From a virus, in IMG/VR virus record IMGVR_UViG_3300031576_000015, positions 1 through 29,995 of that record: 29,995 bases of DNA; one strand, written 5' to 3'. Positions 1-29,995 of the stretch are shown piece by piece (positions within the stretch are counted from its first letter, which is position 1; the number at the start of each line of letters is the position of its first letter). The translations under genes and the position numbers were made by a program. The notes beneath the pieces were generated by a model. It saw nothing but the letters and a program-made list of their open reading frames with translations, had not been told where the DNA came from and searched no databases.

Positions 1-133
1 AGGGAACCCAATCGTCCAACGGCTCGCGAAACTTCCTCGGCACTTGATCGACGTTGCAACCCTCACGTGTCGGCTGCTTGTGAATAACGCCAGTGCGCCG
101 ATTGCGGATATAGGGCTTCCGTGTCCGGTTCAC
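1..133 (-). CDS. Hypothetical protein, 3' end cut by the window edge
   Basis: This reading frame is open from a GTG at 133 to the window edge, giving about 44 residues. It starts MNRTKKPY-like (MNRTRKPYIRNRRTG), includes CNVDQVP, and is rich in basic residues and prolines. The GTG overlaps the TGA of the upstream gene (GTGA), and a GGAGGGG-type ribosome binding site lies about six bases before it, which is why this start was chosen. I do not recognise the family, and the protein may be much longer outside the window. The base composition and gene coupling fit the rest of this minus-strand operon. Confidence 0.5.
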   Translation of the reverse strand, partial: MNRTRKPYIRNRRTGVIHKQPTREGCNVDQVPRKFREPLDDWVP

Positions 134-420
134 CGCAACCCCTCCCGCACCGCCGCCTCCGCTGCCTCTGCGGCCTCGCGCGTTTCGAACACCTCCTGGC
201 AGATGAACATCCGGCCGCCAATGGTGAGCCAGAGGCCGTAGGAGCACGTCCCCTCCTCGGTGAGCGGCTGGAGCAGCCAGACGGTCGCGCTCTTCCACTC
301 GGGATCACGTTCGTGTAGCACTGCTCGCCCAATGAACTTATTCCCGTCTTCCTCGATAGTCCATAACCACGGACCAATCCAGCCCAAACGCTCTGAGGCT
401 AAGTGACTGATAATACCCAT
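130..420 (-). CDS. Hypothetical protein, 96 aa
   Basis: A 96-residue soluble protein of unknown family. It is rich in aromatic residues, with five tryptophans mostly in the first half, and ends in an alanine/glutamate-rich helix (TREAAEAAEAAVREGL). The start ATG follows the upstream stop by three bases and has a GGAGG about ten bases upstream. It sits between the zinc-knuckle gene upstream and a GTGA-coupled gene downstream, so it is probably part of the same transcript. The alternating aromatic and beta-prone stretches followed by a helix suggest a small globular fold. No catalytic motif is visible. Confidence 0.6.
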   Translation of the reverse strand: MGIISHLASERLGWIGPWLWTIEEDGNKFIGRAVLHERDPEWKSATVWLLQPLTEEGTCSYGLWLTIGGRMFICQEVFETREAAEAAEAAVREGLR

Positions 421-423
421 TTC

Positions 424-1203
424 CTAAAAGCCTCCGTCTGGATCTGGAGCGGGCTCATCACGGTTGGCAGTGTCAGCCTCGGCCTTCTCCGCAGCCTCGG
501 ACTGCTCTGCCATCTCGAACTTGCCCTGGAGTTGAAGCAGTCGCTGGCCAATGGCCTCAGTACGTTGGAGCAAGGCGTTCTGTTCCTGCTTCAACGCGTC
601 AAACTCCTTGGTTAGAGATTCCTTTGTCTTGGCCCAATCCATTGTGTACCTAACTCCTCTAAGGGACCCTAGTCCCGGGATTGATTCTGGCTCGCCTTTC
701 AGTATCGTCAGAGCTTCAGCGGTGAAACCAGCGACCCATACCTGGCGCCCGTCTATAAGCCACTGATTTAGAACGGGAGCAAATAGCTCGACGGACTTGC
801 TTGTGTCTCGTGGCCCATCGTCCAAGAAGAATGCTACCCGGTGTCCGGCGAGACCGCCGACGGCGAGTACCAGAACCGGGAACTTCCTGGTCCGCTCCGC
901 CAGCTTCTGGGTCTTCAACACCCAGAACGCGTCTATCCTTTGCTCGTCCCGCTCCGTCAGTTTGCATTCCGCCAGGTGGTATGGTGTTTCAACATCAGAG
1001 TACCGTCCCGGGCGGCCGCCCCGGACTATCCTACCTGCCAGAGGGCGGGCCACTTCTAGCTGGAGCTCGTACCAATCCTTTTTGTCGTCCCTCGAGGATT
1101 GGATATGCAGCTGCCGGCAGGCCGGAGAGCAATACGGGAAAGAACTGGTATACTCCTTCCCACACACAGGGCAAATCCTAATCCTCTTCTTTGTCCTGTT
1201 CAT
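424..1203 (-). CDS. Zinc-knuckle protein with C-terminal coiled coil
   Basis: A 259-residue protein. Residues 11-29 form a zinc-binding knuckle (C11-x2-C14, then C25-x3-C29), like the small treble-clef or ribbon domains at the N-terminus of many phage proteins. The middle (about 60-180) is a mixed alpha/beta region I cannot assign. It contains a beta-rich stretch around residues 108-125 with a DDG motif. Residues about 185-235 are charged and heptad-like, consistent with a coiled coil, followed by an acidic, disordered tail. The ATG overlaps the end of the preceding small gene by 26 bases. A role in nucleic acid binding or protein assembly is possible but is inference. Confidence 0.65.
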   Translation of the reverse strand: MNRTKKRIRICPVCGKEYTSSFPYCSPACRQLHIQSSRDDKKDWYELQLEVARPLAGRIVRGGRPGRYSDVETPYHLAECKLTERDEQRIDAFWVLKTQKLAERTRKFPVLVLAVGGLAGHRVAFFLDDGPRDTSKSVELFAPVLNQWLIDGRQVWVAGFTAEALTILKGEPESIPGLGSLRGVRYTMDWAKTKESLTKEFDALKQEQNALLQRTEAIGQRLLQLQGKFEMAEQSEAAEKAEADTANRDEPAPDPDGGF

Positions 1204-1408
1204 AAAGCTCTCGCTCCTCGGGGAAGCCTTCCCAGATTACTACGTCCTGGCCGTACAGCTCCGACCGCAGGACAATCCTTCCATTACTTCCGATGAGCAG
1301 CCTTTCGTCCTCGTTCTCGCTGCTGACGATCTCGGCCAGCCAAACCCCTGATGGATCTTCTAGGAACCGTACGTCTACCACGACGCTTTCTCTCCTTCCG
1401 GGAACCAT
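1178..1408 (-). CDS. Small acidic hypothetical protein overlapping the resolvase gene
   Basis: A 76-residue acidic protein if started at the ATG at 1408, which has GGAG about ten bases upstream. An ATG at 1447 would add 13 residues. The sequence looks genuinely coded, with beta-strand-like segments (VVVDVRFLED, GVWLAEIVSS, RLLIGSNGRIVL) and a glutamate-rich end. The first roughly 125 bases overlap the 3' end of the RuvC-like gene in another frame, where the resolvase frame reads as an arginine-rich tail. Either the two genes truly overlap, or the two frames were once joined and a frameshift separates them. The family is unknown. Confidence 0.55.
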   Translation of the reverse strand: MVPGRRESVVVDVRFLEDPSGVWLAEIVSSENEDERLLIGSNGRIVLRSELYGQDVVIWEGFPEERELYEQDKEED

Positions 1409-1859
1409 ACATGCCGAACTCCGCCAGACAGACGGCTTCCGCCTCATCCGTCTCCGGCTTGATCTTGTAACGCCGCCTCACATAGTCGACGGCATCCTCC
1501 TTCACTGCCTTTCCGCTACCAAGTACAGCCAGGCGCCAGTGCCCTGTATGGACCTCAACGATCTCCGCGCCGCGTCGTTGGGCTACCAACCCTATCGCTC
1601 CCGACAATCGGCCCAGGTCCCGGATTGCTGGCAGACTGATCCGACCATGATGGAACTGCCGAATCGCCTCGAAGACCACTTTGGTGACACCTTCATTTAG
1701 AATAAGGATGTCAATGTCGTTCACTATCTGCTCCTGACGAACCCAATAGGTAGCCTTCTCATCAGGACGTATTAGGCCGTGGGCGGTCAACTTGCCATTC
1801 TCATCCAGAACAGCGAACCCACAATGGAACCCAGATAGGTCGACTCCGAGCACAGCCAT
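1284..1859 (-). CDS. RuvC-like Holliday junction resolvase (RNase H fold)
   Basis: A 191-residue protein with the RNase H-fold signature of RuvC-type junction resolvases. The first strand is LGVDLSGFHCGFAVL with the catalytic aspartate near residue 7, a second acidic strand is VVFEAI, and the late acidic motif is ETDEAEAVCLAEFG. These nucleases cut four-way DNA junctions, and in phages they debranch DNA before packaging. I chose the ATG at 1859 because it has GGGAG five bases upstream. The in-frame ATG at 1871 lies almost at the predicted transcription start and would be leaderless. The last 40 or so residues are arginine-rich and overlap the downstream gene. A strong sigma70 promoter lies just upstream. 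Confidence 0.75.
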   Translation of the reverse strand: MAVLGVDLSGFHCGFAVLDENGKLTAHGLIRPDEKATYWVRQEQIVNDIDILILNEGVTKVVFEAIRQFHHGRISLPAIRDLGRLSGAIGLVAQRRGAEIVEVHTGHWRLAVLGSGKAVKEDAVDYVRRRYKIKPETDEAEAVCLAEFGMYGSRKERKRRGRRTVPRRSIRGLAGRDRQQRERGRKAAHRK

Positions 1860-1879
1860 CTTGACTCCCATCTACCTAC

Positions 1880-1907
1880 ATTATACCACAGGTTTGGTAT
1901 TTGTCAA
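1880..1907 (-). promoter_or_regulatory. Sigma70-type promoter for the RuvC-like gene
   Basis: Read on the minus strand this is TTGACA, a 16-base spacer and TATAAT, both boxes matching consensus exactly. The spacer ends CCTGTGG, and the box is followed by GTAGGTAGATGG. The same layout recurs at 6991-7018 and 7109-7136. Transcription should start near 1873, about 14 bases before the chosen resolvase ATG. Confidence 0.88.
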
Positions 1908-1910
1908 GCC

Positions 1911-2072
1911 CTATCCACTACCCATAGTGGTATGAGTGGGCTTAATGGGCTTGTGCCCCCGACAACTGTCTCTTCGCTTCCCATGCTTGTGGAACTTCCC
2001 ACAGTAACTGCAGGGACCATGGCGGTGGCGTTTGCGCTCAGACCGCTTGGGGCGCTTGTACTTATTGGACAT
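1911..2072 (-). CDS. Small basic zinc-knuckle protein, 53 aa
   Basis: A 53-residue, very basic protein starting MSNKYKRPKRSERKRHRHG. It has one metal-binding cluster, C21-x2-C24 followed by histidines at 28 and 30 and C37-x2-H40. This looks like a small zinc knuckle with a lysine/arginine-rich N-terminus suited to nucleic acid binding. A GGGAGG lies about 15 bases upstream of the ATG, a rather long spacing. The gene ends four bases before the minus-35 box of the resolvase promoter, so it is the last gene of the upstream transcript before a new promoter begins. The family is not recognised. Confidence 0.6.
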   Translation of the reverse strand: MSNKYKRPKRSERKRHRHGPCSYCGKFHKHGKRRDSCRGHKPIKPTHTTMGSG

Positions 2073-2093
2073 ATTTGCGATGGGACAGCCTCC

Positions 2094-2594
2094 CTACTTG
2101 CTGTGTTTGTCGGCGACCTTGCTGGCGCCGTAGGAATCGGGCTTAGTCCGGGCCTCGAAGCCGGATCCCGTGACCATCCCCACAACCTCCTGGATGACCC
2201 GCCGGGTCTCCCCGACCTCTCCTACGTCCAGATGTATCTCCACTGGCAGATCGGACAGGCCCCGCCGCTCAAGCTCAGCCGTCACACGGTGAGCCAACTC
2301 CAGGGACATGGCAGTCTCATAGAAGATCCGCTGGCGCAGACTGTCCATCTTGCGCTCCAGCAGTTTCTTGTAGAAGTATCGACCGCCCTTCCCTAGCTTA
2401 TGAACTACCACAGCCGTGACAAAACTGGTCGTGTCCCCAGGCTGGGAGTCGGTCCCTACGATCAGTCTATACTTCCGCTCAGGGTCCTCCTCGACGAACC
2501 CAATAACCCGATCCATGAGCTGACCAAAGGTTAGCCGTCCCACTGTGGGGCTGACAAACTCCTTAAGTTCATCTATCGGAGGTCTAGTCTCCAT
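2094..2594 (-). CDS. ykuK: YkuK-family RNase H-like protein
   Basis: A 166-residue protein that matches the YkuK/DUF458 family of RNase H-fold proteins over its full length. The recognisable blocks are YRLIVGTDSQ (residues 42-51, with an acidic catalytic-type strand), FVTAVVVHKLGKGGRYFY (58-75), a helix ETAMSLELAHRV (93-104), HLDVG (121-125) and the C-terminal signature VVGMVTGSGFEARTKPDSYG (137-156). The cellular role of YkuK is poorly known. The fold and acidic residues suggest a nuclease or nucleic-acid processing function. Its placement between RecA-like and RuvC-like genes fits DNA recombination or repair. The ATG comes two bases after the upstream stop. Confidence 0.85.
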   Translation of the reverse strand: METRPPIDELKEFVSPTVGRLTFGQLMDRVIGFVEEDPERKYRLIVGTDSQPGDTTSFVTAVVVHKLGKGGRYFYKKLLERKMDSLRQRIFYETAMSLELAHRVTAELERRGLSDLPVEIHLDVGEVGETRRVIQEVVGMVTGSGFEARTKPDSYGASKVADKHSK

Positions 2595-2596
2595 GA

Positions 2597-2743
2597 CTAA
2601 ATAACTCTCTCCGCCCCCGTGGGAAGATCATCCGGGCTGGGATTCGTACAACGGCACGGAAAGATGGCGTCGGCCTCCTGAACCCACCCGCGCCCACGAC
2701 AATACTGACAGTCAGGGCTGGGCGGACAGGAAACTTTATTCAT
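2597..2743 (-). CDS. Small cysteine-rich zinc-binding protein, 48 aa
   Basis: A 48-residue protein with two cysteine pairs, C6 with the CQYC pair at 12 and 15, and a CRC pair at 30 and 32. The layout (C-x2-C-RGRGW ... PC-x-C) resembles one DnaJ-type zinc ribbon repeat. It sits between the 67-residue gene and ykuK, with only two bases between its TAG and the ykuK ATG, so translation is probably coupled. The ribosome binding site is weak (only GACCGCGG upstream), which suggests dependence on translation of the gene before it. Function is unknown; nucleic acid or protein binding is plausible. Confidence 0.6.
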   Translation of the reverse strand: MNKVSCPPSPDCQYCRGRGWVQEADAIFPCRCTNPSPDDLPTGAERVI

Positions 2744-2753
2744 GGCCGCGGTC

Positions 2754-2957
2754 TCAGAGGTCGAGTCTCCACGACTGATATCCCCCTACTGGCAAAATGA
2801 TCTGGCCCATTCCTGCCACGGCCCCATTCTTGTAAATCAAATGCACTTGCATAGATACCGTCGATTCGTGCTTGTCGCCACCGCGTCCGTGGTTAAAGGC
2901 TGTTACTTGGATGGCTATCGGTGACCCCGGGCCCCCCGGTCCCGCCAGCCGACGCAT
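2754..2957 (-). CDS. Hypothetical protein, 67 aa, overlapping recA end
   Basis: A 67-residue protein of unknown family. It starts at an ATG with GGAGG five bases upstream, inside the glycine/serine-rich 3' end of the RecA-like gene, giving a 65-base overlap. After a flexible GPGGPGSP segment it shows beta-strand-like blocks (PIAIQVTAFNHG, STVSMQVHLIYKNG, GQIILPVGGYQSW), suggesting a small all-beta fold. The part beyond the RecA stop has no competing frame on this strand and reads like real protein. I considered a longer frame starting at 3179, but it lies wholly inside recA. Confidence 0.55.
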   Translation of the reverse strand: MRRLAGPGGPGSPIAIQVTAFNHGRGGDKHESTVSMQVHLIYKNGAVAGMGQIILPVGGYQSWRLDL

Positions 2958-3789
2958 CGCTACCTCCGCTTCCAGATCCGTCAGATGGATAGAGGATGTC
3001 GAACGTGGCTTCAGCAAAGGGACGAGCGCCGTCGTATTTCGCCTTAGCCACTCGTGCCAGCGCGACATGTCCAACCTTTTGGTCCCCTTTCTTGATGAAC
3101 TCCTTGCGACGCACCTCCAACCGCAGGACCGACTCGTGCTTGGACTTATGGCCCATTGGTTCGGTTGTCGCAGGACCATACATGACCCCTATATTATCAC
3201 GAACCTGGTTAGTGAACACAAAGGCCGGTTTGCCCAGCGCCAGCGCAGACTTGATGCGCTTTAGGCCCGCATTCCATAGCCGGACCTCCGGCGAGAATCC
3301 ACTAATGTTTACCTGCTTCTCAAGGTCGTCCTTGCTGACAATGGACGCTGCTGAATCAAACACGACAAGGTCCACATCCTGTTTAATCAGAGAGATCGCA
3401 ATGTCCAGGGCCTCCTCCCCGAACTCCGGGGTACTTATGAGAAGCCGGTCCATGTCCACTCCCAATGTCCGGGCAAAACCTGGCGAGAACGAAACCTCAG
3501 TGTCTATGAAGGCTGCTACCCCACCATCTGCCTGGGTACGAGCGATAGCATTCAGGGCCAAGAAGGTCTTTCCCCCAGACCACGGGCCGAAAAATTCAGT
3601 GATGTGTCCTCTGGGTATTCCTCCCCCTAGGATCTCATCCACGGCCGGCAGGCCGGTGGGGAGGAAGGACACAGTGTAGAGCTCCTCAACGTCACCGGCC
3701 ACTGCCAGCGCACGGGTTCCGTGCTTCTTCTGGATGATGTCCAGCAGTTCCTGCAGTGTCTGCGGGCTGCGCTTCTTCGCCTTCGCCAT
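2893..3789 (-). CDS. RecA/UvsX-like recombinase
   Basis: A 298-residue RecA-superfamily ATPase that would coat single-stranded DNA and catalyse strand exchange for recombination-dependent replication or repair. The Walker A motif is GPWSGGKT (68-75), the strand AAFIDTE (about 92-98) carries the catalytic glutamate, and Walker B is LVVFD (141-145). A segment FVFTNQVRDNIGVMYG corresponds to the RecA region with conserved N, Q and R before DNA-binding loop 2. The canonical GPESSGKT is altered, with W replacing E and G replacing S. It is shorter than bacterial RecA (about 350 residues), lacks the full C-terminal domain and ends in a flexible Gly/Ser tail. Its ATG shares one base with the upstream stop. 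Confidence 0.88.
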   Translation of the reverse strand: MAKAKKRSPQTLQELLDIIQKKHGTRALAVAGDVEELYTVSFLPTGLPAVDEILGGGIPRGHITEFFGPWSGGKTFLALNAIARTQADGGVAAFIDTEVSFSPGFARTLGVDMDRLLISTPEFGEEALDIAISLIKQDVDLVVFDSAASIVSKDDLEKQVNISGFSPEVRLWNAGLKRIKSALALGKPAFVFTNQVRDNIGVMYGPATTEPMGHKSKHESVLRLEVRRKEFIKKGDQKVGHVALARVAKAKYDGARPFAEATFDILYPSDGSGSGGSDASAGGTGGPGVTDSHPSNSL

Positions 3790-5786
3790 TATAGTCTTCT
3801 AACACTCGCATTCCAGAGAGGCTCATAATAGTCTCCCGGCTGATCCCAACGTTGTAGCATCAGGTGTCTTGAAGCGTCTTGAATGATCATACGGGAATTC
3901 GGGTGGCAGGTGTCGGTGAACCACGCCTCGTTCAGCCCGCCGAAGTCACAGTCGATGACTTCCCGTGCAGTCCATTCCGTCACCGTTGCTGGATCGTTGA
4001 AGAGAAACACCGCCCCGACCGGCCCGGTCACGCCACGCCCCAACGGCTGCCCTGGGATCGGCGTCTCCAGCGTCCCGGTAAACCGGCAGCGCAAGTACCG
4101 GGAGGGAATTTCTGGAGGGAAGACATGCTCCTTTACCCAGACCATGTACGGCCCGAACCCGTGAAACGTCGCGTCCTGTACGGTGATCGGCTCGGGCGGC
4201 GCGGAGGTGGCGACTTCAATTACTTGGGACCGGCACTCCCGCGTCTCAAACCCTTCATAGCGGTAGCGGTTCCCGTAGGCTCCGTGCTGGAGCGCACTCT
4301 CACAGCGATATATCCGGCTCCTCAATAAAACGACGTGGGGGTTTCCCGTGTTTTGCCATGTGTCCGTCCCGTTGCGGCAGTTGTGGACGACAAGACGACG
4401 CACTTCCCACACCCCAGCTCCCGAGGCTTCATGACTTTCACCCTCTGGCCACCGCAGGCCCGCAGAATTGCTGAGGCCCTGGATGCCTACGGCACGGCAC
4501 TCCACCGCACGGTTCCGAAACCCGCGCATGGTCATAAACCCGGCCATGCGGCCATCTGCATTCGGCCATGACAGTACGCGCGAGGCCACACACTGGTCCC
4601 ACGCGACATCATGGCTTTGGTTCTCTGGAAATCCCCCGGGGACGGCGGTAGAACCAGAGGCGTCCCACCAAAATGGCTCGCTCCGAAAGACGTTGTGCGC
4701 GACGGCGCCCATATAGGTCACCCCGTGCGAGGCGTGGCTCACGAAGGCGTGATTGCCGAGGTCTCGAAGCACCACTCGCTCAACCCGTGCCCCACGAGCG
4801 GCCTCCCCCAGCATGTGAAAGTGCAGTCCGTATCGCCCTAGTCGCCCAACAAACCGGCTGGCGCGGTTCGGGTCGGGGGCTACGGGTCCCAGGTACTGCC
4901 CTTCCATATCGGCTATGCGAATCTGCCTACTACCCCCAGCGTGGGCCATGCACAGGATATGCGATCGGCCGCCCGGGCGGCCGGTGATACGCACGTTCCT
5001 GGACAACAGCAACACCTCTGCGCCCTCCGCCGTCCCGTCTGCCCACGGCCCACACCGGGGGTGGGCGTAGCGGAGCGGCCGGTCGATCCGCACGGTCCGT
5101 CCCGAGGTGCTGATGACCACCGCGACATCATACGCATCGCGCCACAACTCGGTCTGCGATGCGGGCGCACCCGGGACGGGAAGCGTAAACCTCGACATCC
5201 CGGGCGTGGTAATTGGGAGCGTCGGCGTCACCGCGATCTCCGCGCCAGCGGGCCACGTCACATCACGGTCTAGTAGAATCTCCGTTTCGCCCGCTTGTGC
5301 ATCGCGGGCTAGGAGCGCCCAGGGCACCTCGTACTTTCCGGCGATCTCCACGTCACAGTCCATCAACCACAACCCGGGGTCCGTAGACAGCGGGATGTCG
5401 GTATGCCCCCCGACGAAGGTACTCTCGTTCACCAAGGGCCAGTGCATCTCGAACGGGTCCGGCGTGATGATCTCAAACCGCCCGTGGTGCTGGATGAAGT
5501 TAGTGCCCACCAGGAGCCTCCGTGCGGCTCCAGGAAGAACTTTGAACCCGGTATGGGTGGTCAGAGTCCCAATGGCCCCATCATCCACATCGTACAGTAG
5601 TGGGGGGAGTGTTGCGGGAAGAGTGACGGTATCAGCAATCGTCGGAAGACGAGCTGATCCTAGAAAGGGAGCCCAAAAGCCGGGGTCGCTCCATCGAGGG
5701 CCTGCTTGTGCAATTACTTCGGTAAGGACTCGCGCAGACGTAGAACGCCCACGCGAGTCCTGAACCGTAAGATCAATATTAGCCAT
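3789..5786 (-). CDS. G8/right-handed beta-helix protein, candidate tail spike
   Basis: A 665-residue protein. Residues 1-20 (MANIDLTVQDSRGRSTSARV) look like the closing strand of an Ig-like domain. Residues about 65-190 resemble a G8 domain, including WALLARDAQAGETEILLDRD and VTWPAGAEIAV, close in pattern to the WTxLA...AGdteItL...vdW..GdeI motif of CEMIP/TMEM2/PKHD1L1-type proteins. Residues about 255-640 are repetitive beta strands typical of a parallel beta helix, with GRYGLHFH at 317-324 matching the conserved GRY-x-x-HFH of G8 proteins. Phage proteins of this architecture are usually receptor-binding spikes or polysaccharide depolymerases. Enzymatic activity is not proven. Its position beside RecA rather than other virion genes is unusual. 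Confidence 0.65.
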   Translation of the reverse strand: MANIDLTVQDSRGRSTSARVLTEVIAQAGPRWSDPGFWAPFLGSARLPTIADTVTLPATLPPLLYDVDDGAIGTLTTHTGFKVLPGAARRLLVGTNFIQHHGRFEIITPDPFEMHWPLVNESTFVGGHTDIPLSTDPGLWLMDCDVEIAGKYEVPWALLARDAQAGETEILLDRDVTWPAGAEIAVTPTLPITTPGMSRFTLPVPGAPASQTELWRDAYDVAVVISTSGRTVRIDRPLRYAHPRCGPWADGTAEGAEVLLLSRNVRITGRPGGRSHILCMAHAGGSRQIRIADMEGQYLGPVAPDPNRASRFVGRLGRYGLHFHMLGEAARGARVERVVLRDLGNHAFVSHASHGVTYMGAVAHNVFRSEPFWWDASGSTAVPGGFPENQSHDVAWDQCVASRVLSWPNADGRMAGFMTMRGFRNRAVECRAVGIQGLSNSAGLRWPEGESHEASGAGVWEVRRLVVHNCRNGTDTWQNTGNPHVVLLRSRIYRCESALQHGAYGNRYRYEGFETRECRSQVIEVATSAPPEPITVQDATFHGFGPYMVWVKEHVFPPEIPSRYLRCRFTGTLETPIPGQPLGRGVTGPVGAVFLFNDPATVTEWTAREVIDCDFGGLNEAWFTDTCHPNSRMIIQDASRHLMLQRWDQPGDYYEPLWNASVRRL

Positions 5787-5788
5787 AG

Positions 5789-6055
5789 TTAAGGCGCTGT
5801 CCAGCGAAATACATTCAGGTTTACAGTATCCCGAACGAGAGATCCGGAATCGGCGACAGCAGCATATGTCAGTGCATCGCCCTCTGGATCATGAGCAATT
5901 ACCGTAATAGTAACAACCCCACCAGGATTGACTCGGCCATCAACTGGGTTCATGAGAATACTGTCTATGATCGGGCCGAGATTTACGGATGTCGCAACTA
6001 TCTGCTGTGTTACTAACCCTCTTACATCTTGAACCGTAATAGTAATCTGTGCCAT
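5789..6055 (-). CDS. Ig-like (cadherin/PKD-type) domain fragment
   Basis: An 88-residue protein. It begins ITITVQDVRG, which is nearly the same as the N-terminus of the downstream G8 protein. It continues with a bacterial Ig-like domain: NPGGVVTITVIAHDPEGDAL is the typical strand-turn motif, and it ends FRWTAP. In such domains a further strand (…tVxDxrG) normally follows the WTAP segment. Here the frame stops, and the missing strand appears at the start of the next gene, two bases later in another frame. The protein may be a small virion decoration or adaptor, or the N-terminal piece of a broken or frameshifted spike. The start overlaps the upstream stop. Confidence 0.65.
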   Translation of the reverse strand: MAQITITVQDVRGLVTQQIVATSVNLGPIIDSILMNPVDGRVNPGGVVTITVIAHDPEGDALTYAAVADSGSLVRDTVNLNVFRWTAP

Positions 6056-6618
6056 TAGTTCTCCTCCTTTAAATTGGCGAACTCTTTGACTTCGTCATAA
6101 CCCGCCTTGGACCTATCCGGTCCCCGATTAATTATCCTTTGCCAGAAGTCCGACGGCACACCCTCAAAACGGCCCGCCGACAGTTCGGAAAGAGTTTTAT
6201 TCAGAGACTCACTGATACGTCGTGCTAGGAAGACGGGAAGACTCATGCCACTTAGCCGGCCGGTGTAGTTCTGGAGATCTGACTCCAGATCCTCATAAAC
6301 GGGCACACCATCGAAGGAAAGCTCTACAGGGACGGCAGGTTCTACATTAACATAAATGCACTCCTGCCCTGGCTCTTCTCCCCCGGTGTAATAGGACATC
6401 ACTGCTGGTCTCTCAAGACTCTGCCCCCGCCTATACAGTTCCTGGATCAGGTCCGCTGACGTGAAATCGTTAAAATCCGGCTGTCTCTGTTCCATCTGGA
6501 CTAGCCCGGCTTCCTCCCGAATCTCCTGAGTCAGAAGCTGCTCCCGGCGCTGTACACTCTTCGAGACCCTGGCCCTCTTGACCGAACGCGAAGGTCTCTT
6601 TCTTGCTCTTTTCTTCAT
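6055..6618 (-). CDS. Hypothetical protein with basic N-terminus, 187 aa
   Basis: A 187-residue protein of unknown family. The first roughly 25 residues are strongly basic (MKKRARKRPSRSVKRARVSK), followed by a charged helix and a mixed alpha/beta body (about 45-187) with ECIYVNVEP and VELSFDGVPVYEDLESDL segments. I chose the ATG at 6618 because GGAGG lies seven bases upstream; a longer frame to 6657 lacks such a site. The basic tail suggests nucleic acid contact. The first 149 bases overlap the zinc-knuckle gene in another frame. Its stop overlaps the next ATG, tying it to the Ig-like and G8 genes. Confidence 0.65.
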   Translation of the reverse strand: MKKRARKRPSRSVKRARVSKSVQRREQLLTQEIREEAGLVQMEQRQPDFNDFTSADLIQELYRRGQSLERPAVMSYYTGGEEPGQECIYVNVEPAVPVELSFDGVPVYEDLESDLQNYTGRLSGMSLPVFLARRISESLNKTLSELSAGRFEGVPSDFWQRIINRGPDRSKAGYDEVKEFANLKEEN

Positions 6619-6817
6619 GTTCCGACCTCCAGACACGAATCTTCCCCGGACGGCCATCAGGCGCTCGAGGAGCTAGTTCCCGTTCCTCCTGATCACGCAG
6701 TGCCAGCACACGCCAGCAATCAATCGAACAGACACGACGCCGGAAGGGCATCCCAGTTGGGATAGCCGGATCTGAGGTGCCACTTAGGGCCTTACGACAT
6801 ACGAGGCAGATGGCCAC
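6470..6817 (-). CDS. Zinc-knuckle protein, 115 aa, long overlap with next gene
   Basis: A 115-residue protein starting at a GTG. Residues 4-7 (CLVC) and 30-34 (CSIDC) form a zinc-knuckle pair similar to that in the 259-residue protein at 424-1203, followed by a charged helix (RVLALRDQEERELA). The C-terminal 50 residues are low-complexity Gly/Ser/Glu and overlap the next gene by 149 bases, so the true protein may function mainly through its first 65 residues. It is the first larger gene after the leftward promoter at 6991-7018. The start is uncertain because no strong ribosome binding site is visible before the GTG. Confidence 0.5.
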   Translation of the reverse strand: MAICLVCRKALSGTSDPAIPTGMPFRRRVCSIDCWRVLALRDQEERELAPRAPDGRPGKIRVWRSEHEEKSKKETFAFGQEGQGLEECTAPGAASDSGDSGGSRASPDGTETAGF

Positions 6818-6845
6818 TTGACAACCGCCTAACCCATGTTAGAAT
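6818..6845 (+). promoter_or_regulatory. Candidate rightward sigma70 promoter
   Basis: TTGACA, a 16-base spacer and TAGAAT. The flanking GCCACTTGACAA is shared with the rightward promoter at 7109-7136. It lies directly upstream of the GTG-start gene on the other strand and would read rightward through the control region. The minus-10 box differs from consensus at one position. Confidence 0.6.
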
Positions 6846-6863
6846 GAAGGTGGAGGTCAACCA

Positions 6864-6932
6864 GTGCCATTCCTTGTTCCCTCACCGATCCATCGAACAA
6901 CTGTTTGGTCGGCTTCGAAGTTGGTAATATAA
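6864..6932 (+). CDS. Candidate short peptide, 22 aa
   Basis: A 22-residue frame starting at GTG with GGAGG seven bases upstream, about 20 bases after the candidate promoter at 6818-6845. It reads MPFLVPSPIHRTTVWSASKL and a few more residues. It lies antisense to the leftward candidate peptide at 6882-6962, so at most one is likely to matter. It could be a leader peptide or simply chance. Confidence 0.2.
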   Translation: MPFLVPSPIHRTTVWSASKLVI

Positions 6933-6962
6933 AAGCAATATTAGGTAATACATGTTAGTCAC
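6882..6962 (-). CDS. Candidate short leader peptide, 26 aa
   Basis: A 26-residue frame starting at GTG with a perfect AAGGAGG six bases upstream, immediately downstream of the strong leftward promoter (transcription start near 6984). The first half is very hydrophobic (MTNMYYLILLLYYQL), so it could be a membrane-inserted micropeptide or a translated leader. The strength of the ribosome binding site is the main evidence. There is no conservation information, and it may be chance. Confidence 0.35.
   Translation of the reverse strand: MTNMYYLILLLYYQLRSRPNSCSMDR
6923..6950. promoter_or_regulatory. AT-rich dyad and phased direct repeat, candidate operator
   Basis: In an AT-rich patch between the divergent promoters, TAATAT (6925-6930) and ATATTA (6938-6943) form a perfect six-base inverted repeat around a seven-base centre. 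GGTAATA occurs at 6923-6929 and again at 6944-6950, 21 bases apart, which is two helical turns. This layout would suit a dimeric repressor or an origin-binding protein. No protein is known to bind it. Confidence 0.4.
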
Positions 6963-6990
6963 TACGTTCCTCCTTACCGGCTCTACCTAT

Positions 6991-7018
6991 ATTATACCAC
7001 AGGAATTGAGTTTGTCAA
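6991..7018 (-). promoter_or_regulatory. Strong leftward sigma70 promoter of the control region
   Basis: On the minus strand: TTGACA, a 16-base spacer ending CCTGTGG, then TATAAT, followed by ATAGGTAGAG. Both boxes match consensus exactly, and the surrounding sequence is nearly the same as the promoter at 1880-1907. It should drive the leftward genes from 6962 downward, beginning near 6984. Confidence 0.88.
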
Positions 7019-7108
7019 GCCCGGGTTAGCCTTGAAGTTATCGATAGAACGGCCCATGGCAACCTTTAGAGAGGTTTGATGGGAGTGGAATGGTGGCCAA
7101 AGTGCCAC

Positions 7109-7136
7109 TTGACAAATGGGTTTTCCGTGGTATAAT
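7109..7136 (+). promoter_or_regulatory. Strong rightward sigma70 promoter for the replication block
   Basis: TTGACA, a 16-base spacer ending CCGTGG, then TATAAT, followed by GGTGGTAGATGGAGGG. Both boxes match consensus exactly. The predicted start is near 7143, so the first ATG at 7145 would be leaderless, and the ATG at 7163 with its GGAGGG site is the better start. It is probably the main promoter for the genes up to the terminator at 14590. Confidence 0.88.
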
Positions 7137-7162
7137 GGTGGTAGATGGAGGGAAATGAGCAC

Positions 7163-7585
7163 ATGGACAAGACGAAACCGCGAAAAGTTCATGCCCGAAC
7201 CGAGCCACTCCGTGTGTACTTGGCTGGCAATATGGAACTGCCCTGGCGCGCTCCCATAAAGAAGCGTCTCCAGGAGGCGGGAGCCGTAGTCTGGGAGCCC
7301 GCTGACAACCCCCAACAAAGCGCAGCTCTATACGTTCCCCTTGATCTAAAAATGGCTAAAGAGGCCGATGCCATCCTTGCATATGTCCCCAAAGGCCATA
7401 CGGCCCGGGGTACCCATGCCGAGATGGGGGTCGCTTTTGCCGAAGGCCACCCGATTTGGCTAGTCTGGCAGGACCTCCCCTGGGTCTACAGCTTCTCTGC
7501 CGTTATGGCCTACAAGGTCTACACAGAGCTGGAACCTGCTGTCGAGGATCTGCTGAAATTCGTGAAGCGGCGGGTGTTGGACTAA
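7163..7585 (+). CDS. Nucleoside 2-deoxyribosyltransferase-like protein
   Basis: A 140-residue protein resembling the nucleoside 2-deoxyribosyltransferase family (Rossmann-like), which swaps bases between deoxynucleosides or cleaves deoxynucleotide N-glycosidic bonds. Visible motifs are LRVYLAGNMELPWR near the N-terminus, a central LDLKMAKEADAILAYVPKG, and GTHAEMGVAFAEGHPIWLV, where the glutamate matches the family's catalytic or nucleotide-binding position. Salvage or removal of modified nucleotides is a likely role. The start at 7163 was chosen because GGAGGG lies ten bases upstream and because an earlier ATG at 7145 coincides with the expected transcript start. It is the first gene of the rightward operon. 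Confidence 0.75.
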   Translation: MDKTKPRKVHARTEPLRVYLAGNMELPWRAPIKKRLQEAGAVVWEPADNPQQSAALYVPLDLKMAKEADAILAYVPKGHTARGTHAEMGVAFAEGHPIWLVWQDLPWVYSFSAVMAYKVYTELEPAVEDLLKFVKRRVLD

Positions 7586-7683
7586 TGGCTGGCGAATCAC
7601 GCCGATCTTGGGCGGGAAAAAGGTCTTGGACAGGGTCGCCACAAAGGGACGCTCCGGACGCCCTGTGCCCCGCATGGGGATGA
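7585..7683 (+). CDS. Candidate small coupled gene, 32 aa
   Basis: A 32-residue frame starting MAGESRRSWAGKRSW. Its ATG shares a base with the upstream TAA, and its TGA overlaps the next ATG (ATGA). Coupling at both ends suggests a real small gene, but there is no homology clue and the ribosome binding site is weak. An alternative is that this DNA codes for an N-terminal extension of the next protein in another frame. Confidence 0.35.
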   Translation: MAGESRRSWAGKRSWTGSPQRDAPDALCPAWG

Positions 7684-8123
7684 ACGCCGGTTGGGCAGGC
7701 AGGGGACCCGGTCGCGCGCAAGGTGGCGGCGGGTTAACCACAGGTTATGCGCCTCCAGCGCCTGATGAGACCAATCCTAAAGATCAGGTAGGCATCAAGA
7801 AACCCCGGCTGTACTTAGTGCCGCCGACCAGCATCATCTATCAGGCCCTGGCAATGCAGGACGGGGCGGCGAAATACGGCCCGTACAACTGGCGGGAGAA
7901 GAAGGTTGTTGCCTCCATCTACGTTGACGCGGCTATGCGGCATATCCTGGCCTGGGTAGATGGTGAGGAGGTGGCTCAGGATAGTGGCTATCCTCACCTG
8001 GCCCATGCCCTAGCCTGTCTCGGCATCATTGTCGATGCCCTAGAGACAGGCAATCTGGTTGACGACCGGCCCAAGCCAGGGGCGACGGCAGCTATCCTTG
8101 AGAGGTGGACTAAGAAGATATGA
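7680..8123 (+). CDS. dATP/dGTP diphosphohydrolase-like protein (DUF5664)
   Basis: A 147-residue helical protein. After a glycine-rich N-terminus it carries the family pattern NPKDQVGIKKPRLYLVPP, then ALAMQDGAAKYGPYNWREKK, SIYVDAAMRHILAWVDGEE, DSGYPHLAHALACLGIIVDA. This matches the phage dATP/dGTP diphosphohydrolase N-terminal family (DUF5664), related in idea to MazG-type pyrophosphatases that hydrolyse deoxynucleoside triphosphates. Conserved E, D and H residues in the helices are candidates for metal and nucleotide binding. In some phages with altered bases, enzymes of this kind purge the normal purine nucleotide. The start at 7680 uses the ATGA overlap; a longer frame from a TTG at 7608 lacks support. 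Confidence 0.75.
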   Translation: MNAGWAGRGPGRAQGGGGLTTGYAPPAPDETNPKDQVGIKKPRLYLVPPTSIIYQALAMQDGAAKYGPYNWREKKVVASIYVDAAMRHILAWVDGEEVAQDSGYPHLAHALACLGIIVDALETGNLVDDRPKPGATAAILERWTKKI

Positions 8124-8191
8124 AGACAACAAGGACAGTAGCCAAGGGGCTGTCACAGGTATCGTTCCCATTTACCAGCCCGCAAACCTAA
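8120..8191 (+). CDS. Candidate small coupled ORF, 23 aa (possible frameshifted start)
   Basis: A 23-residue frame (MKTTRTVAKGLSQVSFPF…) whose ATG overlaps the previous stop as ATGA, the commonest start context in this operon. It ends two bases before a TTG of the next frame. The next protein has no convincing start of its own, so this may be the true beginning of that protein, separated by a frameshift, or a small coupled gene. Confidence 0.3.
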   Translation: MKTTRTVAKGLSQVSFPFTSPQT

Positions 8192-8193
8192 GA

Positions 8194-8505
8194 TTGGGGT
8201 GTGTCATCAGTAACATCTACGAAGTTGTGTGGAAAGAACATGAGGATCAGCCTTCGGTCACGGAATTGGTAGAGGCAGATCTTGTGGAGCATGCAGGTAA
8301 CATCTTAATCTTCGCCCAAATTGTGGAAGTGCCTACTGGTGAGCCAGAGGTGCATGTAGACCCCGATGAACTTGAGGGCGCTGACCCTCAGGAGATGTCG
8401 TTCTTCAAGAGAAAGAAGGTTGAACGATTACCACAGGTCGTATTCATGCTGCCTATCGCACGAATTGTGAGCGTGCGTAAGATAAAAAAGGTGATTGGCC
8501 ATTAG
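8194..8505 (+). CDS. Hypothetical protein with uncertain start, about 103 aa
   Basis: The coding part reads LGCVISNIYEVVWKEHE onward, with an acidic middle (HVDPDELEGADPQE) and a basic C-terminal strand (LPIARIVSVRKIKKVIGH). Beta-strand-like segments FAQIVEVP and VVFMLPIARIVSV suggest a small barrel. The frame is open back to a TTG at 8059, but no ATG or GTG with a ribosome binding site exists, and the TTG at 8194 is only the closest option. Protein-like sequence seems to begin upstream of it (GIVPIYQPAN), so a start in the ATGA frame at 8120 followed by a frameshift is possible. The family is unknown; it lies just before the single-strand binding protein gene. Confidence 0.5.
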   Translation: MGCVISNIYEVVWKEHEDQPSVTELVEADLVEHAGNILIFAQIVEVPTGEPEVHVDPDELEGADPQEMSFFKRKKVERLPQVVFMLPIARIVSVRKIKKVIGH

Positions 8506-8523
8506 GCCCAACGGAGGAGACAC

Positions 8524-9117
8524 ATGAAAGCAACAGATGCTTTTGTCAAGGAGGACGAGCGCAAGGCCCGAGTGGTTGCTCAGGGAGACCGTCCACGGGT
8601 AAAGATTCCCTGGTTCAAGCTTGACGTAAATCAAAGTTCCAAGGTTCGGTTCCTGTGGGAGCTGACCGACGGTATTGGGCTGTTCCGGCACAGCCGTAAT
8701 GAGAAACCCTTTGCCGTGAGCTGTTTCCAGAACGAGGAGTATGTTGGCGACTCTGCTGGTGGGGACTGCCCGTTCTGTACTGAAGGTGCCCGCAAGTCTG
8801 TCGAGTTCTTCTGGATGGTGTACAACTACACCACCCAGCAGGTTGAGATCCTGTCGTTCCGAGACACAGCCTACACTCCAGTGGGTCTGCTTCGTTCCTT
8901 CTTCGAGGAGAACCAGACTGTGACCGACCGAGACTTCACGATCCGGCGCGTCCCGGCTGCTTCGCGTACCGGAGACGGCCGACAGGTATCGTCCTACATG
9001 GCCATCCCCAATGCCCCGTCCGGATTTCTGGTGACAAATCTCCAGGTGCCTGGGTCCGATGACCTGATCAACTACCTGCGGCCGTTTGAGCTTGGTCGTG
9101 GAGAGGGAAAGAACTAA
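8524..9117 (+). CDS. gp32-like single-stranded DNA-binding protein
   Basis: A 197-residue protein resembling phage single-stranded DNA-binding proteins of the T4 gp32 type. A beta-rich core carries KVRFLWELTDGIGLFRHS and a zinc site made of H56, C67, C82 and C85 (GDCPFCTEG), comparable with the His-Cys-Cys-Cys zinc site of gp32. The protein would coat unwound DNA and work with the polymerase/helicase fusion and the RecA-like recombinase. gp32 is longer (about 300 residues) and has an acidic C-terminal tail; here the tail is short and less acidic. It starts at an ATG with GGAGG eight bases or so upstream and is followed by a tightly packed small zinc-knuckle gene. Confidence 0.65.
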   Translation: MKATDAFVKEDERKARVVAQGDRPRVKIPWFKLDVNQSSKVRFLWELTDGIGLFRHSRNEKPFAVSCFQNEEYVGDSAGGDCPFCTEGARKSVEFFWMVYNYTTQQVEILSFRDTAYTPVGLLRSFFEENQTVTDRDFTIRRVPAASRTGDGRQVSSYMAIPNAPSGFLVTNLQVPGSDDLINYLRPFELGRGEGKN

Positions 9118-9120
9118 TAG

Positions 9121-9276
9121 ATGAAGGCTAGAACGTGCCGGGTCTGTGGGCAGTCTGTCCCGCGTAAGCGGAAGAACAAGAACTACATCCATCCTGCCTG
9201 TCGGCATGTCAAGAGGAGCAAGGTAGCATCCCGTGCTGAGAAGGCGGTAGCCTCGGGCAAGGTAACGAAGACATAA
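9121..9276 (+). CDS. Small basic zinc-knuckle protein, 51 aa
   Basis: A 51-residue basic protein starting MKARTCRVCGQSVPRKRKN. Its metal site is C6-x2-C9 with C27 and H29 (HPACRH), the same small knuckle design seen in the proteins at 1911-2072 and 13907-14131. It begins three bases after the upstream stop (TAATAGATG) and is rich in lysine and arginine in the second half, consistent with nucleic acid binding. The gene is too short for most gene finders. Its location between the single-strand binding protein and the polymerase fusion suggests an accessory replication or regulatory role, which is inference only. Confidence 0.65.
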   Translation: MKARTCRVCGQSVPRKRKNKNYIHPACRHVKRSKVASRAEKAVASGKVTKT

Positions 9277-9281
9277 CTTAT

Positions 9282-9497
9282 ATGGTCACACCTGTTCAAT
9301 TTAACTTGTATCACGAGGCTGCCGCCGAAGCACGGCGGCGTACTGAGGCAGGTAACCCTTATCATGTCACTACTTTGCACTCGATAGATTCGTATTGGTA
9401 CGAACTGAAAGAGGGGCCAGATCCATATGCTTGGTCCTATCCAGATAAAGGTCGTCCGTTGGCCAAACAACGTCCGAAGGGAGGAAGTAATGTCTGA
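9282..9497 (+). CDS. Hypothetical protein, 71 aa
   Basis: A 71-residue protein of unknown family starting MVTPVQFNLYHEAAAEARRR. It has an amphipathic helix in the first third and an aromatic-rich segment (SIDSYWYELKEGPDPYAW), with a basic C-terminus. The ATG comes five bases after the previous stop, with no clear ribosome binding site, so coupled translation is likely. It ends in an eight-base overlap with the next gene. Composition and packing support coding, but nothing identifies its function. Confidence 0.5.
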   Translation: MVTPVQFNLYHEAAAEARRRTEAGNPYHVTTLHSIDSYWYELKEGPDPYAWSYPDKGRPLAKQRPKGGSNV

Positions 9498-9651
9498 TGC
9501 AGCGTCGGCTCATGAGTGGAGGGCCTTCATTGAAGGACGTTTCGGTAAGAAAAAGCCTATCCACATGACTGTGGAGGAAATCTCTCTAGTAGTCATGGTT
9601 GACATTCTTGAGGTGCTGGAAGGTATAGCGGCAGCACGTAAGGAGAACTAA
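9490..9651 (+). CDS. Small helical protein, 53 aa
   Basis: A 53-residue protein starting MSDAASAHEWRAFIEGRFGK and continuing with a leucine/valine-rich helix (EEISLVVMVDILEVLEGIAA). The start has GGAGG five bases upstream and overlaps the previous gene's end. Its own TAA shares a base with the ATG of the large replication fusion, so translation of this gene probably feeds ribosomes into that gene. The helix could mediate dimerisation or be a binding partner of the polymerase. No family is recognised. Confidence 0.6.
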   Translation: MSDAASAHEWRAFIEGRFGKKKPIHMTVEEISLVVMVDILEVLEGIAAARKEN

Positions 9652-12600
9652 TGGCTAGTTGCCCAATTCACCCTGGTTGCCATGCGTATGTGCCGTGGAA
9701 CGGGCCGGAGACAGCCCGTCTTGCCGTAATAGGCGAGGGCCCCGGGGCGCAGGAATTCCAGACCGGCCGACCGTTTGTCGGCCCTGCTGGGCATGTACTC
9801 GATACCGAGCTGGCCCGGGTAGGAATTCCTCGCTCCGAGGTCTTCGCCTACAATGCTGTGCCATGTTTTGGCAACACTATCCCGCGTACCCCTACGGAGA
9901 AAGATCTGAAGGTTTGGCGGCAACACCTCCTGGATAAGCTAATCGAGGTGAAGCCAGAGGTGATCCTCGCCGTTGGCGGGTGGGCGACGGGCGCCATTAT
10001 TGGCAAGCGTCGTATCACAACTGAGCAAGGGGCCGAGCGACGGGTACGACTGGCTCCCGACTACGAGCCTTGGGTCATGCCGTGCTTTCATCCGGCGGCA
10101 ACCCTCCACGACCCAAACAAGAAGCCCGACTTCATCAAGACAATTACCCGTACTGAACAGCTGCTCAATGGTAAGATCGTAGAGTGGTACGCGGGATACA
10201 AGATAGTTGATGATACCACCATTGCCGAGGCCGTGTCCGATCTGTCTGACACGGTTCTGTCCGTAGACATAGAGAGTGCTAAGAGCGAGGTTGTGGTAGT
10301 GGGTCTGGGTAATCCAGGCAGGCCTATTTGGGTCTTCCCAGTTGGGCACCCAGAAGTTGATCCTGCGGTCCAGGCACGGCTTCGTGCCGCTGTTCGTGGC
10401 ATTTTCGATGCTACCATGCGGGATGGAATCCGGGTGATGCACAATGGCAAATACGACACGCAGGCCCTAAAGGCAGAGGGCCTGATGTCTATGGCCGACC
10501 GGGGAGTTGATTGGGATGGGGTGTTGGTGGGCCATCTTCTGGATGAGACACGGGCGGACAAGGGGCGGTTGAAGCTGAAAGTCTTGGGGCAGGAGCTGTT
10601 CGGGATCCAACGGTATTGGACTGTCCCAATCTCGACCATGCACACCGTACAGCAGGGCAAGAAGACCGTTACGAAGCTCGTAGAGGTGCCATTGGATGCT
10701 ATGCTCCGCACTGGTCGGGCACGGGAAGTGCCTCTGGAGACCCTGGCGGAATACAATGCCCGAGATGTGGCCCTGACCCTCATGGTCAAGGATGCCTTTG
10801 ATAAGGACTTTCTGGCCGACCAAAAGTTGGTACGTCTGTACCAGAAGCTGGTTCTGCCGGCGTACCATGCCATGGAGCCTATCGAGAGGGCAGGCCTGCC
10901 TACGGATATGCCGACTTTGCAGAAGTTGGAAGTTGACTACGCTACTGATCTTGCCGGTATTGATGCCGAATTGAACCAGATGTTCTCTGGCGAGGTCAGC
11001 AATTGGAACTCCGACGCCCAGCTTCGCAAGCTGCTATTTGATAAGCTGGGGCTACCCGTTGTCCGGCGCACCACCATCGAAAACGAACCTTCGGTAGATG
11101 TGTCCTCTCTCATGCTACTGAAGGGGAATCACCCCGTCATCGACCTGTTGCTCCGTCGGTCAGAGGCGGACAAGCGGGTGACCACGGTCCAGACCTTGAA
11201 AGACCATATCGCGCCCGATGGTCGCATCCACCCTACCTTCGTAGTGGCCGGCCCTTCGACCGGGCGAACTTCGTCCCGTGACCCGAACGTACAGAATATA
11301 CCTCGGGGGAAGGGCATCCGGGACATCATCCGGGCGCGGCCAGGCTACAAGCTGGTGGAGCTGGACTTCAGTCTCATCGAGCTCCGGTGGGGAGCCCATG
11401 TTTACAATGAGCCGAAGCTGAAGTCCCTGCTCCAACAGGGCAAGGACTTGCACCGCTACACAGCATCGTTGGCCTATGGCAAGCCGATGGATGCCATTTC
11501 TTCTTCGGAGCGTACCCACGGAAAGACGGCCAACTTTCTTCTACTGTACGGTGGTGGCCCGGATAAGCTGTCCACCCATTTGCGGGATAACGGCGTTACC
11601 GAGCTGGAGGCACAGCAGGCTCTGGTGGCTATGGGTCAGATGGCTAATTCTGAAGACCCTATCTATTTCCTGGCCCTGGCGCTGTGGAAGGCGTTCCACC
11701 GGGCCTACCCGGCGCTGAAACCGGCACATGAGATGATCACAAGAGAGATCCGGCGCAACAAGACAGTGCGTACCCTGTTTGGACGGGTCCGTCGTCTACC
11801 TGGGATTGATTCAGCCAATCGCAAGGAAGCGATCCATGCTGCTCTGTCAGGTATCAACACCCTTGTACAGGGACCGGCCAGTGATACGATGCTATTGGCC
11901 TTACCCGGCCTAGTGGAGATGGCACCAAAGTATGGTGCCCTCATTGTGGACGTTGTACATGATGCCGTCCTAGCCGAAGTACCAGAGGACCAGGTCATAC
12001 CCTTCGCCAAGCACGCGAAGCAGATCCTGGAAACCCCCGACTTCGCCCAGTTCGATGTCACCTTTGACATCCCAATTCTGGTCGATGCCAAGGTTGGTCA
12101 TTCGTGGGGATCTCTGAAGGACTTAAGGGAGGAAAGTGAAGTGCCGCAAACATACGAAGTACAAGGCCCTACGGCCACCCCGGACCCGAAGGTTTTGCCA
12201 GAGGCGCCTGTGGAAGTAGAGCAAGCTCTCGAACCCTTCGCTGCGGCTCTGGCTTACCAGGCGCGTGGCTGGTCTGTCATCCAGCTCACGGCCCCAGGGC
12301 AGGGATTCCAGGCCGGAGGAAAGGCCCCGGCCATCAACTGGGAACCCTACCAGCATCGGCATGCCACCATACAGGAGATCCAAGCATGGTTCGGTAAGAG
12401 GGGTGATGGTGGTAATGCCGTACCCCATTCAAAGAATGGCAAGCACAACATTGGCATCGTTACGGGGTCCGTCTCGAAGCTAGTGGTCATTGACATCGAC
12501 CCGAAGAAGGGCGGACTGGACTGGTTGAAGGAGAAGAACCTCACGTCGCCTGCCACAGTACGAACTGGCGGCGACGGTCTGCATCTTTATTTCCACTATG

Positions 12601-13907
12601 AGGGGCCGCCCCTGACTAACCGAGCGGGAATGGCGCCGGGTGTGGACATAAGGGCCGAGGGCGGGCAAGTGGCCGCGCCGCCGAGCCTGCACCAGTCGGG
12701 CAAGCGGTACGTCTGGCTGACCCCGGATGGGCTATTGCCGGCAGAACTGCCGGAGCTGCCGGTGTGGTTGGCCGAGGAAATCAAGACTCGGGCCAACGTG
12801 CAGGCGGTCCCGATATCGGGCGAGGGCCGTAACATCCCGCCGGCGCGTATCGACGAGGTGGTGGATCAACTACTGCCCTACTACGTCGAAGGTCGGCGCC
12901 ACGACATGCAACTGGCCCTGGCCGGGTTTCTGGCCAAGCGCAACTACCAGATGGCCGACGTGGAGGATTTGGTGATTCGGCTGGCCAATGCGGCTGAGGA
13001 CACCGGTGAACTCAACGACCGTCTGATGGTTGTGCGGGATACCTATCGGAAGGTGACGGTTGGCGAGACCGTTGCTGGGAGTGACAAGCTGCGGGACTAC
13101 CTGCCAGCCGATGCACTGGACCGGCTCCTCGAGCTGTTTGGTTCTCTTAGGAAGGTGGGCGTTATCGAGGTTATGCACGGCCCAGATTTCGTTGCGAAGA
13201 AGCGGGAAGAGGTGAGCTGGCTCATTGATAAGCTGCTTCCAACGGCCGGTATTTGGATGATGTCAGGCCACCCTGGGGCCGGCAAGACGACCCTGGCTCT
13301 GCAGTTTGCCTTCAGTCTGGCCGCCGGTATGGACCTATGGGGATTGTACGCGGTCCCGAAGGCTGTGAAGGTGTTGTATCTCCAGGCCGACAACCCGCCC
13401 CACATGTTCGAGGACCTGGTTCGTCGGTTGTCACAGCGGATGCCAGGGGCCCTGGCCAACATGTACTTCTCCAATGTCACCAAGTCCATCAAAGTCAACA
13501 CTGAGCAGGGCTATGAAACTATGCGCCAGCTGGTTGAGCTGTATACCCCGGACATGATCCTTCTTGACACCATCCGGGATTTCCATAGTGCTAACGAAAA
13601 CGACCCCACGGCCGTGGCGGAAACATTGGATGCCTTGAAGTCGATCCGGGGTAACCGGTCGATCTCCGTCGGGTTCATCCATCACCACTCTAAGGGATCG
13701 GCTACTGAACGCATGCAGATAGAGAAGCACATGGGATCGATGCGGTTCGTCACCCCGGTGGACCTATCCATGTCCCTGACCTTCGATGAGAAGGAGATGG
13801 GCTATGTCATCCTACGGTTCACCAAGATTCGATGGGCGGCTGGGCAGCAGCCCGTAACTCTGCAACGGAGGGACAACTGGTACGAACACGTTGGCGGGGG
13901 TGTGTAA
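9651..13907 (+). CDS. UDG-exonuclease-DNA polymerase A-PrimPol-helicase fusion
   Basis: A 1418-residue replication protein. Residues 1-170 resemble family 4/5 uracil-DNA glycosylase: GEGPG (28-32), GRPFVGPAG (39-47), NAVPC (68-72), HPAA (147-150). Residues 200-390 form a DnaQ-type 3'-5' exonuclease: D205-x-E207, HNGKYD (D269), Y368-x3-D372. Residues 400-825 form family A polymerase: motif A DFSLIELR (572-579), motif B R621-x3-K625-x3-F629-x3-YG, motif C HD (770-771). Residues 860-1030 form an archaeo-eukaryotic-type prim-pol: DIDP (948-951), TGGDGLH (972-978), GVDIR (997-1001). A primase-C-type helical linker follows. Residues 1175-1418 form a RepA/RecA-like ATPase: GHPGAGKTT (1206-1214), ILLD Walker B (D1306). 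No 5'-3' exonuclease is present. Individual domain pairs occur in phages; the full five-part set on one chain is the notable point. Confidence 0.9.
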   Translation: MASCPIHPGCHAYVPWNGPETARLAVIGEGPGAQEFQTGRPFVGPAGHVLDTELARVGIPRSEVFAYNAVPCFGNTIPRTPTEKDLKVWRQHLLDKLIEVKPEVILAVGGWATGAIIGKRRITTEQGAERRVRLAPDYEPWVMPCFHPAATLHDPNKKPDFIKTITRTEQLLNGKIVEWYAGYKIVDDTTIAEAVSDLSDTVLSVDIESAKSEVVVVGLGNPGRPIWVFPVGHPEVDPAVQARLRAAVRGIFDATMRDGIRVMHNGKYDTQALKAEGLMSMADRGVDWDGVLVGHLLDETRADKGRLKLKVLGQELFGIQRYWTVPISTMHTVQQGKKTVTKLVEVPLDAMLRTGRAREVPLETLAEYNARDVALTLMVKDAFDKDFLADQKLVRLYQKLVLPAYHAMEPIERAGLPTDMPTLQKLEVDYATDLAGIDAELNQMFSGEVSNWNSDAQLRKLLFDKLGLPVVRRTTIENEPSVDVSSLMLLKGNHPVIDLLLRRSEADKRVTTVQTLKDHIAPDGRIHPTFVVAGPSTGRTSSRDPNVQNIPRGKGIRDIIRARPGYKLVELDFSLIELRWGAHVYNEPKLKSLLQQGKDLHRYTASLAYGKPMDAISSSERTHGKTANFLLLYGGGPDKLSTHLRDNGVTELEAQQALVAMGQMANSEDPIYFLALALWKAFHRAYPALKPAHEMITREIRRNKTVRTLFGRVRRLPGIDSANRKEAIHAALSGINTLVQGPASDTMLLALPGLVEMAPKYGALIVDVVHDAVLAEVPEDQVIPFAKHAKQILETPDFAQFDVTFDIPILVDAKVGHSWGSLKDLREESEVPQTYEVQGPTATPDPKVLPEAPVEVEQALEPFAAALAYQARGWSVIQLTAPGQGFQAGGKAPAINWEPYQHRHATIQEIQAWFGKRGDGGNAVPHSKNGKHNIGIVTGSVSKLVVIDIDPKKGGLDWLKEKNLTSPATVRTGGDGLHLYFHYEGPPLTNRAGMAPGVDIRAEGGQVAAPPSLHQSGKRYVWLTPDGLLPAELPELPVWLAEEIKTRANVQAVPISGEGRNIPPARIDEVVDQLLPYYVEGRRHDMQLALAGFLAKRNYQMADVEDLVIRLANAAEDTGELNDRLMVVRDTYRKVTVGETVAGSDKLRDYLPADALDRLLELFGSLRKVGVIEVMHGPDFVAKKREEVSWLIDKLLPTAGIWMMSGHPGAGKTTLALQFAFSLAAGMDLWGLYAVPKAVKVLYLQADNPPHMFEDLVRRLSQRMPGALANMYFSNVTKSIKVNTEQGYETMRQLVELYTPDMILLDTIRDFHSANENDPTAVAETLDALKSIRGNRSISVGFIHHHSKGSATERMQIEKHMGSMRFVTPVDLSMSLTFDEKEMGYVILRFTKIRWAAGQQPVTLQRRDNWYEHVGGGV
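12128..12143 (+). promoter_or_regulatory. Internal ribosome binding site and GTG at the polymerase/primase junction
   Basis: Within the fusion gene, GGAGG (12128-12132, inside AAGGGAGG) lies eight bases before an in-frame GTG at 12141, which encodes V831. This is exactly where the polymerase domain ends (its last conserved block is VGHSWGSLKDL) and the linker to the prim-pol begins. It could start a separate 588-residue primase-helicase, or it could be a relic of a formerly separate gene. Confidence 0.6.
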
Positions 13908-14131
13908 TGACGCCAACTAATAAGAGGTCATCCACTATACCGTCCTTCCCGAAGACGCGGGAGTACGCATGCAATAACTGTGGAAGGTCGCTGGCCCGGC
14001 GTCTTGGTTGGTTTGTGGTAGATTGGAACTCAAAGGACGATGCAGTAGAGTGTTTGTGCGAAGAGTGTTGGCAAGCATGGAAGACCATGCGGCGTATTGG
14101 CGGGCCGGAGGTTAATAGTGACACATCCTAA
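13907..14131 (+). CDS. Small zinc-binding protein, 74 aa
   Basis: A 74-residue protein with two cysteine pairs, CNNC at about residues 22-25 and CLCEEC at about 49-54, separated by a beta-hairpin-like segment (RRLGWFVVDW). This is a typical small zinc ribbon or treble clef. The ATG shares a base with the stop of the polymerase fusion (TAATG), so the protein is translationally coupled to it. It might be an accessory factor for the replication protein, but this rests only on position. The family is not recognised. Confidence 0.6.
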   Translation: MTPTNKRSSTIPSFPKTREYACNNCGRSLARRLGWFVVDWNSKDDAVECLCEECWQAWKTMRRIGGPEVNSDTS

Positions 14132-14483
14132 ATTGATACGGCCTCCACTAGTGGAAGTAGAATGGATGGATGCGGTGGACCGTAAGTTCTCCGGTCCTGT
14201 GCCCGAGGCTATTCGGCGGGGCAGACTCTACCGTCGATTCCAGGCCGGGTACCTGATCCACCAAGATGAGGAAGTCACTCTGCTCACGCAGACCTGGGAT
14301 CCGCCCGACGTGACTGAACATGAGGAGGAGCCGCAGGTTGATGCCTTGACGGTGATCCCTACTAAGTGGATTGTGAAGATCAGGCATAGGATGAAGAAAC
14401 GTGAGCGACGAAAGGCCGAAGCGCCCAGTATGCTGCTCGAGTCGCTCGAAGGCCGGCGCCCGCCACTTCCAGTATCGGAGTAA
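14118..14483 (+). CDS. Hypothetical protein, 121 aa, last gene of the rightward block
   Basis: A 121-residue protein starting at a GTG with GGAGG six bases upstream, overlapping the previous gene by 14 bases. The N-terminal half has PPLVEVEWMDAVDR and RGRLYRRFQAGYLIHQDEE with strand-like spacing, then LTQTWDPP and ALTVIPTKWIVKIRHRMKK. The tryptophans and the strand pattern suggest a small beta domain followed by a basic helix. Many phages carry small proteins of this general look near replication genes, without known function. It is the last gene before the terminator region. Confidence 0.55.
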   Translation: MTHPKLIRPPLVEVEWMDAVDRKFSGPVPEAIRRGRLYRRFQAGYLIHQDEEVTLLTQTWDPPDVTEHEEEPQVDALTVIPTKWIVKIRHRMKKRERRKAEAPSMLLESLEGRRPPLPVSE

Positions 14484-14505
14484 TGTTACCTTGCGCCCAA
14501 GGGCG

Positions 14506-14538
14506 ATCCCGCCAAGCTGGCGGGATTCCTGGCGGGAT
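14506..14538. promoter_or_regulatory. Hairpin with two alternative 3' arms
   Basis: ATCCCGCCA (14506-14514) can pair with TGGCGGGAT at 14518-14526 across a three-base loop, or with a second identical copy at 14530-14538. The nine-base stems are mutually exclusive. No T-tract follows directly, so it may be an RNA-stabilising or processing structure rather than a terminator. Confidence 0.5.
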
Positions 14539-14547
14539 CCTCGATTT

Positions 14548-14575
14548 AAAAACAAAAGACTAGGCTTTCGCCTAG
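14548..14575 (-). terminator. Intrinsic terminator for the leftward virion block
   Basis: On the minus strand, CTAGGC-GAAA-GCCTAG forms a six-base stem with a GAAA loop and is followed by TCTTTTGTTTTT. This is a good Rho-independent terminator for transcripts coming from 29995 toward 14613, and it lies after the last leftward gene. Confidence 0.75.
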
Positions 14576-14589
14576 CCATTTATGATTGC

Positions 14590-14613
14590 AGCCACTCGTG
14601 AGGGTGGCTTTTC
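14590..14613 (+). terminator. Intrinsic terminator for the rightward replication block
   Basis: AGCCAC (14590-14595) pairs with GTGGCT (14604-14609) around an eight-base loop, followed by TTTTC. It faces the leftward terminator, so each operon passes the other's hairpin before ending. The stem is short and the T-run brief, so strength is uncertain. Confidence 0.6.
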
Positions 14614-14939
14614 TATTCCCCAAATAAGACTACGTTCAGCAACCTCATCAGGACCGCTTCCCGTAGTACACGCGATTTGAAGAACTCGGTTTCCATCTGA
14701 CGTACCGTCTTCTCGGCCAGGTCGTCGTCATGGGTGTGAATCAGCTCATGGATCGTGGTCACCACTAAGCTATCGGCCCGGGACCACTGCTTGGCTCCGA
14801 ACAGCCCGATGACTATGGTTCCATCCTCCCGACAGAAACCGTCCACAGCGCGCCCATCAACGATAGCCTTCTCCATAACCTCGATGGGAGTATCTGCGAG
14901 GAGCCGAATCAACCCCGGGACTGTGGGTTTCCTGGGCAT
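14613..14939 (-). CDS. HExxH metallopeptidase-like protein, 108 aa
   Basis: A 108-residue protein with a zinc-protease signature, TTIHELIHTHDDD, where H64-E65-x2-H68 would bind zinc and activate water. Acidic residues just after it could supply the third ligand. The size and layout resemble small stand-alone peptidase domains of the SprT/IrrE type, but the family cannot be fixed by eye. It follows the lytic transglycosylase by three bases at the end of the virion block, so it may process a virion or host envelope protein, or act at lysis. No signal peptide or membrane segment is visible. The gene ends next to the convergent terminators. Confidence 0.6.
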   Translation of the reverse strand: MPRKPTVPGLIRLLADTPIEVMEKAIVDGRAVDGFCREDGTIVIGLFGAKQWSRADSLVVTTIHELIHTHDDDLAEKTVRQMETEFFKSRVLREAVLMRLLNVVLFGE

Positions 14940-14942
14940 GTC

Positions 14943-15806
14943 TTACTCTGTAAGGAAGGGCTGGTACTCTTTTGGTAGGGCCGCCTTTACCTGTGGACTC
15001 AGGAAGGGCAGCATCTTGATTAGCATTGCAATCCGATCGGCCTTGGGATCAGCTATCATCTGTGGTAGCAGGGAAGCCATGGAGACGGCCGGCATCTCTG
15101 TTTTGGGGAGTGGGAAGCTGGGTAGGCCTGGTGCCGGTGGGGCTTGCCCACCCGGGGCTGTCGTATTACCCCTGAGTTGGGGTGGCATGGTTGCCGGTGG
15201 CAAGTCTGCCGGTATGTTGGCCGGAGATCCCCATGGCGGCAGCCCGTATCGTTGCCGTGCTCCTCTGATTAGTTCTGCCTCTGTACGTGTTCTTCCAGTC
15301 AGCCCTTCGTTAGCCATACCTGCCATGCGCATTATGCCAGCAACATACTTTTGGGTCCCGGCGTACGGTGGGATGCCCTTGTACCGCTTCACAGTCGCAC
15401 CACCGGCGTTATATCCGGCTAGGGCCAATTCCCAGCTACCCAGGTTCTTGTATAGGGCGGCCATGTGTTGCGCGGCCCAATCTAGGGACTGCTCCGGGTT
15501 GGTCGGGTCCACTTCCCGGCGCCATAGGGGCATGATTTGAGCGATGCCCACTTCCCCATCCTTGCCACGGGCTGTCGGGTTGAAGCCGCTCTCCCACTGG
15601 ATCTGGGCGACAAACAGTTGCTCTGGTACGCCATAACGACGAGCGGCCTCACGGGCCTTTTGGGCGTAGTACGCTCGACCATCACGGCTGGGCGGAGCAC
15701 CAACATGCGTGGTCTGTGGGGCGTTTGGCACACGAGCCTGCGTCGATAGCTTGGGGCCCCCAAATGGGGCGGGGCTAGGGACCTGGGGTGGGGTGAGTGC
15801 GGCCAT
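14943..15806 (-). CDS. Virion-associated lytic transglycosylase
   Basis: A 287-residue protein with a soluble lytic transglycosylase (SLT) domain at residues about 45-150. The catalytic glutamate is E72 in IQWESGFNP, followed by GEVGIAQIMP and the closing motif LALAGYNAG (127-135). Such enzymes cleave the glycan strands of peptidoglycan to let phage DNA through the wall. There is no signal peptide, and the first 40 residues and the region 170-250 are proline-rich and flexible, as in virion-carried enzymes. The ATG overlaps the stop of the giant polyvalent protein, so the two are made together and probably enter the particle together. Confidence 0.88.
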   Translation of the reverse strand: MAALTPPQVPSPAPFGGPKLSTQARVPNAPQTTHVGAPPSRDGRAYYAQKAREAARRYGVPEQLFVAQIQWESGFNPTARGKDGEVGIAQIMPLWRREVDPTNPEQSLDWAAQHMAALYKNLGSWELALAGYNAGGATVKRYKGIPPYAGTQKYVAGIMRMAGMANEGLTGRTRTEAELIRGARQRYGLPPWGSPANIPADLPPATMPPQLRGNTTAPGGQAPPAPGLPSFPLPKTEMPAVSMASLLPQMIADPKADRIAMLIKMLPFLSPQVKAALPKEYQPFLTE

Positions 15807-18800
15807 TAGTATAGTCTCGACTTTCTCCTCTTCTTTACTGGGAGCTCAAGACCCGGCTCAACCCGTTCCAACTCTGGGAAGACGCCCGGTCGTAGCTCGG
15901 TTGGTACCTGTCTAGCTGCTCTCTCAAGTAGGGTTCGTTCCCATTGCTCCTGCTCGCGAGCAAAGTCCTTGGCATCAAGTCCAAGCTCCGCTCCCTGGGC
16001 GGCGATGTCCATAGCCTTTTCGTAATCGCCCTTGTTCCAGGCTTGCAGGTAGTCCAACCGAAGTTTATTGGCCTTGCGTGTGTACCAGCTGATAACCTGG
16101 CCCCGTGGTCCGTAGCGTTCATATGTCTCCCCGGCCAATGACTCTTCCGGCAATCGGCCACCGATAGCCTTCAGGATGGTTTTGTAGCCCCTGAAGGGAT
16201 CCTCAGACAGGTCTATGGTCATAGCTCCTTCCTTAGTGGGGGAGCGAAGCTGGCCTGGCTCGACATAGCCACTTTCCTCTATGATGGGTAGGGGTATGGG
16301 TAGCTGTTCGCCACCAATCTGTAGCAGCTGTGGGGTCTTACCGGTGTGGCTCTTGACGGAGTAGTAAATGGACCACAGCTGCACTGGGGCCAGGGCCTTC
16401 CAGAGGGCATCGGCGTGGATTTCGTCTCGGTGGTAGAAGAAGTCTGATATGGCCACCCGCAGATCGTTGAATAGGCCGGCCCACACGCTGAAAGCACGGG
16501 CTGCCTTGCCGACTGCTACATCAGGCTGCAAAGCCACCATGGCAGCATTTTCGAAATCCACGGTTAGACCGATGCGCTGGGACAAATCTAGGCCGAGTAC
16601 CGAGCCGATACCACGTAATGGCACATCTCCAAAGCGGCCCAGCTCTGGCTTGAGGCGCTTGAGCTCGTCTAGGAACGAGAAACCCAGGCCGGTTTGTGGA
16701 TCCTTCTTCCAGTGCTCGAAGACGAACTTGTCCATCATTTCGACGGCCGGGATGCCGAGTAGGCCGGTGAAGGCGGTGCTGACAATCAGAAAGCGGGATA
16801 GCTCTTTCCAGTATGGATCGTACCTCTGTACAGCTGATCGTGGCTGTACCAGGTCTGTGATGAAGTTGACCTCGTGGAGGAAATACGGCTTAAACTGTAA
16901 CAAGAACCGGACGAATGGGTTGCGAAACATGGCGGGCAGGGCCTCTATACCATAACGGAACTGGGTGCGGTCAACAGCCCACTTCTTGGCGAACTCTATG
17001 GACTTTTCGTGGGACCACCCGCGATCCAGGCCCTTAGCATAGCCACCGAAGGCGGCTGTGGCTCGGTTGATCTTCTCTGCAGTGTTGAACATCGATAGAA
17101 TGAACATACTGACTTTGCGGCCCTTATAGTACCCGTCAATGGCCCACTTGGGTATATATAGATCGACATCCATGGCCTTGGCCAAAGTATCCAGACGCAC
17201 ACCCTTGTAGGTAGCATGTGGATTCATCATAGATTCCGTGGTTAGCTTTATGCCCGTGAAGGTATGGTTGCCTAGGACTGGGTAGGTGTTGATGGCAGTC
17301 TGAGTCAGATTGACCAGGGCGGACATGGGGTTGCCCAGCTTCCATAGACTCATCAAGCGGGAAGCCTGTTGCAATACCTTGCGCGTGTACCAGCCATGGG
17401 ACCCGCCATAGAAGTAGACCAGATTGTCGATGGACTGCTCAGTAGCAGATGGCCGGCTTGTATCGATAGCACCGGCCCACTCTTCCATATACTTATAGGC
17501 CTGGTAGAGACGGCGGTTGTGCTGTGGACCGGGTTTTAGCTCGGGCAGGGCCCGAACCTGGTCCAAAATGAGATTGGCATCCTTGCGGAAGGAGTTCCCT
17601 TCGATACCAACTGTGAGGGCACGAATGTAGGTATTCAGAGCGTCTACCGGATTCTTGACGTAGCTGCTCAGGAACAGCTTGCGGGGCTGCAATGGACCGA
17701 TGAATCTTTTCTTGGGTGCAATGCCCAGTTCCCCGGACTCTAGTAGAGCCTTCCATACTGTAGCTGAGGATAGGCGGAGCCCAGGGCCGGCAGTGAAACC
17801 CCAGGCCGCGTAGTGTGACTGGGCAGCGGCTGTGACTTCCTTGGATAATGCCTTGGATAGGTGACCCAGGGCCTTGGCCGATAGCCAGTGTTGTATCTCG
17901 CCCGGCAGGTTGGTACGTGGGAAGATGGTGATACCATCATCTGCTAGGATCTTTTGGACGGCCGCCGGTCCTTGGGTTCTGTAGATCTCCCGTAGGGACA
18001 CGGGGCCCCAGTTGGCATTATTCATGATATGCTGCAGGGCCTCCTGGAAGGTGTCGAAGAACTCCATAGAGGTTCGGTCCTGTGCGGTGGCTAGTCTGTG
18101 GTTATAAGCTGCCCACTCCCCACGGAAGTTGTGTGGGAAATAGTCCGGACGATAGTTGGGATTGACCTTGTTGAATGGCTGATGGAAGGTCTGATTGCTG
18201 ACCCAATTGGTCTTGCCCGGAACCGGGATCATACCTTCCAGCTCTACCATGCCATTGGATAGATAACGCTTGACTAGATACTTTTCGGTACGTCCGAAGA
18301 AGTCACGGGAAATGACTGAGTTCTGGGTGGCCTTGGTGCCGTTATATTCCGCTGCCCAATCCAATAGCCGACGTATATCGTTAGCTACTATCTGTAGGGT
18401 CGGCGGCAGCGTAGGAATGGCTAGACGTCCCTCGGAGGCAGCCACGATCTGTTGCTGCTGGGCATCCGGTAGATGGCCGATGAGTCGGTTCACCTGCTCG
18501 CGGAAATCGATGGAGTGCCGCATCTTCTCGTTGGTGAAGACAACTCCACGGTCCAACAAAGCAGGTAATAAGTCCTTAGCGAATTGGATGATATTCCCTG
18601 TTGTCAGGGTAATCGGCTTGGGAAGCTGGCCGGTTGTGGTTTCGGCCGGACCAACACGGGACCAATGTTCGGGTAGACGAGTCCACCAGGCTGTAACATC
18701 GCTGATCGCATCAGCCAAACTGATCCGTGGGCGTCCGATAGACTTCTCCACCAATTCGGCGGCAGGATCATCGGGGCCGCTGAAGCGTATGAAACCGCCC

Positions 18801-21800
18801 TGGTTTTTGAGTATATCCCGTATCCGCTGCGCCAACTCATCGAAGAACTGGGAACGCTCGGGATCGCGGACTGGGCCGAAGATCGGATCCTTCAGAGCCT
18901 CGGCTATTTCCACAGCCTCACCTGTGAGCTTGGCGGTCTCTCCGACTCCCTTATCGGCTATTGTCTCGTAGACGCCCCGGCGGAGTAGGGAGGCCTCTTT
19001 CTCAAGGACACGAACAGCATGGTCCATCATTCGTAGGGCAGTTTTGTTGTCTAGTTCGGATCGAACCGACGACATAGCGCCCATAAGCTGGTCCATTCGG
19101 TGGAGTAACCAGTCGCGCCGGTCGTCGCCAAATTTGGCAACGTTGGCCTTCTCGCGCTCAATGAAGTTGGTCAGCCCGCGCTCGAAGTATTGGGCGGACC
19201 CTGCGATCAGGCGTTCCACCTGTGGGGAGGCCGCCGCTTCCCGTAGTGCAGGACTAGTCAGGCTACCCCCGACAGCCCGGAGGTGTGCTTCCTGGCCAGG
19301 CACGGTATACCAGCGGTTGAACAGGCCCTGTATGTGCTTGAACAGGCCCTGTATGTGCTTGGCCAGACCGGCCTCAGTGGGCTCGATTGGGGAGAAGACG
19401 AAGTCAATGGCGGCTCGTGCCCTCTCGCTTTCGCGTTCTAGCATGACGACCACAGGATTTCTGGTCGGTGTAGTCTGGGACATGGCCTGCTTCAAGAATG
19501 CAATGGAGGCATTAATCTCCTCCTCCATCATTTGCAGACGTCCCTTATCTGGAGTTTTCTTGATGGCTGCACGAACTTGAGATAGGCGCCTCTGGGCATC
19601 TGCCAGAGCCTTAGCTATAACGTCAATTTTGATTTCTGGAGCTGTGTATTCCAGTAAGGGACCAATCTTCTCTAATCTGGCGGCTAGGGATGGGAAGATT
19701 TCCTGCAGGCTGCGCTTCTCGAAGTCGGCAGCCTTCATTTCCACAGCCTCGGTCAGGGCGGCTTCTAGCTGTGCCACGAGTGCTTGGTTGCCCTCCGCTC
19801 GGGCCTGGGTGAGTTGCTTGTTGAATTCCTTCAGAACCCGCTCGCGGACGAAGGCTCCCTTTTCAGCCTGGAATGGGGCACCAAGTAGGGTCTTGGCCTG
19901 CGCCTCGAATTCTGTGGGTGAGAGGGTCCGTAGTTGTTCCATCCTCTCTACGGTACCAACCACGGTTCGGCCGATGCGACGGGGCTCCCCAATGATCAGT
20001 CTGGTGTCCTGGGCTACCCGACGGATTTGGTGTAGCAGGTCAATGGGGTCACCGCCATATTCGGTACCGGCTCGCTGTGCCAGGATACCTAGTGCTCGTC
20101 GGCGGTAGCCGGTTACTCCAGCACCGCCTGGGTAGAAGTAGGCCAGCCCCTTCTCAGCAGCTGCGAAGATTTCCTCTAGCATCTGTCGCGCTTCGGCGGC
20201 CACTTCTGTCTCTCGAACGCGGGCCTTAGCCGGGTCCTTGAGGAGAGCGACTTCTTTCTTGTGTGGGTAGGTGTGTAGATTATCTATGGCATGTCGCTGT
20301 ACAGCCTGGATCATGGCTTCGCGATCAGGACGCAGAGCCTCCAGGGCAGACCGGTTATCATAGACAACCTCCCCCTCGCCAATCAGGGATGGTCGTGCAG
20401 TTCTATAACCCTCCGGGAATAGACGCTTTTCGAGACCGGCCCCCATGCGTTGGTTGAGGATGTAGTTGGGCTGACGACGGGCGATGTCCCATACCTCTCC
20501 ACGGGGTGGATCGTCGAAGCGATTCTCTGCGTTGCGTATAAAGCCTAGAATAGAGTTATGAAGTCGTTCGCGGGTGAGTGGGCCTTTTGGACCAGGCAGG
20601 CCAGACAGATTGATGTAGAAGGAAGACAGGCCACGTTGTGGGGAGTAATAGGGCACAGTGACCCGTACTGGCAATCGGCCACCCTGCTGGATGATCTTCT
20701 CCACAACTCGGTTGGCTACTGTACGGTAGAGTCTATCAATTTCCAGTAATGTCTTAGCCCCTTCCTTGTAGTACACCAGATCTACTATCTGGCTCTTCAT
20801 GCCGGCAGCAGCCTCTGGTGTTCGCTCGAGCAGCTTGGCCAGGGCATTGCTAAGCTCCTCCCCTATGATCTCGGGGTTGGCGGCGGCCCGCTCGGAAATG
20901 TCGTCCAGGGTGGCTAAGAATGCTTCGGCTTGTGGTTTGTTATACTGCTCGAACACCATCTTGCGGATTTCGCGTTGCTGGCCGGCCCTCAACACGAATG
21001 GGCCCTCTGGGGATGCGGATTGACGCAGGAAGCCGGCGCGGCCCAATAGATCATCAATGCGTCGAATACCTACTCCTTCGATCCCGGTTAGCGGGATGCG
21101 CTTGCGCCGTAGGACTTCTAGGAAACGAATGTAATCCGGGTAACGGGTATTCTGCCACAAATGGGCCATGTCCTCGAACTTCATTCGCCCACGCAGTTCC
21201 TTGGTGAGCTGGGCGGCAATGCCGTTGATGCCGGCCTCCTCGGCCATACGGTAGTCATCGAGCCCGATGCCACCTAGCAGGTTGTAGAAGTAGTTGGTCT
21301 CGTTTGCCAAGCGAGCCGCTGGTGCGTTAGGATCCAATCCGCGTAGTCGGGAGAAAATGTCTCGGCCTACATCGCCCGTGTGTGTCAGTAGCTTGGCGAC
21401 CTCGGCATCCCCAATAGTCTTGTCAGGAGAGACTAATTGGAATTGCTCAGGAACGGAAACGCGGATAGCTGGCAGGGTCACCTGTAGTGGGAAGTAGCCA
21501 CGTACCTCACCTGGCGTGAAGGTCTTCTCACGTACGAGACCTGTCTTGGTGCGACGGGAGCCAAAGTCCCATCTGATGCGACCAAACTCCGACCGCAGCT
21601 TGCTCTTGTTAAATTGGCCAGATGTGTCCACGATCTTGATGTATGATTGGCCACGCTCCGGACTGATCCAGTCGAACTCGATCTTGGGAGAGATGGCTGC
21701 CGGGCCCTGCTCCAGCTCGAGCTTGTTCTTCTGCTCGGACAGACTGCCCAGGATGCGCTGCTGCTTCTTGATGTAAGCCTGTAGCTTGGCACGCTCGTCC

Positions 21801-22699
21801 GCGTCCACCTTGGTCAGCACGCCTGGCTGCTTAACGCTGGTATATTGGCCGGCCTTAAGGGCCCGCTCGGCCCATGTGCGTAGGCCGACAGCCTTCTGGA
21901 TCTTGGCGTTGATGGCAGCCACAGCGGTGTTGTAGGCTTCTGTACCGCCGCCTACAGATGCGGTAGCCTGCTGTCTGGCTTGGGCGGCCTCGATTTCGGT
22001 TGATAGACGTGCAAACTGCTCCTTCAGCTCGGAATCGGCCATGGGTGGGGGCGATACCTTCTTGGGCGGAGCCACGCGTTCCTGTACCGTGGCAACTGCC
22101 TTCTCAAGAGCCATGGTCACTGGCTCTTTCTCGGCAGCAATGGCTGGGATGGCGGCCGCCTCAACCTCACGGGCAACGAGTCTGGTAGCTGTCTCCTTAT
22201 CGGGGTGGACAATGGCAACGTCACGTCCGCCCAGTACCTCCTCGACAACGCGCTTGGAGACTGGCCACTTCAGTCCACCTTGACCGGTGCCGATGCGGGG
22301 CAGCACAATTCTCTTGATGCTACCGGCGTCCATGCGATCACGAATGGCCAGCAATCCCTTCTTCATGAGATCCGGATCGGCTACTTCCTTTCCGACGGGC
22401 ACGGTTGGGAAGAGTACGATGCGTTCCTCGTTAGCAAAGGCTATTTCTGGGGCGCCTGGCTTAGTGTATCGCTCGTGCAAGGATGGCGCCCTCTCGATGG
22501 CCTGCTTATAAACACCAGTACCCACACGCCGGTCTTGGTGTGTGGGTACGCCGATCCAAGTGTCTGGTTCCTTCCAACGGGCCCAAAGATCCCCTACATA
22601 TTTTTGGAGGATCTCCGGTACTTCCCGTATCTTAAGGAGACGTGGGCGGATTTGGGCCAACTTTGCGAGCTGGCTGGATGGGATCTTGAAGCTAGGCAT
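15806..22699 (-). CDS. Giant polyvalent/ejection-type protein with N-terminal macro domain
   Basis: A 2297-residue protein. Residues about 45-160 resemble a macro domain (ADP-ribose-binding, Poa1p-like): GVYKQAIERAPSL, RIVLFPTVPVG, and the signature IVLPRIGTGQGGLKWP (131-146). Residues 220-300 and several later segments are helical or coiled coil. The rest is long and mostly helical, with blocks like those of large polyvalent phage proteins: YRPDYFPHNFRG near residue 1525, NPMSALVNLTQTAINTYPVL near 1790, and FRNPFVRFLLQFKPYFLHEV near 1925. Such proteins are thought to be packed in the head and injected with the genome. No polymerase DxDGD or protease motif was found. The macro domain suggests ADP-ribose removal in the infected cell, which is inference. 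Confidence 0.75.
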   Translation of the reverse strand: MPSFKIPSSQLAKLAQIRPRLLKIREVPEILQKYVGDLWARWKEPDTWIGVPTHQDRRVGTGVYKQAIERAPSLHERYTKPGAPEIAFANEERIVLFPTVPVGKEVADPDLMKKGLLAIRDRMDAGSIKRIVLPRIGTGQGGLKWPVSKRVVEEVLGGRDVAIVHPDKETATRLVAREVEAAAIPAIAAEKEPVTMALEKAVATVQERVAPPKKVSPPPMADSELKEQFARLSTEIEAAQARQQATASVGGGTEAYNTAVAAINAKIQKAVGLRTWAERALKAGQYTSVKQPGVLTKVDADERAKLQAYIKKQQRILGSLSEQKNKLELEQGPAAISPKIEFDWISPERGQSYIKIVDTSGQFNKSKLRSEFGRIRWDFGSRRTKTGLVREKTFTPGEVRGYFPLQVTLPAIRVSVPEQFQLVSPDKTIGDAEVAKLLTHTGDVGRDIFSRLRGLDPNAPAARLANETNYFYNLLGGIGLDDYRMAEEAGINGIAAQLTKELRGRMKFEDMAHLWQNTRYPDYIRFLEVLRRKRIPLTGIEGVGIRRIDDLLGRAGFLRQSASPEGPFVLRAGQQREIRKMVFEQYNKPQAEAFLATLDDISERAAANPEIIGEELSNALAKLLERTPEAAAGMKSQIVDLVYYKEGAKTLLEIDRLYRTVANRVVEKIIQQGGRLPVRVTVPYYSPQRGLSSFYINLSGLPGPKGPLTRERLHNSILGFIRNAENRFDDPPRGEVWDIARRQPNYILNQRMGAGLEKRLFPEGYRTARPSLIGEGEVVYDNRSALEALRPDREAMIQAVQRHAIDNLHTYPHKKEVALLKDPAKARVRETEVAAEARQMLEEIFAAAEKGLAYFYPGGAGVTGYRRRALGILAQRAGTEYGGDPIDLLHQIRRVAQDTRLIIGEPRRIGRTVVGTVERMEQLRTLSPTEFEAQAKTLLGAPFQAEKGAFVRERVLKEFNKQLTQARAEGNQALVAQLEAALTEAVEMKAADFEKRSLQEIFPSLAARLEKIGPLLEYTAPEIKIDVIAKALADAQRRLSQVRAAIKKTPDKGRLQMMEEEINASIAFLKQAMSQTTPTRNPVVVMLERESERARAAIDFVFSPIEPTEAGLAKHIQGLFKHIQGLFNRWYTVPGQEAHLRAVGGSLTSPALREAAASPQVERLIAGSAQYFERGLTNFIEREKANVAKFGDDRRDWLLHRMDQLMGAMSSVRSELDNKTALRMMDHAVRVLEKEASLLRRGVYETIADKGVGETAKLTGEAVEIAEALKDPIFGPVRDPERSQFFDELAQRIRDILKNQGGFIRFSGPDDPAAELVEKSIGRPRISLADAISDVTAWWTRLPEHWSRVGPAETTTGQLPKPITLTTGNIIQFAKDLLPALLDRGVVFTNEKMRHSIDFREQVNRLIGHLPDAQQQQIVAASEGRLAIPTLPPTLQIVANDIRRLLDWAAEYNGTKATQNSVISRDFFGRTEKYLVKRYLSNGMVELEGMIPVPGKTNWVSNQTFHQPFNKVNPNYRPDYFPHNFRGEWAAYNHRLATAQDRTSMEFFDTFQEALQHIMNNANWGPVSLREIYRTQGPAAVQKILADDGITIFPRTNLPGEIQHWLSAKALGHLSKALSKEVTAAAQSHYAAWGFTAGPGLRLSSATVWKALLESGELGIAPKKRFIGPLQPRKLFLSSYVKNPVDALNTYIRALTVGIEGNSFRKDANLILDQVRALPELKPGPQHNRRLYQAYKYMEEWAGAIDTSRPSATEQSIDNLVYFYGGSHGWYTRKVLQQASRLMSLWKLGNPMSALVNLTQTAINTYPVLGNHTFTGIKLTTESMMNPHATYKGVRLDTLAKAMDVDLYIPKWAIDGYYKGRKVSMFILSMFNTAEKINRATAAFGGYAKGLDRGWSHEKSIEFAKKWAVDRTQFRYGIEALPAMFRNPFVRFLLQFKPYFLHEVNFITDLVQPRSAVQRYDPYWKELSRFLIVSTAFTGLLGIPAVEMMDKFVFEHWKKDPQTGLGFSFLDELKRLKPELGRFGDVPLRGIGSVLGLDLSQRIGLTVDFENAAMVALQPDVAVGKAARAFSVWAGLFNDLRVAISDFFYHRDEIHADALWKALAPVQLWSIYYSVKSHTGKTPQLLQIGGEQLPIPLPIIEESGYVEPGQLRSPTKEGAMTIDLSEDPFRGYKTILKAIGGRLPEESLAGETYERYGPRGQVISWYTRKANKLRLDYLQAWNKGDYEKAMDIAAQGAELGLDAKDFAREQEQWERTLLERAARQVPTELRPGVFPELERVEPGLELPVKKRRKSRLY
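19320..19361. repeat. Perfect 21-bp tandem duplication within the giant protein gene
   Basis: A 21-base unit beginning AACAGGCCCTG occurs twice head to tail at 19320-19340 and 19341-19361 with no mismatch. In the protein it repeats seven residues (KHIQGLF) near residue 1115, preserving the frame. It looks like a recent slippage duplication in a helical region. Confidence 0.9.
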
Positions 22700-22702
22700 C
22701 GA

Positions 22703-25036
22703 TTAGATGTCGCCTACTGTAGGTGGGGGTGTCGGGGGCGGCGTAGCCGGTTTGTGCGGCTTAGATGCAACACCACCTCCCTGGTGTTGCAACGTGTAGA
22801 TAGGTTCACCCTTGATTTGGCCGGTTCGGATGTTCTTTACGCGGGCAAATTCCGCGCTTCCATGACGTGCTTTCAGCGCACGTTGAACACCCTTAGACGG
22901 AGGATAGAAGAAGCCCAGGATCTGATACTCATCAGCCTGCGGCTGCTTGGTGCGTATATTCAGGATTTTTACCAGGTCGCCGGCGAGCCAAATGCGCCCC
23001 TCTCGTGTTTCGGCGCTTCGGTCTCGTAGATTCTCGGCCACAACGGACTTGGCGTGTTGCTTACGGACCTTCTCGGCCCCACCAGTGTACTTGCGGCGCA
23101 GGATTCCCTGTGCCCCGCCCTCGATTTCTTGCCAGTCCATGCCTGGGAACTTAGACTTCAGTTCCGATGCACTTGGGCCACCCATGACCTGTATACGGTT
23201 GCCAATGATATTGGCGACTGGGTAGGCAGCACGGACGGCGCCTAGCTGTTCCTGTTCGGCTTTCATCAGCTTCTTAAAGCCCTCGGGGATCGGGAACTCA
23301 GCCGGGGCTGTGCTGCCTGGTTGGGTGGCTGGAGCTGTAGCCGCACCTGCTTTGGGCCTAAACTCTTTGACCTTAGCTTTAGCGATGCTGGCTGGCTTGC
23401 CCTTATACAGGATGCTGTATCGGTTCGGTCCTATACCTACGACATCGTACTTGACCCCACCAAGACTGGTGAGCTGACCTATGATTTCCCTGGCGCGACG
23501 TGGGACAGCTGGTGGGCGCTCAGGCGGGGCTATGGACGGAGCCTGTGGAGCCGGGGCCCGTGGGGCCTCTGGAGCTGCTACAGGAGCTTCTGGGGCTGCT
23601 GCCGGGGCTGTAGGGGCCTTCCGGCCAGCCTTGGGAGCCTGAGGGGGTTTGACGCCCAGGGAAGCCATTACCTGATCGACCAACTTCTTCAGCTCTACGT
23701 CAGAGATCTGTGCGGCAGTTGCTTTAGCCGGGGCCTCTGGGGCGGCCTTTGGCACAGCTGTTTGTGCCTTGGATCGCTCTAGGTGTCGAGTGATACGGGC
23801 CTGCTGTGCGGCCTGGCGTCTTTCAGCCGGGATGCGCTCTGCTGTTTCTTGGATGGCCCTCAGACCCTTAGAGGGTTTGCCTTCTATCTGAGCGGGACGC
23901 CCGAAGTACTTCTGGGATAGCTCTTGAAGATGGGCCTTGCTCGGCCTCTTGCCACCACCGGCTTGGGCAATCTGGGCCACAGCTGCCTGGGTGGCTGCTT
24001 GGACCGCTGGGGCTACGCCTTCTGCGGCTGCGTGGGCTGCTGCGATGGCCTCCGGGGTGGCCTCTCGAGACGCACGTATCAAGTCACCCAGCTTGCCACC
24101 TGCTAGTTCCTGGGGCAAATCGCGAGACCAAACTGTCGGGGTGAGACGGATGGTGCGTGGGACTCGCTTAGCTGTCTCCAGCATCTCCAGCACCTTGGTG
24201 GCCGTGGCTGGGTCCCGTAGGGCATGTGGGTAGCCCGGGCCGGCGACACCTTCAGACAGAGATCGGAGACTTGATAGCACCTGCTTGCCGCCTACGTTGA
24301 CGGCTTGGCCGGTACGCAGCTCGTTCAGGATCTGGTTGACGGTCTTACCAACGGCTGCTCGTCCAGCCACAATACCAAATGGGGCGAACATAGCTGCCTC
24401 GGTGCCTATGGTCTTGGCGGCTCGGCCTAGAGAGGGCATGCCTATAAGCTGACCCTGTTCCTCTCCGGCTTCAGCTGCGGCCCGACCGGCTCCGTAGAGG
24501 GCACCAGTGCCTGCCTCTCGTAGACCAAACTCTAGGGCTGGAGCCATGGCCCGGCCACCTCTTCCAGCACGGATGAGACGAAGTAGGCGGGCGCCCAGGC
24601 CCACCTTGCCGGCTATACCAATTGGTACAATGGCACTAGCCAGTTCGCCAGCGAATTCTGCTGTGCGTCCGGCTTGAGTTGTGGGCTCATCTCCCGGCTT
24701 CCAGCGGCCGAAGGTCAGTCCCTTAGCTCCACCTCGTAGGAATGGTTGTAGGAGACCGCCCTGCTGACTGGCAAGTGCGGCCAATGAATCTGCGGGCCCA
24801 CCCCGCTCTGCACGCTGGTCACGACGGGCAACGCGGCCTAATCGCTTCTCCCAATCCTCAACAGATGGCAGGTCTAGTTCGGTTCGCTGGTCCGGGTCCT
24901 TAATGTTATGAACCAGCCAACTGTAGACTAGGACCTGCTCGTCCTTGCCGAGCTTGGAGTAGTCTAGGCGGCCCTGATAGATGTCATTGACCAGTTGTAT
25001 GGCGCGTTGTTCCTGCGCGCCGACGGGCTTGGGCAT
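22703..25036 (-). CDS. Large ejection-type virion protein, 777 aa
   Basis: A 777-residue protein of unknown family. The N-terminus (1-80) is a charged helical domain. Residues about 100-230 are rich in glycine and alanine with hydrophobic stretches (FAGELASAIVPIGIAGKVGLG, MFAPFGIVAGRAAVGK), like membrane-active segments of phage ejection proteins. A long Ala/Pro-rich linker follows (about 440-510). The C-terminal third has two small beta modules (VKYDVVGIGPNRYSILYKGK and WLAGDLVKILNIRT) and ends in a proline-rich tail. It lies four bases before the giant polyvalent protein and may form part of an injected channel. That role is inferred from position and composition. Confidence 0.7.
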   Translation of the reverse strand: MPKPVGAQEQRAIQLVNDIYQGRLDYSKLGKDEQVLVYSWLVHNIKDPDQRTELDLPSVEDWEKRLGRVARRDQRAERGGPADSLAALASQQGGLLQPFLRGGAKGLTFGRWKPGDEPTTQAGRTAEFAGELASAIVPIGIAGKVGLGARLLRLIRAGRGGRAMAPALEFGLREAGTGALYGAGRAAAEAGEEQGQLIGMPSLGRAAKTIGTEAAMFAPFGIVAGRAAVGKTVNQILNELRTGQAVNVGGKQVLSSLRSLSEGVAGPGYPHALRDPATATKVLEMLETAKRVPRTIRLTPTVWSRDLPQELAGGKLGDLIRASREATPEAIAAAHAAAEGVAPAVQAATQAAVAQIAQAGGGKRPSKAHLQELSQKYFGRPAQIEGKPSKGLRAIQETAERIPAERRQAAQQARITRHLERSKAQTAVPKAAPEAPAKATAAQISDVELKKLVDQVMASLGVKPPQAPKAGRKAPTAPAAAPEAPVAAPEAPRAPAPQAPSIAPPERPPAVPRRAREIIGQLTSLGGVKYDVVGIGPNRYSILYKGKPASIAKAKVKEFRPKAGAATAPATQPGSTAPAEFPIPEGFKKLMKAEQEQLGAVRAAYPVANIIGNRIQVMGGPSASELKSKFPGMDWQEIEGGAQGILRRKYTGGAEKVRKQHAKSVVAENLRDRSAETREGRIWLAGDLVKILNIRTKQPQADEYQILGFFYPPSKGVQRALKARHGSAEFARVKNIRTGQIKGEPIYTLQHQGGGVASKPHKPATPPPTPPPTVGDI

Positions 25037-25039
25037 GAG

Positions 25040-26581
25040 TTACCTCTTGTAGTACTTGTCGGTCTGGGGATCGTAGAAGTAGCCTGGCCGTGCCTGCTTG
25101 TGCCCCTTTACGATCTTCGCTCGAGATCCTGGTGTGCCAACTATGGACTCGTAGACCTTCTTGATCCCACTAAGGTCTAATGGCTTCGCTGGTGCCACTG
25201 GCTTCACCGGTATACGCTGTGATCCCTGTGGGGTCTTCATATAAGCATAGCGTTGTGCAGGCTGTTGAGGCTGCCGAGGTACGCCTGGTGGTCTGGCCGT
25301 TACAGGCTGGGCCCCTGGTGCTTGGGGTGTGGACGGGGCCTTGCCACCCTGTGGCTTGTTGCGCTGGTCAATCGTTGGCGCAAGTGGGTCCGAGATGCGA
25401 GGCCGTTGTCGACCGGTTGCTGGCGGGCGAACCCCTCCCGGGGTTTGTACTCCGCCACCGGTGTCTTCGACTGGGGGTGCGAACTTGGGTGTGGGAGCTG
25501 CTGGGACCTCAGGCTGTATGTTGGAATAGCGCTGTAGCTCCGGGTAGGTCTTCAGCAAGTCTGCATGTCGGGCCCTGGCCCCACGGAGCTTTTCCTGCGC
25601 AGTGAACAGCTCTGTGGTCATTTCCGACACCCGGGTCGGGAGGTCCTTTGGGTTGATCCTTGGAAGGTTTTCTGCCAGTGCCCTCAGGACTGGATCTTTG
25701 GACATCCTCCAAGTCTGAACTAGGCTTTCCTTTTCTTTGGATCTGATGAACTCATTGATGTGGGTTATCTGTGTTCGGTAGGCTTGTACTGCCCCTCCAA
25801 AGCTCTGAATGTCCCCGCCGATTTTGATGAAGTTGTTCAGGGCGTTTCGGAAGCCGGGTTCTAATGTGCCAACACCTTCGGCCTCGGCTTGTGCCTTTGC
25901 GGCTTGGGCTACACTCAACTGCCGTTCTTCGATGTCCCGAGATTGCATTTTGGGTCCGATCCAGGGTTGTAGGACGGACATGTGGCGGTTGACGAACGCT
26001 TGTGCCTCATCAGCATCCATGCCCTTGGCAACCATAGCGTCAATGAGCTGCTTAGCCTGTACTTCGTATTTGCGCCGCCAAGCCTCTTCGTAAGTGACCG
26101 GTTCAGAGGCTAGGGCCAAGTCTAATGGATCCTGACCCTGAACAATTCCTCGGTCAGTCTTGATGTTCAATTCAGGATAATTTTTCTCTGCGTTGGAGAT
26201 CCACTGCAGGGCCTGCCGGCGTATCATGGGGTCCGGGGAGCCCTTGACCAATTCCATCATCTTTAAGTGATCGCGGCGGACCTGGCCGAGTTCGGCCCTC
26301 CTGCGGATCTGTGTTACATCTACGTCCCCAATGTTGATGCCCAGATCCTTCATGCGTAGAGTGAGCCCAGCGATGACCTCCGGGAAGTCCTGCATGTCCT
26401 TGAGGTGAGGTAGAGCCGAGAGGATCTTCTGCAGCTCCTCGGCCTGTGCTGTTTGCTTAGCTATGGCTTGCTTGGCCTGTAACGCCCGATTGGCCTGCAT
26501 GATCTGAAACATAATTTCAAACATGCCACGCCCGCCTCGGGCTAGGGCACTGCCGAACTGAGCTCCGTATGCGTCAGCCAT
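25040..26581 (-). CDS. Coiled-coil virion protein, 513 aa
   Basis: A 513-residue protein of unknown family. The first 60 residues include a long helix (FEIMFQIMQANRALQAKQAIAKQ), and residues up to about 340 are almost wholly helical and charged, consistent with a rod or oligomeric internal virion protein. Residues about 350-450 are a Pro/Gly-rich flexible linker. The C-terminus ends GYFYDPQTDKYYKR, a compact aromatic motif. It is separated by three bases from both neighbours. Its place just before two probable ejection proteins suggests that it also belongs to the internal core or neck of the particle, which is inference. Confidence 0.7.
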   Translation of the reverse strand: MADAYGAQFGSALARGGRGMFEIMFQIMQANRALQAKQAIAKQTAQAEELQKILSALPHLKDMQDFPEVIAGLTLRMKDLGINIGDVDVTQIRRRAELGQVRRDHLKMMELVKGSPDPMIRRQALQWISNAEKNYPELNIKTDRGIVQGQDPLDLALASEPVTYEEAWRRKYEVQAKQLIDAMVAKGMDADEAQAFVNRHMSVLQPWIGPKMQSRDIEERQLSVAQAAKAQAEAEGVGTLEPGFRNALNNFIKIGGDIQSFGGAVQAYRTQITHINEFIRSKEKESLVQTWRMSKDPVLRALAENLPRINPKDLPTRVSEMTTELFTAQEKLRGARARHADLLKTYPELQRYSNIQPEVPAAPTPKFAPPVEDTGGGVQTPGGVRPPATGRQRPRISDPLAPTIDQRNKPQGGKAPSTPQAPGAQPVTARPPGVPRQPQQPAQRYAYMKTPQGSQRIPVKPVAPAKPLDLSGIKKVYESIVGTPGSRAKIVKGHKQARPGYFYDPQTDKYYKR

Positions 26582-26584
26582 TGG

Positions 26585-28024
26585 TTATCTTGTTGGTGCT
26601 GGGGGTGGAAACATACCCGGGAAGGCCTCCGGGTTGCGCATCATAGCGTAATACAGTAGAGATTGGGCAGTGTCACCCAGGGCTCCACCGAAAGCCCCAC
26701 CGGCTGCACCTGCGCCCTGTTGGGCGTAGATGTTGGCCTGGGTGGCTAGGCTGGCCGGCTGGCCGGATGGCTGAGCGCCTTGTAGGTAACCCAGAAGATC
26801 CATCAGACGCTGGCGTTCCATAGCTTCCAGTTGTCCTTCAATGCCACGGGCAGCTCCCCGTCGCTGTTGCTCTAGGGCGTCCATCTCTCGGAAGATACCA
26901 GTCTCCATGCCTCGGCGCCCAAGTATGGCATTCTCCATGGCTTCGGATAGACCGATTGCTCGACCACGACGGCCAGTGCGTAGGTCCTCGAGCTGTTGTG
27001 CGACGCCCCGTGCTTCACCGCGTCGAGAGCGAGACTCGCCCATTCTCCACATGGCTAGTTGGCGGTCGGCGTCAGACTTCTCTCTGAACTTGGTTTCTTC
27101 GATCTTACGTAGCTCTGACTGAATGACACCGGACGACGGCTCAATGCCACGGCGGGACGCGTCACGGATAACGTTCTGTTTCATGGCCTCATAGCGCCGG
27201 TCGATATTTTGGGCGGCTGTGGTTAGGAATGCCTGCTCGAACTCACCCTCGCCTGGAGTGGCGCGGAGGTAATCAACATCCCCCTGGAACCGGCCCCAGG
27301 ACGATGGATCTACATTGAGTCGTTCGATCTCGGCCTGTGTCATACCGGCGAAGCGCGGATCCTGTTGTACCTGACCAATATATCGTTGGTAGGCGTCTAC
27401 CAGCCCTTCTGGCATGGAACGGAGGGATGCGATATCAGATAGGTACGGGGGCTGGCTGGGCTGGGTATCATCGATGATGCGCGGAAGCCGTGGCGGCCCA
27501 ACAGGTGGCACGGGTCCGCCCGGCGGTAAGTAGGGCTGTGGTTGCCCGGCTGGGCCGCCTGGTGCAGTTATACCGTACTGTGCATAATCCTCTGCGGACC
27601 ATGGGATTAGGGCTTGTGTATAGAAGTACCCAGGCTGTGGGTTCCCCCTTGAGCTATCTGACCAGCTATATGACCCGTCGGGGTTGCGAATGGCCCCCCT
27701 CGGTACCGAGCCGGGCGGTTGTGGGAACACAGGCTGGCCGGTTACGTGTAGCCTTCTCGCCCATTCGTCTGGCCCGGCTGAGGGCGGGACAGGTTGTGGA
27801 ATAGGATATGAAACTGCGCCCCCCGGCGCTGTTGCGACGGGACCTGGTGCTGTTATGATCTGGGGCAGGCGCGGTGGTGGCACGACGGAACCTGGTTGTG
27901 GGGCAGGCTGTGGTTGTGGGGCAGGCTGTGGTACCGCCTGCCCAAAAGGAAGCCTACGTAGATGCGGCGGTAGGTTTGACAGTGTCTGCTGGTTATACTC
28001 TTCGTAGTCCCGGTTCGCTGCCAT
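26585..28024 (-). CDS. Proline-rich and helical virion protein, 479 aa
   Basis: A 479-residue protein of unknown family. Residues about 30-185 are rich in Pro, Gly and Gln, with a PQPAPQ hexapeptide repeated, and are probably disordered. Residues about 190-430 are helical and arginine-rich, with repeated RRG motifs (ARGVAQQLEDL, GRRGRAIGLSEAMENAIL). The C-terminus (430-479) is Ala/Gly-rich and ends in prolines. I chose the ATG at 28024, which forms TAATG with the upstream stop and has GGGGA eight bases upstream; an in-frame ATG at 28057 lies inside the preceding gene. A structural or scaffold role in the virion is likely from context only. Confidence 0.7.
   Translation of the reverse strand: MAANRDYEEYNQQTLSNLPPHLRRLPFGQAVPQPAPQPQPAPQPGSVVPPPRLPQIITAPGPVATAPGGAVSYPIPQPVPPSAGPDEWARRLHVTGQPVFPQPPGSVPRGAIRNPDGSYSWSDSSRGNPQPGYFYTQALIPWSAEDYAQYGITAPGGPAGQPQPYLPPGGPVPPVGPPRLPRIIDDTQPSQPPYLSDIASLRSMPEGLVDAYQRYIGQVQQDPRFAGMTQAEIERLNVDPSSWGRFQGDVDYLRATPGEGEFEQAFLTTAAQNIDRRYEAMKQNVIRDASRRGIEPSSGVIQSELRKIEETKFREKSDADRQLAMWRMGESRSRRGEARGVAQQLEDLRTGRRGRAIGLSEAMENAILGRRGMETGIFREMDALEQQRRGAARGIEGQLEAMERQRLMDLLGYLQGAQPSGQPASLATQANIYAQQGAGAAGGAFGGALGDTAQSLLYYAMMRNPEAFPGMFPPPAPTR
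27894..27929. repeat. 18-bp tandem repeat in a proline-rich coding segment
   Basis: The 18-base unit GGTTGTGGGGCAGGCTGT occurs twice head to tail and encodes a PQPAPQ hexapeptide repeat on the minus strand. It lies in the disordered N-terminal part of the 479-residue protein. Confidence 0.85.
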
Positions 28025-28737
28025 TACTGTTTCCCCATGAGATAGCGCCACCACCACGGTTTTGGTGGTGTAGCGCGAGGCTTTCTAGTTGTGACACCCA
28101 GACGAGGATCATATATCCATTCGTACCGTGGATCCATAAAGTCTGCCACTTGTGGGTCAGATGGTCCTGGGAAGGGCGGCAGTACCGGTTCACCTGGAAC
28201 ACCGGGCAATCCCGGCTGTCCTGGTACACCAGGCTGCCCTGGCTTCGTCTGACCCGGTGGAAGGGGCTGTTGGAAGCCGAGGCCGGCTCTGTCTAATATA
28301 TCTCTACCCTGTTGCTCGTTAGGGTCCCTCTGTTCTGCTCGTGGTCCCGGATAACGGCCTACGCCCTCTTTCCATATATCTACGAGGCCACGGAAGTTAC
28401 CCTTCAGGAGTTCGCCAAACATGTTCTTGTTGTAATCCCAAGCACTCCAGCCCTGTCGTGGGCCGTATTGAGGCCCAGATGGTGTGGCAGGACCTCCCAT
28501 AGGCGCCCGAGCACCGGGGCCATTCGCAGATGTAACCCCACCTGCAGGCGCCGGCCCTACTGTACGGTCGTATGCCCTTTGGCCAAGGATCTCTTGGGCA
28601 GATGTTCCGCCGACACTCGAGTACACGTCGCGGCCCGCTGCAATGTTCTCGGACATCCGGTCGATGCGTCCCCGGGCGGCATCAACAGCGTCTCGGAATT
28701 CTTGGTCGTTTAGAACACCAGTTGGATCGAGTGGCAT
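28024..28737 (-). CDS. Virion protein with collagen-like segment, 237 aa
   Basis: A 237-residue protein of unknown family. The N-terminal 60 residues form a charged helix, followed by a Gly/Pro-rich linker and a short helix-rich middle (100-150). Residues about 160-192 are a short collagen-like stretch with several Gly-x-Pro or Pro-Gly triplets (PGQPGVPGQPGLPGVPG). The C-terminus is aromatic and basic (PPKPWWWRYLMGKQ). Collagen-like stretches in phage proteins often sit in trimeric fibres or spikes, but this one is only about ten triplets long. It is coupled by TAATG to the next gene, within a run of likely structural genes. Confidence 0.65.
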   Translation of the reverse strand: MPLDPTGVLNDQEFRDAVDAARGRIDRMSENIAAGRDVYSSVGGTSAQEILGQRAYDRTVGPAPAGGVTSANGPGARAPMGGPATPSGPQYGPRQGWSAWDYNKNMFGELLKGNFRGLVDIWKEGVGRYPGPRAEQRDPNEQQGRDILDRAGLGFQQPLPPGQTKPGQPGVPGQPGLPGVPGEPVLPPFPGPSDPQVADFMDPRYEWIYDPRLGVTTRKPRATPPKPWWWRYLMGKQ

Positions 28738-28741
28738 TGGT

Positions 28742-29194
28742 TTACCCCGTTATCTTATTTAAGTAATTAGGAAGTCTGGAACGTACGAAATCTGGTAGCC
28801 GGTCTATATCGCGAACCGGACCGGGCAATCCAGGTAGACTGGGATCCTGTGTTGGCGGGGCTTCTGGGGATCCTTGCGTGGTCTTCCACTCCTCGAAGGA
28901 AGGGAAATCCGGCTGACCGTAGAAATCACCGCCACCACCCCACGCCCGTGTAAATCGGCTGGGCTTGCCGGCACGTCCGGAGAGAGCCGTACCCAAGTAT
29001 TGTCGGTATGGTCTCATTTCCTTGTAGTCCTTCAGGTATTCCTTCAGGGTTTCTTCCTGCATGGCACTGGATCTCTCGGCGGCGGCTGCCTGTGTGCCAG
29101 CTGCTTGGCCAGCCTTGAGAGTGCCATAGATCTGCAGGCCGAGACCGATAAGTGGCAGTAGAGCGGCTAGAGAGGCAAGTGGTTGGAATTTCAT
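28742..29194 (-). CDS. Small protein with N-terminal hydrophobic segment, 150 aa
   Basis: A 150-residue protein. Residues 3-24 (FQPLASLAALLPLIGLGLQI) form a hydrophobic segment that could cross a membrane or act as an amphipathic insertion helix. A short helix AAGTQAAAAERSSAMQEETL follows, then a Gly/Pro-rich body. I chose the ATG at 29194 because GGGAG lies seven bases upstream and it follows the previous stop; a longer frame from 29221 would overlap that gene. Similar small membrane-prone proteins occur in the internal virion operons of short-tailed phages, which is a weak hint. Function is unknown. Confidence 0.6.
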   Translation of the reverse strand: MKFQPLASLAALLPLIGLGLQIYGTLKAGQAAGTQAAAAERSSAMQEETLKEYLKDYKEMRPYRQYLGTALSGRAGKPSRFTRAWGGGGDFYGQPDFPSFEEWKTTQGSPEAPPTQDPSLPGLPGPVRDIDRLPDFVRSRLPNYLNKITG

Positions 29195-29204
29195 TTGTGC
29201 TCCC

Positions 29205-29627
29205 TTAAGCGTAGCTTCCATATCGAGTTATCTGTAAGAGGCGCTTTAGACGCTCCTCCTCAGGATCTTGTCCGGCGGCATAGGCTTGTACTTCTGATTG
29301 CATTCGAGCTATGTTAGCTTGTGATGGGAATATAGCTCCACGAGGCTGCTCTGGGATATCCAGTGGGCGCCGCTGCAGTTGCTGTTGTGGACGTTGATAT
29401 GCGGCGTATGCCTGATCCGGGCGGATTTTTGGCATCATAGCCCGTTCCTGGACTCGAGGCGATGGTTGCTGTTGTGCTCGTTCGTACGGCCTATAGAAGC
29501 TGTCCTGCTGAGCGGGTTTCATGCGGCCCGCAAGCAGCTCTTTACGCTTCATCTTTAGGTAGTCTTCAGGTGTTGGCATTAGTATAGGATCTCCAATACT
29601 TGACTGGAAGCGAGGATCGGTGACCAT
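29205..29627 (-). CDS. Hypothetical protein, glutamine/arginine-rich, 140 aa
   Basis: A 140-residue protein of unknown family. It starts MVTDPRFQSSIGDPILMPTP and continues as a basic, Gln-rich, probably extended chain (RPQQQLQRRPLDIPEQPRG), ending in a short helix (DPEEERLKRLLQITRYGSYA). The ATG shares a base with the upstream stop (TAATG). The low-complexity composition suggests a linker or scaffold type protein in the virion block. Nothing points to a specific role. Confidence 0.6.
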   Translation of the reverse strand: MVTDPRFQSSIGDPILMPTPEDYLKMKRKELLAGRMKPAQQDSFYRPYERAQQQPSPRVQERAMMPKIRPDQAYAAYQRPQQQLQRRPLDIPEQPRGAIFPSQANIARMQSEVQAYAAGQDPEEERLKRLLQITRYGSYA

Positions 29628-29995
29628 TACCAGATTAGCAGCTGCACCGTTCGTGCCTCATCGCACTTCAGGTAGATGTAGAGGATGGTTGGGTCCTTTG
29701 TTGGCTCGATCCGGAGACCGATGGGATTGCCCACCAACAAGTCGCTGACCTGGAGCATGCCTACTGGCTTGCGGGATAGACCGTGGGCGATCTTCTTCTC
29801 CACATTTGCGGTGGCGAAGGTGATCTCTAGGTGCTTGGCGTCAAAGTTACCAGCTTTGGTGTCCGCTCGGACCGCACCGACGCTCTGACGCCTACCCAGC
29901 TCTCGGAAGACTTCCTTTAGGGCGGGGTCTTTGACTATGACTTCATAGAGTTCGTTTCCGATGAGCTTACTCCTCGGGCTTACGCAGGGCCGAGT
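29627..29995 (-). CDS. C-terminal part of a tail-type protein, 5' end outside the window
   Basis: The frame is open from the window edge to a TAA at 29627-29629, giving 122 residues. The second half, with VEKKIAHGLSRKPVGMLQVS and a closing strand ARTVQLLIW, resembles the small beta domain with an HGLGRKPxG-type turn common at the C-terminus of phage tail-fibre, baseplate and other virion proteins. The missing N-terminus prevents naming it. The stop overlaps the ATG of the next gene, so it belongs to the same leftward operon, probably as one of its earlier genes. Confidence 0.65.
   Translation of the reverse strand, partial: TRPCVSPRSKLIGNELYEVIVKDPALKEVFRELGRRQSVGAVRADTKAGNFDAKHLEITFATANVEKKIAHGLSRKPVGMLQVSDLLVGNPIGLRIEPTKDPTILYIYLKCDEARTVQLLIW

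Follow-up and report, generated by a model that had tools for sequence, protein, structure and literature searches.

Can one phage gene encode most of a replisome on a single chain, and would its product then act as one protein or as several? This question is raised by a 29,995-nucleotide stretch of viral DNA, referred to here as the window (positions 1 to 29,995 of IMG/VR record IMGVR_UViG_3300031576_000015), in which a preliminary description made from sequence alone had noticed motifs for uracil-DNA glycosylase (UDG), exonuclease, family A polymerase (PolA), PrimPol and a helicase-type ATPase within one frame. The complete record spans 94 kb and is that of a tailed phage, as its major head protein, portal and terminase large subunit genes indicate.

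A single frame encodes five replication domains

The frame occupies 9651-13907 of the plus strand, comprises 1418 codons without a stop and begins at an ATG with AAGGAG upstream. All four of its Pfam matches (UDG, DNA_pol_A, Prim-Pol and AAA_25) exceed their curated cut-offs and lie in that order, and the match to phrog_17, annotated 'DNA polymerase', covers residues 19-830 with an E-value of 5e-123, the exonuclease included. Together with the RepA matches, these strong E-values bear out the claim of five domains in one uninterrupted frame, and the domain search of all 1418 residues that the preliminary description had called for matched the UDG, exonuclease, PolA, PrimPol and RepA-type ATPase alike. 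The resulting features are given below, where L002 denotes a second viral contig.

9651..13907, plus strand: fused replication gene, 1418 aa, UDG - 3'-5' exonuclease - PolA - PrimPol - RepA-type helicase ATPase (open frame, Pfam, PHROGs, L002 architecture)
9699..10142, plus strand: uracil-DNA glycosylase domain, residues 17-164 (Pfam PF03167, 4e-21; 1ui0 alignment; column counts)
10236..10820, plus strand: DEDD 3'-5' exonuclease domain, residues 196-390, with D206, E208, D269, Y368 and D372 (phrog_17, NCBIfam exo/pol models, Klenow fold match)
10821..12119, plus strand: family A DNA polymerase domain, residues 391-823, with D572, E577, R621, K625, F629, H770 and D771 (PF00476, AlphaFold, fold matches)
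12120..12233, plus strand: poorly conserved polymerase-primase linker, residues 824-861 (29.7% identity to L002, 24 gap columns)
12246..12767, plus strand: PrimPol (archaeo-eukaryotic primase, AEP) domain, residues 866-1039, with D948, D950, H978 and D999 (Pfam PF09250, 9e-30)
12786..13190, plus strand: helical middle region between PrimPol and ATPase, residues 1046-1180 (modelled helices)
13188..13700, plus strand: RepA/RSF1010-type helicase ATPase, residues 1180-1350 (Pfam AAA_25, 4e-28; PDB 1g8y; Foldseek)

Structure prediction, likewise called for, gave a Klenow-like N-terminal half and a C-terminal half that matches RepA. The AlphaFold model of residues 1-830 has a pLDDT of 91 and Klenow as its top fold match, and the model of the C-terminal half is weaker, with a pLDDT of 72.

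The exonuclease, polymerase, primase and ATPase domains retain their catalytic residues

Residues of the exonuclease, polymerase and PrimPol active sites and of the Walker motifs are all present and, by alignment columns, conserved in relatives. The acidic residues of the exonuclease are kept in 40 of 40 relatives and Y368 in 39; the preliminary description had placed D269 and D372 correctly, but its D205 and E207 were off by one and are D206 and E208. PF00476 (DNA_pol_A) matches residues 422-657 and a second stretch (3e-69; 234 bits against a cut-off of 34.3), the model of the polymerase half matches the Klenow, Bst and Taq folds, and motifs A, B and C and the DEDD residues are intact, as in a family A polymerase with 3'-5' exonuclease. 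An aminoadenine-type DpoZ polymerase was rejected at 50.6 bits against a cut-off of 500. Separately, we note that the solved structure nearest to a UDG-PolA type chain is PDB 9qhs_A (1142 aa, titled 'Putative DNA-directed DNA polymerase I'), whose residues 15-105 are UDG-like.

The primase domain scores 104.7 bits against PF09250 (cut-off 22.8) and holds the DxD, H and D residues, with D948, D950, H978 and D999 kept in 29 of 29 aligned proteins. Its predicted identity as a PrimPol rests on Pfam: the profile match to pRN1 ORF904 is weak (E 0.2), and the best 50 Foldseek matches to the C-terminal-half model contain no PrimPol. The helical middle region (1046-1180) has no family match. The ATPase carries Walker A at G1206-T1213, Walker B at D1306, and H1344 and H1345. 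RSF1010 RepA (1g8y) is the only match of the C-terminal half among PDB sequences (7e-12) and RepA also provides the best Foldseek matches (TMt 0.74-0.78), so that a RecA-like fold, Walker A and B motifs and nearest similarity to RepA place the domain in the RepA/RSF1010 type. The earlier view that the catalytic residues are intact thus holds for polymerase D572, H770 and D771, PrimPol D948, D950 and H978, and the Walker residues. In one PrimPol-helicase relative, L095:6001-8372, 492 matched residues are spread over 2372 bases, which suggests inserted DNA, for example an intein or an intron.

The UDG domain keeps its active-site residues and has lost two iron-sulfur cysteines

The UDG domain, for which no residue had previously been listed, scores 76 bits against PF03167 (cut-off 24.3). 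Alignment with 1ui0 and column counts show that its active-site set, E29, E35, F42, N68 and H147, is kept, and these positions match Thermus UDGa residues that we take to matter for activity. By superfamily domain and by this E/E/F/N/H set the domain is a family 4 UDG; by the four 4Fe-4S cysteines and the curated family 4 score it is not, since two of the four cysteines are left (C4 and C72) and TIGR00758 gives 91.8 bits, below its cut-off of 125.3. The CxxC pair lacks its first cysteine, and the fourth ligand, which 38 of 40 aligned proteins have as cysteine, is replaced by W89 in the window protein and in its L002 counterpart. C10 and C145 are common to these two proteins and might stand in for the lost cysteines. 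Assignment to UdgX was rejected, the TIGR03914 score being far below its cut-off and the sequence being without a KRRIH-like loop. The domain may, on this residue pattern, be active, bind DNA only or be decaying. The earlier label 'uracil-screening' goes too far: with only half of the Fe-S cysteines left, excision of uracil is unproven.

A second virus carries the same fusion

Could the frame have been produced by an assembly chimera or a sequencing error that joined two genes? The record is a metagenomic assembly, which leaves room for such an origin. The independent IMG/VR contig L002, however, encodes all five domains as one frame too, at 62-65% identity, and we regard a chimera as largely refuted by this contig and very unlikely. 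In L002 the junction is in frame with different nucleotides and a linker (824-861) of different length, both viruses share the order of a single-strand DNA-binding protein (SSB) gene and a small gene upstream, and the GC level is even along the fused gene. The L002 frame reaches the contig end at the residue matching 1380, 38 residues short of the window protein's C-terminus. The catalytic domains of the two proteins are 60-68% identical, against 58% for the helical middle region and 30% for the linker. The preliminary description was right that the frame is unbroken and its domains genuine, and a second virus keeps this frame at similar identity.

The fused and unfused modules differ widely in abundance in the collections searched

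We judged rarity within the collections searched, namely IMG/VR viral contigs, INPHARED, genome contigs and plasmids. Among viral contigs, queries made from the full protein, its C-terminal half and alignments found L002 as the only further case of this architecture. Two genome-contig scans and the plasmid search returned no further five-domain case. INPHARED contains 4131 records that match some part of the fused protein, the best of them the polymerase half, and none covers 80% of it in one place. Among the fetched loci, 129 ORFs encode UDG-exonuclease-PolA and lack the C-terminal modules, and another 81 encode PrimPol-RepA with no polymerase attached; the modules are joined only in the window and L002, overlapping copies of those two set aside. 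No description of the UDG-exonuclease-PolA-PrimPol-RepA set and order was found in the open-access literature, and the earlier statement that all five were not known together is matched by our searches, in which L002 alone joins the window. The fusion of five domains in this gene is genuine and apparently rare.

The unfused relatives point to its origin. A separate PrimPol or RepA-type helicase gene lies within about 5 kb of the polymerase at 19 of 135 viral PolA loci, and at 16 of the 67 loci that extend 5 kb or more to each side; the primase part of these neighbours varies between PF09250 PrimPol, RepB-type and Toprim. In L059 and L221 the helicase gene lies downstream of the polymerase gene, on its strand and separated from it by small genes, and in MW202795 the two genes overlap in reverse order. 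In the PolA tree the fused pair forms a clade (support 1.0) beside L057 and L058 (0.91), each of which has a separate PrimPol-RepA gene. The RepA tree places the pair with L058 (0.14) and the PrimPol tree with L041 (0.79), so that the trees give only a hint of origin because the sister group is not firmly resolved. Presumably the fusion joined two genes of one replication module, one for UDG-exonuclease-PolA and one for the PrimPol-RepA helicase.

Other variants of the UDG-PolA gene were seen among these loci. It is present as two ORFs in L061 (5926-8925; split inside the polymerase, about 460 bases between) and in L199 (5884-8406; split at the exonuclease/polymerase boundary), possibly through insertion, intron or frameshift. 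In the INPHARED matches H4, H30, H31, H34 and H35 (Pseudomonas and Serratia phages) it adjoins a dCMP/cytidine deaminase gene; the deaminase would increase dUMP, which may tie it functionally to the UDG domain.

The polymerase-primase junction contains a candidate internal start

12127..12143, plus strand: GGGAGG at 12127-12132, a candidate internal ribosome-binding site, with GTG 12141 (V831) in frame (Shine-Dalgarno pairing, shuffles)

Shine-Dalgarno (SD) pairing at this site is the strongest among the 102 in-frame starts of the fused gene and exceeds that at the gene's own start; in L002, too, the strongest of 95 in-frame starts lies at the PolA/PrimPol boundary. When codons were shuffled synonymously with genome codon usage, the linker reached such values with P = 0.015 in the window and 0.014 in L002, and of the 681 in-frame starts inside 33 genes of the record, 3 have pairing as strong, the junction site among them. 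The junction SD overlaps Glu-Glu codons, which are SD-like DNA on their own, and we treat it as moderate evidence because these codons contribute. The site would be either a relic of an earlier gene start or a working start, and we hold it evenly balanced whether initiation at GTG 12141 yields a separate 588-aa PrimPol-helicase besides the full-length chain. 'One chain', as the product was first described, is right for the intact frame, but the candidate SD-GTG could add a second protein.

The surrounding genes include further replication functions

8524..9117, plus strand: single-strand DNA-binding protein gene upstream of the fused gene (phrog_14578, 7e-7; blastp; synteny)
9490..9651, plus strand: small gene between the SSB gene and the fused gene (own SD, AAGGGAGGA, as at the internal junction site)
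2893..3789, minus strand: RecA/UvsX-type recombinase (Pfam RecA, 5e-60; phrog_97)

The SSB gene has a counterpart in the same place in L002, 65% identical, and is accompanied in both viruses by a related small gene; the longer ORF at 9427-9651 has no family match. L002 also has a RecA-type gene on the other strand, as a related ORF. The 94-kb record, which may be incomplete, contains no other PolA, UDG or PrimPol, no DnaB and no Toprim_2 primase, and its PF09250 matches are confined to the fused gene. It also encodes RuvC, exonuclease-like genes, an ATP-dependent DNA ligase (record 70622-71464, L008:7622-8464) and a Ku-like DNA-end-binding protein (record 83657-84541, L009:4657-5541), the last two possibly a phage end-joining pair. 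Given the adjoining SSB gene and the RecA, ligase and nuclease genes in other places, the fused chain need not be self-sufficient; the domains for a 'self-priming, self-unwinding' polymerase are present, as had been claimed, in a phage that carries further replication genes.

Elsewhere in the window, 15806-22699 on the minus strand encodes a 2297-aa protein whose N-terminal stretch is phosphatase-like and which otherwise has no clear family. Its gene adjoins a lytic transglycosylase gene, and several large proteins nearby have no PHROG match.

The fused gene is a probable replicative core

We consider it probable, from domain content and context, that the fused gene is the replicative core of this tailed phage and arose by merger of two replication-module genes. 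In the scheme that we infer for all of its activities, the hexamer, the order of events and the short product, the RepA-type domain would form a hexameric ring and unwind the fork, the PrimPol domain would lay primers on the exposed strand, and the tethered PolA and exonuclease would extend and proofread them; the UDG domain would inspect for or remove uracil, or now only bind DNA, and the separately encoded SSB would coat single strands. Because six full-length chains per ring would mean six polymerases, we hold the short form from GTG 12141, and with it mixed rings, to be about as likely as not. A further-reaching reading, to which we give rather less than even odds, is a replisome core in which the one gene yields both full-length UDG-PolA-PrimPol-helicase and short PrimPol-helicase, which form mixed rings with polymerases tethered to the fork. 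A model for such rings is T7 gp4A/4B, made from gene 4 with an internal start, in which the polymerase is not built in.

The fusion might nonetheless exist at the level of the gene only, with protease cutting of the linker or mostly internal initiation producing a normal UDG-PolA and a normal PrimPol-helicase. Variation of linker 824-861 in sequence and length, the strong candidate SD-GTG at the linker in both viruses, and the processing of the apicoplast protein PREX to a separate polymerase (PMC7689252, PMC8113025) all fit this reading, which we judge unlikely though by no means negligible: the junction stays open in two viruses that are 62-65% identical, when one stop would unlink the genes, and internal initiation adds a short form but leaves the long one. 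A role in repair or recombination rather than as main replicase (uracil repair, lesion bypass, or action with the Ku-like protein and ligase) seems to us improbable. The Ku-like protein, ATP-dependent ligase, RecA and RuvC of the record are compatible with such a role, and some AEPs serve end joining or damage tolerance (PMC5862659), but the fused protein is the sole detectable PolA and PrimPol in a record in which no DnaB was found, the SSB gene is adjacent, and the pairing of PrimPol with a RepA-type helicase is characteristic of replication modules (PMC5862659).

Should the chain act as a replicative core, as its domains suggest, unwinding, priming, synthesis and proofreading would be covalently coupled, and fork stoichiometry and coupling would be open to study with one gene plus SSB. 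The junction, with its unfused counterparts and candidate internal ribosome-binding site, would then illustrate the passage from a two-gene module to one protein. For isothermal DNA amplification the product is a candidate enzyme that would prime and unwind on its own.

Comparison with known replication proteins

Each half of the protein has known counterparts. UDG-exonuclease-PolA fusions occur in phages, for example PaBG DNA polymerase I (PMC7412058), and correspond to PHROG 17; they share the domain order of residues 1-830, and none was found to run on into PrimPol and helicase. The window protein also differs in the loss of two Fe-S cysteines, of which the one at W89 is kept in 38 of 40 aligned proteins. 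PrimPol-helicase proteins of phages and plasmids, such as the PrimPol-PV1 families (PMC5862659), pRN1 ORF904 and NrS-1 polymerase, in which PrimPol and a hexameric helicase share one chain (PMC7102993), resemble the fused protein in joining an AEP primase, a helical region and a ring-type helicase. They have no UDG-exonuclease-PolA attached, and the NrS-1 helicase is of the SF3/AAA+ type where ours is of the RepA type.

Single-chain replisome proteins also have precedents. The Pyrovirus/TOSV 3173 PolA polyprotein combines a DUF927 helicase with exo-PolA, two parts that some of these viruses join and their relatives encode apart (PMC7689252); its helicase is N-terminal, and no PF09250 PrimPol or UDG is described. 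Caudoviricetes ctEqG8 (MW202795, L010) encodes exo-PolA and a RepA-type helicase, the latter weakly similar to AEPs, in overlapping genes which, unlike the fused gene, are in separate frames with the helicase gene first and no UDG. Apicoplast PREX is a single chain that holds primase, helicase, 3'-5' exonuclease and family A polymerase (PMC8113025) and from which the polymerase is processed. In PREX, a protein of a eukaryotic organelle that has no UDG and is cut into parts, primase and helicase precede the polymerase; in the fused protein they follow it. The PREX primase is DnaG-like, makes RNA primers and is unrelated to the AEP primase of the fused protein. Because the order is reversed and the primase is an AEP, the fused protein is, by its domains, not a member of the PREX type, though it is one that would work like it. 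Given PREX and, in part, the Pyrovirus polyproteins, 'a new replication design', as first proposed, is an overstatement: the parts are combined and ordered anew. The novelty lies in the series UDG-exonuclease-PolA-PrimPol-RepA, in which the polymerase comes before the primase-helicase.

Follow-up and report, generated by a model that had tools for sequence, protein, structure and literature searches.

The window (a 29,995-nucleotide stretch of a microbial virus, IMG/VR record IMGVR_UViG_3300031576_000015) contains a 1418-codon open reading frame encoding a fused replicase, whose domains follow the order uracil-DNA glycosylase (UDG), 3'-5' exonuclease/family A polymerase, Prim-Pol and RepA-like helicase (Table 1). 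This four-domain replicase is the unusual feature of the locus. A sequence-only reading had described the protein as a polymerase followed by a primase-helicase, a description that the domain matches bear out.

Table 1. Features of the replicase locus, in window coordinates
Feature	Position	Strand	Basis or remark
Small ORF upstream of replicase, 53 aa	9490..9651	+	Its stop overlaps the replicase ATG (TAATG)
Fused replicase gene, 1418 aa	9651..13907	+	ORF list, Pfam, PHROG, NCBIfam; fusion intact also in L001
Uracil-DNA glycosylase domain, family 4 type, residues 17-164	9699..10142	+	Pfam PF03167, 4e-21
3'-5' exonuclease region, about residues 171-400	10161..10850	+	PRK14975/PRK05755 models; DIE, HNGKYD, YNARD motifs
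Family A polymerase domain, residues 422-823	10914..12119	+	PF00476, 2.6e-69; Taq polymerase chains
Inter-domain linker, about residues 824-861 (~38 residues), predicted unstructured	12120..12233	+	pLDDT; comparison with L001
SD-like AAGGGAGGAA, holding GGAGG (12128-12132)	12125..12134	+	Sequence; anti-SD duplex energy
In-frame GTG at codon 831, where a 588-aa primase-helicase may begin	12141..12143	+	Sequence; homologous GTG in L001
Prim-Pol (AEP) domain, residues 866-1039	12246..12767	+	PF09250, 9e-30
Control: second in-frame GGAGG-N5-GTG, codon 1108	12962..12974	+	Also conserved in L001 (codon 1139)
RepA-like hexameric helicase domain (predicted), residues 1180-1350	13188..13700	+	PF13481 (AAA_25), 4e-28; PDB fold matches

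The UDG domain is also matched by 1ui0 and by TIGR00758 (4e-26, below that model's cut-off), and the NCBIfam exonuclease/polymerase models PRK14975 and PRK05755 start at residues 187 and 200, respectively. Residues 19-830, comprising the UDG, exonuclease and polymerase parts, match the phage DNA polymerases of phrog_17 (E 4.5e-123), whose free-standing members, as far as examined, lack the primase-helicase half, and the best PDB fold matches of the helicase domain are to RSF1010 RepA. Catalytic motifs include DFS (572-574), VHD (769-771), DID (948-950) and GHPGAGKT; motif statements (DIE, HNGKYD, YNARD, DID, Walker A) were made by reading. Domain models and motif reading together place a helicase, an AEP primase and a polymerase with exonuclease in one polypeptide. 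At 80% coverage of this protein, no record was found among 50,697 phage and 72,556 plasmid records, and no description of the UDG-PolA-Prim-Pol-RepA architecture was found in the open-access literature. Elsewhere in the window, positions 7145-7585 (+) show a weak match to nucleoside 2-deoxyribosyltransferase (phrog_355, 3e-6).

The only other fused gene found in the viral_contigs, genome_contigs, phage and plasmid records searched is that of IMGVR_UViG_3300009012_000054 (L001), whose replicase is 62% identical and whose contig ends inside the helicase. Because synonymous sites are near saturation between the two genes (identical codons 0.346 vs 0.277 expected), their comparison is informative.

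Other arrangements were also encountered. In Manatee Spring phage ctEqG8 (MW202795; L005:4197-7455), a helicase-like gene comes first and overlaps a polymerase gene, the reverse of the order in the window. In a bacterial chromosome contig from Qipengyuania aquimaris (L114), a relative of the polymerase half matches residues 260-819 at 27% identity. Separately, L117:10306-16976 (G000 about 58.3-65.0 kb), in a 94-kb virus record, holds 43 tRNA genes grouped on a single strand, whose anticodons cover nearly every amino acid, and L118 encodes a Ku-like end-binding protein (16658-17542, +; phrog_4873, 5.7e-39) and an ATP-dependent DNA ligase (3623-4465, +; phrog_114, 1.7e-68), a possible end-joining pair of its own.

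The linker and codon 831

Taq polymerase chains align up to replicase residue 823, adjoining their C-terminus, and the Prim-Pol fold begins at 862-866 according to Pfam and predicted structure, with the first primase helix starting at residue 862 in a model of codons 812-1418 (mcf8f6c81f88d; moderate overall confidence, mean pLDDT 72.6). In that model pLDDT is below 50 over codons 812-859, the first 12 residues (812-823) being the cut end of the polymerase. The linker is conserved neither in sequence nor in length between the two fused genes: that of L001 is ~24 residues longer, and the alignment block covering it shows 16% identity. The sequence-only reading had placed an internal start exactly at the polymerase/primase junction; codon 831 does lie between the two domains, but near the beginning of the linker rather than at an exact junction. 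In a product starting there, about 31 loose residues would precede the Prim-Pol and helicase domains, both complete as judged by Pfam and the model.

The GGAGG, the 8-base spacer and the in-frame GTG of that proposal are all present as described, and the product counted from this codon has the stated length. The duplex with the anti-Shine-Dalgarno (anti-SD) sequence reaches -11.3 kcal/mol, the best among the 102 in-frame ATG/GTG/TTG codons of the gene, stronger than the replicase's own start (-9.2) and the next-best internal site (-9.3, codon 1108); these energies use the common bacterial anti-SD. In energy, spacing and start codon, the site has the strength of an initiation site, and the 10-mer AAGGGAGGAA also precedes the start of the upstream gene at 9490. 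An RNA hairpin that would mask or uncover the site was rejected, since folding is no stronger than in shuffled sequence (z 0.92), as was use of the SD by a gene in a different reading frame, since no plus-strand ORF of at least 80 aa starts near 12140.

In L001, a GTG at codon 841 occupies the position of codon 831, is preceded by GAGGAG and is the strongest internal SD-start of its gene (-9.5, rank 1 of 95). The homologous codon is thus the best internal SD-start in both fused genes despite the diverged linker around it, although two fused sequences are too few to judge conservation at this position.

Explanations for the site

We give about an even chance to coincidence, in which AAGGGAGGAA and GTG 831 would be ordinary linker codons (Leu-Arg-Glu-Glu-Ser-Glu-Val) whose resemblance to a strong ribosome-binding site is accidental. 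The gene would then make one long four-domain replicase, with about 38 unstructured and loosely conserved linker residues between its polymerase and primase-helicase modules; no separate primase-helicase product would be needed to explain the site, which, we infer, would have no selected role. The window count of GGAGG-N(4-10)-RTG is at expectation (26 observed vs 23 expected), and internal sites combining a 5-nt SD with a start number 26 in 13,872 codons of the phage, giving 0.07 expected per 39-codon linker. If the protein sequence is kept and codons are drawn at random according to the usage of each gene, the codon itself acquires a site at least as strong as -9 kcal/mol with P = 0.13 (831) and 0.17 (L001 counterpart), and the linker acquires, at any position, a start preceded by a 5-nt SD match with P = 0.34 (window) and 0.32 (L001). 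The codon 1108 control, located within a conserved VEDLV motif and not at a fusion point, is comparable in strength and conservation (P 0.08 and, for L001 codon 1139, 0.09 in the same test), and free-standing relatives lack a start at the position of 831. Against coincidence stand the rank of codon 831 above every other candidate in the gene, including the real start, the recurrence of the homologous codon as best internal site in L001, and the probabilities of a site of the full observed strength anywhere in the linker (P = 0.018 for the window, 0.009 for L001), on which we do not rely, as they hang on the exact energy threshold. Because the P values at a fair threshold are moderate and the codon 1108 control behaves alike, these sequence data do not set codon 831 apart from a protein-driven coincidence.

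Slightly below coincidence we rank a functional internal start, a reading we hold only tentatively, in which ribosomes would bind AAGGGAGGAA and begin at GTG 831, producing a free 588-residue primase-helicase besides the full fusion. The signs in the sequence are suggestive: the strongest SD of the gene lies here, as does that among internal sites of L001; the position at the beginning of an unstructured linker would leave both downstream domains whole; the RNA is not unusually stable; and the same 10-mer serves the upstream gene. There are also precedents. In Salmonella, alternative starts carry stronger SDs than annotated starts (PMC11005335), and from the relaxase-primase fusion MobA/RepB of RSF1010 the RepB' primase is also made from an internal in-frame start (PMC6854812). 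The window gene resembles mobA/repB in being a fusion with a C-terminal primase part, which RSF1010 produces alone from the alternative start, and the RSF1010 primase works beside the hexameric helicase RepA, the fold nearest to the window helicase. RSF1010 differs in that the fusion partner is a relaxase, not a polymerase, and RepA is encoded by its own gene; its internal start has been established, that of the window gene only predicted. Weighing against an internal start, the site is not rare given the amino acids, the control at codon 1108 looks much the same, and only two fused genes are known in this analysis. Initiation at codon 1108 would give a 311-residue helicase-only product.

The sequence-only reading had alternatively taken the site for a scar of recent fusion by stop-codon loss, with the SD and GTG left over from the start of a once separate primase-helicase gene, and had proposed a comparison with relatives in which the two halves are separate; that comparison mostly refutes the idea, which we regard as very unlikely. 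Where phage genes are tightly packed, the SD of one typically lies within the end of the gene before it, and the free-standing polymerases examined, which stop at positions equal to 823-894 without a primase-helicase half, end in about half of cases at the equivalents of 823-830, just before GTG 831; the others, however, have tails running past 831. Removal of near duplicates from a collection of about 80 free-standing primase-helicase loci left 25, and no polymerase match was found in the examined flanks of such loci. With start codons inferred from sequence, all 25 have one within 20 codons upstream of the Ala865 equivalent (ATG in 23), the nearest ATG lying a median of 6 codons before it, and a stop closes the frame before the position equal to 831 in 19 of 24. 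These genes begin 5-17 codons before Ala865, near codon 857, whereas codon 831 is 34 codons before it; their starts do not align with codon 831, and the split point lies elsewhere. L001 still has Met codons near ~857 (DMSIEMYSAAL), and the extension from its homologous GTG would be longer still. Nor is the fusion recent, because the 62%-identical L001 gene has it too, and near-saturation of synonymous sites would have eroded a useless relic.

Least probable of all is a pausing role without initiation, in which translating ribosomes would be delayed at the SD-like run, after the polymerase and before the primase, giving the polymerase time to fold first: the site does lie just past the last folded polymerase residue, but no clear domain end precedes the similar site at codon 1108, and SD-induced ribosome pausing is itself disputed.

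Known replicases and the probable helicase ring

Gene 4 of phage T7 yields a 63-kDa primase-helicase and a 56-kDa helicase, the latter from an internal start. The likeness lies in one phage replication gene with two in-frame products differing in domain content (predicted for the window gene), but the T7 primase is of the DnaG/TOPRIM type and has no polymerase fused to it. Among described replicases the closest is GP55 of lactococcal phage 1706, a helicase-AEP-PolB four-in-one replicase with 3'-5' exonuclease (PMC12205980). Like the window replicase, GP55 unites helicase, archaeo-eukaryotic primase, polymerase and 3'-5' exonuclease in one polypeptide; it differs in having a family B polymerase, the order helicase-primase-polymerase and no UDG domain, whereas the window replicase has a family A polymerase (PF00476), a UDG and the order UDG-PolA-Prim-Pol-RepA.

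The window helicase is probably hexameric, because it is RepA-like, and the fusion of a polymerase to a ring helicase poses the question of how a six-membered ring accommodates as many as six polymerases. An internal start, if real, would be a simple answer: were codon 831 used, rings with fewer than six polymerases could form from the free subunits, and a pool of free primase-helicase could dilute the polymerase in the ring. We think it unlikely that nested products, from starts at 831 (primase-helicase) and perhaps 1108 (helicase), give a ring with a chosen number of tethered polymerases; if they did, replisome stoichiometry would be set by the strength of ribosome binding inside a single gene. 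Absent from the phage and plasmid collections searched, the UDG-PolA-Prim-Pol-RepA protein represents a compact one-chain replisome and, whatever the start, a candidate self-priming, proofreading, strand-displacing polymerase.
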